From assembly GCA_020073145.1 (NCBI GenBank), contig JAIQFS010000008.1, positions 124,001-188,000 of the forward strand: 64,000 bases of DNA, in the 5' to 3' direction. Shown one piece after another: positions 1 to 64,000 of the stretch; positions within the stretch are counted from its first letter, which is position 1; each line of letters opens with the position of its first letter. A model generated the notes under the pieces. The model saw only the letters and a list, made by a program, of their open reading frames with translations, did not search any database and was not told where the DNA came from. A program made the position numbers and the translations under genes. The DNA comes from Terriglobia bacterium (GTDB taxonomy: Bacteria > Acidobacteriota > Terriglobia > Bryobacterales > Bryobacteraceae).

Positions 1-362
1 GGTGGGGGAGCTGCGACGGCCTGAATTTCATTCAGCGGCAGCATCTTCATCTCCCACTCCGGGCTGGGCGCCTCCCGGGCAACTCCGACTTCCCGCGTGA
101 TGGTGGCAAAACCGGGCATCTCAATCTGGAGAGACCAAGTCCCGTCTGCCAGATCTGGAAACGCGTATGCACCGTTGGGGTCGGTCACGGCGGTCAGGGT
201 CTTGCCGTTTTGAGTGACGGTGACGGTGGCACCGGGGACCGGGAGACCGCCGAACTTGACCATGCCGTGGTGCTCGGAGGCCGGCAGCAGGATGGCGGCG
301 AGACCGATTGCCACAGCAGAACGGACGAAATGGGAGACGTGTTTACGGGACATTGCGACCAT
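1..362 (-). CDS. Carboxypeptidase-regulatory-like domain protein, C-terminus cut by window edge
   Basis: The minus-strand reading frame begins MVAMSRKH, followed by a hydrophobic stretch (SAVAIGLAAILLPAS) that looks like a signal peptide. The mature part has a CarboxypepD_reg-like beta-sandwich: GGLPVPGATVTVTQ, then TAVTDPNGAYAFPDL, then a GTWSLQIEMPGF strand. In acidobacteria this domain usually sits at the N-terminus of secreted or TonB-dependent outer-membrane proteins, but the rest of the protein lies outside the window, so its role cannot be set. Its first ATG (362-360) shares one base with the stop codon of the upstream gene (TGATG), which implies translational coupling. A second ATG at 353 is also possible. 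Confidence 0.75.
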   Translation of the reverse strand, partial: MVAMSRKHVSHFVRSAVAIGLAAILLPASEHHGMVKFGGLPVPGATVTVTQNGKTLTAVTDPNGAYAFPDLADGTWSLQIEMPGFATITREVGVAREAPSPEWEMKMLPLNEIQAVAAPP

Positions 363-1207
363 CAATTCTCCGAGGGTTTTTCGGCGCGGTCGACGACGAT
401 CATGTCGACTGGGCCTTTCTGCGATTCGAGGCGCAGGCCGAGTTGTTCCTGGACGGCGGTGAAGAGCGAGGGGCCGTTGGGGTCGGGCGGCGGCGGAGGC
501 TCCACCCCCGGCGGGGGCGGGCCGAAGGGGCCTCCGCCCTGACCAGGGTCGGGGGTCCAGGTCAGCTTGAAGTCGTAGTTGCCGGTCAGTTCGGTCTTAT
601 CGAGCACCGGGCGGCCGAGTTGATTGGAGAGCACTTGGGCCAGAAGCTGGAGTTTCACGCCGTCGCCGGTGATCTGGGCTCTGCCCATCATCATGCGGCC
701 GCTGGTGGGGGAGCCTTCCTTGGCTTCCTGGAGCTTGGAACCGTTCTTGGCGACCAGGAGGGCATAGACTGGGGCGTCTTTGGTTTCGCGGTGGGCGGTC
801 AACCGGAATCGCTCGGCGAGGAGCCCACGGAGACGCTCTCGCAACTGTTCCTGGAAGGTCTTCATCTGAGCTTCGGAGATCTGGCGGGGGTCGGGCGGGG
901 GTGCATCAGCGCCTGTCGAGCGGTCGGTTTTGGCGGTGATATCGAAGCGGTCGGACGCCATCCAGCCAGGCCCGCCGGAGATCTGGAAATCACGGACGTC
1001 GTAGGCCTGGGCGAGCAGGATGCGCAGGGTCACGTTGGTCATCCGGACGCCGCCGCCGGGCTGCATCTGGATCATCACATTGTGGGCGTCAGCTGAACTG
1101 GGTTTGATGGAAGCCACCTCGAAAGTGAGGGGAGAGCCGACGGACTGGGCCCACAGGCCGACCGAAGCCAGCGCCACGAGCCCCACCCTTCCGATGATAT
1201 GCGTCAT
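362..1207 (-). CDS. TIGR03435-family acidobacterial secreted protein
   Basis: This 281-residue protein has an N-terminal signal peptide (MTHIIGRVGLVALASVGLWAQ). The following block, FEVASIKPS, then GGGVRMTNVTLRILLAQAY and ISGGPGWMASDRFDI, is the hallmark of the TIGR03435 family, which is expanded in Solibacter-type genomes and has no assigned biochemical function. The C-terminal half has a proline/glycine-rich linker near residues 215-245 and a second conserved block (LFTAVQEQLGLRLES...VDMIVVDRAEKPSEN). The start is supported by a Shine-Dalgarno TAGGAGGGG about seven bases upstream. The next gene overlaps its stop codon, so the two form an operon. The protein is probably periplasmic or surface exposed. 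Confidence 0.88.
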   Translation of the reverse strand: MTHIIGRVGLVALASVGLWAQSVGSPLTFEVASIKPSSADAHNVMIQMQPGGGVRMTNVTLRILLAQAYDVRDFQISGGPGWMASDRFDITAKTDRSTGADAPPPDPRQISEAQMKTFQEQLRERLRGLLAERFRLTAHRETKDAPVYALLVAKNGSKLQEAKEGSPTSGRMMMGRAQITGDGVKLQLLAQVLSNQLGRPVLDKTELTGNYDFKLTWTPDPGQGGGPFGPPPPGVEPPPPPDPNGPSLFTAVQEQLGLRLESQKGPVDMIVVDRAEKPSEN

Positions 1208-1831
1208 GGTTTTCCCCTCCTACCCTAGAGACCGGCTGTTACCGGATTGTTACGCGAGGCCGTCAGAACCTTAGCCGTAAGACGGCGCACCAGCACGAAC
1301 TGTTAGTCCGGCGCAGTGTTTTTCCCCGGCTTTGAGCGACACACGAATCCCTTGGTATAACGACTCAGACGCAAGAAGCGTGACGAAAGTGCCATCGAAA
1401 TAAGCGTGACGTGCGATTTTTCGGTCAAGCGTTTTCCTCAGAGGCTCTACGGATTGCCGCCACTGAGAGGGTGCCAAGAGCGCCGCACCGCTCCACCAGA
1501 TCGTCTGAATGGGCGCCTTCGAAGCCCCCCTGGTTCTCGATGCGAAGCTCCTGGGTATGGCCGGCGGGAGGCTGGTCCATACAGCCTTTCAAATCTATCG
1601 AATACGGGGGAAAGGATGAAGAATCGGAGGCTCGTGGAGGCAACCTGCGGCCAAACTGGCCCGCCGAGGGAGGCAATTCCAGAAGTTCCATTTTTCTAGA
1701 GCGTTTCGAGATGAAAATTCGACAGGAAGTAGGGTCAGTGGGCTTGTGAGTTTTTCCGAAACCATGCTAGATTCCAATCGGGGCACCCGGCTGCTTGCTA
1801 CGATAAGGGCCCACGGATTGTTATAGATCGA
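1208..1831. other. Intergenic region between divergent secreted-protein genes
   Basis: About 620 bases separate two divergently transcribed genes. Short open frames occur on both strands, but none has a good ribosome-binding site together with a plausible protein composition. I see no RNA gene or repeat. It probably holds the two divergent promoters. A TATAGA-like hexamer at 1822-1827 could be the -10 box of the rightward gene. Confidence 0.4.
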
Positions 1832-1837
1832 GTGACA

Positions 1838-3763
1838 ATGCTGAGAATCTCGGACTCCCGTATCCGGCTGGGTCTTCTGACGATGGTGTTGGTGGGAACG
1901 TCCTCCGCGGTTCTGGCGCAAGGATTTGATGCCAGCGGCGATGGTGCGCTCCACGGCGACTATTTCGTGCGGCAAATCTCGTGCTCGAGCATTGCCGCGG
2001 ACGGGACCAACGGAGGCGCACGGAGCCTGACGGGCACGATCACCTTCGACGGAGCCGGTTCCTTCAGCTTTGCGGGCCAGGTGATGGATGCCAGCAGTGG
2101 TAGCGGCCTGCCCGCCAGTTATACGGTAACTGGCACATACGCGGTAGCTTCGAACAATCTGATCCAGATGACCAATCCGCTGGACTCAACCCTGACGATG
2201 AGCGGCGCTTTGGGAGTATCCGCGCTGGTAGCGAGCACACCGTCCGGCGGAAACGCCGATCTGTTAGTCGCCATCCCGGCGGCAACGACCTCGGTATCGC
2301 AGGCGACGCTGCAAGGCACGTATTGGATGGGTCTTTTGGATTTCCAGCACGGCAACAGCCTGCTGGCGCGCGATGCGTTGTTCTCCGTGTCGGCGACGGG
2401 CACAGGCAGTTTCGGCACGTTTGTCATTTCCGGGAACGCGGTGAATCTGGGGATCTCCCCGGTAAGTCAGACGATTACGGGAGGGGCCTATACGCTTACC
2501 TCAAACGGCAGCGGGACCGCGACCTTTCCGGTTCCCGCAGGGTTTGCCGTGGAAAGCATGCTCATCAGTGGCAACAAGAATTTGTTTGTTTCCGGCGATG
2601 GCAACATGGTGCTGGGAGGAGCGCCGGATGGGTACGACCTGTTGGTCGGGATGAAGACCATCCCTCCGCCGGTGGGAAACGCGCAGCTGAAGAATCTGTA
2701 CTATGAGGCGGGAATCGGGTTGGATTTTTCTCCCCTGCGCACGGGCGGCGTGGTGACTTGGACCTCGCATTTCGGTTCCTTCAATGCCAGCGGCACGGGC
2801 GTATCGATCTGGCACGAGCACCTGCACACGCCGGGCGGGTCCGCGCTGGATTACACGTTCGACTCGGAGTACGGGTTGGGCTCCAACGGGAGCTTAAGCG
2901 AATTTTATTATAGGGAGGCTGTGGGCGCGCAGGTCCAAGCGGGAGCCGAGGGGCAAGCTTTCCTTTTGACCGGCAACGCTGACAACTACGCCCTGGCGCT
3001 GTCGGTGCGGGCGCCCGCCTTTACGACTTCGTTGTCGCCAACGGGCGTGTTTCTAAACCCGAGTTATGTGGCGAACGCAGCCAACTTCGCCCCCATCACG
3101 AACCCGATCGCCCCGGGCGAACTGGTCAGCCTGTACGGTTCGGGCCTGGCGCCCACCACGGCGGCCACTCCCAACGCGCCGTATCCGCCGCAGATCGCGG
3201 GAGTGAGCGTCTCGATGAACGGCCTGGCAGCGCCGATTTATCAGGTCAGTGCGGGGCGGATCGATTGCATCGTGCCTTATGCCGTCGCCGACAAATCGCC
3301 GTTCGTCACGATTCAGGTGAACAATAACGGGCGGCTCTCTAATCCGGCGATGGTTTACGCCAGCGGCACGGCGCCTGGGATTTTCACCCTATCGCAAGAC
3401 GGCATCGGCGACGGGGCCATTCTGCACCAACCGCCGAACTATTCGGTGGTCTCCTCAACCGCTCCGGCGCAACGCGGCGAAACCGTGCAGGTTTTCCTGA
3501 CCGGACTGGGCAAAGTAAGCCCATCCATTGCGGACGGAGCGCCGGGCGCAGCCAACCCGCTGAGTAGCGCGACCGCGGCGGTAGCGGCATTCATCGACGG
3601 GCAGCCCGCCACGGTGATCTTTGCCGGTTTAGCGCCGGGCTATCCCGGGCTGTACCAGGTCAACGTGCAAGTGCCAGCCGGAGCCTCGTCGGGCGATGTG
3701 TATCTGGATATCAGCACACCGAGCGCGTATCACTCGCAGGCCCGGATCTTTGTCGGGCCCTGA
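1838..3763 (+). CDS. Large secreted protein with TIGR03437-type (Solibacter) C-terminal domain
   Basis: The product is about 640 residues. It starts with a signal peptide (LGLLTMVLVGTSSAVLAQ) and continues with Gly/Ser/Thr-rich beta-strand sequence without recognised catalytic motifs. The last ~230 residues are a clear TIGR03437-type domain: NAANF...NPIAPGELVSLYGSGL, PYPPQIAGVSVSMNGL, APIYQVSAGRIDCIVPYAV and a final PGLYQVNVQVP strand. That domain is common at the C-termini of extracellular proteins in Solibacter relatives and has no known function. The ATG at 1838 is chosen. A GTG at 1832 in the same frame is also possible, and neither has a Shine-Dalgarno site. It stands alone, with the arsenic operon following on the same strand. 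Confidence 0.85.
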   Translation: MLRISDSRIRLGLLTMVLVGTSSAVLAQGFDASGDGALHGDYFVRQISCSSIAADGTNGGARSLTGTITFDGAGSFSFAGQVMDASSGSGLPASYTVTGTYAVASNNLIQMTNPLDSTLTMSGALGVSALVASTPSGGNADLLVAIPAATTSVSQATLQGTYWMGLLDFQHGNSLLARDALFSVSATGTGSFGTFVISGNAVNLGISPVSQTITGGAYTLTSNGSGTATFPVPAGFAVESMLISGNKNLFVSGDGNMVLGGAPDGYDLLVGMKTIPPPVGNAQLKNLYYEAGIGLDFSPLRTGGVVTWTSHFGSFNASGTGVSIWHEHLHTPGGSALDYTFDSEYGLGSNGSLSEFYYREAVGAQVQAGAEGQAFLLTGNADNYALALSVRAPAFTTSLSPTGVFLNPSYVANAANFAPITNPIAPGELVSLYGSGLAPTTAATPNAPYPPQIAGVSVSMNGLAAPIYQVSAGRIDCIVPYAVADKSPFVTIQVNNNGRLSNPAMVYASGTAPGIFTLSQDGIGDGAILHQPPNYSVVSSTAPAQRGETVQVFLTGLGKVSPSIADGAPGAANPLSSATAAVAAFIDGQPATVIFAGLAPGYPGLYQVNVQVPAGASSGDVYLDISTPSAYHSQARIFVGP

Positions 3764-3813
3764 TCCTAGAGACCGGTGAAAAAGGCCTGAGCGCCAGAGC
3801 GCACAGGTCCCTC

Positions 3814-3853
3814 TTGACTTGTTTCCATAATTCCATTAGTATGGAACTATGGA
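3814..3853 (+). promoter_or_regulatory. arsR promoter with overlapping palindromic operator
   Basis: A -35 box TTGACT (3814-3819) lies 17 bases before a -10 box TAGTAT (3837-3842). Overlapping the -10 is an inverted repeat: TCCATAATTCCAT (3824-3836), then TAGT, then ATGGAACTATGGA (3841-3853), matching at 12 of 13 positions. This placement is what an ArsR-type dimeric repressor operator would need to block RNA polymerase, and the first gene downstream is arsR. Autorepression relieved by arsenite is inferred from family knowledge. Confidence 0.8.
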
Positions 3854-3886
3854 AGGATGAAGCCGGAGGGAGCGGCCTGGAGCGCG

Positions 3887-4231
3887 ATGAAACGAAAACA
3901 GGAATCCGAAGAAACCACCCGCTTTGCAGACATGTTCGCGGCCATGGGGGCGGAGCCGCGGCTGCGGATCATGCGGCTTCTGCTTTCCGCGCACCCGGAG
4001 GGGATGATCGTGGGCGACATCAGCAGCGAGTTGGAAATCCCCAGTTCAACGCTCTCGCACCACCTCGACAAACTCAAGAACGAAGACCTGGTGAACGTGC
4101 GGCGTGAGGGCACTTGCCTCTGGTATACGGCGAGTTGCGACAGCTTGCAGGAGCTGCTCGGGTTTCTGTATGCCGAATGCTGCACGCGGAACAAGGCCAT
4201 CGAGCCGGAGAAGATCGTCTGCTGCAGATAG
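3887..4231 (+). CDS. arsR: ArsR-family arsenic-responsive transcriptional repressor
   Basis: The product is a small winged-helix regulator of about 114 residues. Its core reads [23 protein letters not shown], then the helix-turn-helix [20 protein letters not shown] and the wing [12 protein letters not shown]. Several C-terminal cysteines (AECCTRNK and a terminal KIVCCR) and the one in the wing are candidate arsenite ligands; they are not in the classical ELCVCDL helix. An in-frame ATG at 3857 would sit only about eight bases from the predicted transcription start without a ribosome site. I therefore prefer the ATG at 3887, preceded by GGAG. The gene heads arsR-arsM-acr3-arsC and probably represses it through the palindrome at 3824-3853. 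Confidence 0.9.
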
Positions 4232-4239
4232 GAGTGCAC

Positions 4240-5064
4240 ATGACCAGCGAGATCAAAGAAGTAGTTAAGGAGAAATACGGCCAGGCGGCCCTGCGGGCCC
4301 AGACTGGCGCGGCAAGTTCCTGTTGCGGCGCTTCCTCGTGCTGCGGAGTGGACGGCGATCCCGTCACTTCCAACCTATACGACGAATTGCAGAAGAGCGC
4401 GGTTCCCGAGCAAGCGGTGCTGGCGTCTCTGGGATGCGGCAATCCCACGGCGCTGGCCGAGTTGAAGCCTGGCGAGACGGTGCTCGACCTGGGCTCGGGC
4501 GGCGGGATCGATGTTCTGCTCTCGGCCCGGCGGGTCGGGCCCACCGGAAAAGCCTACGGCCTCGACATGACTGACGAGATGCTGGCGCTGGCGCGCGACA
4601 ACCAGCACAACGCGGGTATCGCCAATGTCGAGTTCCTGAAGGGGGAAATCGAGCACATCCCCTTGCCGGACAACTCGGTTGACGTCATCATTTCCAATTG
4701 CGTGATCAATCTCTCGGCGGACAAAGACCGGGTGCTGCACGAGGCTTTCCGCGTGCTCAAGCCCGGCGGGCGCTTTGCGGTTTCCGACGTGGTGGTGCGC
4801 GGCGAGGTCCCGGCCGAGGTGCGCCACAGCATGCTGCTGTGGGTGGGCTGCATTGCGGGCGCTCTGCAGGACAAAGAGTACGTCGCGAAACTGGCGACCG
4901 CCGGTTTCGACGACATCGATATCGAGCCGACCCGCGTTTACACCATCGAAGATGCGCGTTCCTTCCTCAACACCGAAGGCCTCGAGGTGGATGCCTTGGC
5001 GCCGCAGGTGGAAGGCAAATTCATGAGCGCGTTCATCCGCGCGCGCAAACCGGCAGCGCGCTAA
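4240..5064 (+). CDS. arsM: Arsenite S-adenosylmethionine methyltransferase
   Basis: This 274-residue class I methyltransferase has the SAM-binding motif [16 protein letters not shown], followed by [13 protein letters not shown]. The cysteine features of ArsM are present: the double [10 protein letters not shown] motif near residue 30, ISNCVINL near residue 155 and [10 protein letters not shown] near residue 205. These cysteines bind As(III) in characterised ArsM enzymes. It methylates arsenite to mono-, di- and trimethylated species, some of them volatile. The start at 4240 has GGAG five bases upstream and lies eight bases after the arsR stop; longer upstream frames overlap arsR and are not credible. 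Confidence 0.93.
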
Positions 5065-5069
5065 GAGCC

Positions 5070-6147
5070 ATGGAACACATCGGGCGCAAGCTCTCGTTTC
5101 TCGACCGCTACTTAACGCTTTGGATCTTCTCCCATGGCGGTGGGAGTAGGCGCCGGCTACGCGTTCCCCGGTCTCGTGCGGGCGCTGGCCGGCTATCAGG
5201 TGGGGACCACGTCCCTGCCGCTGGCCGCGGGATTGATCTTGATGATGTATCCGCCGCTGGCCAAGGTTCGCTATGAGGAAATGGGCGAAGTCTTCCGCAA
5301 CCGGAAGGTCCTGCTTCTCTCGCTGATCCAGAACTGGGTGGTGGGGCCGATTCTGATGTTTGTTCTGGCGGTGGCGTTTCTTCGGGGCTATCCGGAATAT
5401 ATGGCCGGCCTGATCATGATCGGTCTGGCGCGATGCATTGCCATGGTCATTGTGTGGAACGAGCTGGCGCGGGGCGACACGGAATACGCGGCCGGGCTGG
5501 TGGCCCTTAACTCGGTGTTTCAAGTTTTGTTCTACTCGGTTTACGCCTGGATCTTCATCACAGTTCTTCCGGAGTGGCTGGGGCTCCGCGGCTCGCTGGT
5601 GAACGTCTCCATGCGCCAGATCGCCGACAGCGTGTTCATCTACCTCGGTATTCCGTTTCTGGCCGGCATGCTCACTCGCTTCCTGCTCCTGAAAGCGCGC
5701 GGGCTGGAATGGTACGAGAAGAAATTCATCCCGCGCATCAGCCCCGTTACGCTGGTCGCTTTGCTGTTCACCATCGTGGTGATGTTCTCTCTGAAGGGCG
5801 ACTACATCGTCCGCCTGCCGCTGGACGTACTACGGATCGCGGTTCCTTTGCTCATCTACTTCGTCGTCATGTTCCTGCTCTCGTTCTGGATGGGCCACCG
5901 GCTGGGCGCCGACTACGCCAAAACCGCGACCCTTTCTTTCACCGCAGCCAGCAATAATTTCGAGCTGGCCATCGCGGTGGCGGTAGCCGTGTTTGGAATT
6001 CACTCGGGGGCGGCCTTCGCGGCCGTCATCGGTCCGCTGGTGGAAGTGCCGGCGCTGATCGGCCTTGTCAACGTGTCGCTCTGGTCTCGGAGGTACTTTA
6101 CGGCTGGGCCTGCGCCTGCGGTCCGCGCCGGCGTGCAACTGACATGA
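5070..6147 (+). CDS. acr3: Acr3-type arsenite efflux permease, apparent frameshift near the 5' end
   Basis: Acr3 extrudes As(III) through the inner membrane using the proton motive force. The main frame, open from ATG 5134, has about ten hydrophobic helices, the family cysteine segment [14 protein letters not shown] and the conserved [18 protein letters not shown]. The expected family N-terminus ([20 protein letters not shown]) is encoded from ATG 5070, but in a different frame. A shift of +1 at about 5130-5133 (equivalent to two missing bases) is needed to join it to [13 protein letters not shown]. If real, translation must begin at 5134 without a ribosome site, giving a protein missing about 21 residues; otherwise it is a sequencing error. 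It follows arsM by five bases, and its stop overlaps arsC (ATGA). Confidence 0.85.
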
Positions 6148-6557
6148 AGCGCGTCCTGATTCTTTGCACGGGAAACTCCGCTCGCAGCCAGATGGCCGAA
6201 GGCCTGCTCCGGCAGGAGGCCGACGGGCGCTTCGCCGTGGAGAGCGCCGGCACCAAACCCAGTCACGTGCGCGCAGAAGCCATCCAGGTGATGCGGGAAG
6301 TGGGGATCGACATCTCGGGCTACCGGTCCAAATCCGTTGACGAATTTGCCGGACAGCCATTCGATCTGGTGCTGACGGTCTGCGACCACGCCCGCGAGAC
6401 CTGCCCGGTCTACCCCGGCCATGGCGACCGGGTGCACCATAGTTTCGAGGACCCGGCCGCGGTGCAAGGCTCCGAGGAAGAACGGCTGCAGGCGTTCCGG
6501 CGCGTGCGGGACGAAATCCAGGAATATCTGCGAGGGTTTGCGGACGAGCGGCCGTGA
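6144..6557 (+). CDS. arsC: Arsenate reductase, thioredoxin-coupled (LMW phosphatase fold)
   Basis: This 137-residue protein has the low-molecular-weight phosphatase P-loop CTGNSARSQ (C8...R14) at its N-terminus. Two further cysteines, in [13 protein letters not shown] near residues 80-88, form the relay used by the thioredoxin-dependent ArsC family. It reduces arsenate to arsenite for export by Acr3 or methylation by ArsM. Its ATG overlaps the acr3 stop codon (ATGA at 6144-6147), so it is translationally coupled as the last gene of the operon. It ends three bases from the convergent selB stop. Confidence 0.93.
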
Positions 6558-6560
6558 ACG

Positions 6561-8426
6561 CTACAGGACGCGCCGCTCGTCGCCTTCGCGCCGTGTGACG
6601 CGCTCGCGGTCCAGGTACTCGAGCAGGGGGATGGCGTATTTTCGCGAGACTCCGGTCCAGTCTTTGAATGCGGCGACGTTGAAGCGCACGGACTTCCGCT
6701 CGGCCATCATCGCCCGAAGCTTCTCGATGGCGGAGCGATGAAACACCAGATCGTCGTTTACGCGCACCAGCTGTTTGTCCCGCAGGAGGATCTGGAGCAG
6801 AGAGCGGGCGCGCGCGGGCTCGACTCCGGCTCGGGCCAGCACCTCGGAGACCGCCGGGGTGGCCATCCCCGCCTGTTCGAAGGCACGCTCGATGGCCTCC
6901 CGGGCAGCTTCTTCTTCCTGGCGTAGCACCACGTGGTGAGTGCGCACGCGGACGGTCTCGCCCTCCACCACGAGCTCGCTCGAGCCAGCCAGCAGCGCGT
7001 CCAGCAGAAACAGGGGCGCCTCGGGCATCAAGCAGCTGCGCAGACCCTGCCTGGCGATGCCCGGTAGCAGCGGGTTCTTCCGGTGGAACTCGCGGACAGC
7101 CTGTACCAGCCGGTCGCGGGCCTCCTGGAACCAGGAACGGTCCACGTACCAGGGCCCGGGCTGCGCGAGCGCTACCAATGCACCAGTCGCGGCCGCGATT
7201 TCCCGCTCCGTCATTCCCGTGCGCGCCACCAGTTCGGCCGATCCCAGGCCGAAGGGCGCTTCCTTCACGAGCAGGGCGACACGCGCCGCGGTGTCTGCGC
7301 CCGCCAGTATGTCCAGACGGGCCGCGGCGCTGTCGGCGGCGGAGTAGCGGTGTTCCCCATCGCCGAGGACCACGCCGCCGCCGATCGTGGTTACCGGCGA
7401 AAACATGCGGATGATGAACCGGTCTCCGGGCAGCAGCAGGGCTGGTTTGCGGAGCACCAGGCGCGCGTAGGCGGTAGCGCCCGGCTGCAGCCGCGTCTCG
7501 GATCCGAGCAGTCGAACCTCAGCTTCGATCTCCGCGGTCCCCGAATGGAAGTGAACGGGGGCCCGGTTCTTGAGCGGTTTGGAGGAGGCCAGCAGAGCCA
7601 GGCGGCAATCCGCGCGGGTCACGGCCCGGAAGATTCCGGGTTCGGAAAGCACCTGGCCGCGGGCGAGGTCGGCGGGCTCGATGTCGGTTAGGTTGACTGC
7701 CGTCCTTTGTCCGGCCACGGCGCGCCCGGCGGTTGCCCCGTGCACCTGGACTCCGCGCACGCGCAGCCGTCGCCCCTGGGGATAGACTTCGACCTCCTGC
7801 TCTTTGGCCACCGAACCGGAAACCAGAGTCCCAGTCACGACGGTGCCGAAGCCCTTGACGGAAAAGACCCGGTCAATCGGCAAGCGAAAATGGCCGGCGG
7901 TGTTCTTCTGGGGCACTTCCGCCGCCACGCGCGCGAGCTCCCGGCGCAGCGCATCGAGGCCGGCGCCCGTGATCGAGCTGACCGGCACGGTGGGCGCGCC
8001 TTCCAGAAACGATCCCGCGCTCAACTCTTCGACCTCCAGACGGACCAGCCCGAGGATGTCGGGCTCGACCAAGTCGGCTTTGGTGAGCGCGATCACGCCG
8101 CGCTGGATCCCCAGCAGGCGGCAGATGTCGAAATGCTCGCGTGTCTGGGGTTTAATGGATTCGTCGGCTGCGATCACGAACAGCACCAGGTCGATTCCCC
8201 CCACTCCGGCTAGCATGTTTTTCACAAATCGCTCGTGTCCCGGAACATCGACGAAACCCAGACGCAGCGCAGGCGTCAATTGCAAATGAGCGAAACCGAG
8301 GTCGATGGTGATGCCGCGCCGCTTCTCTTCTTCCAGCCGATCGGCGTCGATCCCTGTCAAGGCTTTCACGAGCGCGGTTTTGCCATGGTCGATATGGCCG
8401 GCGGTGCCAACGATGATGTTCTTCAT
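6561..8426 (-). CDS. selB: Selenocysteine-specific translation elongation factor SelB
   Basis: The product is about 621 residues. The N-terminal GTPase has G1 [13 protein letters not shown], the switch [18 protein letters not shown]3 DVPGHERF and G4 TKAD. Two EF-Tu-like beta barrels follow, and the C-terminal ~200 residues contain winged-helix repeats, including the conserved [20 protein letters not shown], that bind the SECIS hairpin. SelB delivers Sec-tRNA to in-frame UGA codons. I prefer the ATG at 8426 ([11 protein letters not shown]); an ATG at 8441 would add five residues. No selA, selD, tRNA-Sec or selenoprotein gene was recognised in the window. Its 5' end overlaps the divergent VWFA gene. 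Confidence 0.94.
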
Positions 8427-9321
8427 CGGTCTGGTTCCCATCCTACTACCAGCTCAAGAGACCACTTTTCAGGCGGGAGTCACGCTGGTGAAGGTGGACG
8501 CGGCGGTCACCAACCCGGGCGGCCGGGTCATTCCTGATCTGAAGCGGCAGGATTTCGAGGTCTACGATGAAAATGTCGCGCGGCCCATTGTCTACTTCGA
8601 ACACGAAGCAGAGCCGCTGGACTTAATGCTGCTGTTGGACGTGAGCGGCAGTATGCACCGGTCGCTGACGGAACTGGCTGCGACGGCGCGCGGAGCGTTG
8701 CGACCGCTAGGCGAGCGCGACCGAGTGGCAGTGATGCTGTTCGCGCGGCGGGCCGCGGTCCGCCAACTGTTCACCCAGGACTTCGGCCTGGTGCAAGACC
8801 AAATCCAGGATGCGGTCAAGACGCAGGACCTGGGCAGCGGCACCGCCATTAACTCCGCCATCGTGGCGGCGGCGGCGTACCTCGGACGCCAGCCAGTCCG
8901 CGGACGCCGGGCCGTTCTGATTGTCACCGATAATCTCAGTCTCAACTACCGGATTCCGGATGAACAAGTGGTCCGCGCGCTCGATGCGGCTGACGCCACG
9001 CTGGACGCCATCCTGATGGGAAAGACACGGCGGCCCGAACAGCCCAAGCCCGGTCAGTATTTCAACGCCGATTTCACACCCTCGGACGTCTTCAAACTGG
9101 CGGAGGCGACGGGCGGCGAGGCCTTGGAGTCGCGGCGGGCGGGAACGTCCTTCCAGCTCATGATCGAGCGCATCCGGCTGCGGTACCGGTTGGAGTACCA
9201 AGCGCCGAAAGCAGCTCCGGGCCAGCTGCGCCACATCCGGGTGCAACTGGCGCCCCGGGCGCTCAGCCGGCATCCGCAGGCACTGATCCGCGCTCGCACT
9301 GGATACTACGCGATACAGTGA
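8413..9321 (+). CDS. VWFA-related acidobacterial secreted protein
   Basis: The product has about 302 residues. It starts with a short signal peptide ([15 protein letters not shown]) and then [35 protein letters not shown], the leader block of the acidobacterial VWFA family (TIGR03436 type). The von Willebrand A domain has an intact MIDAS motif DVSGSM, a GSGTAINSA segment (MIDAS Thr) and VLIVTDN. Such proteins are predicted to be extracytoplasmic and metal-binding, with unknown partners. The start at 8413 (or 8416) is chosen because it gives the signal peptide. It overlaps the selB 5' end head to head. The next gene begins five bases after its stop. Confidence 0.85.
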
Positions 9322-9325
9322 GAGG

Positions 9326-10447
9326 GTGTTGACGCTGGTCTTGCTGGCGCTCGTGGCGGGTTCGCTGGTGTATTGCGTGCTGGCCGTCATCGCCGCGGAG
9401 CACTATGGCGCCGCGCGGGCTCCGGAGCCGGAGGGGCAGCCGCCCATCAGCATCCTAAAGCCGCTGGCGGGAGTGGACCTGGGCCTGGATGAGAATCTCC
9501 GCTCATTCTTTCAGCAGAGCTATCCGCGCTACGAGGTGCTCTTGGCGGTGCGCAGTGCGGACGACCCGGCGGTGGCGGTGGTGGAGCGGCTGCGCTCCCA
9601 GTTTCCGGCAGTGCCGTCCCGGCTGATCGTGACGGGCGAGCCGCCCTATCCCAACGCCAAGGTTTTCAGCCTGCACTGCATGTTCGCGGCGGCGCGCTAC
9701 GACCTTCTGGTCATGGCTGACAGCGATGTGCGAGTCACGCCGGCACTGCTTTCCACGCTGGCCGCTGAGTTCCAGGACGAAAAAACCGGCCTGGTGACTT
9801 GCCCGTACCGCGCGGTTCCCGGCCCGAGCTTCTGGTCGCGCCTGGAAGCCATTGGGTTGAACACGGAATTCCTGGCGGGTGTGCTGGTGGCTCGCTTGCT
9901 CGACGGCATGCAGTTCGCACTCGGTCCGACGATCGCCGCGCGCCGCCAAACGCTTGCCGATCTGGGCGGCTTCCACGCTTTGAAAGACTACCTGGCGGAA
10001 GATTTCGTGATGGGCAAGCTGGCGGCGGAGTTGGGCTGGCGGGTGATCCTCTCGTCGTACGCGATCGAACACCACATTGGAAGCCAGCCGTTCGGCGCCA
10101 ATCTGAAACACCGGATGCGGTGGAACCGCAGCACGCGCCGCTCCCGGCCCTGGGGCTATGTCGGGCAGGTCTTTACCAATCCGCTGCCGTTGGCCATAAT
10201 CTTCATCGCCGCGGTGCCGGCGTGGTGGCCGGTCTTGGTAGTCGCCGCCGCATTTCGCGGCTTAGCGGGCTGGGCGGCGGCGGGCCGGGTTTTGCACGAT
10301 CCGCTCACCCTTCGCAACTGGTGGCTCGTCCCCGTGCAGGACTGCACCAGCTTTGTCCTGTGGCTGGCGGGCTTCTTTGGCAACACCATCCTCTGGCGCG
10401 GCCGCAAATACCGGGTGCTTCGCGACGGGCGGTTCCGGGCGGCATAA
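9326..10447 (+). CDS. hpnI: HpnI-like family 21 glycosyltransferase (ceramide glucosyltransferase type)
   Basis: This 373-residue membrane protein has an N-terminal helix (TLVLLALVAGSLVYCVLAVIA), the GT-A block PPISILKPLAGVDLGLDENL, a DxD-type motif (ADSDV, D132/D134), EDFVMG for the catalytic aspartate and KHRMRWNRSTRRSR as the QxxRW-like motif. C-terminal helices follow. The family includes ceramide glucosyltransferases and HpnI, which adds N-acetylglucosamine to bacteriohopanetetrol. HpnI is preferred because a hopanoid operon lies 7 kb downstream, but no HpnK deacetylase is visible. The start is GTG at 9326 (TTG 9329 possible), five bases after the VWFA stop, so co-transcription is likely. 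Confidence 0.72.
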   Translation: MLTLVLLALVAGSLVYCVLAVIAAEHYGAARAPEPEGQPPISILKPLAGVDLGLDENLRSFFQQSYPRYEVLLAVRSADDPAVAVVERLRSQFPAVPSRLIVTGEPPYPNAKVFSLHCMFAAARYDLLVMADSDVRVTPALLSTLAAEFQDEKTGLVTCPYRAVPGPSFWSRLEAIGLNTEFLAGVLVARLLDGMQFALGPTIAARRQTLADLGGFHALKDYLAEDFVMGKLAAELGWRVILSSYAIEHHIGSQPFGANLKHRMRWNRSTRRSRPWGYVGQVFTNPLPLAIIFIAAVPAWWPVLVVAAAFRGLAGWAAAGRVLHDPLTLRNWWLVPVQDCTSFVLWLAGFFGNTILWRGRKYRVLRDGRFRAA

Positions 10448-10543
10448 CCCTCGGGGCCAAAACCTCCGGGCTCTGTAATATTTTTGTAATCCCGCGTTTT
10501 CAGTAGTCATGGCTCCGATAATCAGCATAGAAGACCTGAAATT

Positions 10544-12259
10544 ATGTTTCCTCATCCCAAAGGCTCCGGTGCCCGGATTCTGCTCGCGTCCGTATTTGGC
10601 CCGTATGCTCAAAACGATGAATTCGGCAGCCGCTCTCTCAACCCGATGGAGCTGTATCACAACCAGGTGACGCGCGGGCAGGGTGTTTTCTCACTGCGGA
10701 TGTTCCACCGCTCCTGGGGGATTTTGATGATTCAGAAGAACATCTCCGCCCCCTGTACCGTTCTGGACTTTCCCACGCGGGAAATCTTCGCGGCCGAACT
10801 GGCGCGTGGCCGGTACGACGTCGTCGGTATTTCATCGATCATCGTCAACATCGGCAAAGTGCGGGAGATGTGCCGTATGATCCGCGAGTTCGCGCCGCAC
10901 AGCACAATCGTTGTGGGCGGACACGTGGCGGCCATTCCCGGCCTTGGGGGCATGATTGACGCCGACCATATCGTCAAGGGCGACGGCATCTCGTGGATGC
11001 GTCGCTACCTGGGAGAGGACGAGGACGCACCCATCCGGCACCCGCATATCGTCTCCGGGTTCGGTCATCGCGTACTGGGGCTGACGCTGCCGCGCAAGAG
11101 AGGGTCGATCGCGGCCACGTTGATTCCTTCCGTGGGTTGCCCGCTGGGATGCAACTTCTGCACAACGTCGGCTTTTTTCGGCGGCAAGGGCAAGTTCCTC
11201 AATTTCTACGAAACTGGAGACGAGCTCTTCCAGCTCATGCTGGAGATGGAGGAGTCGATGAAAGTTCACTCGTTCTTTGTCATGGATGAGAACTTCCTCT
11301 TGAATCGGCGGCGCGCCCTGGAGCTGCTGGCGTGCATGAAAGCGGCCAACAAATCGTGGGAGCTGTACGTGTTCTCGTCCGCCAACGCCATCCGCAAATA
11401 CACCATGCGGGAGCTGGTGGAACTCGGAGTTTCGTGGGTCTGGATGGGACTGGAATCGCCGCGCTCGGGCTACGCCAAGCTGCAAGGCTCCGACACGCTG
11501 GCGCTCACGCGCGAGCTGCGGGAACACGGCATCCGGGTGCTCGGCTCGACCATTGTGGGTCTGGAGCACCACACGCCGGAGAACATCGAGGACGACATCG
11601 AACGCGCCGTTTCGCACGACACCGATTTTCACCAGTTCATGCTGTACACGCCGGTGCCGGGCACGCCGCTCTATCAGGAGATGGCGCAACAGGGGCGCCT
11701 GCTCAACGTCGATCTTGCCGACATCCATGGCCAGGACAAGTTCAACTTCGAGCATTCGGCGATTTCCCGCGACGATTCGAAGAAGTTTCTCGATGGGGCC
11801 TTCCTGCGGGACTTCGAGCGCAACGGCCCCAGCCTTTTCCGCATCGCCCGAACCACACTGGCCGGCTGGCGGCGGCACCGCGACGATCCGGATGCGCGGG
11901 TACGGGCACGGTTTACGGCTGAGATTCACTCACTCCGGACGGTGTACTCAGCGCTGCTGTGGGCCATGGAGAAGCACCTTGCCCGGAGCAACCGGGGCAT
12001 GTCCCAGCGCGTTGGCCGGCTGCGGAAGGAGTTCGAGAGCGAGTGCGGATGGGTCTCGCGGGCGGCCGCGCATCTGCTCGGTCCCATTCTGCGGGCGACG
12101 GCGCGGCGGGAAGAGAAGCGCCTCCAGGCCGGGCAGACCTACGAGCCTGCCACGATCATCGAGCGGCGCGACGGGGCGCCCACAAATTCCTGCAATCGCA
12201 CGCGCGACCGGGCCGCCCTCGCTTTGTGCGGAAGTGAGTCCCCCGGTCTTCCCAAGTAA
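10544..12259 (+). CDS. B12-binding-domain radical SAM protein, function unknown
   Basis: The product has 571 residues. An N-terminal Rossmann-like segment (residues ~80-150: RYDVVGISSIIVNIGKVREM, then IVVGGHVAAIP) matches the cobalamin-binding domain of B12-dependent radical SAM enzymes but lacks the DxHxxG lower ligand. The radical SAM domain has GCPLGCNFC (C199, C203, C206; CxxxCxxC) and later FFVMDENFLL and STIVGLEHHTPENIEDDI. The last ~150 residues are Arg-rich and helical. Enzymes of this architecture include methylases and lipid-modifying enzymes such as the hopanoid methylases, but this sequence does not clearly match HpnP, HpnR or HpnJ. It follows the hpnI-like gene on the same strand. 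The ATG lacks an obvious Shine-Dalgarno site. Confidence 0.8.
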   Translation: MFPHPKGSGARILLASVFGPYAQNDEFGSRSLNPMELYHNQVTRGQGVFSLRMFHRSWGILMIQKNISAPCTVLDFPTREIFAAELARGRYDVVGISSIIVNIGKVREMCRMIREFAPHSTIVVGGHVAAIPGLGGMIDADHIVKGDGISWMRRYLGEDEDAPIRHPHIVSGFGHRVLGLTLPRKRGSIAATLIPSVGCPLGCNFCTTSAFFGGKGKFLNFYETGDELFQLMLEMEESMKVHSFFVMDENFLLNRRRALELLACMKAANKSWELYVFSSANAIRKYTMRELVELGVSWVWMGLESPRSGYAKLQGSDTLALTRELREHGIRVLGSTIVGLEHHTPENIEDDIERAVSHDTDFHQFMLYTPVPGTPLYQEMAQQGRLLNVDLADIHGQDKFNFEHSAISRDDSKKFLDGAFLRDFERNGPSLFRIARTTLAGWRRHRDDPDARVRARFTAEIHSLRTVYSALLWAMEKHLARSNRGMSQRVGRLRKEFESECGWVSRAAAHLLGPILRATARREEKRLQAGQTYEPATIIERRDGAPTNSCNRTRDRAALALCGSESPGLPK

Positions 12260-12276
12260 GGGCGGGCAATCGGCCG

Positions 12277-12292
12277 GCAGGCTGTAGCCTGC
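12277..12292. terminator. Short hairpin between convergent genes
   Basis: GCAGGCT and AGCCTGC form a perfect 7-base inverted repeat around GT (12277-12292), between the stop codons of two convergent genes. There is no T-run on either side, so it may be a factor-assisted bidirectional terminator. This is only a weak call. Confidence 0.35.
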
Positions 12293-12298
12293 TCCACG

Positions 12299-12685
12299 TC
12301 AGTGGCGGTGGACCTGCGGCAGCCCGACTCGATCGACCGTGTCGCCGGCAAAATCGAATTCGATCAGGACCGCGGGTTCATCCCCGACTACCCAGCCTTC
12401 GTGCCCAGGTTCGACGGCGACGAACTGCGGGGCTTTGTACTCGACGACGCAGCCGTCGGCAAAGCGGACATTGATTTGGCCCCGCGCCATGAAGCCCACG
12501 TGCGCGTGCATGCACAGCTTGCTACCGACGGCGGCGCTCAGGTGCGAGGCCCAGTTGAAACCGGGCGGGTAAATCATGCGCTTGACGCGGACGTTGCCGG
12601 CGCGGGACACGTCGACCTGGACGCCTCCGAGCTCGCGATGCTCGTCGGCCTGCATGGGCGCTAAGAGTGGATCAGTTGTATTCAT
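12299..12685 (-). CDS. Small cupin-fold protein
   Basis: This 128-residue single-domain protein shows the cupin pattern: FNWASHLSAAVGSKLCMHAHVGFMARGQINVRF (motif 1 with HAH), then QFVAVEPGHEGWVVGDEPAVLIEFDF (motif 2). The usual metal-ligand glutamate of motif 1 is not obvious, so metal binding and activity cannot be assigned. There is no signal peptide, so it is likely cytosolic. It is the last gene of a minus-strand group, 48 bases after a thioredoxin-like gene. Confidence 0.7.
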   Translation of the reverse strand: MNTTDPLLAPMQADEHRELGGVQVDVSRAGNVRVKRMIYPPGFNWASHLSAAVGSKLCMHAHVGFMARGQINVRFADGCVVEYKAPQFVAVEPGHEGWVVGDEPAVLIEFDFAGDTVDRVGLPQVHRH

Positions 12686-12733
12686 GGTTGTGTCTCAACT
12701 CGATATCTGGCGGGCTCGCTCGCGAGGGGGGCG

Positions 12734-13312
12734 TCAGCGCGAGCCCTGCCTGGGTTTGCTCTTCTTCACGGCTCCGGCCCCACCCGCGTTTAACAGGTCT
12801 TCAATCTCGGCGCGCAGGTTGGCGCCGGCTTTGGCTTCATCGAGAAACGGATCGTCGCCGGCGTACTGGGCGCGCATCGTGCCCTGCCGATCGATGAAAA
12901 CCAGTTGCGGCATAATCAGGCGGGCGGCCACGGGATGCTGGAGGAATTCCAGCACAGGATCGCGGCGGTTCGAGCCGACGAGGAAGGGCGGGTTGAACTT
13001 TTGGACGAAACCGGGCACGGCCGCGGCGGCGCCGTCTTCGATGGCCGAAGCCAGCACCTGGAAGCCGCGCGGGCCGTACTCGCGCTGATCCTGGATCAAG
13101 AAAGTGGTGATCTTCTGGCAATGCGGGCAGTAGGTCAGGATGAAGATCAGCGCCACCACCTTGCCCTTGAATTGACTCAGCTTCACCTGCTTGCCGCCCG
13201 TGAGATCGATGCTAAACTCGCCGGCCGCGCGCGGCAGGTTGCCGGCGAACACGGCCGGGGCCAGCAGGGCAGACAGGGTGAGGGCGGCGAGAACGGGCCG
13301 GCTCTTTCGCAT
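12734..13312 (-). CDS. Exported thioredoxin-like protein (TlpA/peroxiredoxin-like)
   Basis: The product has 192 residues with a signal peptide (VLAALTLSALLAPAVFAG). The thioredoxin fold follows: VKLSQFKGKVVALIFILTYCPHCQKITTFL carries a CPHC active site, and the cis-proline region is LIMPQLVFIDRQG. The CxxC motif and export point to a periplasmic thiol-disulfide or peroxide-reducing role. The C-terminus is basic (VKKSKPRQGSR). It starts four bases after the upstream metallopeptidase stop, so the two are co-transcribed. Confidence 0.82.
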   Translation of the reverse strand: MRKSRPVLAALTLSALLAPAVFAGNLPRAAGEFSIDLTGGKQVKLSQFKGKVVALIFILTYCPHCQKITTFLIQDQREYGPRGFQVLASAIEDGAAAAVPGFVQKFNPPFLVGSNRRDPVLEFLQHPVAARLIMPQLVFIDRQGTMRAQYAGDDPFLDEAKAGANLRAEIEDLLNAGGAGAVKKSKPRQGSR

Positions 13313-13316
13313 AAGG

Positions 13317-14579
13317 TCAGTCTATCGTAGGGGGCAAGCCCTCCATGCTGGTCACGACGGGGCCGTCGAGACGCAGTTCGAAGCGGCCGTCGTCGCCCGT
13401 GCCGGTCACCGCGGCGGCGGTTTCAGAGGCCACGTCCATCTTCTTCCACTTTTTTGCCAGCACCTTGCGATAGGCTTCGAAATAGCGCTTCGCGATTTCC
13501 GGGCTGTCCCACTGGACCGCGTAGAGAAGAACCACGCGCGCCGCCTTCCTGTCCTCGCGCAACTCGAAGACCGCGCCGCGCCAGTGCGGGCCAATCTCAT
13601 CGGCTTCGGCCTGAGTCGCAAACTGGTCGAGCAGGAGTTCGTGATCCAATTCGCCAAGGCTGCCGCCCACCAACGATTTGTAGCTGCGGGAAAGCTTCGG
13701 ATCGGGCAGCGCGGGCGACACCGGCTGTGCGTCCTCGAAGTATTTATCGGGATGCAAGATCTGCTGGGTGGAAACGGGAGGCCGCCGGAACACCTCGGCA
13801 AAGCCTCCGTCACCGTCGCGCTCGATGACGGCCTGCTGGAACTGCATGCCCTTCGTGTAGGGGAAGATCAAGGTTTGCCGCAAATAGAGCGGCGCGTTAT
13901 CGAAGACCGGAAACTGGCCGGAGGTGCCGGTCAGCGCGCTCATCATGCGCACCAGCGCCGGAGTGTTTTTTAAGGACTGGCCCAACTGGCGCGCCAGGTA
14001 TTCCGACATCAGCCAGGTAGCCTGCCCTTCCATAATAGCGAGGCGCGCGGTGGCGCCGTCGTCGCTCTTGCGGCCCTGGCGGATGAATCGGCCGAGATTG
14101 AAATTCTGATCGGCGATGGCGTGGGACAGCTCGTGGGCCAAGACCGGCCCCTGGGTAGCCGGTTCCGTCGTCTCGGTGACGAACAGTTTCTTTTTGTCGT
14201 AATCGTAAAAGGCCGCGGCCTGCTCGGTGAGCAGGTCGACGGTGGTTTTTTCGAGATCGAAGTCGGCCGGCACGAAGCCGAACTTTTTCAAAGTCAGCTC
14301 TTCGGCGCGAATGTCATCGGGGGTGGTGGCCTCTTTCACCCTTTTCCTAAGGAACTCGTTCACTTTATCCTTGGTGATCAGATCGCAGGGAACCGGGTGG
14401 TGGAGCTTAAGCCCGGAAATCACGGCGAGCTGCGAAGCGATGCCGCCAGCCTGATTGCAGAGCTGGTCGCGCGAGGACTCGGCGGCGGGGGCAGTCGCCG
14501 CGAACAGGAGGGCGGCAACCGCGGCGCCCCGGAGCAGCGGGCTATGCCGCAACGGAATTCCTCCGCAGCGTCCAGCCAA
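13317..14579 (-). CDS. Secreted HExxH zinc metallopeptidase-like protein
   Basis: This 420-residue protein has a hydrophobic export signal near residues 16-33 (LLRGAAVAALLFAATAPAAE). The zinc motif HELSH lies at about residues 149-153, followed some 30 residues later by MEGQATWL (E184), giving an HExxH...E arrangement as in gluzincin-like peptidases. The rest is mixed alpha/beta with no recognised domain. The annotated ATG at 14579 overlaps the upstream MFS gene by 38 bases. A TTG at 14552 would shorten the overlap and place the signal peptide closer to the N-terminus. The thioredoxin-like gene follows after four bases. Confidence 0.75.
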   Translation of the reverse strand: MAGRCGGIPLRHSPLLRGAAVAALLFAATAPAAESSRDQLCNQAGGIASQLAVISGLKLHHPVPCDLITKDKVNEFLRKRVKEATTPDDIRAEELTLKKFGFVPADFDLEKTTVDLLTEQAAAFYDYDKKKLFVTETTEPATQGPVLAHELSHAIADQNFNLGRFIRQGRKSDDGATARLAIMEGQATWLMSEYLARQLGQSLKNTPALVRMMSALTGTSGQFPVFDNAPLYLRQTLIFPYTKGMQFQQAVIERDGDGGFAEVFRRPPVSTQQILHPDKYFEDAQPVSPALPDPKLSRSYKSLVGGSLGELDHELLLDQFATQAEADEIGPHWRGAVFELREDRKAARVVLLYAVQWDSPEIAKRYFEAYRKVLAKKWKKMDVASETAAAVTGTGDDGRFELRLDGPVVTSMEGLPPTID

Positions 14580-15822
14580 AGACGAGGGCCGAGACGATAG
14601 CCAGCGCCCCTCCCATAACCGTGGTGGCGCGCGTGCCGAACCGGCCGGCCAATGCGCCCGAGGCCAGGCTTCCGAACGGCCCCAGCCCGACGATGGTCAT
14701 GCTGTACATGGACATGATGCGGCCGCGGTATTCATCGAGGATGAGGGTTTGGATTGTCGTGTTCGCTGAGGCCATCTGCTGGAACACACTGTACCCGATT
14801 AGCGGCATAATGACCAGCGAAAGGCCGTACCAAGGCGAAAACGCGAAGGCAATGGTGGCCCCGCCCATGAAAATGCCGCTGTAGGCGATGATGGGCTGGA
14901 GGCGGTCGACCCTCGCGCCGCGCGCCAGAGAGAGGGTGCCAATCGCCGCTCCGACCCCCATCGCTCCCATCAGGAAACCGAGGCCTTGCGAACCGCGATG
15001 GAAAATCTCATCGGCGAAGACCGGGGCCAGTACCAGGATGGGCATATTGGCGAAGGTCGAAGCCGCCATGACGGCCAGGACGCGACGCACGTCGGTGTGT
15101 TCGCGGGCGTATCGGAAGCCATCCGTCAGATGGCGCCACGGCGACGCCGCGGGCTTGCGCTTGAACGGCTGCAGGCGCATCGCCAACAGGCTCCCGATCA
15201 CGGCCAGAAACGAAACACCGTTCAAAAGGAAACATACTCCTTCGCCGAGCCAGGCCACCAGCAGCCCCGCCACTCCGGGACCCACGCTACGGGCCGCGTT
15301 AAAGACCGCGGAATTTAGCGAAATGGCGCTGAGCAGGTCGTCCTTGCTGGTCATTTGGATCAGGAGAGACTGCCGGCCGGGCATGTCGAAAGCGTTGATG
15401 GCTCCCAGGACCACCGCGAGTGTCAGGATGTGCCAGACCTGAACGCGCCCGGTCAGAGTCAAGACGGCGAGCACGAAAGCTTGCAGCATAGAGCAAGTCT
15501 GCGTCACGATGACGAGTTTATGGCGCGAGAAGCGGTCGGCGGCCAGCCCGCCGAGCGGCCCCAGAGCGAAGACCGCGATTTGCGAGCAGAACCAAGCCGT
15601 GCCGAGCAGCAGTTCGGAATGCGTCAGCCGGTAGACTAGCCAACTTTGCGCGACGCTCTGCATCCAGGTCCCGATGAGTGAGACCATCTGGCCGCCCAGG
15701 AACAGCCGGAAATTGCGGTGGCGAAGCGCACTGAAGGCTGGGGCGCCGCCGGACTCGGGGAGCAACTCCGCAGCCGCGATCGGAGTAATGTCAGGCTGTG
15801 GTGTGATCCCTGAAGGTGACAT
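14542..15822 (-). CDS. MFS exporter, EntS/MFS_3 type
   Basis: This 426-residue polytopic protein has about 12 hydrophobic helices. The N-terminal block FSALRHRNFRLFLGGQMVSLIGTWMQSVAQSWLVYRLT is characteristic of the enterobactin-exporter-like MFS_3 family, as are the loop GGLAADRFSRHKLVIVTQ and FDMPGRQSLLIQM. The family exports small molecules such as siderophores, but the substrate here is unknown. It heads the minus-strand group MFS-metallopeptidase-thioredoxin-cupin. The stop overlaps the next gene's start region, suggesting coupling. Confidence 0.88.
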   Translation of the reverse strand: MSPSGITPQPDITPIAAAELLPESGGAPAFSALRHRNFRLFLGGQMVSLIGTWMQSVAQSWLVYRLTHSELLLGTAWFCSQIAVFALGPLGGLAADRFSRHKLVIVTQTCSMLQAFVLAVLTLTGRVQVWHILTLAVVLGAINAFDMPGRQSLLIQMTSKDDLLSAISLNSAVFNAARSVGPGVAGLLVAWLGEGVCFLLNGVSFLAVIGSLLAMRLQPFKRKPAASPWRHLTDGFRYAREHTDVRRVLAVMAASTFANMPILVLAPVFADEIFHRGSQGLGFLMGAMGVGAAIGTLSLARGARVDRLQPIIAYSGIFMGGATIAFAFSPWYGLSLVIMPLIGYSVFQQMASANTTIQTLILDEYRGRIMSMYSMTIVGLGPFGSLASGALAGRFGTRATTVMGGALAIVSALVFGWTLRRNSVAA

Positions 15823-15891
15823 CCGCTCATTTCAGAATACGGCGCGGTACAATAAGAGATCAAATTCTGACCGGTTGAACAGGAGAATCGC

Positions 15892-16023
15892 TTGGCGGAC
15901 GACAAAACCTACAAGGCTGAGTACTTGGGCAGTGGAACTTTTGCCATTAGCAAGCCGAAGCGGAAGAAGACCAAATTACGGCAAACCAAGCTGCGCAATC
16001 CGCGTCGCGGTTCGCGGAAATAA
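15892..16023 (+). CDS. Small basic protein (43 aa), unrecognised
   Basis: A TTG start at 15892 lies six bases after a strong AGGAG (15881-15885) and opens a 43-residue frame. It begins LADDKTYKAEYLGSGTFAIS, and the second half is very basic (KPKRKKTKLRQTKLRNPRRG), ending RK. The basic tail suggests nucleic-acid or ribosome binding, but I recognise no family. A TACAAT hexamer at 15848-15853 may be its -10 box. It is divergent from the MFS gene and convergent with another small gene. Confidence 0.6.
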   Translation: MADDKTYKAEYLGSGTFAISKPKRKKTKLRQTKLRNPRRGSRK

Positions 16024-16032
16024 ACCGGACGG

Positions 16033-16155
16033 TTAGTGACGCGCCCGGCGCTCCGCGCCCAACAGGCGGAAGATTCCCTCCAAAGCCGCCTTCTGAATCA
16101 CAAAAGCGCCCGCTAAACTGCCCAGAAGCGCTCCGCCGATCAGCAACGTATCCAT
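16033..16155 (-). CDS. Small single-span membrane protein (40 aa)
   Basis: An ATG at 16155 (minus strand), with GAGAGG about seven bases upstream, opens a 40-residue frame. It starts MDTLLIGGALLGSLAGAFVI, a likely transmembrane helix, and continues QKAALEGIFRLLGAERRARH, an amphipathic basic tail expected in the cytoplasm. No family is recognised. Its stop lies ten bases from that of the convergent small basic gene. Confidence 0.5.
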   Translation of the reverse strand: MDTLLIGGALLGSLAGAFVIQKAALEGIFRLLGAERRARH

Positions 16156-16612
16156 CTTTGAGCCTCTCGACAGCTATGTGATGCAATCCAAGGGCCATGG
16201 ATTCGGAGAGAAAGGGAACCCGGCGGGGGGAGAGAACGCTCTTCGTCGAGAGCGGGAGGGGTAGCAGGGAGTGTTGGAGGTCTTCAAGGCGGAAAGTGTG
16301 GGGACCGAATTCCCTCTTTCGACTCCCACGATAACCGGCGGCCAGGCCCCACTCCTTTTTTGAAGCTCGTAACTGATTGAGATTTCAGGAGAAAAAGTGT
16401 GCCCGGGGCGGTTACTGCGTTTTTCGGGGGCCAGGCGACAGCCCATCTTCGCGAAACCAACCACTTGGCGGAGGCGTCGATTTGATTTCGGTCGCCGCGT
16501 CAAATGCCGGAACGGACCTGCCCCAGGGGAGGGGACCGCAGTTGGCCGCAAATCGCTGCGCGTTTTGGGAAGCTCCTGTTATAATCGGTGGTTTCTTAGT
16601 CATTTAGCCCAT
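16156..16612. other. Intergenic region upstream of ispH
   Basis: About 450 bases without a convincing gene. It has a short hairpin, CGCTCT/AGAGCG, at 16237-16254. A clear extended -10 box lies near its right end and is listed separately. No riboswitch or tRNA was recognised. Confidence 0.4.
16577..16585 (+). promoter_or_regulatory. Extended -10 promoter for the ispH-hopanoid operon
   Basis: TGTTATAAT (16577-16585) is a perfect extended -10 element (TGnTATAAT), 27 bases before the ispH ATG. No good -35 box is visible, as is usual for extended -10 promoters. It is the best candidate promoter for the packed genes that follow. Confidence 0.65.
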
Positions 16613-17584
16613 ATGCCCGTTAAGCCTTTCGTTCGGAACGATGGTGTGGAAGGAAAAATCTTCCTGCTGAAGCCGCGCGGTTTTTGCGCGGGAGTGGTCC
16701 GGGCGATCGACGTGGTGAAGATTGCCCTGGATCTCTACGGACCGCCGGTGTATGTGCGCAAAGAGATTGTCCATAACAAGCACGTTGTGGACGAACTGCG
16801 GAGCGCCGGAGCGATCTTCGTGGAGGAATTGGACGAAGTGCCGGAAGGAGCGCGGGCCATTTTCAGCGCGCACGGGGTGGCGCCGACGGTGCGTCGAGAG
16901 GCTCGGGAACGCGGCCTGGAGGTCATCGACGCGACCTGCCCGCTGGTGACCAAGGTGCACCTGGAAGCCGTCAAATTCGCGCGCGATGGCTACAGCATCG
17001 TGCTGATCGGGCACAAAGATCACGACGAAGTGATTGGCACTCTGGGCGAAGTGCCGGAGCGCAGCTATCTGGTGGAAACGGTGGAAGACGCGGACCGGCT
17101 GGAGTTGCCCGACCCGACGCGCGTGCGCTACCTAACGCAAACGACGCTCAGCCTCACGGAAACGCGCGATATCATTAGCCGGCTCAAAGAGCGCTTCCCG
17201 CTGATCCAGGGACCGCCGGCGCAGGACATCTGCTACGCCACGGAGAACCGGCAGATGGCGGTCAAGGCGATCTCCGAAGCGATCGAACTGTTGCTGGTGG
17301 TGGGTTCGCAGAACAGCTCGAACTCGAAGCGGCTGGTGGAGGTGGGCGAGAATCTCGGGGTGCGCTCCTACCTGGTGAACGACTGCGGGGAAATCGACCG
17401 CTCGTGGTTGGCAGGCGTGCGGAATGTCGGAGTCACAGCGGGAGCGTCGGCGCCCGAACACCTGGTACAGGAGCTGGTGGATCATTTGCAGAGCCTGGGC
17501 TTTCGCCAGATGGAAGAGATCGAAATGGTAGATGAAGACGTACGATTCTCCTTGCCGACGGAATTGACCATCTCGATTCGATGA
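16613..17584 (+). CDS. ispH: 4-hydroxy-3-methylbut-2-enyl diphosphate reductase
   Basis: This 323-residue iron-sulfur enzyme catalyses the last MEP-pathway step, making IPP and DMAPP from HMBPP. The three cluster cysteines are seen in KPRGFCAGVVRAID, IDATCPLVTKVH and DICYATENRQ. The substrate-binding segments FSAHGVAP, IGHKDHDEVIGTLGE and GSQNSSNSKRL are intact. The ATG at 16613 is chosen; longer frames cross the promoter. Its stop overlaps the squalene-hopene cyclase start (ATGA at 17581-17584), which ties isoprenoid precursor supply directly to hopanoid synthesis. Confidence 0.96.
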   Translation: MPVKPFVRNDGVEGKIFLLKPRGFCAGVVRAIDVVKIALDLYGPPVYVRKEIVHNKHVVDELRSAGAIFVEELDEVPEGARAIFSAHGVAPTVRREARERGLEVIDATCPLVTKVHLEAVKFARDGYSIVLIGHKDHDEVIGTLGEVPERSYLVETVEDADRLELPDPTRVRYLTQTTLSLTETRDIISRLKERFPLIQGPPAQDICYATENRQMAVKAISEAIELLLVVGSQNSSNSKRLVEVGENLGVRSYLVNDCGEIDRSWLAGVRNVGVTAGASAPEHLVQELVDHLQSLGFRQMEEIEMVDEDVRFSLPTELTISIR

Positions 17585-19506
17585 GCGCACCGGCACAAGT
17601 CGGCAGCACTCTAGGAGCCGCGGTGCGGCGGGCGATGGATTCCTCCGCGCGCTACGTAGCGGGACTGCAGGCACGAGACGGGCACTGGTGCGCCGAGTTA
17701 ACGGCCGACACCACGCTGGAATCCGACTACATTCTCTTTCAACTGTGGCTGTATCCGCCGCAGGATGGGAAGTGGGAACCGCAGACGCGGCCCCTGATCG
17801 AGAAAGCGGTGCGCGCCATCCTGGACCGGCAGCTTCCCGACGGCGGCTTCAATATCTACGTCAAGGGTCCGCCAGAGGTGAGTGCTTCCGTCAAGGCGTA
17901 CGTGGCCTTGAAGCTGGCAGGCCTGACCGTGGACGATCCGCGGATGACACGGCTGCGCGAACGCATTCTGGCGCTGGGCGGCGTACAAGCGGCCAACAGC
18001 TATGTCAAGGTCAATCTCAGCCTGTTCGGTCTGTATCCACGCGAGCACTGCCCGAGCATTCCTCCGGAAGTGGCGCTGCTGCCGTTCGATTTTCTCTATC
18101 AGATGTCCTCGTGGACGCGCGCCATCGTGGTCTCGCTGTCGCTGATCCATGCCGCTGATCCGCGGCGGCCGGTGCCCGCCGGTTTTGACGTGAGTGAGCT
18201 GTGGCGGGAGGGCGTGAATCCGGCGTTCCGGCCGGACGACGGATGGATTTCGGGGCGGAACGCGTTCCTGGCCGTAGACCGGCTGTTGAAATGGTGGGAG
18301 CGGCACGGGATGAAGTCCGTGCGCCGCCGAGCCGTCGAAAAGGCGCACGAGTGGATGGTCGAGCGCTTGCACGATTCCGATGGGTTGGGAGCGATCTACC
18401 CGCCGATGATGTACTCGGTGATGGCGCTGGATGTGCTCGGCTACGCGGCGGATCATCCACTGCGCACGGAAGCATTGCGGCAGTTCAACAGCTTGATGGT
18501 GGATGACGGGGAGCGTTTCTTCTTCCAGCCGTGCTTCTCGCCGGTCTGGGACACCGGTATCGCGGCCTATGCGCTGGCGTTGGCGGCTCCGGCTCACCCG
18601 GCTTTGCCCCACGCGGCCGACTGGCTGTTGGCCCGGGAGATCCGGCGCAAAGGCGATTGGTCGGTAAAGCGGCCCAATACGGAGCCGTCGGGCTGGGCGT
18701 TTGAATACGCCAACGCGTTTTATCCCGATATCGACGACACCGCCATGGTGATGCTGGCCCTTAGCCAGGCCTCGGCCAGCGACCCATCGGCGCAACAGGC
18801 CTGTCACCGCCGGGCCATCGACTGGCTGATCGCTATGCAATCGGCCGATGGCGGTTGGGCGGCCTTCGACGCCGACAATAATTGGGAGTTTCTGAGCGAC
18901 GTTCCCTTCGCCGACCATAATGCGATGCTCGATCCGGCGTGTCCCGATATCACGGGCCGGGTGCTGGAGGCGCTGGCGGCGCACGGGGTGGACGGCCAGC
19001 ACCGCGCGGTGCGCCGCGGCGTGGAGTGGCTGGTGCGGCGCCAGGAGCCGGACGGGAGCTGGTACGGGCGCTGGGGCGTGGCGTACATCTACGGAACCTG
19101 TTTTGCGCTGCGCGGCCTGGCTGCCGCCGGCGAGAGCGACCGGGAAGCGCACGTCCTGCGCGCGGGCGAGTGGCTGCGCGCCATTCAGAACGCCGACGGC
19201 GGCTGGGGCGAAAGCTGCGCCAGCTATGATAACGGTGTGTACGCAGCCGGGCCGAGCACTCCGTCGCAGACTGCCTGGGCTATCTTGGGGCTGCTGGCCG
19301 GCGGCGATTCCTCGAGTTCCAGCGTGAGGCACGGCATCGAATACCTGCTCGAAACCCAGCGGGCTGATGGCAGTTGGGAAGAAGAGCTGGCAACGGGGAC
19401 GGGCTTCCCCAAGGTTTTTTACCTGAACTATCACTTGTACAAAGATTATTTTCCGCTGCTGGCACTTGCTTCGGTCGTGAAGCATCAAGCCGGCTCGAAT
19501 GGATAA
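17581..19506 (+). CDS. shc: Squalene-hopene cyclase
   Basis: This 641-residue enzyme cyclises squalene to hopene/hopanol at the inner membrane. The catalytic acid motif DIDD lies at residues 383-386 (YPDIDDTAMV). Several QW-type repeats are present (DGGFNIYVKG, DGGWAAFDADNNW, DGSWYGRWGV, DGGWGESCASYDN, DGSWEEE), as expected for the alpha/alpha barrel. The length matches the family. It starts inside the ispH stop codon, so translation is coupled, and hpnH follows after three bases. Confidence 0.97.
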   Translation: MSAPAQVGSTLGAAVRRAMDSSARYVAGLQARDGHWCAELTADTTLESDYILFQLWLYPPQDGKWEPQTRPLIEKAVRAILDRQLPDGGFNIYVKGPPEVSASVKAYVALKLAGLTVDDPRMTRLRERILALGGVQAANSYVKVNLSLFGLYPREHCPSIPPEVALLPFDFLYQMSSWTRAIVVSLSLIHAADPRRPVPAGFDVSELWREGVNPAFRPDDGWISGRNAFLAVDRLLKWWERHGMKSVRRRAVEKAHEWMVERLHDSDGLGAIYPPMMYSVMALDVLGYAADHPLRTEALRQFNSLMVDDGERFFFQPCFSPVWDTGIAAYALALAAPAHPALPHAADWLLAREIRRKGDWSVKRPNTEPSGWAFEYANAFYPDIDDTAMVMLALSQASASDPSAQQACHRRAIDWLIAMQSADGGWAAFDADNNWEFLSDVPFADHNAMLDPACPDITGRVLEALAAHGVDGQHRAVRRGVEWLVRRQEPDGSWYGRWGVAYIYGTCFALRGLAAAGESDREAHVLRAGEWLRAIQNADGGWGESCASYDNGVYAAGPSTPSQTAWAILGLLAGGDSSSSSVRHGIEYLLETQRADGSWEEELATGTGFPKVFYLNYHLYKDYFPLLALASVVKHQAGSNG

Positions 19507-19509
19507 ACA

Positions 19510-20616
19510 ATGAAATTTCCGCTCGCCATGACCGCCGGCCTGGCCGGGTACATTTTCAAGAACAAGATGAGGCCTCGTCCGGAGTGGCAGAAGAACGTCG
19601 CGCCGGAAGCTGACGCGGCCAATCCGTTTCGCATCCTGCCGGCCAAGACCGGGGAAAAGCGCCAGCCGCATCCCATGATCAACAAGCGTTTTCCGATCGT
19701 GATGATGCTGGAGCCACTGCACGCCTGCAATCTGACCTGTACCGGCTGCGGGCGTATCCGCGAGTACGAAACCAGTATCACCGAGCGCGTGCCGCTCGAA
19801 GAGTGCCTGGCGGCGGTAGACGAGTGCGGGGCGCCCGTGGTTTCCATTTGCGGCGGCGAGCCCATGATGTACCCGCAGATCGGCGAGCTGACCGCCGGAA
19901 TTCTGGAGCGCAACCGGCACATCTATCTCTGCACCAACGGCATGTTCATGCGGAAACGGTTGAAGGAGTTCCAACCCGACAAACGTTTCTATTTCAACGT
20001 GCACCTGGACGGCATGGAGAAAAACCACGATATCGCGGTGGAAAAGGCCGGCGTGTTCCGCGAAGCCATCGAGGGCATCAAAGTGGCTAAGGCCGCGGGT
20101 TTCCAGGTGTGCACCAACACCACGGTCTACAAAGAGACCGACATGCGGGAAATCGAGGAGTTGTTCGAGTACCTCAAACAATTCAACGTGGACGGCCACC
20201 AAATTGCGCCAGCGTATGGCTATTCGGCGGTGAACGATCGCGAGATTTTTCTCACGCGCGAGGACATTCACGAGAAGTTCAAGGACTTCGACCGCATCGC
20301 CCGGAAATACGCCGTGCGGCAGACGCCGCTGTACCTGGACTTCCTCAAGGGAGACAAGGATCTTCCCTGCACCGCGTGGGGGAACCCGACGTATAACGTG
20401 AAAGGCTGGAAGGGCCCCTGCTACCTGATCACGGACGGCCACTACAAGACTTTCGAATCGCTGATGACCGAAACCCCCTGGGAAAGCTACGGCCACGGCA
20501 ACGATCCACGGTGCGAGCACTGTATGGTGCACTGCGGCTACGAGGCTTCCGCGGCGTTCGGGATCAATGCCGGGGTGGCGGACAACCTGAAGATGCTGGC
20601 GTGGATGTTGCGCTAG
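19510..20616 (+). CDS. hpnH: Adenosylhopane-forming radical SAM enzyme HpnH
   Basis: This 368-residue radical SAM protein joins a 5'-deoxyadenosyl unit to hopene, giving adenosylhopane, the first step of C35 hopanoid side-chain synthesis. The cluster motif is CNLTCTGC (C73, C77, C80; CxxxCxxC), followed by GRIREYE and SICGGEPMMYPQIGEL. The HpnH-typical C-terminal cysteines are present in RCEHCMVHCGYEAS. The N-terminal MKFPLAMTAGLAGYIFKNKM matches the family. It begins three bases after the shc stop. Confidence 0.95.
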   Translation: MKFPLAMTAGLAGYIFKNKMRPRPEWQKNVAPEADAANPFRILPAKTGEKRQPHPMINKRFPIVMMLEPLHACNLTCTGCGRIREYETSITERVPLEECLAAVDECGAPVVSICGGEPMMYPQIGELTAGILERNRHIYLCTNGMFMRKRLKEFQPDKRFYFNVHLDGMEKNHDIAVEKAGVFREAIEGIKVAKAAGFQVCTNTTVYKETDMREIEELFEYLKQFNVDGHQIAPAYGYSAVNDREIFLTREDIHEKFKDFDRIARKYAVRQTPLYLDFLKGDKDLPCTAWGNPTYNVKGWKGPCYLITDGHYKTFESLMTETPWESYGHGNDPRCEHCMVHCGYEASAAFGINAGVADNLKMLAWMLR

Positions 20617-20695
20617 TGTTCGGTGGCGCCAGCCATCGGTATTTGCGGTCAGCGTGTCCAGCGGACGACCGGAACGGATCGTCCACCCCACGCCT

Positions 20696-21691
20696 ATGAA
20701 ACCTGTCTTAGTCACGGGCGCCTCCGGGTTCCTCGGGTGGCACGTCGCGCGCCTCCTGGAGGAGCGCGGGTACACGGTGCGCGCCCTGGTTCGCGAAGGC
20801 AGCCGCCTCTCGGAACTGGACGCCGAGCCGGTCACGGGCGACCTGCGCCAGCCGGAGACCCTGGAGCGCGCGGTGGCCGGGTGCGGGCTGGTGTTTCACG
20901 TGGCCGCCGATTACCGCCTGTGGGCCAAAGATCCTCTGGATCTGTACCGCTCCAACGTGGAAGGCACGCGCCATCTGCTCGAAGCCGCGCGGCGCGCCGG
21001 CGTCGAACGCGTGGTCTATACCAGCACGGTGGGTTGCATCGGGATCCCGTCCGGCGGTCTGGGAGATGAAGATTGCCCGGTGTCGCTGTACGATATGGCG
21101 GGCGCGTATAAGCGCTCGAAGTTTCTGGCGGAGCAAGCGGCCCTGGAATTCGCCCGCGAGGGATTTCCGGTAGTGATCGTCAACCCGACTGCGCCGGTGG
21201 GCGATCACGATGTCAAGCCAACACCCACGGGCCAGACGGTGCTCGATTTTCTGAACGGCAAGATGCCGGCGTTCATCGATACCGGGCTGAACATCGTCGA
21301 TGCGCGGGACACGGCGCAAGGGCACCTGCAGGCTTGCGAGCGAGGCCGTCCGGGCGAGCGGTACATTCTGGGGTCGGAAAACCTGACGCTGGCCGGGATT
21401 CTGCAGCTGCTGTCGCGGATTACCGGGCGGAAGGCGCCCACCCTGCGTCTCCCGTACGCCGTGGCGTACTGTGCCGGCGTGTGCAGCACAGCTTGGGCGG
21501 AGGTCACCGGCGCTCCGCCGCGAGTGCCGATTGACGCCGTCCGCATGGCCCGAAAGAAGATGTGGGTGACGCATGAGAAGGCGCAGAGGGAGCTGGGCTT
21601 CAGCCCAGGCCCCGCGGAAACGGCGTTGCGGCGCGCGGTGGAATGGTTCAACGGCTCCTGGCGCGCGACGGCTCGCGTGCCGGCAGCGTGA
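20696..21691 (+). CDS. hpnA: Hopanoid-associated sugar epimerase/dehydrogenase HpnA
   Basis: This 331-residue extended short-chain dehydrogenase has the NAD-binding motif VTGASGFLGWHVA at its N-terminus, VVYTSTVGCIG with the catalytic serine region and YKRSK (YxxxK). HpnA is consistently found in hopanoid loci, but its exact reaction is not established; a role in sugar or side-chain modification is assumed. The ATG at 20696 places the glycine motif at the usual distance. A longer frame from 20654 is unlikely. The stop overlaps the hpnG start (TGATG). Confidence 0.92.
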   Translation: MKPVLVTGASGFLGWHVARLLEERGYTVRALVREGSRLSELDAEPVTGDLRQPETLERAVAGCGLVFHVAADYRLWAKDPLDLYRSNVEGTRHLLEAARRAGVERVVYTSTVGCIGIPSGGLGDEDCPVSLYDMAGAYKRSKFLAEQAALEFAREGFPVVIVNPTAPVGDHDVKPTPTGQTVLDFLNGKMPAFIDTGLNIVDARDTAQGHLQACERGRPGERYILGSENLTLAGILQLLSRITGRKAPTLRLPYAVAYCAGVCSTAWAEVTGAPPRVPIDAVRMARKKMWVTHEKAQRELGFSPGPAETALRRAVEWFNGSWRATARVPAA

Positions 21692-22383
21692 TGAGGCTCT
21701 TGTTCGTGGCATCCGACCCCATGGAGTTTCGCGGCATCCTCGCGGTGACCCAGGCGCCGCGGAAGATTTCCGCTTCGGTGGACTGGGCGCGTGCGGGAAA
21801 AATGAATGGCCACGAGGTTCTACTGGTCGCGAACGGCGCGGGCTGGCAGCGCGCGGCGGACGCAATGGACGCGGCGTGCGATGAATTCCCGGCCGATCGG
21901 GTGGTCAGCACCGGCTTCTGCGGCGCATTGGATCCGCAACTGCAGGTGGCCGATCTGGTGGCGGGCACTCTGGTGGCCCACGGCAACCGGCGTTTTAGTG
22001 CGCTTCCGGTCACCGGCAAGGGAGTGCGGACGGGGATCGTCTGTTCGATCGATCATGTGGCTGGGACCGCGGAAGAAAAGCGCGCGCTCTGCGCGGACGG
22101 CTACAGCGTCGTCGAAATGGAAGCGGCGGGCGTGGCTGAGCGCGCCGAAGCGCGCGGGTTGCCGTTCTCGTGCGTACGGGCCGTGACCGATCTTGCAAGC
22201 GAAGATATGGCGAATGATTTCAACCGGTCGCTGCGTTCCGACGGGCACTTCGCTACAATGCGTATTCTTGGGGGTGCCGTGCGCCATCCGGCTGCCCGAT
22301 TCCCGGAATTAATCCGGTTGCAGCGACGTGGTACGCGGGCCGCTCAGGCGCTGGGAGATTTCTTTGCTGATTGCCGATTCTGA
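21691..22383 (+). CDS. hpnG: Adenosylhopane nucleosidase/phosphorylase HpnG
   Basis: This 230-residue protein has the purine nucleoside phosphorylase fold: VLLVANGAGW, VSTGFCGALDP, then VVEMEAAGVAERAEARGLPF (ribose-binding glutamate) and VRAVTDLASED. HpnG removes adenine from adenosylhopane, giving ribosylhopane or its phosphate. Its ATG at 21691 overlaps the hpnA stop. The frame extends upstream to 21643, but that part lies inside hpnA. A zinc dehydrogenase gene follows directly. Confidence 0.92.
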   Translation: MRLLFVASDPMEFRGILAVTQAPRKISASVDWARAGKMNGHEVLLVANGAGWQRAADAMDAACDEFPADRVVSTGFCGALDPQLQVADLVAGTLVAHGNRRFSALPVTGKGVRTGIVCSIDHVAGTAEEKRALCADGYSVVEMEAAGVAERAEARGLPFSCVRAVTDLASEDMANDFNRSLRSDGHFATMRILGGAVRHPAARFPELIRLQRRGTRAAQALGDFFADCRF

Positions 22384-22405
22384 GGTGACTGCCATTCCCG
22401 CGACC

Positions 22406-23461
22406 ATGCACGCAGCGGTTTACCGCGGGCGGAGCGTCGTCAGCGTGGAGGAAGTTCCTACGCCGGCGATCGGGCCGGGAGAGCTTCTGGTCCGCGTCGA
22501 GGCGTGCGGTATCTGTAACACCGACCTTAAGAAGATCGAATACAACCTGCTCGATCCGCCGCGCATTTACGGACATGAGACGGCGGGCGTCGTGGCCGCC
22601 GTAGGTGATGGGGTCACCAGATTTTTTCCGGGCGATCGCGTGGTCGCCTTCCACCACATTCCATGCCTGAATTGTTTTTATTGCGAGCGCAAGCTCTACG
22701 CCCAGTGCCCCGTCTACAAGACCGTCGGAATCACGGCCGGCTTCGAGCCCGCCGGCGGCGGATTTGCGCAGTATGTGCGAGTGATGAGCTGGATTGTCGA
22801 ACGCGGCGTTGAGAAGATCCCCGACCACGTCTCTTTTGAGCGCGCCACGCTGGTGGAGCCGCTCAACACCTGTTTGAAGGCGGTGGTGCAAAGCGATCCA
22901 CAACCTGGGGACCTGGTGCTGGTGATGGGGCAGGGACCGATCGGCCTGATGTTCACGATGTTGGCCCGCCGCACCGGGGCGCGCGTCGTGGTGACCGATA
23001 CGATTGCCGAACGCCTGGAAATCGCCCAACGGTGCGGCGCGGAATTCGCCTGGGACCCGCGCACCGAAGATGTGGCATCGCATGTCAAGACATTGACGGC
23101 GGGCCGGGGTGCTGATCTGGTGATGGTGGCGGCGTCGGTGCCGGGAATTGTGCAGCAGGCCCTGGCCTGCTCACGCCCGGGCGCGCGCATCCTGCTCTTC
23201 GCTCAAACCTCGACCACGGAACGGATCGAGGCGTCCGGCGCGGACCTTTGCGTCGGAGAACGAACGATGTTCGGCTGCTACAGCGCCTCGGTAGATCTGC
23301 AGAAAGAATCCACAGAACTTGTTTTCGGAAGTAAATTGCCGCTCGAAGAATTGATCTCACACCGCCTGCCATTGGTTAAAATACGTTCAGGTATCGATTT
23401 GGCATTGCATCCTGGACCTAAATCGTTGAAAATAATCGTTCAGCCACAGAGGTGGTTATAG
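22406..23461 (+). CDS. Zinc-dependent alcohol dehydrogenase (MDR) in hopanoid operon, first copy
   Basis: This ~351-residue medium-chain dehydrogenase has catalytic zinc ligands in EACGICNTDL and the GHE of IYGHETAGVV. Its structural zinc site is CLNCFYCERKLYAQC (Cx2Cx2Cx7C), and the nucleotide-binding motif is GQGPIGLMFTMLARRTGARVVVTD. Substrate is unknown. Its place between hpnG and hpnC suggests a step in side-chain formation, such as reduction of ribosylhopane to bacteriohopanetetrol. That is inference only. The ATG at 22406 is preferred (GTG 22385 possible). It overlaps the next dehydrogenase start. Confidence 0.88.
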   Translation: MHAAVYRGRSVVSVEEVPTPAIGPGELLVRVEACGICNTDLKKIEYNLLDPPRIYGHETAGVVAAVGDGVTRFFPGDRVVAFHHIPCLNCFYCERKLYAQCPVYKTVGITAGFEPAGGGFAQYVRVMSWIVERGVEKIPDHVSFERATLVEPLNTCLKAVVQSDPQPGDLVLVMGQGPIGLMFTMLARRTGARVVVTDTIAERLEIAQRCGAEFAWDPRTEDVASHVKTLTAGRGADLVMVAASVPGIVQQALACSRPGARILLFAQTSTTERIEASGADLCVGERTMFGCYSASVDLQKESTELVFGSKLPLEELISHRLPLVKIRSGIDLALHPGPKSLKIIVQPQRWL

Positions 23462-24501
23462 TGAATAGCGAGATGATGGCCGCTGTCTTGTACGGCAAGG
23501 AACACTTGCAGGTCGAGCCAGTGGCTGTTCCCACAATCGGTGACGGAGACATCCTCGTCCGAGTGAAGGTGGCGCTGACCTGCGGAACGGACGTGAAAGT
23601 ATTTCGCCGCGGGTATCATGCTCGTATGATTGTGCCGCCGGCGGTCTTCGGCCACGAGCTCGCGGGCGACGTGGTGGAGGTAGGCGCCGGCGTGACGGGC
23701 TTTGGAGTCGGACAGCGCGTGGTGGCTGCCAACTCGGCTCCCTGCAACGAGTGTTTTTTCTGCAGGAGAGGCCTTGAGAATCTCTGCGAAGATCTGCTGT
23801 TCAATAACGGCGCGTATGCCGAGTACATTCGAATTCCCAGCCGCATCGTGCAGCGCAACACGTACCGGATTCCGGAGCGAGTGAGCTATCACGACGCCGC
23901 GCTGGTGGAACCCCTGGCGTGCGTGCTGCGCGGATTTGAAGAGACGGCGCCGCAGCCCGGGGATACGATCTCGATCATCGGGCTGGGACCCATTGGTCTG
24001 ATGTTCGTCAAGCTGGCGAAGCTGTACGGGTGCCGGGTGATCGCGGTCGGGAGGCGCAAGACGCAGTTGGACCGCGCGGCGGCCCTGGGCGCCGACGAAC
24101 TGATCGAAGCGCACGGCGATTCCAACCCCGTTCCCGCCATCCGGCGGCTGACTCACGGCCGCGGCGTGGACATCTCGATTGAAGCGGTGGGGAATCCGCA
24201 GACGTGGCATTGGGCGGCTGACATGGTGCGGCGCGGTGGCACGGTGAACTTCTTCGGAGGGTGCCCCAACGACAGCAAGGTGAGCCTGGATACGGCGCTG
24301 TTGCACTATTCCGAGATCACCTGCAAAGCCACTTTCCATCACACGCCCATGTACATCCGCAAGGCGCTCGACCTGATCTGCGCGGGGCACGTCACGGCCT
24401 CATTCTTCGTGAACCGCGAGGAGCCGCTGGCCAACCTTCTGGAAGTGATGCGCCATTTGATGAGCCACAACGGGCACCTCAAAACGGCGATCCTGCCGTA
24501 G
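23461..24501 (+). CDS. Zinc-dependent alcohol dehydrogenase (MDR) in hopanoid operon, second copy
   Basis: This ~346-residue MDR enzyme is a distant relative of its upstream neighbour. The catalytic zinc region is ALTCGTDVKVF plus FGHELAGDV, the structural zinc site is CNECFFCRRGLENLC and the nucleotide fold is GLGPIGLMFVKLAKLYGCRVIAVG. An R/K-rich segment after that strand (GRRKTQ) may favour NADPH. The GTG at 23461 is chosen because AGAGGTGG (23448-23455) is well placed; it shares a base with the previous stop. Two tandem dehydrogenases could act in sequence or as a heteromer. The substrate is unknown. Confidence 0.86.
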   Translation: MNSEMMAAVLYGKEHLQVEPVAVPTIGDGDILVRVKVALTCGTDVKVFRRGYHARMIVPPAVFGHELAGDVVEVGAGVTGFGVGQRVVAANSAPCNECFFCRRGLENLCEDLLFNNGAYAEYIRIPSRIVQRNTYRIPERVSYHDAALVEPLACVLRGFEETAPQPGDTISIIGLGPIGLMFVKLAKLYGCRVIAVGRRKTQLDRAAALGADELIEAHGDSNPVPAIRRLTHGRGVDISIEAVGNPQTWHWAADMVRRGGTVNFFGGCPNDSKVSLDTALLHYSEITCKATFHHTPMYIRKALDLICAGHVTASFFVNREEPLANLLEVMRHLMSHNGHLKTAILP

Positions 24502-24526
24502 GGTTTGTTGAAAGGTGGGTTCCGGC

Positions 24527-25453
24527 GTGGACGCAGCCCTGTTCTTGCCTCCAGCGGAATTTGTACGGTCCGTGGAAGCGCGGGAGCGGCCTTACTCCCC
24601 GGAAGCGGCCCGCGCGTACACACGCTGGCTGGCCACCCGACACTACGAGAATTTTCACGTGGTCAGTTTTCTGCTGCCCAAGCGGCTGCATCAGGATTTC
24701 TACAATGTCTACGCCTACTGCCGCTGGGCCGATGACCTCGGCGATGAAATGGGCGATCGCGCCGAGAGCCTGCGCCTGCTGGAGTGGTGGCGCGGCGAGC
24801 TGGACGCGATGTACCAAGGACGGGCCACGCATCCGGTCTTCGTGGCGCTGTTGCCCACGGTCGAGCGCTGCGGCATACCGCGCGAGCCATTCTCTGATTT
24901 GATCCAGGCCTTCGTGCAGGACCAAACCGTCACCCGCTACCGCGACTTCAAAGAGCTCTTTGGCTACTGCCGATATTCCGCCAACCCAGTCGGAAGGCTG
25001 GTGCTCTACCTCTGCGGTTATTCGGACGTCGAGCGGCAGCGGCTTTCCGACGCCACCTGCACCGCGCTGCAGCTCGCGAACTTCTGGCAGGACGTGACCG
25101 TGGACCTGCTCAAGGACCGCGTCTATATCCCGCTGGACGTCTTGAGCCGTCACGGATATACGGTTGAAGAACTGTTCGCGCGGAGCTGCACGCCCGCCTT
25201 TCGCGAAGCGATGCGCGAGATCGTGGAGCGGGCGCGCGGCTTGTTCCTGGAAGGGCTGCCTCTGGTGGGCCGCGTGGACCGCCGTCTGGCGCTGGACATT
25301 GACCTGTTCAACCGCGGCGGAATGCGCGTGCTCGACAAGATCGAGCAACAAGGCTACGACGTGCTGGGCGTGCGGCCGGCCATCTCGAAAGCCGAGCGCG
25401 TGGGGCTGCTGCTGCAGTCTCTAGCGCGCGTGGCCTTTTCGCGGGCGGCCTGA
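24527..25453 (+). CDS. hpnC: Hydroxysqualene synthase HpnC
   Basis: This ~308-residue trans-isoprenyl diphosphate synthase-like protein carries the aspartate motif YCRWADDLGDE and a second metal-binding region, LQLANFWQDVTVDLLKDRVYIP. HpnC converts presqualene diphosphate to hydroxysqualene in the HpnCDE route. GTG at 24527, with AAAGGTGGG seven bases upstream, is preferred over GTG at 24515. Its stop overlaps the hpnD ATG (TGATG). It lies downstream of the two dehydrogenases in the same operon. Confidence 0.94.
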   Translation: MDAALFLPPAEFVRSVEARERPYSPEAARAYTRWLATRHYENFHVVSFLLPKRLHQDFYNVYAYCRWADDLGDEMGDRAESLRLLEWWRGELDAMYQGRATHPVFVALLPTVERCGIPREPFSDLIQAFVQDQTVTRYRDFKELFGYCRYSANPVGRLVLYLCGYSDVERQRLSDATCTALQLANFWQDVTVDLLKDRVYIPLDVLSRHGYTVEELFARSCTPAFREAMREIVERARGLFLEGLPLVGRVDRRLALDIDLFNRGGMRVLDKIEQQGYDVLGVRPAISKAERVGLLLQSLARVAFSRAA

Positions 25454-26286
25454 TGACCGTCGAGCAATCGTACGCCTACTGCCGGCGCGTGGCCCGCAGC
25501 CGCGCCAAGAACTTCTACTACTCGTTCCTGTTGCTTTCGGCGCAGCAGCGCAAGGCCATGTGCGCGATTTACGCCTTCATGCGCTACTGCGACGATTTGA
25601 GCGACGAGCCGGGCGCCACTCGCGCCGCCATCGACCGCTGGCATGCGGAGTTGGATGATGCTCTGGAAGGCCGGTTCAGCGGCCACCCGGTGTGGCCGGC
25701 CTTTCATCACACCGTGCGGCGCTTCGGGATTCCGCGCGAATACTTCAGCGAGATGATCGAAGGGGTGGCATCGGACCTGGAGCCGCGGCAGCTCGAAACC
25801 TTCGACCAGCTCTATCGCTACTGCTACCAGGTGGCCTCGGTGGTGGGGCTCACCATTATCCATATCTTCGGTTTCGACACGCCGCGAGCCCTGCCTCTGG
25901 CCGAGAAATGCGGCGTGGCGTTCCAGTTGACCAACATCCTGCGGGATCTCCGCGAAGACGCCGAGCGCGGACGCCTTTACCTGCCCGCCGAAGACCTGCG
26001 TCGCTTTTGCGTCAATCCCGAGGACCTCTGCGCCGGCCGCCGCACCGAAGGGTTTCTACAATTGATGCGCTTCGAAGGCGCACGGGCGCGGGCCTACTAT
26101 ACCGAAGCCATGCCGTTGCTCGATCTGGTGCACCGCCGCAGCCGAAGGTCGCTGTGGGCGCTGATCTCAATCTATTCGGAACTACTGGAGCGGATCGAGC
26201 GCGCCAACTACGACGTGTTCACGCGCCGCGTGCGGCTGTCGGCGCTGGAGAAGAGCTGGATCGTGGTAAGGGCGCTGGTGGCATAA
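25453..26286 (+). CDS. hpnD: Presqualene diphosphate synthase HpnD
   Basis: This 277-residue squalene/phytoene synthase family member has FMRYCDDLSDE (first Asp-rich motif, D47/D48) and LTNILRDLREDAERGRLYLP (second motif). It condenses two farnesyl diphosphates to presqualene diphosphate, the substrate of HpnC. It is translationally coupled to hpnC. No hpnE (FAD-dependent hydroxysqualene dehydroxylase) follows; the next gene is convergent. Confidence 0.94.
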   Translation: MTVEQSYAYCRRVARSRAKNFYYSFLLLSAQQRKAMCAIYAFMRYCDDLSDEPGATRAAIDRWHAELDDALEGRFSGHPVWPAFHHTVRRFGIPREYFSEMIEGVASDLEPRQLETFDQLYRYCYQVASVVGLTIIHIFGFDTPRALPLAEKCGVAFQLTNILRDLREDAERGRLYLPAEDLRRFCVNPEDLCAGRRTEGFLQLMRFEGARARAYYTEAMPLLDLVHRRSRRSLWALISIYSELLERIERANYDVFTRRVRLSALEKSWIVVRALVA

Positions 26287-26290
26287 GGCT

Positions 26291-26307
26291 CTGCCTGGTG
26301 TAGGCAG
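26291..26307. terminator. Possible terminator hairpin between hpnD and kgd
   Basis: CTGCCT, GGTGT and AGGCAG (26291-26307) form a 6-base stem with a 5-base loop between the convergent hpnD and kgd stops. There is no T-run, so this is tentative. Confidence 0.35.
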
Positions 26308-26349
26308 GCGGAGACTCGTCTGCAGAGGCATGTCGGACTTTTACGATGC

Positions 26350-29300
26350 CTATCGTTTCCGTTTGGCGACCAGCCGCACACGCTTGGTTTGCGAGATGGC
26401 GCCGGAGGTTAGGGCGTCGTTGACGATTTCGGCTTGCTCCTGCTGGTGGCGCTTGCCGGAGCCGGTGGCCGGGCTGGCACTTTCCGGACGTCCGACGTAG
26501 CGGACCTCGCGGCGGCTACCCTCGAGCAGCGGATCCAATTGCTCTTTCATGAAGCGCCAGGGGCCCATGTTCCGCGGCTCTTCCTGCGCCCAGACCACTT
26601 CTGCGGAGGCGGCGAAGCGAGCCAACAGATCGCGCGCCTGAGCGGCCGCGAAGGGGTATAACTGCTCCACGCGAATTAAGGCCACGTGCGTGGCCTGGCG
26701 CTCGTCGCGCGCGGCCAGCAGGTCGTAGTAGATCTTGCCGGAACAGAAAACCACACGGGAAATACGGGTGGAGTCGCCCACTCCCGCGTCGGGCAGGATC
26801 TCGCTGAAACCGCCTGCGGTGAAATCCTGGACGGTCGAGACGGCACGCGGATGGCGCAGCAGGCTCTTGGGGGTGAAGATGACGAGCGGTTTGCGCGTGC
26901 CGCGGCGGTCGTGCCCACCGTACATCTGGCGGCGCAGCAAGTGGAAATACTGCGCGGGCGTGGTGCAGTTGGCCACCAGCAGGTTGTTCTCCGCACACAG
27001 GGTGAGGAAGCGCTCAATGCGGGCGCTGGAATGTTCGGGGCCCTGCCCTTCGTATCCGTGCGGCAACAGCATCACGAGGCCGGTGGGCTGGCCCCACTTG
27101 GATTCAGCGCAGGAGATGAACTGGTCGATCATGATTTGGGCGCCGTTGGCGAAATCGCCGAACTGGGCTTCCCAAATAACCAGGGTCAGCGGATCGGCCA
27201 CGCTGTAGCCGAATTCGAAACCCAGCACGGCGAACTCGCTGAGCGAGCTGTCATACACGTCGAATCGGGCCTGGCCGGGCGTGATGTGCTGCATGGGGAT
27301 GTAGCGCCGCCCGTCTTCGGAATCGTAAAAGGCAAGGTGGCGCTGGCTGAAAGTGCCGCGGCCGGAATCCTGCCCGCTGAGGCGGACCGGTGTACCCTCC
27401 AGAGTCAGAGTGCCGAAGGCCAAGGCCTCGCCGAAGGCCCAATCGATCGGCCCGCCCTTTGCCAGAGCATCGCTACGGCGGTCGACGAAGCCGCGCAGCT
27501 TGGGGTGCAAGTGGAAACTCTCGGGGAAACTGGTGATGGCGCGGACCACACGTTCGATTACGGCGTGGTTGACGGCGGTGCGGGGAGTGAGGCCGCCGAT
27601 ATCCTCGTTCGGCACCGCGCTCAGTTCCTGCAGTTCGTACTGCTCGGCATGCTGCTGCACGGCGTCGAATGCTTCGGAGAGGTGGCGGGCCGCCGCTTTG
27701 CGCTTGGCCTGAACTTCTTCCACCGACAGTACACCCTCGCGCACCAGGCGCCCGCCGTACAGGGAGCTCACCGACGGGTGCTCCTTGATTTGCCGGTAGA
27801 GAATGGGCTGCGTGTAGCTGGGATCGTCACCTTCGTTGTGCCCGTGGCGGCGATAACAGATCATGTCGATCACCACGTCCTTTTTGAACTGCTGGCGGTA
27901 ATCGAAGGCCACCTGCAACACGCGGATGGCGGCCTCGGGATCGTCGCCGTTGACGTGGAAAATGGGGGCCTGGACGCCGCGGGCCACATCGGTCGAGTAC
28001 GGGGTTGAACGCGCCTCATCCGGCATGGTGGTAAAGCCGATCTGGTTGTTGATGATCAGGTGGATGGTGCCGCCCGTCGAGTAGCCGTCGAGCTGGGAGA
28101 GGTTCAGCGTCTCGGTTACCACGCCCTGGCCGGCGAACGCCGCGTCGCCATGGACCAGCAGCGGAATCACGCGTTCGCGGCGGGTGTCGCCGAGGCGGTC
28201 CTGCTTGGGGCGCACGATGCCTTCCACCACCGGGTCGACGGCCTCCAGGTGGCTGGGATTCGGCGCCATGGAAACCACGATCTCGTTGCCGCTGTCGGTC
28301 CGGCGCACCCCGGTCGCGCCCAGGTGATACTTGACGTCGCCCGAGCCCTGCGTGCTGGATGGATCGATGTCGCCTTCAAACTCCGAGAAGATCTGCTTCA
28401 GATCTTTCCCGACGACGTTCGCCAGGAAGTTCAACCGGCCGCGATGGGCCATTCCCATGACGACTTCGTGGACGTCGTTGGCCGAGGCGCGTTCCAGAAG
28501 TTCTTCGACAATCGCCAGCGCCGTTTCGGCGCCCTCGAGCGCGAAACGCTTCTGTCCCACGAACCGGGAATGGAGGAAATGCTCGAATTCTTCGGCCGCA
28601 ATCAGGTTGCGCAGAATCTGCACGCGGGCTTCATTGGCCAGCGGCCAGTTGTTGGCGCCCGGCTCCATGCGCTGCTGCAACCAGCGCTTCTGCTCCGGCA
28701 CCTGAATGTTCATGTACTCGCAGCCGATTTTGCCGCAGTAGGTCTGGCGCAGCGTTTCCAGGATCTGGCGCAGGGTGGCCACGGGTTTGGGACCGCCGTC
28801 GCGGCCGAGCGGGCCGCCGGCCTCACCTAGAGTACCGGTGAGAAACTCGCGGTCGAGGTCCCAAATGGTGAGCCCGTAGTTTTCCGGATCGAGCTCGGCG
28901 TGGTAGCTGGGCTCGGAGCCCAGCGGATCGAAGTCTGCGATCAGGTGCCCGCGAACGCGGTAGGCGTTGATCAGTTGAATGATGCCGGCTTCCTTGGCGA
29001 TCTCCGCGGTGCGCGCGGAGGTCATCCCGGGAAGCTGGGTCTGGCGGTCTTTCTCCCAGCGCACGGGCTGGTGCGGCAATTTCAAGTGTGCGAAGACTTC
29101 TTCGTAGAAGCCGTCGGCGCCGTCGAGTAGCTCCTGCACTTTGCCCAGGAACATCCCCGATTCGGCGCCCTGGATGATGCGGTGATCGTAGGTGCAGGTC
29201 AGGGTCATGACCTTGCTGATACCCAACAGGGCGCGGGTTTCATCGGCGGCGCCTTGGTACTCGGCCGGGTAATCGATGGCGCCGGCCGCGATGATCGCCC

Positions 29301-30021
29301 CCTGTCCCACCATCAGCCGCGGATTGGAGGACATGGTGCCGACGGTTCCCGGGTTGGTCAGTGACAGCGTAGTGCCCTGGAAATCTTCGGGCGTGAGCTT
29401 GCCCTTGCGCGCCCGGGCTACCAGATCGTCGAAGCGCGTCACGTATTCCTGAAAGTTCAGCGCGCCGGCATTCTTGATGTTGGGGACCATGAGGCTGCGG
29501 GCGCCGTCCCGGCCGGCGACATCCACGGCGATTCCCAGATTGACCTGGGAGCGCACGACGCGGTGAGGCTGCCCATCTTTCTCGGCGTAGGCGTGGTTGA
29601 TGCCGGGAACCTCTTCCAGCGCCTTCACGACCGCCCAGCCGATGAGATGCGTGTACGAAACCTTACCGTGGCCGACCAGCGTTCGGTGCTGGTTGATGAT
29701 CCTCCGGTTCTCGTCCATCACCTTGACGGCGATGGTGCGTTGGGAGGTGGCCAGCGGGATCACCACGCTGGCGGCCATGTTCTCGGCGATGCGGCTGGCC
29801 GCGCCCCGCAGGGGCTGGAGTTGCTCCCCAGGCGCGAGTGCCACCGGAGCCGCCGCCGGCGGCCGGCCCGCAACCATCGGGCCGCCGTTGCCGGGATGCT
29901 CTTCTTCAAAAACGTGCTTCCAGCTCTCATCAACGGCCGTGCGGTCGTTTCTATATTGCTGATATAGCTCGTCTTCGAGCCAGCTATTGATTCCCTTGTC
30001 AGGATCGGATTTGGACGCCAT
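26350..30021 (-). CDS. kgd: Multifunctional 2-oxoglutarate dehydrogenase (E1 fused to E2 acyltransferase domain)
   Basis: The product has about 1223 residues in Kgd-type order. An N-terminal SucA helix (INSWLEDELYQQYRNDRTAVDESWKHVFEE) and a short linker come first. An E2 acyltransferase domain follows (KVSYTHLIGWAVVKALEEVPG, then TCTYDHRIIQGAESG with the catalytic His). The thiamine-diphosphate E1 part has MGMAHRGRLNFLANV, GATGVRR, INNQIGFTT, YRRHGHNEGDDPSYTQP and HGYEGQGPEHSSARIERFL. It oxidatively decarboxylates 2-oxoglutarate in the TCA cycle. The ATG at 30021 is the family start; a 70-residue upstream extension looks spurious. No lipoyl domain is present, so a separate E2/E3 must supply it. 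TATGAT at 30040-30045 (minus) may be the -10 box. Confidence 0.93.
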   Translation of the reverse strand: MASKSDPDKGINSWLEDELYQQYRNDRTAVDESWKHVFEEEHPGNGGPMVAGRPPAAAPVALAPGEQLQPLRGAASRIAENMAASVVIPLATSQRTIAVKVMDENRRIINQHRTLVGHGKVSYTHLIGWAVVKALEEVPGINHAYAEKDGQPHRVVRSQVNLGIAVDVAGRDGARSLMVPNIKNAGALNFQEYVTRFDDLVARARKGKLTPEDFQGTTLSLTNPGTVGTMSSNPRLMVGQGAIIAAGAIDYPAEYQGAADETRALLGISKVMTLTCTYDHRIIQGAESGMFLGKVQELLDGADGFYEEVFAHLKLPHQPVRWEKDRQTQLPGMTSARTAEIAKEAGIIQLINAYRVRGHLIADFDPLGSEPSYHAELDPENYGLTIWDLDREFLTGTLGEAGGPLGRDGGPKPVATLRQILETLRQTYCGKIGCEYMNIQVPEQKRWLQQRMEPGANNWPLANEARVQILRNLIAAEEFEHFLHSRFVGQKRFALEGAETALAIVEELLERASANDVHEVVMGMAHRGRLNFLANVVGKDLKQIFSEFEGDIDPSSTQGSGDVKYHLGATGVRRTDSGNEIVVSMAPNPSHLEAVDPVVEGIVRPKQDRLGDTRRERVIPLLVHGDAAFAGQGVVTETLNLSQLDGYSTGGTIHLIINNQIGFTTMPDEARSTPYSTDVARGVQAPIFHVNGDDPEAAIRVLQVAFDYRQQFKKDVVIDMICYRRHGHNEGDDPSYTQPILYRQIKEHPSVSSLYGGRLVREGVLSVEEVQAKRKAAARHLSEAFDAVQQHAEQYELQELSAVPNEDIGGLTPRTAVNHAVIERVVRAITSFPESFHLHPKLRGFVDRRSDALAKGGPIDWAFGEALAFGTLTLEGTPVRLSGQDSGRGTFSQRHLAFYDSEDGRRYIPMQHITPGQARFDVYDSSLSEFAVLGFEFGYSVADPLTLVIWEAQFGDFANGAQIMIDQFISCAESKWGQPTGLVMLLPHGYEGQGPEHSSARIERFLTLCAENNLLVANCTTPAQYFHLLRRQMYGGHDRRGTRKPLVIFTPKSLLRHPRAVSTVQDFTAGGFSEILPDAGVGDSTRISRVVFCSGKIYYDLLAARDERQATHVALIRVEQLYPFAAAQARDLLARFAASAEVVWAQEEPRNMGPWRFMKEQLDPLLEGSRREVRYVGRPESASPATGSGKRHQQEQAEIVNDALTSGAISQTKRVRLVAKRKR

Positions 30022-30390
30022 GAAGAAAGACTCCACTCCATCATACCGAGGGAAGCCCAGAGGCCACCACTTGCGGGTCAAGCTTGTCTGGGATGACTCC
30101 GCACTGGGTGGGTTGTCCGGGGAAGCCGTGTCATTGTGACACGGGTTCCGGCAATCGAAATGCAGACGTTCGGATGGGTTCGCCTCCCGGCTCAGAGGAC
30201 GTTTTGTCCCTGAGGAAAAAAGTACGTTCAACGAAGCTTCTTACACGGTAAAAACGAGTTTTGCTGGCAATTCTCCGCGTGAGCGGGCACTTCTTTTCTA
30301 ACGATCCCGCATTTGGCCCTTGTCGTGCCCCTCCCACTCTCAAAAACTATGCAGTCCATTACGGAAGTCCAACCCAAACAGGAAGCCACC
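30022..30390. other. Divergent intergenic region with a long palindrome
   Basis: About 370 bases separate kgd from the zinc-ribbon/LuxR-type gene. The main visible structure is the palindrome at 30121-30149, listed separately. No gene is seen; the ORF extensions of both neighbours into this region lack ribosome sites. Confidence 0.45.
30121..30149. repeat. 29-base inverted repeat, operator-like
   Basis: The left arm GGAAGCCGTGTCA and right arm TGACACGGGTTCC flank TTG. Twelve of 13 positions are complementary, with one G:G mismatch. It lies 100-128 bases upstream of the kgd start and about 240 bases upstream of the divergent regulator gene. The symmetry suits a homodimeric regulator; the absence of a T-run argues against a terminator. 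Confidence 0.6.
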
Positions 30391-30702
30391 ATGGTGAGAT
30401 CGTCACAGGCATCCATGCCGATTCCGTCGCTCCGAAGTTGCTGCCGCTGCGGAACGGAATTCCGCAGCAGCTCTCGAGAACTGGTTTGTCCTTCTTGCCG
30501 AAAACCCAAACTCAGCCGGAATCTCAGTTTTCGCGAAAAGCAGATCGTCGACTTGGTGAAGCAGGCCAAGGCCAACAAGGAGATCGCCTACGAGCTTCAC
30601 CTCTCTGAGGGCACGGTCAAGGAATACCTCAACCGGATCTTCCGCAAACTCGAGGTACGAAGCCGCACCGAGCTAGCCGTATGGGCCATGTCCCTGCAGT
30701 AG
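30391..30702 (+). CDS. Zinc-ribbon plus LuxR-type helix-turn-helix small regulator
   Basis: The product has about 103 residues. A short N-terminus is followed by a treble-clef-like zinc ribbon, CCRCGTEF...LVCPSCRKPK (CxxC...CxxC). A complete GerE/LuxR DNA-binding domain follows: LSFREKQIVDLVKQAKANKEIAYELHLSEGTVKEYLNRIFRKLEVRSRTELA. There is no receiver or ligand domain, so the ribbon may act as the sensor or dimerisation part. The ATG at 30391 is chosen because AGGA lies about eight bases upstream. Upstream TTG 30313 and ATG 30349 have none. It is divergent from kgd. Confidence 0.82.
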   Translation: MVRSSQASMPIPSLRSCCRCGTEFRSSSRELVCPSCRKPKLSRNLSFREKQIVDLVKQAKANKEIAYELHLSEGTVKEYLNRIFRKLEVRSRTELAVWAMSLQ

Positions 30703-30741
30703 GAACGGAGCGCCGGTCGCGCGAAGACGCTGGCTGGCCGG

Positions 30742-31110
30742 CTACTTCGCGCGCTTGGCGACCAGTTCCTCCGTTGCGACGTCGGCAATCTTCCGAGTGA
30801 ATTTGATCTCATCACCTGAGACCTTCCCCGTGTACTCAATCCGCAGCGGCATGCCCTGGAAGTTCAGGTTTTCGACGAAGGAAACCGTATCCCCGTCTGC
30901 CTTGCCTTCGGTGATCTCGGTGTCACCGTTCTGCGATTTGGCCCGGCCCGTCAGCTTGCTGCCCTCGACTTTGAACGTGTAGGTGTAGTTCTGGACGCCG
31001 ACCTGCGTGTCGAACGAAGCCGTCCACGTGCCGGTCACATCGGCGGCCGCCGCGGGCGCGATCAGGATGGCTGCGAATGCCAGTATGCGCCACAAGTTCT
31101 TCCCCGTCAT
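30742..31110 (-). CDS. Small secreted protein, acidobacterial beta-rich family
   Basis: This ~122-residue protein has a signal peptide (MTGKNLWRILAFAAILIAPAAAA). The mature domain reads DVTGTWTASFDTQVGVQNYTYTF, then KVEGSKLTGRAK, ITEGKADGDTVSFVE and GDEIKFTRK, a lipocalin-like strand pattern often seen in small periplasmic proteins. Function unknown. The start at 31110 has a near-perfect AAGGAGG five bases upstream, better than the longer frame from 31155. It follows bcp in the gatB-bcp group. Confidence 0.8.
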   Translation of the reverse strand: MTGKNLWRILAFAAILIAPAAAADVTGTWTASFDTQVGVQNYTYTFKVEGSKLTGRAKSQNGDTEITEGKADGDTVSFVENLNFQGMPLRIEYTGKVSGDEIKFTRKIADVATEELVAKRAK

Positions 31111-31151
31111 GTTGTCCTCCTTGGAATCCGTGTTTCTCCACTGTATCGCGG

Positions 31152-31607
31152 TCAACCGAGGTCTGCCAAAACCTGCGCGGCATGCCCCTTGGCCTTGACG
31201 TTGCCGTAGATCTTCTCGATCTTGCCGTCGGGGCCGATGACGAAGGTCGTGCGGGCGATGCCCATCACCTTCTTTCCGTACATGTTCTTTTCTTTCCAGA
31301 CGCCGTAGGCGTGGGCCGCGGCTTTCTCCTCATCGGCCAGCAGGGTGAACGGCAGGTCGTATTTCTGCTTGAATTTGGCCTGCGCGGCGGGTTTGTCGGG
31401 CGAGACCCCCACCACCACGGCGCCCTGTTTGGCGAAGGCCTTCAGATCGTCTCGAAACTCGCAGGCCTCCACGGTGCAGCCCGGCGTATCGGCTCGCGGA
31501 TAGAAGTACAGCACCACGCGCTTGCCCTTCAGGCTGGAGAGCCGGAACTCTTCGCCCGAATCAGTACGGACGCGGATATCGGGAGCCTTATCGCCTTCCT
31601 TCAGCAT
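31152..31607 (-). CDS. bcp: Thioredoxin-dependent thiol peroxidase (BCP-type peroxiredoxin)
   Basis: This 151-residue peroxiredoxin has the peroxidatic cysteine in YFYPRADTPGCTVEACEFRD, with the second cysteine five residues later (typical of BCP). GVSPDKPAAQAKFKQKYDLPFTLLADEE and the C-terminal FVIGPDGKI are also conserved. It reduces peroxides using thioredoxin. It starts three bases after the gatB stop codon and is part of the same minus-strand unit. Confidence 0.93.
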   Translation of the reverse strand: MLKEGDKAPDIRVRTDSGEEFRLSSLKGKRVVLYFYPRADTPGCTVEACEFRDDLKAFAKQGAVVVGVSPDKPAAQAKFKQKYDLPFTLLADEEKAAAHAYGVWKEKNMYGKKVMGIARTTFVIGPDGKIEKIYGNVKAKGHAAQVLADLG

Positions 31608-31610
31608 GAA

Positions 31611-33089
31611 TCACCCCAGCTTCTGTTTGAGAAGATCGGTCACCACCGCCACGTTGGCCTGGCCGCGCGTGGCCTTCATGGCCTGGCCGACCAGGAAATT
31701 GATCACGGTAGTCTTGCCGCCTTGGTACTGTTCCACCTGCTTGGGATTGCCCGCAATCACTTCGGCGATGATTTTCTCGAGCGCGCCGGTATCGCTGATC
31801 TGCTTCAGGCCTTCGCGTTCGATGACCGCGCTCGCAGGCTCACCTTTGGCGAACATTTTGGCGAAGACGTCCTTGGCGAGCTTGCCGGAAAGTTCGCCGG
31901 TAGCCATGCGCTTCACTAGGTCGCCCAGGTTCGCGGCGCTGACGGGCGATTCGGAAATCTCCTTGCCGGCCGCTTTGAGCATTCCCATCAGATCGCCCAT
32001 CACCCAATTGGCGGCGGTTTTCGGGTCGCCCGAGACCCGGGCCGCGGTCTCAAAGTACTCGCTGGCGGCGCGGGTCTGCGTGAGCACGTCGGCATCATAT
32101 TCGCGCAGACCGTAATCGCTGATAAAGCGGGCGCGCTTGCGGGCCGGCAACTCCGGCATGCCGGAACGCACGCGAGCCAGCCAGGATTCGCTCACCCGCA
32201 GCGGCACCAGGTCGGGCTCCGGAAAGTAGCGGTAATCGTGCGCCTCTTCTTTGCTCCGCATGCCCGCGGTCTCACCGGTATCGGGGTTGTAGAGCCGCGT
32301 CTCTTGCACCACTCGGCCGCCGTTTTCGATGAGCGCGATCTGGCGGACAATTTCGTAATCCAGCGCCTCTTTCAAGAACCGGAACGAGTTCAAATTCTTG
32401 ACTTCGGCCTTGGTGCCGAGCTTATCGGCGCCCTTGACGCGGACGGAGACATTGGCGTCGCAGCGCAGGTGGCCCTTCTCCATGTCGCAGGTGGAGACTT
32501 CGACAAATTCGAGCACCTGCTTCACCGCCGCCAGGTAGGCGTAGGCTTCGCTGGAACTGCGCATGTCGGGTTCGCTGACGATTTCGATGAGTGGGGTGCC
32601 CGAGCGGTTGAGATCGACGTACGAATAGCGGTCGGAGTCCTTGAAGCCGTCGTGGATGCTCTTGCCGGCGTCGTCTTCCATGTGGACGCGGGTGATGCCG
32701 ATTCGCATGGCGTGGCCGTCCGCGGTAATGTCCACGTAGCCGTGCTCGGCCAAGGGCTCGTCGTATTGCGAGATCTGGTAGCCCTTGGGCAGGTCGGGAT
32801 AAAAGTAGTTTTTGCGGGCGAAGCGCGACCGCGGGCGGATGGCGCAGTTCAAGGCCAGTCCTGCTTTGATGGCGAGTTCCACGGCCTCGCGGTTCAGCAC
32901 TGGCAACGCCCCGGGCATCCCCAGGCAGACCGGACAGACGTTGGTATTGGGGGGCGCGCCGAAGCCCGTGGGGCACCCGCAGAAAATCTTGGTGGCGGTG
33001 GCCAATTGCGCGTGAATCTCGAGGCCGATCACCGCTTCGTACCGGGCCATCACTTCCGGCGAAGGCGCGGCCATAGTGGAAGAAGACAT
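31611..33089 (-). CDS. gatB: Aspartyl/glutamyl-tRNA(Asn/Gln) amidotransferase subunit B
   Basis: This 492-residue protein shows all GatB landmarks: YEAVIGLEIHAQL, KIFCGCPTGFGAPPNTNVCPVCLGMPGALPVLN (cysteine zinc site), FARKNYFYPDLPKGYQISQYD and the C-terminal GatB/Yqey helix domain. With GatA and GatC it converts Glu-tRNA(Gln) or Asp-tRNA(Asn) to the amide form; neither partner is in the window. A TATAAT hexamer (33101-33106, minus) lies 11 bases before the ATG, leaving a very short leader. Starts at residue 6 or 14 are therefore possible. Confidence 0.95.
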   Translation of the reverse strand: MSSSTMAAPSPEVMARYEAVIGLEIHAQLATATKIFCGCPTGFGAPPNTNVCPVCLGMPGALPVLNREAVELAIKAGLALNCAIRPRSRFARKNYFYPDLPKGYQISQYDEPLAEHGYVDITADGHAMRIGITRVHMEDDAGKSIHDGFKDSDRYSYVDLNRSGTPLIEIVSEPDMRSSSEAYAYLAAVKQVLEFVEVSTCDMEKGHLRCDANVSVRVKGADKLGTKAEVKNLNSFRFLKEALDYEIVRQIALIENGGRVVQETRLYNPDTGETAGMRSKEEAHDYRYFPEPDLVPLRVSESWLARVRSGMPELPARKRARFISDYGLREYDADVLTQTRAASEYFETAARVSGDPKTAANWVMGDLMGMLKAAGKEISESPVSAANLGDLVKRMATGELSGKLAKDVFAKMFAKGEPASAVIEREGLKQISDTGALEKIIAEVIAGNPKQVEQYQGGKTTVINFLVGQAMKATRGQANVAVVTDLLKQKLG

Positions 33090-33593
33090 GGCGTCTTTTC
33101 ATTATAGTGACGGTCGGAGGCGCGGGCCGGGCCACGTAGCATCGCGCCAGTTTCCGATAACCCCGTTTTTCGGCCATCATGCGTGGCGGTAGGCGTTGCA
33201 TTTGTGGTTGCGGGTTCAGAGATTCCGTTTGAAGGACGAAACAGATCGGAAGGCTACGCGTATTCACCTGCGATTCCGACGCCTCTCGTGAAGAGCCTTG
33301 ACGTTCCTAATCTCCCGTTCGATACCCACAAAGGCAATGGGGAGCGTACCGTTTATCGCCAACTACAGGATCACTGGTACCTTTTCTATTATGAGAGTTG
33401 GTGAGCAGGCTGCATCGCCGGAGCGATCCGTTGGAAGCGAAGCGGTCGTTCAAGTGGCGTTACCGGAGACTGACCGTTTTGGGACTCTCGGAGTTCATCT
33501 GCACGAAGCTGACATCTGTGACGTTGTCAAATAGGCCGGTTCTAGCGCCGCGGTGCGTGGGACTCCACTTGGGCCGCTGTGTCGGCTCCGGCC
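33090..33593. other. Intergenic region of lower GC with weak ORF candidates
   Basis: About 500 bases between gatB and a lipoprotein-like gene. Two overlapping plus-strand frames are open (33183-33404 and 33298-33534). Both lack ribosome sites and resemble no family I know. The GC content is visibly lower than in the flanking genes. It may hold a decayed gene or regulatory sequence. No tRNA cloverleaf was found by eye. Confidence 0.35.
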
Positions 33594-34022
33594 TTACGCC
33601 GGCTCTTTCGGCTTTCCCAGCCGAGTCTCCAACTCTCGCACGAAGGCTTCGAGCGCTTTGCGGTCGGCGTCCTGCCATTTGATGACCACGAAATACTGAT
33701 CGCGGTAGAAGAAGACAGTGTCGGCGGAAGGCCGCCAGCGCTGCGCCAGCTCGGGCGCCACGGCCGGCGTATCCAGTTCGTAGACGCGCGCCTCCAGTTT
33801 GCCGGGGCCTTCGTAGCTGGCGGACTGCAGGCGGTTGATGGAGGTGCGGGGCACCGGATCGGGAGCGTCGGACGGGGCCAGGTCCTGGAGCGCGCTGCGC
33901 CGCCACACTCCGGCCACGGTAGATGGGAATAGACCAGTGAGCGGAGCGCTGGGCCGGCACCCGGCGCCGCTGGCGGCTAAACCCAACCCCAGCGCCAGTC
34001 CCAGCCAGGTTTGCCGTGTCAT
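33594..34022 (-). CDS. Putative exported lipoprotein, unknown function
   Basis: This ~142-residue protein starts MTRQTWLGLALGLGLAASGAGC, a signal sequence with a lipobox-like cysteine (GAGC, not a perfect consensus). The mature part has LEARVYELDTPAVAPELAQRW, FFYRDQYFVVIKWQDADRKALEAFVRELETRLG, a small alpha/beta domain that I cannot name. The ATG at 34022 gives a better signal than the one at 34040. It is divergent from the small membrane protein upstream of rph. Confidence 0.65.
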   Translation of the reverse strand: MTRQTWLGLALGLGLAASGAGCRPSAPLTGLFPSTVAGVWRRSALQDLAPSDAPDPVPRTSINRLQSASYEGPGKLEARVYELDTPAVAPELAQRWRPSADTVFFYRDQYFVVIKWQDADRKALEAFVRELETRLGKPKEPA

Positions 34023-34060
34023 CAGCTTCGATTCTCGCATGCGGCGCGGAACCGCAGTGC

Positions 34061-34073
34061 TACTATCGCACTG
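34061..34073 (+). promoter_or_regulatory. Putative leaderless promoter -10 (TACTAT)
   Basis: TACTAT (34061-34066) lies exactly 7 bases before the ATG at 34074, and no Shine-Dalgarno sequence is present. The predicted transcription start therefore coincides with the start codon. Confidence 0.5.
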
Positions 34074-34217
34074 ATGGCCAAATTCAAGCCGGCACGAGGC
34101 AAGCGGAAGAGTACCGCGCCCCCCCCAGGCGCGCTTTCCTGCGTGGTTCTGGTGTTGGTCGGCATGGTTTTGGTGATGCTCTTTCTGTACTTTGTGATGC
34201 GAAATGCGAATGGATAA
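34074..34217 (+). CDS. Small single-span membrane protein (47 aa) ahead of rph
   Basis: This 47-residue protein has a basic N-terminus ([19 protein letters not shown]) and a strong transmembrane helix ([22 protein letters not shown]), ending in RNANG. It would sit with its basic tail in the cytoplasm. No family is recognised. Its stop overlaps the rph start region by 8-14 bases, suggesting coupling. The frame is open upstream to 34011, but the ATG at 34074 matches the promoter spacing. Confidence 0.68.
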
Positions 34218-34920
34218 ACGTGAGCCGGGCGCGCTGCGCCCCGTCGAGATTGTAACCGGCTATCTGGCCACCGCCGAAGGTTCGGCCTTGATCAAAGTGG
34301 GGAACACGCAAGTGCTCTGCGCCGCCAGCGTGGAGGATAGTGTCCCTCCCTTCCTGCGCAACACGGGCAAGGGCTGGGTGACGGCGGAATACGCCATGCT
34401 GCCGCGCGCCACCAGCAAGCGGACGCCGCGCGAGGTGAACAAGGGCCGGCCTTCGGGACGAACGCACGAGATCCAGCGGCTGATCGGGCGCTCTCTGCGC
34501 TCGGTGGTGGATATGGCCGCCCTCGGTGAGCGCACGGTGGTGCTGGATTGCGACGTGCTGCAAGCCGATGGCGGAACCCGCACTGCCGCCGTCACCGGAG
34601 CGTTCGTCGCTCTGGCGTTGGCGCTGCGGCAGTTGGTGGCCTATAAGGCGATCAAGTCCATGCCCGTGCGCGACTACGTGGCCGCCACCAGCGTGGGGCT
34701 GGTGGATGGCCTTCCCCTGCTCGATCTGGCCTATGACGAAGATTCGCGCGCCGACGTCGACATGAATGTGGTGATGACCGGCGGAGGCCGGTTCATCGAG
34801 GTGCAGGCCACCGCCGAGCACGCGCCGTTCGACGACGCCCAGATGGCCGAGTTGATCGGCCTGGCCCGCGCCGGCATCGCACGCCTGGTGGCGATCCAGA
34901 AGGAGGCGGTTATCTTGTGA
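34204..34920 (+). CDS. rph: Ribonuclease PH
   Basis: This 238-residue phosphorolytic 3'-exonuclease trims tRNA 3' ends. Family motifs are intact: [77 protein letters not shown] and [16 protein letters not shown]. The start is ATG 34204 or ATG 34210, both overlapping the upstream small gene. Its stop overlaps the GTG start of rdgB. The rph-rdgB pair is common in bacteria. Confidence 0.96.
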
Positions 34921-35495
34921 TCCGGCTGTACGGAGCCACCGGCAATGAGGGCAAGGTGCGGGAGTTCCGTTTGGCGGCGCAGGAGCGACCGGACATCGAG
35001 ATTGGCCAGTTGCCCGGCTTCGCGCAGATTCCTCCCTGCGTGGAGGACGGCGCGACCTTTGAGGAGAACGCCATTCTTAAGGCGCGCCACTACGGCGCCC
35101 GCGCGCCAGGCTTGGTCTTCGCCGACGATTCCGGCCTGGAATGCGACGCCCTCGGCGGGGCTCCCGGCATCTACTCTGCCCGCTTCGGCGGCCTCCATGC
35201 TTCCGATGCCACCAACAATCGCGTCCTCCTCGAGACCCTGGAACACGTCGAGCCCCGGACCGCCCGCTTTGTCTGCGTCATCGCGCTGATCGATGGCGCC
35301 CGCCTGTGCGGCGTTTTTCGCGGCACCGTGCAAGGTCTCATTGCCCGCAAGCCCATGGGCTCCAGCGGCTTCGGCTACGACCCGCTCTTCTTTTTTCCAC
35401 CTTTTGCCAGAACGTTTGGCCAGGTATCCATGAAGCGCAAACTCACCGTCAGTCACCGCGGCGAAGCCATGCGAGCCCTGCTGGCTTCGCTCTGA
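34917..35495 (+). CDS. rdgB: XTP/dITP diphosphatase (non-canonical purine NTPase)
   Basis: This 192-residue HAM1-like protein removes ITP and XTP from nucleotide pools. Motifs seen are [42 protein letters not shown] and the C-terminal [14 protein letters not shown] and SHRGEA. The start is GTG 34917 (GTGA overlap with the rph stop), with AAGGAGG about nine bases upstream. Confidence 0.95.
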
Positions 35496-35611
35496 CCAGG
35501 CGGCCGAGCGCCCGCCTCGCGGTTCCAGAACGTACCGGCCGGACCCGGGAACTTTCCGCAAATCCCGATTTCCCTTTTCACCCCAAAACATTTGCTGTAC
35601 ATTATGTTTGT

Positions 35612-36622
35612 ATGGACAATAGCCGCGATTCGTCCGTCTGGCGGAGCCTGGCTGTCGCCTTTGGGGACGGACTGGCTTTCGGCGTGGGCATGAAACTCAC
35701 CCAGAATGCGGCCGGGAAGCCTGGTGCGCCTGCCCCGTCCGACTTCGCCGGCCGCCTGGCCCGCATCGAACAGCGCATGGACCGCGCTGCCGCGGCCGGC
35801 GCATCGAACCTGGATCCCGGCGTCCTCGACGCCATGATGCACGCGCTGGAGGCCCGCCTTCAGGAAAACGCCGGCCTGGTGGACCGCAGCCTGGCGGAGC
35901 TCGAAGTCAAGCTGGCCATGGAACTGAACGCGCTGCGGCAGCAGGATCAGGCTCTGGCTTCCGCCACCGAAGGCCACCTGGACGAGGTTCATCAGGCCTC
36001 CAACCAGCAAATCGCCGCTCTTCGAAAGCAGGTGAACGATGACCGTAGCGCGCTCCAGGCTCAGGTGGTGGCGTTGCACCGCGAGTTTGCCGCGGCGGTA
36101 GCCGATATTGTCGAAGAGCAGGTGGCCAATCAGGTGGAGCAGCGGGTTGCCGAAGCGGTGGGCGCACAACTGGACGCGGTCGAGCAGCGCCTGCGCGAGG
36201 AGATCCGGCAGGCGGCCTCAGCCAAGCATCGCGAGATAGCGGACCTCCGCCAGCGCATCACTGAAAATGATCGCAACGTGCTGGACGTGCTGTTGACGGT
36301 AGGCGATCAATTCCGCCAGGCGGCCGGCCGCCTGGGCGCCCCGCCCGTCCTCACCGCGGCGGATGCGCTGGCCGAAGCCGGTCCGGTCCCCGCGGACGCT
36401 GCGTCGGCTGTTCCAGAACCGCCCCAAGGCGCGCCACCCGCCTCCGAGCCCGATGACCCACCCTCCCTTCCCCCGAGGCTGCCGCCCGCCATGGACCTGC
36501 ATCGCGATTCCGATCTGCCCGGCTTCGCCCAGCCCCGCAAAGCCAGCGCCGTTTGGAATATCCCCCTGGTCACGTCGTTCGTGATCACGGCCGGCTGCTT
36601 CGTCGTCCTCCAGTATTTGTAG
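35612..36622 (+). CDS. Coiled-coil protein with C-terminal membrane anchor
   Basis: This ~336-residue protein starts MDNSRDSSVWRSLAVAFGDGLAFGVGMKLTQ, with a short Gly-rich segment. Residues ~50-260 are long charged helices rich in Ala, Gln, Glu and Arg (for example VEEQVANQVEQRVAEAVG), typical of coiled coil. A Pro-rich linker follows (near residues 260-300). The protein ends with a tail-anchor-like helix, IPLVTSFVITAGCFVVLQYL. Function is unknown. A CATTAT hexamer six bases upstream and the lack of a ribosome site suggest a leaderless start. The much longer frame from 35141 overlaps rdgB and is rejected. Confidence 0.75.
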   Translation: MDNSRDSSVWRSLAVAFGDGLAFGVGMKLTQNAAGKPGAPAPSDFAGRLARIEQRMDRAAAAGASNLDPGVLDAMMHALEARLQENAGLVDRSLAELEVKLAMELNALRQQDQALASATEGHLDEVHQASNQQIAALRKQVNDDRSALQAQVVALHREFAAAVADIVEEQVANQVEQRVAEAVGAQLDAVEQRLREEIRQAASAKHREIADLRQRITENDRNVLDVLLTVGDQFRQAAGRLGAPPVLTAADALAEAGPVPADAASAVPEPPQGAPPASEPDDPPSLPPRLPPAMDLHRDSDLPGFAQPRKASAVWNIPLVTSFVITAGCFVVLQYL

Positions 36623-36677
36623 GGATTCGCCGGGGTGGCCTCGGGATCTGGCCGTGTTATCCTGATTCCGCGTCGCG

Positions 36678-37922
36678 ATGAAGATCTCGAGCGTCCGCTC
36701 CTACCTGCTGTCGTATCCGTTCGCGGAGCCCATCGTTCGCCGCTTCCACGGCGGCGAGCGCACCATCCTCAAGCGCGATGCCATGTTCATCCGGGTCGAA
36801 ACCGAAAACGGGCTGGTGGGCTACGCCCCGGGTCCGGGCAGCGAGCGCACTCACCGCATCATCGAAGACACCATCGCGCCCTTTCTCTCGGGCCGCACTC
36901 TGGCTGATCCCGACGCCTTGCGCGTCCAGTTTCTGGAAGGTCCGGGCGCTGATCCTCACGTCGCCAAGACCTATTGCGCCGTCGAGATTGCGCTTTACGA
37001 TATCGCCGGGAAAGTCCGTGGCCTGCCGATTTCCGAGTTCATCGGCGGACGCGTGCGCGATCGCATTCGCCTCTACGGCAGTGCCGGCCTGTATATGGCG
37101 CCGGAGGCCTGTGCGGCCGAGGCCGCGGCCATCGCCGACCTCGGGTTCGCCGCCTACAAGATGAGACCTGCCCTGGGGGCTGAGAAAGACATCGAGACCG
37201 TGCGCCTGTTGCGCGATGCTGTGGGACCGGACTTCGATCTGATGGTGGATGCTCACACCTGGTGGCGTATGGGCGACCGAAATTACAGCCTCGACACCGT
37301 CGAGCTCATGGCGGGCGAACTGGCCTCCTTGAACGTCGCCTGGCTGGAAGAGCCGCTGCCCCCTCAGGATCGCGCTGCGTACCTCCGGCTCAAGGAGAAG
37401 GACCTCATCCCACTCGCCGCCGGCGAGCACGAGTCCGGCGAAGAAAGCTTTCTCGAACTGGTTCGCACCCAGGCGGTGGACTACGTCCAGATGGACGTTT
37501 GTTTCCAGGGGGGCTACGCGATGGGCCGCAGGCTCTCCGCCGAGATCGCCCGTCACGGCCTGCGCTTCGCCTTCCACAGTTCGGGCACCGCGCTGGAAGT
37601 CATCGCCGCCGCGCATCTCGGCATCTGCTGGCCGCAAGTGGTGGCCGAATGGCTCGAATATCCCTGTTATTCCAGCCCGGACCGCGCCGGCATGTATCCC
37701 TTCCCCTTGGCCTCCGAGATCCTCACAGAGCCCCTGGATATCGATCGCGGTGACCTGGTGGTTCCGCGCCTACCGGGCTTGGGCGTCAAAGTCGACGAAT
37801 CGGTGGTGGAGCGCTACCCTTGGATCCCCGGCCCCTGGTCGTACTTCCGCACCGATTCCCCCGCCGCGACCCACGCTGTGACTTCCGACCGCATCGGGAA
37901 GTCCGAAGGCCAGTCGGCCTGA
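36678..37922 (+). CDS. Enolase-superfamily enzyme (mandelate racemase/muconate lactonizing type)
   Basis: This 414-residue protein has the capping domain ([55 protein letters not shown]) and a TIM barrel. YKMRPALG carries the KxR acid/base motif. Metal ligands are the Asp in LMVDAHTWW, the Glu in WLEEPLPP and the Glu in [17 protein letters not shown] segment carries a late histidine. The superfamily abstracts an alpha proton from carboxylates such as sugar acids; the substrate is unknown. It stands on the same strand as thiG, 68 bases upstream of it. Confidence 0.87.
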
Positions 37923-37977
37923 GGATCACCCGGAACGGAGCACTCTTCGACAGGCCAGGTGTCCTCTCCCTGAGGCG

Positions 37978-37990
37978 TACAATACTAGTC
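37978..37990 (+). promoter_or_regulatory. Putative leaderless promoter -10 (TACAAT) of thiG
   Basis: TACAAT (37978-37983) is followed by exactly 7 bases before the thiG ATG. No Shine-Dalgarno site and no room for a TPP riboswitch exist between the previous stop and this start. Confidence 0.5.
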
Positions 37991-38770
37991 ATGTCCGATA
38001 CTCTGAACATCGCCGGCCGGGAGTTCCGCTCGCGTCTTGTGGTCGGCACGGGCAAGTACCGCACCTTTTCGGAGATGCAGCGCTGCCATGAGGCCTCCGG
38101 GGCCGACATGGTCACGGTGGCCGTGCGGCGCGTCAACCTCAGCGACCGCTCCAAGGAATCGCTGCTCGATTTCATCGACCGGTCGAAGATCTTCATCTTG
38201 CCCAACACGGCCGGCTGCTACACGGCCGATGACGCCATCCGCACAGCCATGCTGGCGCGTGAAGTGGGTCTTTCCAACTGGATCAAGCTGGAAGTGATCG
38301 GCGACGAGAAGACGCTGTTTCCCGATAACGAGGGCCTGCTCGAGGCGACCCGCACTCTGGTCAAAGAAGGTTTTGTGGTGTTGCCCTATACCAATGACGA
38401 CGTGGTGAACGCGCGCAAGCTGATCGATGCCGGTGCTGCCGCGGTCATGCCCCTGGCCGCGCCCATCGGCTCCGGGCTGGGCGTGCAAAACCCGGCCAAC
38501 CTGCGGATCATGCGCGAAATGATTACGGCCGTGCCAATGATCGTGGATGCCGGCGTGGGCACCGCGTCGGACGCCGCCATCGCCATGGAACTGGGCGCCG
38601 ATGGCGTTCTCATGAACACGGCGATTGCCGCCGCCGACGATGCCCTGCGGATGGCGCGCGCCATGAAACTGGCCGTAGAAGCCGGCCGCTTGGCTTACGA
38701 GGCCGGCCGCATGCCCAAGAAACTCTACGCCACTGCCAGCAGCCCGCTGGCGGGAGTGGTGGGGCGCTGA
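37991..38770 (+). CDS. thiG: Thiazole synthase ThiG
   Basis: This 259-residue TIM-barrel enzyme makes the thiamine thiazole ring from DXP, dehydroglycine and ThiS thiocarboxylate. Motifs include [52 protein letters not shown] (Schiff-base lysine), [31 protein letters not shown] and [12 protein letters not shown]. The ATG at 37991 fits the family N-terminus. thiS and other thi genes are not in the window. There is no TPP riboswitch. Confidence 0.96.
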
Positions 38771-38780
38771 ACCGCGGCGG

Positions 38781-39767
38781 TCAGGCGTTCTGGCCCACGG
38801 CCAGGCTGGTTCCCAGCCGAGCCAGGTAGTCGTTGCGCATGTTGTGGTCGGTGATGTTGTCGGCGCCCGCAGCCAACACCGTTCTCACGTATCCCAGTAC
38901 CGTTTCTTCGCGCGCTCGGACGATCTGGTGAAGCGCTTCTTGCACGCTCCCCGTCAGGCCCGCTTGCATGGTTGCTTGCGCCAGCAGTTTGCCCGCTTCT
39001 TCGATTGCATCCAGATTCAGCGCCAGTCCCATGAGCCGCAAGGCCGCAGCCAGGTTTTCCACGCACGGCGTGCCATTCCGCTCCTGCTGCTGATGATCGA
39101 AAAAAATCTCGCAGCCGTAATGCCGGAAACCCATTCCGAAAAACGGGACCCGCGGCACGATATCCCGGTCGTTGATAAACCGAAAAATCCTCGTTCCCAG
39201 CGCGGCGTGCACCGTTCGCGCAAAAGTCTCATCTCCGACACGCGGCTGCCCGAACGTGTATACGCCCTGGACCGGGACATGGCTGACAAAATACGCCTGT
39301 GCGGCGCACAGTTCCGCCAGCGCTCCGCCCAGGCTATGGCCCGTGATCCAAACCGCACGCGCGCCGCGACTAGTCAGGCGCGCCGGCAAAATCTCTTGGC
39401 CGCCGATCGGAATGCCCCACACCGCGCGCAACGCCTCGTAGAACCCTTTGTGCACCCGGCCGGCCGGGTTTCCCCAGGTTTCGTGCGAGGCCTCGAAATC
39501 GCTGAGCCAGTCCAGCGGCTGATTCGGCTGCGTGCCTCGGAACGCGACCAGCACGATCTGCTGGTTCTGGGCCACGAACCCTTGCGTATCGCTGTGCGGC
39601 GTCACCCCGGTGCTCGAGAAGAATTCGAAGGCCTCATCGAAGCCCGAGGCTCGGGCCCACGTCTCGCAGGTGCTTGCATCCTCGTACGAGACGGCTGCCG
39701 CCTGGCCGAGAAGACGGGCATTGCCTGGCGACAACACCGTCGCTTGAGGATCGAAATCGAAGGCCAT
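38781..39767 (-). CDS. Class 3 lipase family protein
   Basis: This 328-residue alpha/beta hydrolase has the nucleophile elbow WITGHSLGGALAELCAAQAY, preceded by QQIVLVAFRGTQPNQPLDWLSDF (oxyanion region). YTFGQPRVGDETFAR and FRFINDRDIVPRVPFFGMGFRHYG supply the later Asp and His, as in lipase_3 enzymes. There is no signal peptide, so it is either cytosolic or exported by another route. AAAGGAG about nine bases upstream supports the start. The C-terminal helical part (~100 residues) is not recognised. Confidence 0.87.
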   Translation of the reverse strand: MAFDFDPQATVLSPGNARLLGQAAAVSYEDASTCETWARASGFDEAFEFFSSTGVTPHSDTQGFVAQNQQIVLVAFRGTQPNQPLDWLSDFEASHETWGNPAGRVHKGFYEALRAVWGIPIGGQEILPARLTSRGARAVWITGHSLGGALAELCAAQAYFVSHVPVQGVYTFGQPRVGDETFARTVHAALGTRIFRFINDRDIVPRVPFFGMGFRHYGCEIFFDHQQQERNGTPCVENLAAALRLMGLALNLDAIEEAGKLLAQATMQAGLTGSVQEALHQIVRAREETVLGYVRTVLAAGADNITDHNMRNDYLARLGTSLAVGQNA

Positions 39768-39847
39768 GGCGGAACTCCTTTCGCCGAAACGCTGCCATTC
39801 TATGCGATCGAGCTTGCCGAAGCTCGAAGAACGACCCTGCCCGCGGG

Positions 39848-40825
39848 CTAACGTGCCTTGCGCCGCCCCCCCGGCCGGCCGAGGGCTTGCGCGATGACCG
39901 GTTCGCGCTCTCCAGCCGACCAGCGCCGCTGCGCTTCTTCGTCGGTGAGCCCCGCGAGGCGCCCGACCAGGAGGAACGGCCGCAGCGCATAACGCAGGTT
40001 CGGCCAGCGCGCCATTTCCGCTAGCGCCGGCAGGGCGCGCTCGCGCATCTGGTCGAGCACAGTGCGGTCGCCGCCGTCGGTCAGAGTGATCAGGGCATCG
40101 GTGGCCTGCATTCGGTCATTCAGCACCGCCGAGTTCAGCAACTCGATGAACCACGTCGGCGCAATCTTCAATCCCAGCTTTGGTTGCCGGACGCCCAGCA
40201 CGGCGATATCGCCGAGCGCGTGCAAGCCGTTGGCGCGCACCGATTCCTCCGGATCCTGCAAGGCATACTGCAGGTCGGCGATGACGTCCTTGTGGTTCGG
40301 CGCGTACTCCAGGACGGCTGCCGCGATGGCCCGTTCCTCCGGCTCCGACCCGGTTCTGAGCACTTGCCGCAGCACATCCAGGTGCTTTCCAGCGAAGGCG
40401 GTGAATTGCTCCGGATAAATGCCGGAATCCAGCGTTGCCTTCCCCGCGGTCTGGAAGCGATGGTACGTGGCCGTCACTTCTTCCGGCAGCGTGGCGTCGC
40501 CGGCCGGCGCGGAGCGGAAGGCCACGTGGGGGCCGCCCTTCTCCTCGATCCCGATAAACAGGCTGATGTCCGGCCCCTCGCAGCACACCGCTTCCACCCG
40601 CGCCTGCACCACCCCGGAAATCTCCGCTACCTGGTCCTCTAAGTCCCCCTTCGAACCCGGCAGCGCATCGCCCACCTGGAGCTTCAGCGCGCGCAGGATT
40701 TTCTCCGGCGCGATTTTTTGCAGCCCGTAGAAATCGATATCGCGAATATGCGGCGTTTGCGCCGCCGCGACAGAGGCCAAGGTCGCCACCAGGGCTGTGC
40801 GTTTGAGTGGATGGTTCCGCCTCAC
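39848..40825 (-). CDS. Secreted POTRA-like plus HEAT-repeat protein
   Basis: The product has about 325 residues with a signal peptide (LKRTALVATLASVAAAQ). Residues ~20-100 look like a POTRA domain of the BamA/TamA type: HIRDIDFYGLQKIAPEKILRAL, then LQVGDALPG, LEDQVAEISGVVQARVEAV and ISLFIGIEEKG. The rest has HEAT-like helical repeats (ERAIAAAVLEYAPNHKDVIADLQ, ESVRANGLHALGDIAVLG). No beta-barrel follows, so it may be a soluble periplasmic partner. GTG at 40825 is chosen, overlapping the upstream stop (GTGA). A longer frame lies inside the neighbour. Confidence 0.72.
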   Translation of the reverse strand: MRRNHPLKRTALVATLASVAAAQTPHIRDIDFYGLQKIAPEKILRALKLQVGDALPGSKGDLEDQVAEISGVVQARVEAVCCEGPDISLFIGIEEKGGPHVAFRSAPAGDATLPEEVTATYHRFQTAGKATLDSGIYPEQFTAFAGKHLDVLRQVLRTGSEPEERAIAAAVLEYAPNHKDVIADLQYALQDPEESVRANGLHALGDIAVLGVRQPKLGLKIAPTWFIELLNSAVLNDRMQATDALITLTDGGDRTVLDQMRERALPALAEMARWPNLRYALRPFLLVGRLAGLTDEEAQRRWSAGEREPVIAQALGRPGGRRKAR

Positions 40826-41286
40826 GCTTGTTGTTGCGCCAGGGGGCCAATGACCGGGAGCACCACGGTCTTGCCTTGGTAGGTGGTCACAATCATATAG
40901 ATCCAGAGCGCCAGGAACGCCAGCGTGAGCAGCGGCGAGAGGAACAAACCGAACACCATGCCCGCCATATGAACGATTCCCAGCGTAATGCTGAGGCCGA
41001 ACCACACGACCATCCAGGCGATATTGAGCAGAATGGCCTGGAACGCATGGAAGCGAACCGCGCGGTTCTGGTTATATGGCGCCAACACCAGGAAGAGGAT
41101 CCCGGTGATCAGCAGCAGGACGTAGCACAGGGCACCCGCTAGGTTGTCCGCCATCGGAGCCGCTCCGGCAGGCAACGGCTTGGCAGCCACCGGTCCGGCG
41201 GCGGGCGTCGCGGCCTCCACCGGACGTCCGCATTTCGCGCAGAAGCGCCCGTCCACCTCGGCCCCGCAATTTGAGCAAAATGGCAT
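40822..41286 (-). CDS. Zinc-ribbon, DUF4870-like membrane protein
   Basis: This 154-residue protein begins with a zinc ribbon, MPFCSNCGAEVDGRFCAKCGRP (CxxC...CxxC). A Pro/Ala linker and a membrane domain follow (ALCYVLLLITGILFLVLAPY, RFHAFQAILLNIAWMVVWFGLSI and two further helices). This pattern is common in small bacterial proteins of unknown role. GGGAGG five to six bases before the ATG supports the start. It is coupled to the POTRA-HEAT gene through a GTGA overlap. Confidence 0.83.
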   Translation of the reverse strand: MPFCSNCGAEVDGRFCAKCGRPVEAATPAAGPVAAKPLPAGAAPMADNLAGALCYVLLLITGILFLVLAPYNQNRAVRFHAFQAILLNIAWMVVWFGLSITLGIVHMAGMVFGLFLSPLLTLAFLALWIYMIVTTYQGKTVVLPVIGPLAQQQA

Positions 41287-41309
41287 GAGTCCTCCCGTCC
41301 TTTCGCAGG

Positions 41310-41468
41310 CTACCGGCCCGGCGGACCCAGGATCAACAGCGGGATCACCGCTCCGGCGACGGCCCCAATAATCAAGCCCGGGTTCCCCACGCCCATCGCC
41401 GAGATAAACAGCCCCACCAGCGAGCCGAGCCCGGCGCCGACCACCGCCACCATAATCCGCTTAGCCAT
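41310..41468 (-). CDS. Small glycine-rich membrane protein (52 aa)
   Basis: An ATG at 41468 (minus), with AAAGGAG eight bases upstream, opens a 52-residue frame. It starts MAKRIMVAVVGAGLGSLVGL and continues FISAMGVGNPGLIIGAVAGAV, then IPLLILGPPGR. Two hydrophobic Gly-rich helices with GxxxG spacing are apparent. No family is assigned. It lies 23 bases upstream of the zinc-ribbon membrane gene and is probably co-transcribed. Confidence 0.62.
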   Translation of the reverse strand: MAKRIMVAVVGAGLGSLVGLFISAMGVGNPGLIIGAVAGAVIPLLILGPPGR

Positions 41469-41518
41469 GACAGAGCGCTCCTTTTACGATAGCAGCCGGA
41501 AGCTGCGAGAATACGGGC

Positions 41519-42514
41519 ATGAAGGCCTGCGTTTTGCCCGCGCCGGCGCCCGTCGAATCTAAACCCCTGCGCGTGATGGAGCGGCCGCAGCCGCAGCCCG
41601 GCCCGGGACAGGTTCTGGTGCGGGTCCGCGCCTGCGCGGTGTGTCGTACCGACCTGCATGTGGTGGAAGGCGAGTTGGCCGCCCGAAAGAGCCCGATCGT
41701 CCCCGGACATCAAGTGGTCGGCGTGGTGGAAGCCTGTGGACCGCAAGCGGCTCGCTTTCAGCCGGGCGCGCGGGTCGGTATCCCCTGGCTGCATCGCACC
41801 TGCGGCGTTTGTGAGTACTGCCGCACTCAGCGCGAGAACCTCTGCGAGCGCGCCGAGTTCACCGGCTGGACGGCCGACGGCGGCTATGCCGAGTACGCCA
41901 TCGCGCCCGAAGATTTCGTCTATGCCCTGCCCGACGGTTTTAGCGACCTTCACGTAGCGCCCCTGCTCTGTGCCGGTATCATCGGCTTCCGCACCCTCCG
42001 GCTCTCCGGCATACAGCCGGGTGGCCGCCTCGGCATGTACGGTTTCGGTGCTGCTGCCCACGTCGCCATTCAGGTGGCTCGTCATTGGCAGATCGAAGTC
42101 TACGCCGTGACCCGCGACCAACGGCATCGCCAGCTTGCCCTGGACTTGGGCGCCGCCTGGGCGGGAGGCTCGGAAGACCGGCCTCCCGTTCCACTCGACG
42201 CCGCCTTGATCTTCGCTCCCGCCGGCGAGTTGGTGATTTCCGCTTTGCGCGTCCTCAAGCGCGGCGGAACCGTGGCGCTCGGCGGCATCCACATGAGCCC
42301 CATTCCGCCTATCGACTACAGCCTGCTCTACCACGAGCGCGTCATCCGCAGCGTCGCCAACAATACCCGCCGCGATGGGGAAGAGTTCCTGCAGATCGCG
42401 GCCGCGATCCCCATCCACACCGAAGTTCGGGAATTCCCGCTGGAAGCCGCGAACGAAGCGCTCAGCGCCCTGAAGAACGACGCCTTCCGCGGTGCCGCCG
42501 TTTTGCGCATCTGA
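41519..42514 (+). CDS. Zinc-binding alcohol dehydrogenase family protein
   Basis: This 331-residue MDR enzyme has catalytic ligands in [16 protein letters not shown] and PGHQVVGVV, and structural zinc cysteines in [15 protein letters not shown]. The nucleotide fold is [29 protein letters not shown]. The sequence [28 protein letters not shown] is typical of the AdhP-like group. The likely reaction is alcohol/aldehyde oxidoreduction with NAD(P); the substrate is unknown. It stands alone on the plus strand. Confidence 0.9.
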
Positions 42515-42561
42515 GTTGGCCCGGTGGAGACTCCGATTTCGCCACGCGATAATCGAAAGCC

Positions 42562-42699
42562 ATGAATTTAGGCGAGTTACTGCATACCGCCGCGTCCCGG
42601 GATCCACACAAGCCAGCCCTTGTCCTGGACCAAGAGCGCCGGGTTCTCAAGCAATTGGCGGCTCACCCGCTGACCTGCCCAGGGTGGCGTCGTCCGTGA
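42562..42699 (+). pseudogene. Possible N-terminal remnant of an AMP-dependent acyl-CoA synthetase
   Basis: A 45-residue frame begins MNLGELLHTAASRDPHKPAL, then VLDQERRVL. This closely resembles the start of acyl-CoA synthetases, but continuity is lost after about 29 residues, where a TYxEL-type helix is expected, and the frame stops at 42697. It has a GATAAT hexamer eight bases before the ATG. It lies directly upstream of an acyl-CoA dehydrogenase gene, a usual partner of such ligases. The remaining ~140 bases to that gene show no homology I recognise. Confidence 0.4.
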
Positions 42700-42838
42700 A
42701 GGAGAGCGCCGCGCCCCGACTGCACGCCAGTCTCGGCGGTTCCTCAGACTGCCCGGTGCGGCTGCGAACCGCGTGCAGCCTCTGCGTCTTCCGCACCGCC
42801 GGTGGCGCGGATGGGCGCCAGTGGGGTAAGCTGCGTAC

Positions 42839-44014
42839 ATGCCGGCCGCCCAGAATCTCGATGCGCCGCCGCAGCCGTTAACCCTCCTCAGCGACGACGA
42901 GGCCCTCTTCCAATCCACGGTCCGCCAGTTCGCTCGCGACCAGATCCGCCCCTATGTCCGCGAAATGGATGAGGCTGGCCTGTTCCGCAAGGACCTCCTG
43001 GCCCAGTTCTTCCAGTTGGGCCTCATGGGCATCGAGATCCCCGAGGAATATGGCGGACAGGGCGGCACGTTCTTTCAGGCCGTCCTCGCGGTGGAAGAAC
43101 TCTCTGCCGTCGACCCGGCCGCCGGCGTCATCGTCGACGTGCAGAACACGCTGTCGATCAACGCTCTGCTGCGCTGGGCCTCGGCCGAGCAAAAAGCCCA
43201 TTACCTGCCGCGCCTCGCCGCCGACACCGTGGGCGCCTACGCGCTCTCCGAGGCCGGTTCCGGCTCCGACGCCTTCGCCATGGCCACACGCGCCGAGGAT
43301 CGCGGCGATCACTTCCTGATCACCGGACGCAAGCTCTGGATCACCAACGCCGCCGAAGCCGGCCTCTTTCTGCTGTTCGCCAACGCGCGGCCGGACGACG
43401 GCTATAAGGGCATCACCGCCTTCCTGATCGAGCGCGACTTTCCCGGCTTCCAGGTCGGCAAGAAGGAAGATAAGCTCGGGATCCGCGCCTCCTCCACCTG
43501 CGAACTCATCCTCGACGGTTGCCGCGTGCCGCGCGAGAACGTGCTCGGCGAGGTGGGCCAGGGCTACAAGATCGCCATGGAGACGCTCAACGAGGGCCGC
43601 ATTGCCATTGGCGCGCAGATGATCGGCCTGGCCCGCGGCGCGCTCCACCACGCCGTCGCCTACGCCAAAGAGCGTAAGCAGTTCGGCAAAACCATCGGCG
43701 AGTTCCAGGGCGTCCAGTTCGAGCTCGCTAAAATGGCCACGGATCTGGAGGCCGCGCGCCTGCTGGTCTACAACGCCGCGCGTTTGAAGGAGACGGGCCG
43801 CCCCTTCGCCGCCGAGGCCGCCATGGCCAAGTACTTCGCTTCCCAGATCGCCGAGAACGCTGCCTCCAAGGCCATCGAAGTCCATGGCGGGGTTGGGTTT
43901 ACCAAGGATTACCCGGTGGAAAAACTGTATCGCGACGCCAAAATCGGCCGCATCTATGAAGGCACCAGCAACATCCAACTGCTGACCATTGCCAAGAAAC
44001 TGTTGGGGAAATAG
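42839..44014 (+). CDS. Acyl-CoA dehydrogenase
   Basis: This 391-residue flavoenzyme carries the family signatures GAYALSEAGSGSDAFAM and QFGKTIGEFQGVQFELAKMATDLEAARLLVYNAA. The C-terminal block KAIEVHGGVGFTKDYPVEKLYRDAKIGRIYEGTSNIQLLTIAKKLLG carries the catalytic glutamate (YEGTS). It resembles short-/branched-chain acyl-CoA dehydrogenases and transfers electrons to ETF during fatty- or amino-acid degradation. The ATG at 42839 has no clear Shine-Dalgarno site. Confidence 0.93.
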   Translation: MPAAQNLDAPPQPLTLLSDDEALFQSTVRQFARDQIRPYVREMDEAGLFRKDLLAQFFQLGLMGIEIPEEYGGQGGTFFQAVLAVEELSAVDPAAGVIVDVQNTLSINALLRWASAEQKAHYLPRLAADTVGAYALSEAGSGSDAFAMATRAEDRGDHFLITGRKLWITNAAEAGLFLLFANARPDDGYKGITAFLIERDFPGFQVGKKEDKLGIRASSTCELILDGCRVPRENVLGEVGQGYKIAMETLNEGRIAIGAQMIGLARGALHHAVAYAKERKQFGKTIGEFQGVQFELAKMATDLEAARLLVYNAARLKETGRPFAAEAAMAKYFASQIAENAASKAIEVHGGVGFTKDYPVEKLYRDAKIGRIYEGTSNIQLLTIAKKLLGK

Positions 44015-44038
44015 GTTCGTCTTATGTGTGAGGGAACA

Positions 44039-44860
44039 ATGCGTGGATTGGCTTTATCGATTGCCTTAACCGCCGTGTCGCTGCCCGTGTGGGGCGCCGA
44101 CGCGATCAACAACAGCGCTCCCCCGGTCAATCCGGACGAAATCATACAGAAGTTCGCCGCCAAGGAGACCGAGTTTTCCCAGGCAAGAAACGACTACACC
44201 TACCGCCAGTCGGTGAAGATGGAGGAACTCGATCCCAGCGGCAATCCCACCGGCGGCAAATGGGAGATGGTCGAAGATATCATCTTCAGCCCCGACGGCA
44301 AGCGCATGGAGAAGGTTGTGTACGCCCCAGTCATCTCGCTCCAGAACATCATTCTGTCACCCGAAGACGAACAGGATTTGCGAAACGTCCAGCCCTTCGT
44401 GATGACCACCGCCGAGATTCCCGAGTACGACGTCAGCTATCTCGGCCGCGAAAAGGTCGACGAGATTGGCACCTACGTCTTCTCGGTGAAGCCCAAGAAA
44501 ATGGTGCAGGGCAAGCGCTACTTCGAAGGCCAGATCTGGGTGGATGACCGTGACCTGCAAATTGTCAAGACTTACGGCAAGGGTGTCGGCGTCATTAAGA
44601 AGAGCTCCGACAACCAGTTCCCCAAATTCGAAACCTACCGTGAGCAGATCGACGGCAAATACTGGTTCCCGACATATACGCGCGCCAACGACACGCTGCA
44701 CTTCAAGAGTGGGCAGGATCAGCGCATCCGCATGGTGGTGACTTACAAGGATTACAAGCACTACGAAGGCCGTTCCACCATCAAGTACGGCGAAGTGGTC
44801 GACGACTCCAAGAAACCCGCGGGCAAGCCGGACGCCGCGCCGCAAGCTGCGCCGAAGTAG
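44039..44860 (+). CDS. Periplasmic LolA-like outer-membrane lipoprotein-sorting family protein
   Basis: This ~273-residue protein has a signal peptide (MRGLALSIALTAVSLPVWGA). The mature region, with NPDEIIQKFAAKETEFSQARNDYTYRQSVKMEEL, IFSPDGKRMEKVVYAP and YFEGQIWVDDRDLQIVKTYGK, then FPKFETYREQIDGKYWFPTYT, has the strand pattern of LolA/LppX-like lipid-binding folds common in acidobacteria. The role is uncertain. GAGGGA four bases before ATG 44039 decides the start; the upstream ATG at 44024 has none. The C-terminus is Pro/Ala/Lys-rich. Confidence 0.72.
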   Translation: MRGLALSIALTAVSLPVWGADAINNSAPPVNPDEIIQKFAAKETEFSQARNDYTYRQSVKMEELDPSGNPTGGKWEMVEDIIFSPDGKRMEKVVYAPVISLQNIILSPEDEQDLRNVQPFVMTTAEIPEYDVSYLGREKVDEIGTYVFSVKPKKMVQGKRYFEGQIWVDDRDLQIVKTYGKGVGVIKKSSDNQFPKFETYREQIDGKYWFPTYTRANDTLHFKSGQDQRIRMVVTYKDYKHYEGRSTIKYGEVVDDSKKPAGKPDAAPQAAPK

Positions 44861-44929
44861 CGGCGGCCTGCGCCGGATCGATCGCACGGGCGAGCGGGGC
44901 GTCAGGCTCCGTTGCCTCGCGGCTCTCGG

Positions 44930-44942
44930 TAAAATCGTTGAC
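44930..44942 (+). promoter_or_regulatory. Putative leaderless promoter -10 (TAAAAT)
   Basis: TAAAAT (44930-44935) is followed by exactly 7 bases before the ATG of the DinB gene, with no Shine-Dalgarno site. Confidence 0.45.
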
Positions 44943-45509
44943 ATGACCTATTACGGACCGAAAGAGATCGCGGCTAGCTTCCGCAACGTCAGAAAGAACA
45001 CACTGACCGTCGCCGCGGACATTCCCGGCGACAAGTACGGTTTCGAGCCGGCGCCGGGTGCGCGCACCGTGGCTCAAACGCTCATCCATATCGCGAACAT
45101 TCCCCGCTTCCAGTTTGCGCTTCATCGCGACAGCAAGCTCAAGAGCCTTGCCGGGTTTGATTTCCAGAGTTTCATCGGCCCGATCCAGGCCGACGAGCAG
45201 AAGGCGCGGAGCAAGGACGAAATCATCCAGCGCTTGCGCGACGGGGGAGAAGAGTTCGCGTCTTGGGTGGCAAGCCTGTCCGACGACTTTCTCGGCGAAG
45301 TGGTGACCATGCCTCCCGGCGGACAGCCGCCCTCCCGAACGCGCTTCGATATGATCATCAGCGTCAAGGAGCACGAGATGCATCACCGCGGCCAACTCAT
45401 GCTGGTCGAGCGGATGCTGGGGATTGTGCCCCATCTGACGCGCGATATGCAGGCCCGCATGGCTCAAATGCAAGCCGCCGCGTCGCAAGGTCAGGCGGGC
45501 AAGTCCTAG
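44943..45509 (+). CDS. DinB-family protein
   Basis: This 188-residue four-helix-bundle protein has the three-histidine metal site of the DinB/YfiT family: [14 protein letters not shown], then [20 protein letters not shown]. The family includes thiol-dependent transferases and stress-induced proteins, but its reactions are mostly unknown. The last 20 residues are Gln/Ala-rich. Its stop shares the bases CTAG with the convergent uvrA stop. Confidence 0.87.
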
Positions 45510-48301
45510 GCGCGGGCCGGTGCCGGAGGGGGCGGCTCGGACGCCGTCCTTCCTTCGCCGATCGCCTTTCGCAGGGCTTCCGCGGTGTAGCTTTTCTTCG
45601 ACCTCATCACTTGCTCGGGCGTCCCGCTCGCCACTACCTTGCCGCCGTACTCGCCGCCGTCGGGGCCGAGATCGATGATCCAGTCCGCGGTCTTTACCAC
45701 GTCCAGGTTGTGTTCGATCACCACCACGGTGTTGCCTAGCTCCACCAGCCGCTGCAGCACGTCGAGCAGCTTCCGCACGTCGTCGAAATGCAGGCCCGTG
45801 GTGGGCTCGTCGAGCAAGTAGAACGTGCGGCCGGTCTGCCGCTTGCTCAGCTCCTTAGCCAGCTTGATGCGCTGCGCCTCGCCGCCCGAAAGCGTAGTCG
45901 ACGATTGCCCCAGATGCACGTACCCCAGGCCCACGTCGAATAGCGTTTGCAGCTTCGTGCGGATCTGCGGCAGGTTTTCCATCAGGGGCAGCGCTTCTTC
46001 CACCGTGGAGTCCAGCAGGTCGGCGATTGAATAATTCTTGTACTTCACCTGCAGAGTCTCTCGGTTGTACCGGCGTCCGCGGCACACGTCGCAGGTGACA
46101 TACACGTCCGGCAGGAAGTTCATCTCGATGCGCTTGAGCCCGTCCCCCTGGCAGGCTTCGCAGCGCCCGCCCTTCACGTTGAAGCTGAAGCGCCCTGGCT
46201 TATAACCGCGTTCGCGAGACTCCGGCAGCATGGCGTAAAGGTCGCGGATCGGCGTGAACAGGCCGGTATACGTCGCCGGGTTGGAACGCGGCGTGCGGCC
46301 GATGGGCGCCTGGTCGATGCGGATCACTTTGTCCAGCAGCGCAATGCCGTCGATGGAATCGTGCGCGCCCGGCTCTTCGTGCGAGCCGTAAATCTCCCGC
46401 GCCAGGGAGCGGTACAGGATCTCATTCACCAGCGTCGATTTACCGCTGCCCGAGACGCCCGTCACCACCGTCAACACGCCCAGCGGGATCTCCACGTCGA
46501 TGTTCTTCAAATTGTGCTCGCGCGCGCCGCGAATCACCAACGCCTTGCCGCTGGATTTGCGCCGCTGCGTCGGCACCGGAATCTTCAACGCGCCGGAGAG
46601 ATATTGCCCCGTGAGCGAAGCCGGATTCTTGGCGATGGATGCCGGCACTCCCGAGGCCACCAGGCAGCCCCCCAGACGCCCCGCTCCCGGGCCCAGGTCG
46701 ATCACGTAATCGGCGCGCTCGATGGTTTCGGCGTCGTGCTCCACTACCACCACCGTGTTGCCCAGGTCGCGCAAGTGCGTCAGGGTTTCGAGCAGCCGCC
46801 CATTGTCGCGCGGGTGCAGGCCGATGGAGGGCTCGTCCAGCACGTACAACACGCCGCGCAGCTTCGATCCGATCTGTGTCGCCAGGCGGATCCGCTGGGC
46901 TTCTCCGCCGGAAATCGTGGCCGCCGAGCGGTTCAGGCTCAGGTAGTCCAGTCCTACCGCCGACAGAAACTCCAGACGCCGCCGGATCTCGTCCAGCACG
47001 CGCCCGGCGATCTGCATCTCCCGGTCGTGAAATTCCCAGTTGCGCACCGTCACCAGGGCGCGCGCCAATGGCAGCGACGTGAATTCGTCGATCGAAAAAT
47101 TCTTGACCCGCACCGACAGGCTCGAAGGCCGCAGCCGCTTGCCGTGGCACGCCTGACACTGCGAAGGCGACATGTACTCCGTCAGCCATTCCCGGTAGTT
47201 GTCGCTGGATGACTCGTAGCCTTCGTCCAGAATTCCGAAGATCCCTGGCGTTCCCTCCGAGCCTTCCAGCAGCAGTTTTTGCGTCTTCTCCGGAAACTGG
47301 TCGAACCGGGTATTCAGGTTGATGCGGTGCTTGCGCGCCAGTTCGCTCAACCGAAGCTGCATAAGAGATGAGCTGCCGCCCGGCCCGAGGCCGCCATCGA
47401 ACAACGGCTTGGACGGGTCCACAATCACTTTCGCTTCGTCGAATGACCACTTGCTGCCCAGCCCGGTGCATTCCTCGCACGCGCCGTACGGGCTGTTGAA
47501 CGAGAACGACCGCGGCTCCAGTTGCGGCACGCTCGATCCGCACTCCGTGCACGCCAGTTTCTGCGAATAGAGCCGCTCTTCGCCGTTGACTACCGCGATC
47601 AGCACCAGCCCGCTGGCCAGCTTGGTGGCCGTGTCGATCGACGCTTCCAGCCGCTTCTCAATCCCCGGCTTGACCAGCAGCCGGTCCACCACCACCTCGA
47701 TGGTGTGATTCTTGCGCTTGTCGAGCGGGATGTCGTCTTCCAGCGAACGCAGGATGCCGTCAACGCGGGCCCGCACGAAACCCTGCTTGGCCAGCTTCTC
47801 CAGGTCCTTCTTGTATTCGCCCTTCCGCCCGCGCACCACCGGCGCCAACACCATGATGCGGTCGTCCGGCCGCAGCGCCAGCACGTGCTGCAGAATCTGT
47901 TCGGTGGTTTGGCGCGAGATCTCGTTCCCGCATACGGGGCAGTGCGGCACCCCGATCGAGGAATACAGCAGCCTCAGGTAGTCGTAGATTTCCGTGATGG
48001 TGCCCACGGTCGAGCGCGGGCTGCGGCTGGTGGTCTTCTGTTCGATCGAAATCGCCGGGCTCAGACCGTCGATCGAATCGACGTCCGGCCGCTCCATCTG
48101 ATCCAGGAACTGGCGCGCGTAGGTCGACAGAGTCTCCACGTACCGCCGCTGGCCTTCGGCATAAATCGTGTCGAACGCCAGGGAGGACTTGCCGGAGCCG
48201 CTGAGTCCCGTGATCACGGTTAAGGTATTGCGCGGGATCTCGATGTCGATGTTTTTCAAGTTGTGCTGGCGCGCGCCATGCACCGTGATCCGGTCCAGCA
48301 T
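45506..48301 (-). CDS. uvrA: Excinuclease ABC subunit UvrA
   Basis: This 931-residue protein is close to the usual ~940 and has two ABC ATPase halves: Walker [14 protein letters not shown] and [13 protein letters not shown], each with ABC signature ([12 protein letters not shown] and [12 protein letters not shown]) and Walker [14 protein letters not shown] and [13 protein letters not shown]. Zinc fingers are present (CTECG...CEEC and CEACQGDG...CDVCRG). It recognises DNA damage and loads UvrB for nucleotide excision repair. The C-terminal tail is Pro/Ala-rich. Confidence 0.97.
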
Positions 48302-48375
48302 AGATGTTAATAATGGAAGTGGGTGAAGTTCTTATTGTAACTGGTCCGTCAATTGCGCTATAAAAAAGACCAATC

Positions 48376-48720
48376 GTGAACAACTGCGCCAATTGTGGAA
48401 AACCGTTGCGACGGGTGCGCCGGTCGCTCTGGGAGCGGGTCAGCTATGCGGCCATTTACAAATGCAAGGGATGTCAGCGCGAAGAGTATGAACCGCGCCG
48501 GTTCAAATATCACTTCGGGCCCTACGTCCAATGTCCCCGCTGCGGAACGGTTAAAGTGAGTAAATTGCTGCATCGGGACAAGATCGATCGCATGCATTGG
48601 GGTCTGCTGACCCTGGTCGAGTTGGTGGTGAGCGGCGGACAGCTGTTTCATTGCCGCTTCTGCCGCCGACAATTCTATGACCGGCGCACGCTGTCCCCCA
48701 ACGCGCCCGCCGGTGCGTAA
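48376..48720 (+). CDS. Small multi-CxxC zinc-ribbon protein
   Basis: This 114-residue protein has four CxxC pairs: CANCG, CKGC, CPRC and CRFC. They are spread in two zinc-ribbon-like modules, with an aromatic middle part (YHFGPYVQCP) and a short hydrophobic stretch (GLLTLVELVVSGG). It probably binds two zinc ions; no function is known. The start is GTG 48376. A TATAAA hexamer at 48359-48364 lies 11 bases before it, and there is no Shine-Dalgarno site. It is divergent from uvrA. Confidence 0.72.
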   Translation: MNNCANCGKPLRRVRRSLWERVSYAAIYKCKGCQREEYEPRRFKYHFGPYVQCPRCGTVKVSKLLHRDKIDRMHWGLLTLVELVVSGGQLFHCRFCRRQFYDRRTLSPNAPAGA

Positions 48721-48774
48721 GCCGATGAGCGTGCCTTTGGAGCCGGTGGATCTGCGCGAACTTGCCGGTAGGCC

Positions 48775-49731
48775 ATGACCGGCCCCGGCGATCCTCCCCT
48801 TGCGGCCAACCCCCTGCGCCTCACCCTGAACCCTGGAGACGCTGGTAAGCGCCTGGACCAGCTGATCCACGAGCACCTGCCGCAATTCAGCCGCTCGCGC
48901 ATTCAGGAATGGATCCGCGCCGGTCGAGTGGCGGTGAACGGCGCCCCGCAACGCGCGTCTCGTGCCATGCGCGCGGGCGATGTTGTCGCAGTCAACCCAG
49001 CCGCGCCGCCTCCCCTGCACGCCACCGCGGAGGATATTCCGCTGCGCGTGCTCTATGAGGACAAGGACCTGGTGGCCATCGACAAGCCCGCCGGCATGGT
49101 CGTGCACGCCGGCGCCGGTGTCCATTCCGGCACCCTGGTCAACGCGTTGCTGCATCGCTTTGCCTCGCTTTCCAGCGCCGGGGGCGCGCTGCGGCCGGGC
49201 ATCGTTCACCGTCTCGACCGCTTCACCAGCGGTGTCCTGCTCGTAGCCAAGAATGACGCTGCTCATCATGCTTTGGCCGCGCAGTTTGCTGGCCGCCAGG
49301 TGGAGAAGGTCTATGTGGCGTTGGTCCACGGCGTCGTGAAGCCGCAGACCGGCCGGATCGAGCGCCCGATCGCCCGCGATCCCGGGCGGCGCACCCGGAT
49401 GACCGCGCGTCTCGAGCAGGGCCGCGCGGCTTGGAGCGAATACCGCGTACTGCGCCGGTTTGCCGGATTCACCCTTCTCGAAGTCCGCATCGGCACGGGG
49501 CGTACGCATCAGATCCGAGTCCACCTGTCGAGCCTCGGGCACCCCGTAACCGGTGATACGCTGTATGGCGCGCCCGCGAAGGTTCCCGGCCAGCCGCCGC
49601 TCGAACGCTTCTTCCTCCACGCGCATCGCATCCGTTTCTGCCAGCCGTCCACCGGGCAGCCGGTCGTGGTCGAGGCGCCGTTGCCGCCGGAATTGGAGGC
49701 GTGGATGGCCGGTCTCGAGCTTGCTCGTTAA
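48775..49731 (+). CDS. rluD: RluA-family 23S rRNA pseudouridine synthase (RluD-like)
   Basis: This 318-residue protein has an S4 RNA-binding domain (DAGKRLDQLIHEHLPQFSRSRIQEWIRAGRVAVNG). The catalytic domain follows, with DLVAIDKPAGMVVHAG, the active-site aspartate in VHRLDRFTSGVLLVAKND and EVRIGTGRTHQIRVHLSSLGHPVTGDTLYG. It isomerises uridines in 23S rRNA. The RluD subgroup is suggested by the S4 domain, but the position modified cannot be proven. The ATG at 48775 overlaps the stop of a 17-codon upstream frame (48725-48778). Confidence 0.9.
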   Translation: MTGPGDPPLAANPLRLTLNPGDAGKRLDQLIHEHLPQFSRSRIQEWIRAGRVAVNGAPQRASRAMRAGDVVAVNPAAPPPLHATAEDIPLRVLYEDKDLVAIDKPAGMVVHAGAGVHSGTLVNALLHRFASLSSAGGALRPGIVHRLDRFTSGVLLVAKNDAAHHALAAQFAGRQVEKVYVALVHGVVKPQTGRIERPIARDPGRRTRMTARLEQGRAAWSEYRVLRRFAGFTLLEVRIGTGRTHQIRVHLSSLGHPVTGDTLYGAPAKVPGQPPLERFFLHAHRIRFCQPSTGQPVVVEAPLPPELEAWMAGLELAR

Positions 49732-49755
49732 GACCCCTGGGCTATAATTGGGGCT
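49721..49755 (+). promoter_or_regulatory. Promoter with TATAAT 7 bases before ATG (leaderless)
   Basis: TTGCTC (49721-49726), a 16-base spacer and a consensus TATAAT (49743-49748) are followed by exactly 7 bases before the ATG at 49756. No ribosome site fits, so the mRNA should begin at or next to the start codon. Confidence 0.6.
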
Positions 49756-50703
49756 ATGAAGGTTTGGGTTCTTTTCGCCGCGCTGAGCGCACTGGCGGCG
49801 ATCCTCGTCGCAGCCGATGAGAAACCCACCCCGCCCTTGGCCGCTCCCGCCGTCGAAAGCGACCAACCCACCCGCATCCTGGTGGACGTGACGCGCGTCA
49901 ACATGCTGTTCACCGTCACCGACAAGAAGGGCCGCTTCATCACCGACCTGAATAAAGACGATTTTGAGGTGATCGAGTACAAGAAGCCGCAGGTCATCCA
50001 GGAATTCACCGCTGAGTCCGACCTTCCCCTGCGCATCGGCATTCTGGTGGATACCAGCAGCAGTATCCGCGACCGGTTTCGTTTTGAGCAAGAGGCCGCC
50101 ATCCAATTCCTCAATAGCGTGATCCATCCCGGCGTGGACAAGGCCATGGTGGTGAGCTTCGACACCTCGGCCGAGCTGGTGTCAGACCTCATTGATGATC
50201 CGGAAAAACTGGATACTTCCATCCGCAACCTCCGCCCCGGCGGCGGCACTTCGTTGTATGACGCGATTTTCTTCGCCTGTCGCGACAAACTCCAGCAGGA
50301 TCAGCCCAAGCACAAGTTCCGCCGGGCCTTGGTCATCGTCTCCGACGGCGAGGACAACCAGAGCCGATACAGCCGCGACCAGGCCCTCGAAATGGCCCAG
50401 AAGGCCGACGCCGTCATCTATGCCATTTCCACTAATATTTCGCATACCGACACCGATGGCGACAAGGTCTTGCGATATCTGACCCAGGAGACCGGGGGCC
50501 ATGCCTTCTTCCCCTTCAAGGTCGAGGACCTGGAGCAGTCCTTTGAGAACATCGCCAATGAGCTGCGCCATCAGTACAATATCTTCTACCGGCCCGAACC
50601 GCTGAAAACCGACGGCTTGTATCACACCGTGGAACTCCGGGTGAAAGGCCGCAAAGACCTGGTCGTGCGCGCCCGCAAGGGCTACTACGCGCCCAAAATG
50701 TAG
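49756..50703 (+). CDS. VWFA-related acidobacterial secreted protein
   Basis: This 315-residue protein has a signal peptide (MKVWVLFAALSALAAILVAAD). The family leader is VDVTRVNMLFTVTDKKGRFITDLNKDDFEVIE. The von Willebrand A domain has MIDAS DTSSSI, RPGGGTSLYDAIFFAC (MIDAS Thr) and LVIVSDGEDNQSRYS. The C-terminal YYAPKM block resembles other TIGR03436-type proteins. It is likely periplasmic or surface-associated, with an unknown ligand. A GNAT acetyltransferase gene starts directly after its stop. Confidence 0.87.
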   Translation: MKVWVLFAALSALAAILVAADEKPTPPLAAPAVESDQPTRILVDVTRVNMLFTVTDKKGRFITDLNKDDFEVIEYKKPQVIQEFTAESDLPLRIGILVDTSSSIRDRFRFEQEAAIQFLNSVIHPGVDKAMVVSFDTSAELVSDLIDDPEKLDTSIRNLRPGGGTSLYDAIFFACRDKLQQDQPKHKFRRALVIVSDGEDNQSRYSRDQALEMAQKADAVIYAISTNISHTDTDGDKVLRYLTQETGGHAFFPFKVEDLEQSFENIANELRHQYNIFYRPEPLKTDGLYHTVELRVKGRKDLVVRARKGYYAPKM

Positions 50704-51147
50704 GTGGCTGCACCGACTCCGCCCCCCTCCATCCCGCTGGTTCGCCGCGGTGAGCCCTCCGACCTGGACGCCATTCGCACCATTCAGAAGGCCAGCCCGG
50801 AAGCCGCCCACTGGGACGTGAGCGAATACCTCCACCACGACCTGCGCGTGGCAGTGCATGGAGCCCGCATCGCCGGCTTTCTGGTGACCCGTACACTCGC
50901 TCCCGGTGAGTCGGAAATCCTCAACCTGGCGGTGGCCCCCGAGTCCCGGCGTCACGGCGTCGCGCGAGCCCTGCTGGCGGCCTATTTGCGCCACGTCACC
51001 GGGGAGGTATACCTGGAGGTTCGCGCCTCCAACGAGGCTGCCCAGGAGTTCTACAAGTCCCTAGGATTTAAGGCGGTTACTCAACGGCGTGAGTACTATT
51101 CCTCGCCGATGGAAACAGCTATTGTCATGAAGTTTCATTCATGTTAA
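50704..51147 (+). CDS. rimI: GNAT acetyltransferase, RimI-like
   Basis: This 147-residue GNAT protein has the acetyl-CoA loop VAPESRRHGVARALLAAYL. It also has the RimI-type segments EILNLAVAPESRR and VYLEVRASNEAAQEFYKSLGFKAVTQRREYYSSP. RimI acetylates the N-terminus of ribosomal protein S18, though some relatives act on other proteins. The GTG start at 50704 directly follows the previous stop codon, so it depends on coupling. Confidence 0.82.
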   Translation: MAAPTPPPSIPLVRRGEPSDLDAIRTIQKASPEAAHWDVSEYLHHDLRVAVHGARIAGFLVTRTLAPGESEILNLAVAPESRRHGVARALLAAYLRHVTGEVYLEVRASNEAAQEFYKSLGFKAVTQRREYYSSPMETAIVMKFHSC

Positions 51148-51260
51148 GGTGCGAATAGCGGTGATGCCGCCTCTCAAAAAAACGTCAGAGATTACCCACC
51201 GAGCCTTGCTTCGGAACCAACCGACTCGGCGTGGCAACCTCGTAGGAGGGTTTGCCTAAC

Positions 51261-51497
51261 ATGGAACGGAACGCACAGGAAGAGTTGAAAGCGCATCTGA
51301 TGCAGACCAACGAAGAGTTTCGCCAGTTGGCCGCCCAGCACTCCGAATTCGCGAGCAAGCTGGACGCACTGCTGGTGCATCCCCATCTGACCTATGAAGA
51401 ACAGTTGGAGGAGACGCGCCTGAAAAAGCTGAAACTCCGTTTGAAAGATCAGATGGAAGCGATCGTGAGCCAATACCGGTCTCAACGGGTCGCGTAA
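51261..51497 (+). CDS. YdcH/DUF465-like small coiled-coil protein
   Basis: This ~78-residue, highly charged helical protein (MERNAQEELKAHLMQTNEEFRQLAAQHSEF, then LTYEEQLEETRLKKLKLRLKDQMEAIV) matches the short two-helix DUF465 pattern. Function unknown. ATG 51261 lies about ten bases after GGAGGG. An intrinsic terminator follows, so it may be the end of its transcription unit. Confidence 0.75.
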   Translation: MERNAQEELKAHLMQTNEEFRQLAAQHSEFASKLDALLVHPHLTYEEQLEETRLKKLKLRLKDQMEAIVSQYRSQRVA

Positions 51498-51532
51498 CAT
51501 CGGGTGCGCGCAGTTCTCGGGAGTTCTTTTGG

Positions 51533-51562
51533 CCCGGTCGGCCTCGGCTGACCGGGCTTTTG
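51533..51562 (+). terminator. Intrinsic terminator
   Basis: GCCCGGTCGGC (51533-51543) and GCTGACCGGGC (51548-51558) pair over 11 bases with one G:U, closing a CTCG loop, and TTTT follows. This is a textbook Rho-independent terminator downstream of the YdcH-like gene. Confidence 0.85.
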
Positions 51563-51580
51563 GTTTGTAGGGGCTTGTAA

Positions 51581-51853
51581 ATGATGGAACCGGAGCCGAT
51601 CCGCATCCCCATCACCGACGTGTTCGACCTCCATACCGTGCCGCCCAAAGATGTCCAGGGTGTCGTGGAGGAGTATTTACGGGAGGCTCACCGGATGGGG
51701 CTGAAGGCCCTGCGCATCATCCACGGCCGCGGCGTAGGCGTGCAGCGCGAGATGGTTCGCGGAATTCTGACCCGTACGGACTTCGTGGCCGACTTCCACG
51801 ATGCCCCGGCCGAGGCGGGTGGCTGGGGGGCCACGGTGGTCACACTACGCTAA
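51581..51853 (+). CDS. Smr-domain protein
   Basis: This 90-residue stand-alone small MutS-related domain has FDLHTVPPKDVQGVVEEYLREAHRMGLKALRIIHGRGVGVQREMVRGIL, with the conserved DLH and HGRG motifs. Smr domains nick or bind branched DNA or RNA; some cleave mRNA at stalled ribosomes. The role here is unknown. It begins about 20 bases after an intrinsic terminator, so it may have its own promoter or rely on read-through. Confidence 0.88.
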   Translation: MMEPEPIRIPITDVFDLHTVPPKDVQGVVEEYLREAHRMGLKALRIIHGRGVGVQREMVRGILTRTDFVADFHDAPAEAGGWGATVVTLR

Positions 51854-52006
51854 ACTGCTCCCGGAACCGGCATCGTTCGGGGCTGGCACGCAGTTTCCCA
51901 GAAACGAACACCTGGAACTTTGCTTCCCATTCCCTCGTCTGAAGCGTCATACTGTTACGCGGACGGGAATTGGCCCGTGTCGTGCCCTTTCCCTGCGGGG
52001 ACCCGA

Positions 52007-53266
52007 ATGGACATACCACGTACAGGAGCCCGGAGAAAGAAAATCATCCGGGGAATTGTTGTCGGAGTGGTGCTGTTGGCGGCGATTCCAGCAGTCTTCG
52101 TCGCGCTCTCGCGCTTGAAACCGGCCGCTCCCAGCGTAGAAATGTCCACGCTCTGGCCGGATACGGTGAAACGGGGGCCGATCCTCCTCGAGGTACGCGG
52201 TCTGGGCACGCTGGTTCCGGAAGACACCATGCTGATCCCAGCCACCACGGACGGGAGGGTGCAGCGCATCCTGATCAAGCCCGGAACGCCGGTCAAGGCT
52301 GACTCGGTCGTCATGATCCTCACCAGCCAGGAACTCGACACGGCGTTATTGAGCGCTGAATACGCCCTAAAAGCCGCCGAGGCGGACTACGCCAACCTGA
52401 AAGTTACTCTGGAAAAAAACAAGATCGACCTGCAGGCGACGGCTGCCCAGGTGGGCGCGGATTACAGCACGGCCAAGCTCAAGGCCGACCGCGATTCCGC
52501 CCTCTCTAAGGAAGGTCTTTTTTCCGGAGTAGATGCCAAGATTTCGGGAGTCGCGGCCGACGAGCTCAAGGGCCGTTATGATCTCGAGCAAAAGCGCCTC
52601 GCCATCAATTCCGAAGCCGAGGAAGCTCAACTGGCGGCACAGCAGGTGAAAGTCGAACAATTGCGCGCCGATTACAACCTGAAGAAGAGCCAGGTGGACC
52701 AGCTGAAAGTGCGGGCCGGCGTCGAGGGCATGCTGCAGCAGCTGCCTGCGCCTGTGGAAGAAGGCCAGAAAGTGGCGGCAGGCACCCCGCTGGCGAAGGT
52801 TTCCCAGCCCTCCAAGCTGAAAGCGGAGCTGAAGATCGCGGAAACGCAGGTCAAGGATATCGCCATCGGCCAGCCAGCCACCATCGACACCCGTAATGGC
52901 CTGATCGAAGGCCACGTGTCGCGCATCGATCCGTCCATTCTGAACGGAACCGTCACTGTGGATGTGGCGTTGAAGGGGCCGCTGCCGGCCGCTGCGCGGC
53001 CGGACTTGAGCGTGGACGGCACGATTCAGCTGGCCAAACTGAATGACGTGGTCTATGTCGGCCGGCCGGTCTTCGGCCAGCAGGACAGCACAGTGCAGCT
53101 TTTCAAGGTCGAGCCGGACGGCCAGTATGCCAACAAGGTGAAGGTCGCCTTCGGCCGGAGCTCGGTCAACACCATTGAGATCAAGAGCGGGTTGCAGGTC
53201 GGCGACAAGGTCATCTTGTCGGACATGTCGGCGTACGACAGTTACGATCGCATCCGGCTGAACTAA
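52007..53266 (+). CDS. HlyD-family periplasmic adaptor (efflux membrane-fusion protein)
   Basis: This ~419-residue protein has an N-terminal membrane anchor (IIRGIVVGVVLLAAIPAVFVAL). A barrel-sandwich hybrid half follows (GRVQRILIKPGTPVKADSVVMILTS), then a long alpha-helical hairpin (residues ~110-250, KAAEADYANLKVTLEKNKIDL) and the returning half (GMLQQLPAPVEEGQKVAAGTPLAKVS). It would bridge an inner-membrane ABC transporter to an outer-membrane channel. Two ATPase genes follow, but no permease. The ATG at 52007 has no ribosome site; the frame is open further upstream. Confidence 0.87.
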   Translation: MDIPRTGARRKKIIRGIVVGVVLLAAIPAVFVALSRLKPAAPSVEMSTLWPDTVKRGPILLEVRGLGTLVPEDTMLIPATTDGRVQRILIKPGTPVKADSVVMILTSQELDTALLSAEYALKAAEADYANLKVTLEKNKIDLQATAAQVGADYSTAKLKADRDSALSKEGLFSGVDAKISGVAADELKGRYDLEQKRLAINSEAEEAQLAAQQVKVEQLRADYNLKKSQVDQLKVRAGVEGMLQQLPAPVEEGQKVAAGTPLAKVSQPSKLKAELKIAETQVKDIAIGQPATIDTRNGLIEGHVSRIDPSILNGTVTVDVALKGPLPAAARPDLSVDGTIQLAKLNDVVYVGRPVFGQQDSTVQLFKVEPDGQYANKVKVAFGRSSVNTIEIKSGLQVGDKVILSDMSAYDSYDRIRLN

Positions 53267-53293
53267 TCGGTCCGGAGTTTCGTAGGAGAGGGA

Positions 53294-54010
53294 ATGGCTA
53301 TGGATAACGGCGGAGAGTCGCTCATCAGACTGGACAACGTCAGCAAGGTCTTTGTGACCGACGAAGTGGAGACGCACGCGCTCGCAAGCATCCATTTCGA
53401 CGTGAAGAAGGGGGAATACCTCTCCATCGAGGGCCCGTCCGGCTGCGGCAAGTCGACCCTGCTGGCGATTTTGGGCCTATTGGACACGCCCAGCGACGGC
53501 GGCTACTACCTCAATGGCAAGCCGGTCACGGGCCTGAAGATGTCGGAACGGGCGCGCATCCGCAACCGCGAGATTGGCTTTATTTTCCAGGCGTTTAATC
53601 TGATCGGCGATCTGACCGTCTACGAGAACGTGGAGCTGCCGCTGACCTATCGCGGGATGCCGTCGTCGGAACGCAAACGGCGCGTGCAGGAGGCCCTCGA
53701 GCGCGTGGGCATGTCGCACCGCATGAAGCACTATCCGTCGCAGCTTTCCGGCGGCCAGCAGCAGCGCGTGGCGGTGGCGCGTGCCCTGGGCGGCGATCCG
53801 CTCATCCTGCTCGCGGACGAGCCCACCGGCAACCTGGACTCGGGCAATGGCGAAGCCGTCATGGGTTTGCTGCGGGAGCTCCATCAATCGGGGTCGACCA
53901 TCTGCATGGTCACGCACGATCCCCGCTACGCCGAGTTCGCCGACCGCACCATCCGTCTGTTCGATGGCCGGATCGTGGAAGAGAGCATGGAGGCCTCGTC
54001 CCGGAATTAG
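53294..54010 (+). CDS. ABC transporter ATP-binding protein, MacB/LolD type
   Basis: This 238-residue ATPase has Walker [10 protein letters not shown]-loop [22 protein letters not shown], signature [15 protein letters not shown], Walker B LILLADEP and D-loop GNLDSGN. The FNLI...ENVELPL segment is typical of the MacB/LolD/FtsE group that drives FtsX-like permeases. GGAGAGGG just upstream supports ATG 53294. It likely works with the preceding HlyD protein. Confidence 0.93.
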
Positions 54011-54106
54011 ACGGCGAAGGCCAGCGTTTCTGGTAGTTTGAGCCGAAGGGCCGGCGAATCATGGTTCGTCCGCGTCGCAGGACGTCAGAGCCCGGGAGGA
54101 AGACGA

Positions 54107-54892
54107 ATGATAACGACCGCGCGGGCCCTCGTATCCGGACTCCTGGCCTTAGGCGGCAGCCTTGGGCTGCAGGCAGCCAATTCACTCGATGCCCAGCAAG
54201 CCTTCCAGCGTTGCTATGCCTTCTCGCCGCGTGGGCGCGTGACCGTCGAGAACCTCTACGGCGACGTGCGCATTATCGGGTGGGATCGGCACGAAGTGCG
54301 TATCGAAGCCATTAAGAGCGGCGCCGATTCGGGACGGTTGGACGACGCCCGCATCGTCGTGGATGCCACGGCCGAGCGAGTTTCGGTTCGCACCCAGTAC
54401 GCGGGCTCGGAATCGCAGGAACCCGCCAGCGTGGAATACCGGATCTCGGTTCCACGGACGGCCGACCTGGAGAATGTCCGCCTGGTGAATGGGGCGCTCT
54501 CGCTGAGCGGGCTGGCGGGCTCGGTGAAAGCCACGTCTGTCAACGGCAGCATCCGGGCCGAGAAGCTGGAGGGCAGAGCGGACTTGGCCACGGTTAACGG
54601 ACTGGTGGAAGCCGGGTTTGCCCGGATCAGCGCCTCGCGGCCGATCTCGCTGCGATCGGTGAACGGTCGGATTCTCCTTTCGATTCCGTCTGGCTCCGGA
54701 GCCCAGTTGATCGCGCAAAATCGGAGTGGCGAGATTGAGGCCGACTTTGAACAACCGGCGCGCGCGGCCGGCGGTCATCATCTGGAAGCGGTGCTCCAGG
54801 GTGGCGGCGCGCCGATCAGCCTCCATAACGTGAACGGCGGAATTTCGATACACTCGACATGGAGCCGCAGGCGCGAGCGCCCCGGCCTGTGA
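54107..54892 (+). CDS. Exported DUF4097-type beta-repeat protein
   Basis: This ~261-residue protein has a signal peptide (MITTARALVSGLLALGGSLGLQAA). Repeated short beta-strands follow: GRVTVENLYGDVRIIGWDRHEVRIEAIK, then SLSGLAGSVKATSVNGSIRAEKLEG, RADLATVNGLVEAGF and ISLRSVNGRILLSI. This is the DUF4097 putative adhesin/solenoid pattern. GGAGGA seven bases before the ATG at 54107 decides the start. It lies between two ABC ATPase genes, an arrangement found with acidobacterial efflux systems. Function unknown. Confidence 0.82.
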   Translation: MITTARALVSGLLALGGSLGLQAANSLDAQQAFQRCYAFSPRGRVTVENLYGDVRIIGWDRHEVRIEAIKSGADSGRLDDARIVVDATAERVSVRTQYAGSESQEPASVEYRISVPRTADLENVRLVNGALSLSGLAGSVKATSVNGSIRAEKLEGRADLATVNGLVEAGFARISASRPISLRSVNGRILLSIPSGSGAQLIAQNRSGEIEADFEQPARAAGGHHLEAVLQGGGAPISLHNVNGGISIHSTWSRRRERPGL

Positions 54893-54902
54893 CCCCCCAC
54901 CG

Positions 54903-55583
54903 ATGATCATTCTTCGAAACATAGAGAAGTTTTATGAAGGCGGCTACGGCCGCAGCTACGTGCTGCGCCGCATTAACGCCGAGATTCGCGAAGGCGAATT
55001 CGTCACCATCATGGGCCCTTCCGGGGCCGGCAAATCGACTTTGCTGAGCATTCTCGGCATGCTCGACGGAGCCTGGACCGGCGAGTTCGAGTTCTTTGGT
55101 CATCCCGTGCACCGCATGAAGCCCAAGGAGCGAGTCGAGCTCAACAAGAAGTACATCGGGTTCGTGTTTCAGAGCTACCACCTGATCGACAACCTGACCG
55201 TTTACGAAAACCTCGACATTCCTCTCTCCTACCGCAACGTCAAGTCGTCGGAGCGTGCGTCGATTGTGTGCGACGCGCTCGACCGGTTTCACATCGTGGG
55301 CAAGCGCGATCTCTATCCCAGCCAGCTCTCCGGCGGCCAGCAGCAACTGGTGGCGGTGGCGCGGGCGGTCATCGCCAATCCCAAGCTGATTCTGGCGGAC
55401 GAACCCACCGGCAACCTGCACTCCAGCCAGGGCAAGGAAATCATGGAGCTGTTCAAGAAGCTGAATAGCGAGGGCACCACCATCGTGCAAGTGACCCACT
55501 CGGAAGCCAACGCGGCCTACAGCGACCGCACGATTCAGTTGGCCGATGGCTGGATTGTCGGCGTCGAATCGCAGCGGGCGTAA
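54903..55583 (+). CDS. Second ABC transporter ATP-binding protein, MacB/LolD type
   Basis: This 226-residue ATPase has Walker [10 protein letters not shown]-loop [23 protein letters not shown], signature [15 protein letters not shown] and Walker B LILADEP, followed by GNLHSSQG. The signature ends in Leu where Arg is usual, and the D-loop Asp is replaced by His; both are unusual for this subfamily. The substitutions could reduce activity or mark a heterodimer partner. No permease gene follows; the next gene is convergent. Confidence 0.9.
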
Positions 55584-55596
55584 CCTCGGCCGAGTG

Positions 55597-58215
55597 TCAC
55601 CGGCCGCTTCCCGGCAGATCGATCACGACGATATCGGAGTTCTCGCGCAGGCGATCGAAGAGAATTTGCTTGCCGTCGGGCGTAATATCGAACGTCCTCG
55701 TCGGGCGGCTGTCAAAGTTCGCAAGCCGGCGGGTCTTCCCGGTGTCCAGATTGAGCGACCAGAAGTTCTCGGGAGCGGTCTGGGAGACCGTCGATACGTA
55801 GATCAGCTCTCGAGTCCCGGGTACGAAACGGTAATGCTCGGTGCCCACGCGCACGTGGATAGAGGGCGAATCGACGTGCGTGCCGTCCGGCCGAATCAGG
55901 AGCATCGATCCCAAGACGGCGCTCACGGGACCCGTATAAACAATCACCGATCCATCCGGGGCCCACAGCGGATCGCTTGCCACTCCATTCAGAAAGCGCT
56001 GCGGTTCACCGCCGTCGGGAGAGACTTTGAAGAGTCCCGGCCCCGTGCGATCCACTCCGCCGACCGCGATCCATTTTCCATCGGGCGACCAGCTTGGCGC
56101 GCTGTTGACATCGATTGCTGCCGCTAGAGGCCCCAGATCGCTGCCATCCGCCGACAGCAAATGCAGAGTGTGCTTCCCCTGCTTTCGCAGAATTACCGCG
56201 ACACGGCTTCCATCAAAGGACACTGCGGGGGGTTCGAAGAGAGCGCCATCGGAGCCTCTCCAGACTTCGCTCGCTTGTCCATTGTCATACCGCCACAGGC
56301 CATCGCCGCCCCCGCGCGAGGACAAGTAGAACAGCGACGTCCCTCTATAACGCGGCGCGTAGGCCCGTACTGTCGGCACGTTGAAGGCCTTCGCATCCTT
56401 CTCTTCCGCAGGTTTGTCGAGAATGGGGATGCTCCATAAGTTGGCCGTCGGCTTGGAAACCGTGACGGCCAGGCGGCGCCCGTCCCCGCTGACATCCACC
56501 GAAGAGTAGACCTCGAGTCCGGAGCTGATGCGGCGGCTTGCCTTGCGCTCCGTGTCCAAAGCCCAGAGCCACGGACCGCCTCCATTTTGGTCCGGGGATG
56601 TATAAAGAATGGTCCGGTTGTCGAGCGCAGCCAGGTAACGCACGTCGCTGTTTTGGCTGGTCATCCGCTCGGCCGCCCCACCGGAGGGACGGATGCGCCA
56701 CACGTCCATTTCTCTGGCATCCCACATCCCGCTCGAGAAATAAATCCATTGGCCGTCCTTCGACCAGACTGGAAAGTGGTTGTGCCCCCCGGCGGTGGCC
56801 TTAAAGATCTGCCGGGCGTTCGAGCCGGTACGGTCCGCTACCATCATCGGGTCGCCGGCGTCGTAGGGATGGAACACGACCTGCGAACCATCCGGCGACC
56901 AGGCGGCCTCCATGGCGTGCTCCGAAAGGAACGGCCGCGGCGTCCCGCCCATCAGAGGGACCAGCCGCATTCGGTCCCCGCCGAGGATCGCCGAGAACCA
57001 GATCTCGGAGCCATCCGCGGTAAATCCGGCGTTTCGAACGAGCACCGAGGATCGCGCTCCGTTCGTCAGATTCAGGAAGCGCCCGCTTCCAATCTGGCTG
57101 ACCCAGGTATCCACAGGCCCTTCCCGGTCTGATCGAAAAAGGATGAACCGCCCGTCGCGTGAAATGGCTGCATCATTCTCCGTGCCTTCGAAATCGGTGA
57201 CACGAGTGAACTGGGCGTTGGCCAGCGGATTCTCCGGCGTTGCCGGAGCGCGGCGGAACAACCAGACCCCGCCGCCAATCAACATCGCAAGCCCGCCCAC
57301 CGCCGCCGCTACCCGCCAGGGCTCCCGCCGGACGGGCGCCGGCCGTGACGCTTCCGAAAGTGGCTCCTCGGCATTCCGGCGGGTCAGTCGCCGCAAGTCG
57401 ACAACCAGGTCCCGCATGGATTGGTAGCGATCTCCAGGATCCTTCTCCAGAGCCTTTTCGATGATTGCCCTCAGCCCAGGAGGTGCATCTGCTCCCAGAG
57501 GCTGGGCCGGCCCATGAATGATGGTTTGAAGAACTTCCAGGTCCGTCGCGCCCGCGAACGGCCGCCGCCCAACCACCGCTTCGTAAAGGACAATTCCGAA
57601 GGAGAAAATATCGCTCCGCGCGTCGACCGGCTTTCCGGACGCCTGCTCCGGCGACATATAAGCCACCGTTCCGATTACGGCGCCCGCCCGCGTGGAATCC
57701 TCGCTGATCGTGCGCGTCGCATCATCGGCTGAGGCAGGCTCCGCCAGTTTCGCCAAACCGAAATCTGCCAGCTTGGCGTACCCGCCCTTCGACACCAGGA
57801 TATTAGCGGGTTTGATGTCGCGATGCAGGATTCTGGCTTCATGCGCCACAGCCAACCCGTCCGCTACGCCCGTAACGAGTTCGACGACCTGATGCCAGGT
57901 GGGCTTTTCGCGGCGCACCCAATCTCGAAGGGTTCCCCCATCCACGTACTCCGTTACCAGATACTGCCGTCCATCGACTTCGCCGACATCATGAACCGTG
58001 AGAATGTGCGGATGGTTCAAGGACGAGGCCATCTGCGCCTCACGCTGAAAGCGGCGCCGTGTGGCGGGATCAGCGATTGCCTCTGAGAGGAATTTCACGG
58101 CGACGGGCCGGTTGAGCTTCGTATCGAGCGCACGGTACACCTCGCCCATGCCGCCTGCTCCGATGGGCGCGAGCAATTCGTAGGGTCCCAGCCGCTCTCC
58201 TGGCGCCACTGACAT
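55597..58215 (-). CDS. Membrane Ser/Thr protein kinase with C-terminal PD40/TolB-like propeller
   Basis: The product has about 872 residues. The kinase domain shows GAGGMGEVYRA, VAVKFL (catalytic Lys), ILHRDIKPANILVS (catalytic loop), ADFGLA (DFG) and YMSPEQASG. A single membrane helix (VAAAVGGLAMLIGGGVWLF) follows near residue 310. The outer half has WD40-like PD40 repeats (DAAISRDGRFILFRSDREG, AAWSPDGSQVVFHP, SWSPDGKWIAVGG). It is a PknB-like sensor kinase common in acidobacteria. Start M at 58215 (MSVAPGERLGPYELLAPIG). A TATAAT (58231-58236, minus) may be its -10 box. Confidence 0.93.
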   Translation of the reverse strand: MSVAPGERLGPYELLAPIGAGGMGEVYRALDTKLNRPVAVKFLSEAIADPATRRRFQREAQMASSLNHPHILTVHDVGEVDGRQYLVTEYVDGGTLRDWVRREKPTWHQVVELVTGVADGLAVAHEARILHRDIKPANILVSKGGYAKLADFGLAKLAEPASADDATRTISEDSTRAGAVIGTVAYMSPEQASGKPVDARSDIFSFGIVLYEAVVGRRPFAGATDLEVLQTIIHGPAQPLGADAPPGLRAIIEKALEKDPGDRYQSMRDLVVDLRRLTRRNAEEPLSEASRPAPVRREPWRVAAAVGGLAMLIGGGVWLFRRAPATPENPLANAQFTRVTDFEGTENDAAISRDGRFILFRSDREGPVDTWVSQIGSGRFLNLTNGARSSVLVRNAGFTADGSEIWFSAILGGDRMRLVPLMGGTPRPFLSEHAMEAAWSPDGSQVVFHPYDAGDPMMVADRTGSNARQIFKATAGGHNHFPVWSKDGQWIYFSSGMWDAREMDVWRIRPSGGAAERMTSQNSDVRYLAALDNRTILYTSPDQNGGGPWLWALDTERKASRRISSGLEVYSSVDVSGDGRRLAVTVSKPTANLWSIPILDKPAEEKDAKAFNVPTVRAYAPRYRGTSLFYLSSRGGGDGLWRYDNGQASEVWRGSDGALFEPPAVSFDGSRVAVILRKQGKHTLHLLSADGSDLGPLAAAIDVNSAPSWSPDGKWIAVGGVDRTGPGLFKVSPDGGEPQRFLNGVASDPLWAPDGSVIVYTGPVSAVLGSMLLIRPDGTHVDSPSIHVRVGTEHYRFVPGTRELIYVSTVSQTAPENFWSLNLDTGKTRRLANFDSRPTRTFDITPDGKQILFDRLRENSDIVVIDLPGSGR

Positions 58216-58566
58216 AGAGGTGTTCCAGTAATTATACAAGTCGAATCCCTGAGCTGCCCAAGACCTGACGTGCCACCCAAATCCCACCGGTTTCGCTCAC
58301 CCCTAGCCTCAGTGCGGAGTGGTCTCCGCCCTGAGAAATTCCAGTACGGCACCCCGTTTCCGGAGACTGCAGAAGTAGGGTAATACCACGACGGGTGGCA
58401 CGGATGAGAAGGTCACGCGTTTGCTCCGAAAGTACTGGTACAAAATGACTTCCGGTGGTACTAAACTCATGGTCCATCTATAAAACTTCGGTCATATACT
58501 AGTCCCTTCCAGCGAGTCAACATGGAACTCCTGGATCAGGATCCCAAGTACTTAAGGAGGAGGAAA
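58216..58566. other. Divergent intergenic region
   Basis: About 350 bases between the kinase and the PEP-CTERM gene. It contains the TATAAT-like box of the kinase promoter (58231-58236, minus) and a TATAAA sequence near 58478-58483 that could serve the rightward gene. No gene or clear repeat is seen. Confidence 0.4.
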
Positions 58567-59138
58567 ATGCGTTGTTCAACTTTCGAATAGCCGTACTAAC
58601 CGGCGTGTTCGCCCTGATCGCCAGCGTTCCAGGCTGGGCGGATCAGGTGACGGGCACGCTTACGTTCGGTGGAGGTTCCACCAACTTCTACGATCCAGCG
58701 AACGGGTACGTGCCGATCGGCTACCTGAATAAAACACAGGGCCCGACGGTCACCGTTGGCGCTGGGACGGAGTTTGGTTTTTCGGACGGATCCAACACCG
58801 ATACCGCCGACTTCACCGGCGGCATACTCACGCTGACGGACATTGATTTATCAGGAGCGGGGACGTGGCAACAGACGTTTACCGACACCGCGTTCACGGG
58901 CGCGACGATCCTCAAAACTTCGGATACGTTCGCGAACGGATTGACCTACGGCCTGGTTGGTGATGTACTGACCGTCAACTGGGGCGGTGCTTCCGGACCG
59001 AAGACTTTCACTGCCACGTTCAGCATCACTCCCGCTAGTTCGGGAGCAGTGCCGGAGCCGTCTGCTCTGGTTCTGCTCCTCGTGGGGCTGGGCGCCCTCG
59101 GATTCCTGGCCAACCGTTTCAAACCGGTGACCGGCTAG
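58567..59138 (+). CDS. PEP-CTERM sorting-domain protein with ambiguous start
   Basis: This ~188-residue exported protein has a signal peptide (FRIAVLTGVFALIASVPGWAD), a Gly/Thr/Asp-rich beta body and a C-terminal PEP-CTERM tail: VPEPS, then ALVLLLVGLGALGFLA and NRFK. Exosortase processes such tails. The strong ribosome site AAGGAGGAGG (58554-58563) precedes an ATG at 58567, which reads only seven codons before TAG. The long frame opens at TTG 58572 in another frame. One base inserted after the ATG would give a typical MR-LFNF start. Either TTG is used or there is a frameshift. Exosortase genes are not in the window. Confidence 0.82.
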
Positions 59139-59204
59139 ACCCTGAGGTTCCCGAGCGTGCCGGACCGGCTAGCGCGCTCGGGAGCCTTGTTTCCAGCCAC
59201 AACG

Positions 59205-59732
59205 CTAGAAGCGGTCTCCGATTCTCACCGGCACGTTCTGCGGCGTGGTTTCCACAGCGGTTGTAACCACGGCATGGGTTACGCCGGTATTGGTGTCAAA
59301 GGTTTCTAAGGTCAGTAGCAGCGAGCAAGGGGTGAGAGGCTTCAACTCGACCGTCAACTGCACAGTTCCCTGAATCTCACTGCGGCCCGTGGGATTGCTG
59401 GGGGAGAATCCTAGAATCTGTCCTTTCCCAATTTTGTTGGTTCCAAGGTCCGTGAACGGAGTAATGGCGCCGAATTGGACGCCCGCCCCGTTTGCGAACG
59501 AGATGGTGCCGGAGCACGATGCCTTGGTTCCATTATGGGCGTCTGGTGCGATGTTCAATACGCTGATCTGAGCGGTTTCAGTAGCAGCGAGACCGACCGG
59601 CGGAAACACGAAGGTCCGAGTGTAGGTCTGGTTGGCGGTCTGGGGAGAGGTCGGGGTGGTTTCTGCCGAAGCCGGTACAGCCACGCATCCAACAGCCACT
59701 GCAGTTATCCAAAGACTACGACGCAAAGACAT
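59205..59732 (-). CDS. Secreted protein of unknown function
   Basis: This 175-residue protein has a signal peptide (SLWITAVAVGCVAVPASAE). The body is beta-rich: TYTRTFVFPPVGLAATETAQISVLNIAP, then SCSGTISFANGAGVQF, GRSEIQGTVQLTVELKPLTPCSLLLTLETF. Two cysteines could form a disulfide. No family is assigned. AGGAG eight bases before the ATG supports the start. Confidence 0.72.
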   Translation of the reverse strand: MSLRRSLWITAVAVGCVAVPASAETTPTSPQTANQTYTRTFVFPPVGLAATETAQISVLNIAPDAHNGTKASCSGTISFANGAGVQFGAITPFTDLGTNKIGKGQILGFSPSNPTGRSEIQGTVQLTVELKPLTPCSLLLTLETFDTNTGVTHAVVTTAVETTPQNVPVRIGDRF

Positions 59733-59865
59733 CGTCCATTCTCCTGTCTGATTAGCTTCGTTTCATCGGCGGCTCGTCTGGGCCAACGCTCAAGCAACTT
59801 GTAGCACCGAAATCCGCAGAATCAATAGTCCCTAGAGGTGAGAAGTACAGAACCTGTCGGAGGTT

Positions 59866-59897
59866 AGGAGAATGTGTTGCGCGTAGGCAACTCTCCT
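59866..59897. repeat. Bulged inverted repeat upstream of photolyase
   Basis: AGGAGA (59866-59871) pairs with TCTCCT (59892-59897), and inside it GTTGC (59876-59880) pairs with GCAAC (59887-59891) around GCGTAG, with ATGT bulged on one side. It lies about 90 bases before the photolyase start and may be a regulatory hairpin. Confidence 0.35.
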
Positions 59898-59986
59898 CCG
59901 CAAGTACAGGCTTTCGAAGACCTTAGGGTCGGCCAGGCCGCCTCTTACTTGGCGTAATCTGAAAGCAAGGCCTCCCTACGGAACCG

Positions 59987-61339
59987 GTGCTGACAGATCG
60001 GATCAGGAAGTGTAACCAAGCCCCGCTGAGGCCGGGCGCGCGGTACGTCTTGTACCGGTGCTCGGTGAACCGGCGGGTCGAGGCGAACCATGCGCTGACG
60101 TTCGTCGTTGAGCTGGCCAACCACCTCGGCCTTCCGGTCCTCTTCTACGAGCAGCTCGGGTGCGAATACCCGTATGCCAGTGATCGGCTGCACACCTTCG
60201 CTCTGCAAGGCTCCACTGAGACCGCGGCGCGCGCGGCAAGACTAGGGATTGGGTACGCTCTGGATCTGCGGTGGCGGCGCCGGAGCGGAGATGCCGGCTG
60301 GCGATCGGCCCTCGCCCGGGCCGCCGCCCTGGTTGTCGACGATTATCCGTATGGCCTGATTGCGCAGACGGAAGTGGCTCAATACGCCGTGGATTCGAGT
60401 TGTATCGTCCCGATGAGGACATGGGACGAGCGCGCCTATGCGGCCTACTCGCTGCGCCCCAAGATGCGCCGGATCCTGGACCGGTTTCTGCGTCCCGTAC
60501 CGGCGTTGCGGGTACACCACCGCTTTCGCGTGGCGGTGCCGGAATTCCACACACCCGTCCTGCCAGCCGCCATTCCGGAGTTGGTGGGCCGTTGCGAAAT
60601 CGATCACAGCGTGCCTCCGTCCGCCCAATTCCCCGGCGGCCGCGCCGAGGCGCTGCGTCGCCTGCGACGGTTCCTGAGAAGCCGGCTCCGCCGGTACGCC
60701 CGCCACAAAAACGATCCCGCCATGCACGCCACTTCCGATCTGAGTCCGTATCTGCATGGGGGCTACCTCTCGTCGCTCGAAGTGGCGCTGGCGGCGCAGA
60801 ATTATGCCCGTGAAAATCGCCTCATGGCGGACGAATTTCTGGAAGAATTGATCGTGCGCCGCGAACTCGCCTTCAATTTCGCCTGTCATACGGAACTTCC
60901 GCACAGTTTGCGCGTCTTACCGGAGTGGGCGCGGGCCACGTTGCAGCGGCACAAGCGGGACCGGCGCGATCCCGCGTACGCCCGCGAGCAGTTTGACGCC
61001 GGCGCGACCGACGATGATCTCTGGAACGCAACCCAGAGGGAACTGCGAGTGCGTGGCAAGATCCACGGGTATTTCCGCATGTATTGGGGGAAGAAAATCC
61101 TCGAATGGTCGCGCACCCCGGAAGACGCGCTGCAAACCATGATCTACCTGAACGACCGCTACGCCCTCGACGGGCAAGACCCCAACTCATACGCCAATAT
61201 CCTGTGGTGTTTCGGGCTGCATGACCGGCCGTGGCCGGAGCGGCCAGTCTACGGGACGGTGCGCTCCATGTCGCGCGCCGGCATGGAGCGGAAGACCGAC
61301 GTCCCCGCATATCTTCGAGAAATCGAGGCGTTGCGTTGA
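59987..61339 (+). CDS. phr: Class II CPD photolyase
   Basis: This 450-residue flavoprotein repairs UV-induced cyclobutane dimers using light. The class II N-terminus is recognisable: RYVLYRCSVNRRVEANHALTFVVELANHLGLPVLFYE. The FAD domain has YLHGGYLSSLEVAL, EELIVRRELAFNFACH and WNATQRELRVRGKIHGYFRMYWGKKILEWSRTPEDAL. The C-terminal GQDPNSYANILWCFGLHDRPWPERPVYGTVRSM is diagnostic. GTG 59987 is the only upstream start. Its stop overlaps the next gene (TTGA). Confidence 0.9.
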   Translation: MLTDRIRKCNQAPLRPGARYVLYRCSVNRRVEANHALTFVVELANHLGLPVLFYEQLGCEYPYASDRLHTFALQGSTETAARAARLGIGYALDLRWRRRSGDAGWRSALARAAALVVDDYPYGLIAQTEVAQYAVDSSCIVPMRTWDERAYAAYSLRPKMRRILDRFLRPVPALRVHHRFRVAVPEFHTPVLPAAIPELVGRCEIDHSVPPSAQFPGGRAEALRRLRRFLRSRLRRYARHKNDPAMHATSDLSPYLHGGYLSSLEVALAAQNYARENRLMADEFLEELIVRRELAFNFACHTELPHSLRVLPEWARATLQRHKRDRRDPAYAREQFDAGATDDDLWNATQRELRVRGKIHGYFRMYWGKKILEWSRTPEDALQTMIYLNDRYALDGQDPNSYANILWCFGLHDRPWPERPVYGTVRSMSRAGMERKTDVPAYLREIEALR

Positions 61340-62232
61340 ATCTCACGATTTCTGGCGCATCGGGTTTCATCGGGCGGGGCTTGCTCAAGGTGCTGGGCGG
61401 CGCCGGGCACTCGCTGCATGTGCTCAGCCGTCACGCCGGAACCAACCTGCCCAACGGCGTGCGGCTATCGGTCTGGGATCCGGAGAAAGGGCCGCCGCCG
61501 CGAGAAAGCCTGGAAACCGCCGATGCCGTGCTGCATTTGGCAGGGGAGCCTGTGGCCCAACGCTGGACTGCGGACGCGAAGCGGCGCATCCGGGAGAGCC
61601 GGATCTCGGGAACGCACCATCTCGTGGAAGCGCTCGCGTCCTTGCCGCGCCGGCCGGCCGCTCTGGTGTGCGCCTCCGCCATCGGTTATTACGGCTCGCG
61701 CGGCGACGAGATTCTGGACGAATCGGCGGCTCCGGGCAGCGGCTTTCTGCCCGAGGTTTGCCTGGCTTGGGAGCGCGCGGCGCAGGCCGCCGAAGCCCTC
61801 GGCATGCGCGTCACCCTGGTCCGCACCGGCTTGGTGTTGGATGCGCGCGGCGGAGCCTTGCAGCGGATGCTGCCGCCCTTTCGCCTGGGACTTGGCGGCA
61901 GGCTGGGCTCCGGAAGCCACTGGATGTCCTGGATCCATCTGGCGGACTTGCTGGCGCTGTTCCAATTTGCCCTGGCGCAACCCATCCCCGGTCCGGTCAA
62001 TGCCGTAGCGCCGCAACCGGTTCGGAACACAGAGTTTACCCGTGAACTGGCACGCGCCGTGCGCCGTCCCGCCGTGTTTCCGGCCCCCGGCCTGGCGTTG
62101 CGGGCTTTGTTTGGGGAGATGGCCGGAGTGCTGCTCGAAAGCCAGCGGGTGGAGCCCCGCGCCGCCCTGGCGGCCGGCTTCCGCTTCCGGTTCCCCGAAC
62201 TCGGACCGGCCTTGGCGGATTTGCTACCATAG
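61336..62232 (+). CDS. TIGR01777-family NAD-dependent epimerase-like protein
   Basis: This ~298-residue SDR has the glycine motif ISGASGFIGRGLLKVL, ADAVLHLAGEPVAQRWTADAKRRIRESR, VCASAIGYYGSRGDE (active-site Tyr) and WMSWIHLADLLALFQFAL, all hallmarks of the TIGR01777/YfcH family. The reaction is unknown. The TTG at 61336 overlaps the photolyase stop (TTGA) and places the glycine motif correctly; the longer frame from 61231 lies inside the photolyase gene. Confidence 0.9.
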   Translation: MNLTISGASGFIGRGLLKVLGGAGHSLHVLSRHAGTNLPNGVRLSVWDPEKGPPPRESLETADAVLHLAGEPVAQRWTADAKRRIRESRISGTHHLVEALASLPRRPAALVCASAIGYYGSRGDEILDESAAPGSGFLPEVCLAWERAAQAAEALGMRVTLVRTGLVLDARGGALQRMLPPFRLGLGGRLGSGSHWMSWIHLADLLALFQFALAQPIPGPVNAVAPQPVRNTEFTRELARAVRRPAVFPAPGLALRALFGEMAGVLLESQRVEPRAALAAGFRFRFPELGPALADLLP

Positions 62233-62246
62233 GAGAGAGGTTCTCG

Positions 62247-63233
62247 GTGTCACCGCGCACGTTTTTCCGTCTTTTCACTCACTTCCAAATGCTGCCGATT
62301 CTGGAGGCCGGCGAGGAGACCCTGGTCGGCGGCCAGGCTGTGATGGAGGGAGTCATGATGCGCGCTCCCCACAGCTACTGCGTGGCCGTTCGCAAACCGA
62401 ATGGCGAACTGGTCACCTCCGAAATGCCCCTGGAGCGCATGTCGGAGAAGTACAAGATCTTCAAGTACCCGGTGCTCCGCGGACTGGGGACCCTCTACCA
62501 GGCGCTCAAGCTGGGCGGTAGGGCTTTGAATTTTTCGGCGCTGGCCTCCCTCGAAGAGCCCAAGCCGGAGGCCGGCAAGGAGCCACCCAAGGAGATGCCT
62601 GGGTGGGTGGTGGCCGGGCCCGTGATTTTCTCGCTCCTGTTTTTCCTGTTCATGTACAAGTTCGTGCCCCTCTACTTGGTGACGAGGCTAGCGAAAATTT
62701 ATCCCGTGTTTGACGGCCGGGTGGTGTCTGTCCTGGCGGATGGCTTGCTCCGCCTCACCATCCTGATCACCCTGCTCTATGCGCTCTCCAAATTAAAAGA
62801 CATGCGCCGCATGTTCGAATATCACGGTGCCGAACACAAGGTGGTGTTCAATTTCGAGTCGGGGCAGCAGGTGACTGTCGACAATGCCCAGAAGTTCACG
62901 ACGTTTCACCCGCGCTGCGGCACCAGTTTTTTGGTCGTGATTTTCCTGCTAGCCATTCCCACGTACGCGCTGATTCCCTTCACCGGGTTTGCCGCCAAGC
63001 TGCTGTCCCGCATCGTGCTGATCCCCTTGCTGATCGGCGTCGCCTACGAACTGATTTTCTTCGCCGCCAAGAGGCGCGGCTCCTTCCTCGCCCTGCTCAC
63101 AACGCCCGGTCTGTGGACACAGCGGATCACCACCAAGCCGCCTTCCGATGATCAGGCGGCCGTGGCCATTCATGCGCTGGAAGGCGCCATGGCGCTTGAG
63201 AAATCGCAGGGCGGCGTGCCGGTCATCGCCTAA
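62247..63233 (+). CDS. DUF1385 membrane protein
   Basis: This 328-residue protein carries the DUF1385 signature VGGQAVMEGVMMRAPHSYCVAVRKPNGEL and EYHGAEHKVVFNFESGQQVTVDNAQKFTTFHPRCGTSFLVVIFL. Several hydrophobic helices are present (VIFSLLFFLFMYKFVPLYLV and others). The family is predicted to be metal-dependent and is often encoded next to prfA, as here. GTG 62247 has GGAGAGAGG upstream. Function unknown. Confidence 0.9.
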   Translation: MSPRTFFRLFTHFQMLPILEAGEETLVGGQAVMEGVMMRAPHSYCVAVRKPNGELVTSEMPLERMSEKYKIFKYPVLRGLGTLYQALKLGGRALNFSALASLEEPKPEAGKEPPKEMPGWVVAGPVIFSLLFFLFMYKFVPLYLVTRLAKIYPVFDGRVVSVLADGLLRLTILITLLYALSKLKDMRRMFEYHGAEHKVVFNFESGQQVTVDNAQKFTTFHPRCGTSFLVVIFLLAIPTYALIPFTGFAAKLLSRIVLIPLLIGVAYELIFFAAKRRGSFLALLTTPGLWTQRITTKPPSDDQAAVAIHALEGAMALEKSQGGVPVIA

Positions 63234-63239
63234 CGCCCC

Positions 63240-64000
63240 ATGCAATTCGTTCAGAAACTGGAACAGCTCGAAAAGCGTTTCGACGAGTTGACTGGCCAGA
63301 TGGCCGACCCGGCCGTCATCAGCGACCCGGAGCAGTACCGCAAGGTCACCAAACAGCAGAGCGAGATCGAGGACATTGTCGGCAAGTATCGCGAATGGAA
63401 GAAGGTGGACGACAGCCTCGCGCAGGCCCGCGCCATGCTCCAGGAGCAGGACGCCGACCTGAAATCCATGGCGGAGCAGGAAGTGGCCGAGTTGGAGCCG
63501 CGCCAGACCCAGATTGAAGAAGAGATCAAGGTTCTGCTGCTGCCCAAGGACCCCAATGACGACAAGAACGTGGTGCTCGAAATCCGCGCCGGCACCGGCG
63601 GCGACGAAGCCACTCTGTTCGCCGACGAGATCTTCCGCATGTACTCCCGCTACGCCGAGACGCAGGGTTGGAAGATGGAAGTGACGTCGTCCAGCGAATC
63701 GAGTGTGGGTGGGTTGAAGGAAGTCATCGCCCTGGTCAACGGCAACAAAGTGTACAGCAAGCTGAAGTACGAGAGCGGCGTCCATCGCGTGCAGCGCGTT
63801 CCCGTCACTGAGCAGCAAGGGCGCGTACACACATCGGCCATCACGGTGGCGGTGCTGCCGGAGGCCGACGAAGTCGAGGTCAAAATCGAGCCCAAGGATA
63901 TCCGCATCGATACCTTCTGCTCGTCGGGCCCGGGCGGTCAGTCCGTCAACACCACCTACTCGGCCGTGCGCATCACCCACCTGCCCACGGGCCTGGTGGT
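63240..64000 (+). CDS. prfA: Peptide chain release factor 1, truncated by window end
   Basis: About 253 residues of RF1 are present. The N-terminal helices ([41 protein letters not shown]) and the central domain are complete through [27 protein letters not shown]. The codon-recognition region includes [25 protein letters not shown], and the catalytic GGQ loop is [24 protein letters not shown]. It releases peptides at UAA and UAG. The C-terminal ~100 residues lie outside the window. It begins six bases after the DUF1385 stop. Confidence 0.96.

Follow-up and report, generated by a model that had tools for sequence, protein, structure and literature searches.

Paired zinc-dependent dehydrogenases in an acidobacterial hopanoid operon as candidates for C35 side-chain chemistry

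In the established pathway to extended hopanoids, the radical SAM enzyme HpnH joins 5'-deoxyadenosine to diploptene, after which HpnG removes the adenine to give ribosylhopane. The conversion of ribosylhopane to bacteriohopanetetrol is an aldehyde reduction. The enzyme responsible for this step was still unestablished in 2025, according to a study that also reported no obvious further candidate near the hopanoid clusters of Alphaproteobacteria (PMC12583986), and no paper in the literature searched names it; the initial annotation of the locus described here, which had called the reductase not well established, agrees with that account.

Three acidobacterial hopanoid clusters were described in 2017, one of which ends with hpnA-hpnG-ug1 and another of which starts with ug2-hpnC-hpnD-hpnE (Sinninghe Damste et al. 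2017, PMC5462960). In the passages of that account that deal with these genes, ug2 is a Zn-binding alcohol dehydrogenase of ~350 aa, found in every SD1 and SD3 strain; Chloracidobacterium lacks it and makes bacteriohopanetetrol nonetheless. The same passages assign no function to ug1 or ug2, do not state their kinship, pairing or occurrence outside hpn clusters, and suggest HpnA for the reduction of ribosylhopane to bacteriohopanetetrol while noting contrary evidence. Through this listing, the association of both genes with hopanoid loci was already known.

The window analyzed here, a stretch of 64,000 nucleotides (contig JAIQFS010000008.1, assembly GCA_020073145.1), comes from the 6.3-Mb genome of a Bryobacterales/Ca. 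Solibacter-type acidobacterium. It carries an operon in the order ispH-shc-hpnH-hpnA-hpnG-MDR1-MDR2-hpnC-hpnD, with the following genes:

16397..17584, + strand: ispH (LytB), first gene of the operon; NCBIfam match
17581..19506, + strand: shc/hpnF, squalene-hopene cyclase (SHC); TIGR01507, 649 bits (cut-off 431)
19510..20616, + strand: hpnH, adenosylhopane synthase (radical SAM); TIGR03470, 422 bits (cut-off 225)
20654..21691, + strand: hpnA, hopanoid-associated SDR; TIGR03466, 468 bits (cut-off 368)
21643..22383, + strand: hpnG, nucleoside phosphorylase-type, removes adenine; TIGR03468, 149 bits (below the cut-off of 187), and position
22406..23461, + strand: MDR1, zinc dehydrogenase of polyol dehydrogenase type; catalytic zinc ligands C37/H57/E151, Asp198 at the end of beta-2; ug1 by position
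23461..24501, + strand: MDR2, zinc dehydrogenase of polyol dehydrogenase type; catalytic zinc ligands C41/H65/E150, Gly-Arg-Arg-Lys at the end of beta-2; ug2 by position
24515..25453, + strand: hpnC; TIGR03464, 358 bits (cut-off 250)
25453..26286, + strand: hpnD; TIGR03465, 274 bits (cut-off 279)

All of these genes lie on a single strand with intergenic gaps of -49 to +37 nt, which bears out the earlier description of one continuous operon with overlapping or near-overlapping starts. The name hpnG rests on score and position, because no HpnG in the 247 acidobacterial genomes searched reaches the TIGR03468 cut-off; that model seems too narrow for acidobacterial HpnG. HpnE is encoded elsewhere in the host genome (477 bits). 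A consensus scan found no promoter, and terminator-like matches, more numerous than in shuffled sequences, conveyed no clear message. On the minus strand beyond the operon (26350-30231), a 1293-aa protein combines a 2-oxoacid dehydrogenase acyltransferase domain with a 2-oxoglutarate dehydrogenase E1 in a KGD-like arrangement.

MDR1 follows hpnG as ug1 does, and MDR2 precedes hpnC as ug2 does; the two were equated with ug1 and ug2 by position and lineage rather than by sequence. The MDR1 frame is open from the ATG at 22406 to the stop at 23461 (351 aa), and that of MDR2 from the GTG at 23461, or the ATG at 23473, to the stop at 24501 (346 aa). Both proteins exceed the Pfam cut-offs for ADH_N and ADH_zinc_N, and each has four structural-zinc cysteines (87/90/93/101 in MDR1, 95/98/101/109 in MDR2). 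Catalytic and structural ligands alike are invariant in orthologue alignments of 18 MDR1 and 15 MDR2 rows, so that the two intact zinc dehydrogenases recognized between hpnG and hpnC by the initial annotation are confirmed. A TGA reported within MDR1 of one family was considered as a selenocysteine codon and dismissed, since it proved to be the ordinary stop just beyond the match.

The third ligand of the catalytic zinc is a Glu in an EP motif (E151/E150), which aligns with the corresponding Glu of GatD, IdnD, RspB and YdjJ and is absent from YahK, Ahr and AdhP. The substrates of MDR enzymes with this C-H-E site are mostly secondary hydroxyls or ketones. Of the residues that close beta-2, Asp or Glu is typical of NAD use and basic ones of NADP use. 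MDR1 orthologues carry Asp at this position (Glu in one aligned row), and hopanoid-type MDR2 proteins mostly carry Gly-Arg/Lys-Arg or similar basic residues, L039 with its Asp being an exception; MDR2 of type B has Asp as well. From these residues, MDR1 looks like an NAD-type and MDR2 like an NADP-type enzyme. Hopanoid-type MDR1 also has a loop at 110-117 of the form TAGFEPxG (TAGFEPAG in the window) that is missing from other MDR1 types and would sit in the substrate cleft. AlphaFold models are confident, with pLDDT values of 94.9 (MDR1) and 92.3 (MDR2). Among solved structures they most resemble TADH, threonine dehydrogenase, ketose reductase/sorbitol dehydrogenase and butanediol dehydrogenase, with which the two proteins share 25-31% identity. 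Active-site and fold data thus narrow the chemistry, not the substrate.

With GatD, IdnD and the sorbitol dehydrogenase/ketose reductase 1e3j, MDR1 and MDR2 share the fold (TM about 0.84-0.89 to solved members), the C-H-E catalytic zinc, the structural zinc and both Pfam domains, at about 21-28% identity to the solved members; both fall in a clade separate from the E. coli polyol and sugar dehydrogenases. IolM and L-threonine 3-dehydrogenase (Tdh) are the top curated NCBIfam models, yet both proteins reach only ~35-40% of the cut-offs. Membership of Tdh was rejected at 156/159 bits against 458 (TIGR00692) and 157/154 against 380 (PRK05396), and membership of scyllo-inosose 3-dehydrogenase IolM (NF041097) at 158/169 bits against 450; a separate close Tdh homologue occurs in the host genome (L004). 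The clear match to an unrelated characterized sugar or polyol dehydrogenase that the initial annotation had named as evidence against its proposal was therefore not found, the best models lying this far below their cut-offs and the solved relatives being only ~25-31% identical. In a tree with MDR proteins from E. coli and from the host genome, MDR1-like and MDR2-like proteins form two neighboring families apart from Tdh, GatD, IdnD, RspB, YahK and AdhP, and the union of the two has 96% SH-aLRT support in a quick tree and a weaker 88/75 in a careful one. MDR1 and MDR2 are thus neighboring families and an old pair, a relationship that is new in this analysis.

The gene order recurs in the best 80 Bryobacteraceae loci, with hpnG, MDR1, MDR2 and hpnC wherever the contig reaches, and the best 80 matches of the contig search were to Acidobacteria only. 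Among the neighborhoods of 20 orthologous loci, hpnA, MDR1, MDR2 and hpnC/hpnD occur together in several families; the hpnG query from the window often fails to match because of divergence, and the family model finds the gene beside MDR1. Because the order recurs both in Bryobacteraceae and in other families of the phylum, the hpnG-MDR1-MDR2-hpnC arrangement is not due to chance. In one clade the operon is split, with MDR2 directly before hpnC-hpnD in all 12 genomes inspected and MDR1 still behind hpnG. In ~28 of the Bryobacteraceae loci, shc and hpnA have no hpnH between them, with hpnG-MDR1-MDR2 still in place; 24 of these 28 genomes have another HpnH elsewhere, mostly high-scoring, so the pathway appears to have been kept and hpnH exchanged or moved. 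The in-operon HpnH of the window's family scores ~421 bits, compared with 505-558 in most relatives of the class; both observations suggest that two lineages have exchanged hpnH. In HpnH-positive genomes without a linked MDR1, no replacement reductase was found beside hpnG among the neighbors read, which included, as recognized by eye, isoprenoid/mevalonate-type genes and a luciferase-like and a decarboxylase-like protein.

Co-occurrence was assessed in 247 acidobacterial genomes spread over the phylum, many of them draft assemblies, with score cut-offs placed by eye at gaps in the match lists and counts tallied by hand. The MDR1 orthologue group comprises 42 genomes (at least 334 bits; next match 222) and the MDR2 group 43 (at least 360 bits; next match 285). 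HpnH is present in 65 of the 247 genomes and SHC in 66; of the 42 genomes with hopanoid-type MDR1, HpnH occurs in 39 and SHC in 40. Those without an HpnH match are the fragmented genomes G103 and G230, where other hpn genes lie beside the pair, and G209, where the hopanoid-type pair and HpnE are present and SHC, HpnH and HpnG were not detected. Six genomes (G081, G098, G124, G202, G210 and G229) have two SHC genes far apart.

Besides the hopanoid type, two further types exist in genomes that have no linked hpn genes; each again comprises an MDR1-like and an MDR2-like member, and the two usually adjoin. When profiles of all types (A3/A4) were used, an MDR2-family member was found in 66 of the 247 genomes, namely in 56 of the 65 with HpnH and in 10 of the 182 without it. 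With shared ancestry ignored, the association of any pair type with HpnH (both/HpnH only/pair only/neither) gives Fisher p = 2.6e-35 for genomes (56/9/10/172), p = 4.5e-14 for genera (23/8/7/105) and p = 2.7e-13 when hopanoid-type genomes are left out (17/9/7/172); at the family level it is only about p = 1e-4, for an assumed 70-80 families. The co-occurrence that the initial annotation proposed to look for is strong in this phylum but incomplete both ways, and comes with a conserved order behind hpnG, and a lack of association with hopanoid loci, which it had set beforehand as decisive against the idea, is contradicted by a strong association of linked and unlinked pairs.

Nine of the 65 HpnH-positive genomes lack the pair (G007, G028, G054, G065, G083, G109, G189, G223 and G234); in G007, HpnG and HpnE were undetected as well, and its lack of the pair may reflect an assembly gap. 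Conversely, pair members occur in eight genomes from five families in which neither HpnH nor SHC was matched, that of G209 being of the hopanoid type, so the wider family also does something else. Around the non-hopanoid pairs no shared theme was found, the neighbors being mostly unrelated genes. In one family (L079 of G209; L053 and L061 of G061), a hopanoid-type pair lies outside any hpn cluster; SHC and HpnH of G061 are located elsewhere.

The search outside Acidobacteriota covered plasmids, where the closest relative of MDR2 found, from Rhodococcus opacus (45% identity), falls inside the MDR2 clade (99/96). Its neighbors are a DeoR-type regulator, a class II aldolase whose best-matching model, ribulose-1-phosphate aldolase, scores below cut-off, a transporter and an FGGY kinase; together they form a pentose/polyol-type operon. 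Within the phylum, a lone MDR2 sister in G121 (L078:9240-12412) is divergently oriented beside mtnB, an ARD-family gene and mtnC. The compounds handled by the mtn (methionine salvage) pathway are 5-substituted riboses, a class to which ribosylhopane also belongs. This neighborhood was not kept in two relatives of G121 and therefore serves as a lead only.

The reading that we prefer, with a probability of roughly 0.4, is that MDR1 and MDR2 are co-evolved, soluble zinc-dependent oxidoreductases which this lineage dedicates to the sugar-derived side chain of C35 hopanoids, MDR2 reducing ribosylhopane and MDR1 performing a second step. The analysis establishes gene identity, intact sites, pairing and association with HpnH/HpnG, whereas substrate, direction and coenzyme are inferred. 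HpnG yields ribosylhopane, whose open-chain sugar end would then be reduced: the NADP-type MDR2 would most likely form bacteriohopanetetrol from ribosylhopane or from its ketose form, and the NAD-type MDR1 would most likely carry out another redox reaction on that head group, for example by oxidizing one hydroxyl or by serving as the first half of a couple with MDR2. A role in side-chain chemistry is favored by the conserved linkage and the co-occurrence with HpnH described above, by the C-H-E site, which resembles that of GatD and IdnD and differs from that of YahK, AdhP and Ahr, and by the pentose/polyol-type operon around the nearest relative of MDR2 found outside the phylum. The zinc type is also the strongest internal argument against a simple aldehyde reduction, and a one-step reduction leaves the presence of two enzymes unexplained. 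For these reasons the hopanoid-type pair probably acts in C35 side-chain chemistry, and the narrower proposal that one of the two enzymes converts ribosylhopane to bacteriohopanetetrol is put forward only tentatively, with the odds somewhat against it. MDR2 is the better candidate for that step than MDR1 on the best reading.

Several other explanations must be set against this one. It is possible, if somewhat unlikely, that the pair acts at a different step of the C35 side chain, either as a redox couple on a secondary hydroxyl of bacteriohopanetetrol, giving an epimer or keto product, or by forming a carbonyl on which a transferase later acts; ribosylhopane would then be reduced by HpnA or a general aldose reductase. 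The C-H-E zinc and polyol dehydrogenase kinship, the NAD-type and NADP-type partners, the 110-117 loop exclusive to hopanoid-type MDR1 and the proposal of HpnA as reductase by Sinninghe Damste et al. (PMC5462960) would all suit such a role. However, the same paper reports only ordinary tetrafunctionalised polyols in almost all acidobacterial strains, so no special product requiring such a couple is known. Disposal or recycling of by-products of the radical SAM enzyme and HpnG (5'-deoxyadenosine, 5-deoxyribose), in place of lipid building, would account for the mtnB, ARD-family and mtnC neighbors of the MDR2 sister in G121, for the class II aldolase alongside the Rhodococcus relative and for pairs in HpnH-negative genomes. 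We consider it unlikely, given that the mtn neighborhood is absent from the two other members of that family, that no kinase or aldolase gene was recognized within the hopanoid operon, and that nearly every genome would have this need through its other radical SAM enzymes, yet the pair follows HpnH.

General polyol or alcohol dehydrogenases carried along in the operon, their conservation reflecting only the shared ancestry of the cluster, would fit the modest family-level association and the pairs in genomes without hopanoid genes; the persistence of the pair over long divergence (about 50% identity), its survival inside hpn clusters when the operon breaks up and the continued co-occurrence of unlinked pairs with HpnH make this improbable. 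That MDR2 goes with hpnC-hpnD where the operon is split might suggest a part in the squalene branch, where it could, for instance, replace or assist HpnE. Such a role is highly improbable: MDR chemistry is unsuited to reductive dehydroxylation, HpnE occurs in most of the hopanoid-type genomes checked outside family f28, and work cited in PMC5462960 found HpnCDE enough for squalene. Replacement of HpnE by MDR2 was rejected because HpnE is encoded elsewhere in the host genome.

The proposal of the initial annotation that one or both enzymes reduce the opened ribose is supported in part: the hopanoid association is strong, and the reductase role itself stays conjectural; as a general answer it fails on the nine HpnH-positive genomes without the pair. 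Together with Chloracidobacterium, which lacks ug2, and the alphaproteobacterial clusters without a candidate, these genomes indicate that the pair cannot be the universal missing enzyme, although it may be the acidobacterial one. A bolder reading, less likely than not, is that bacteriohopanetetrol in Acidobacteriota is formed from ribosylhopane by MDR2, either by itself or together with an obligate partner, MDR1; the enzyme would have been recruited from a pentose/polyol dehydrogenase lineage, and other phyla would use unrelated enzymes for this step.

Most extended hopanoids derive from bacteriohopanetetrol, and the molecular fossils that they leave are among the most abundant. Because the pair tracks the hopanoid pathway even where the genes are separated, at least one of its members is a good, testable candidate, and the unnamed step thereby gains two concrete candidate genes. 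The pair also suggests that the conversion of ribosylhopane to bacteriohopanetetrol has been solved more than once in bacteria.
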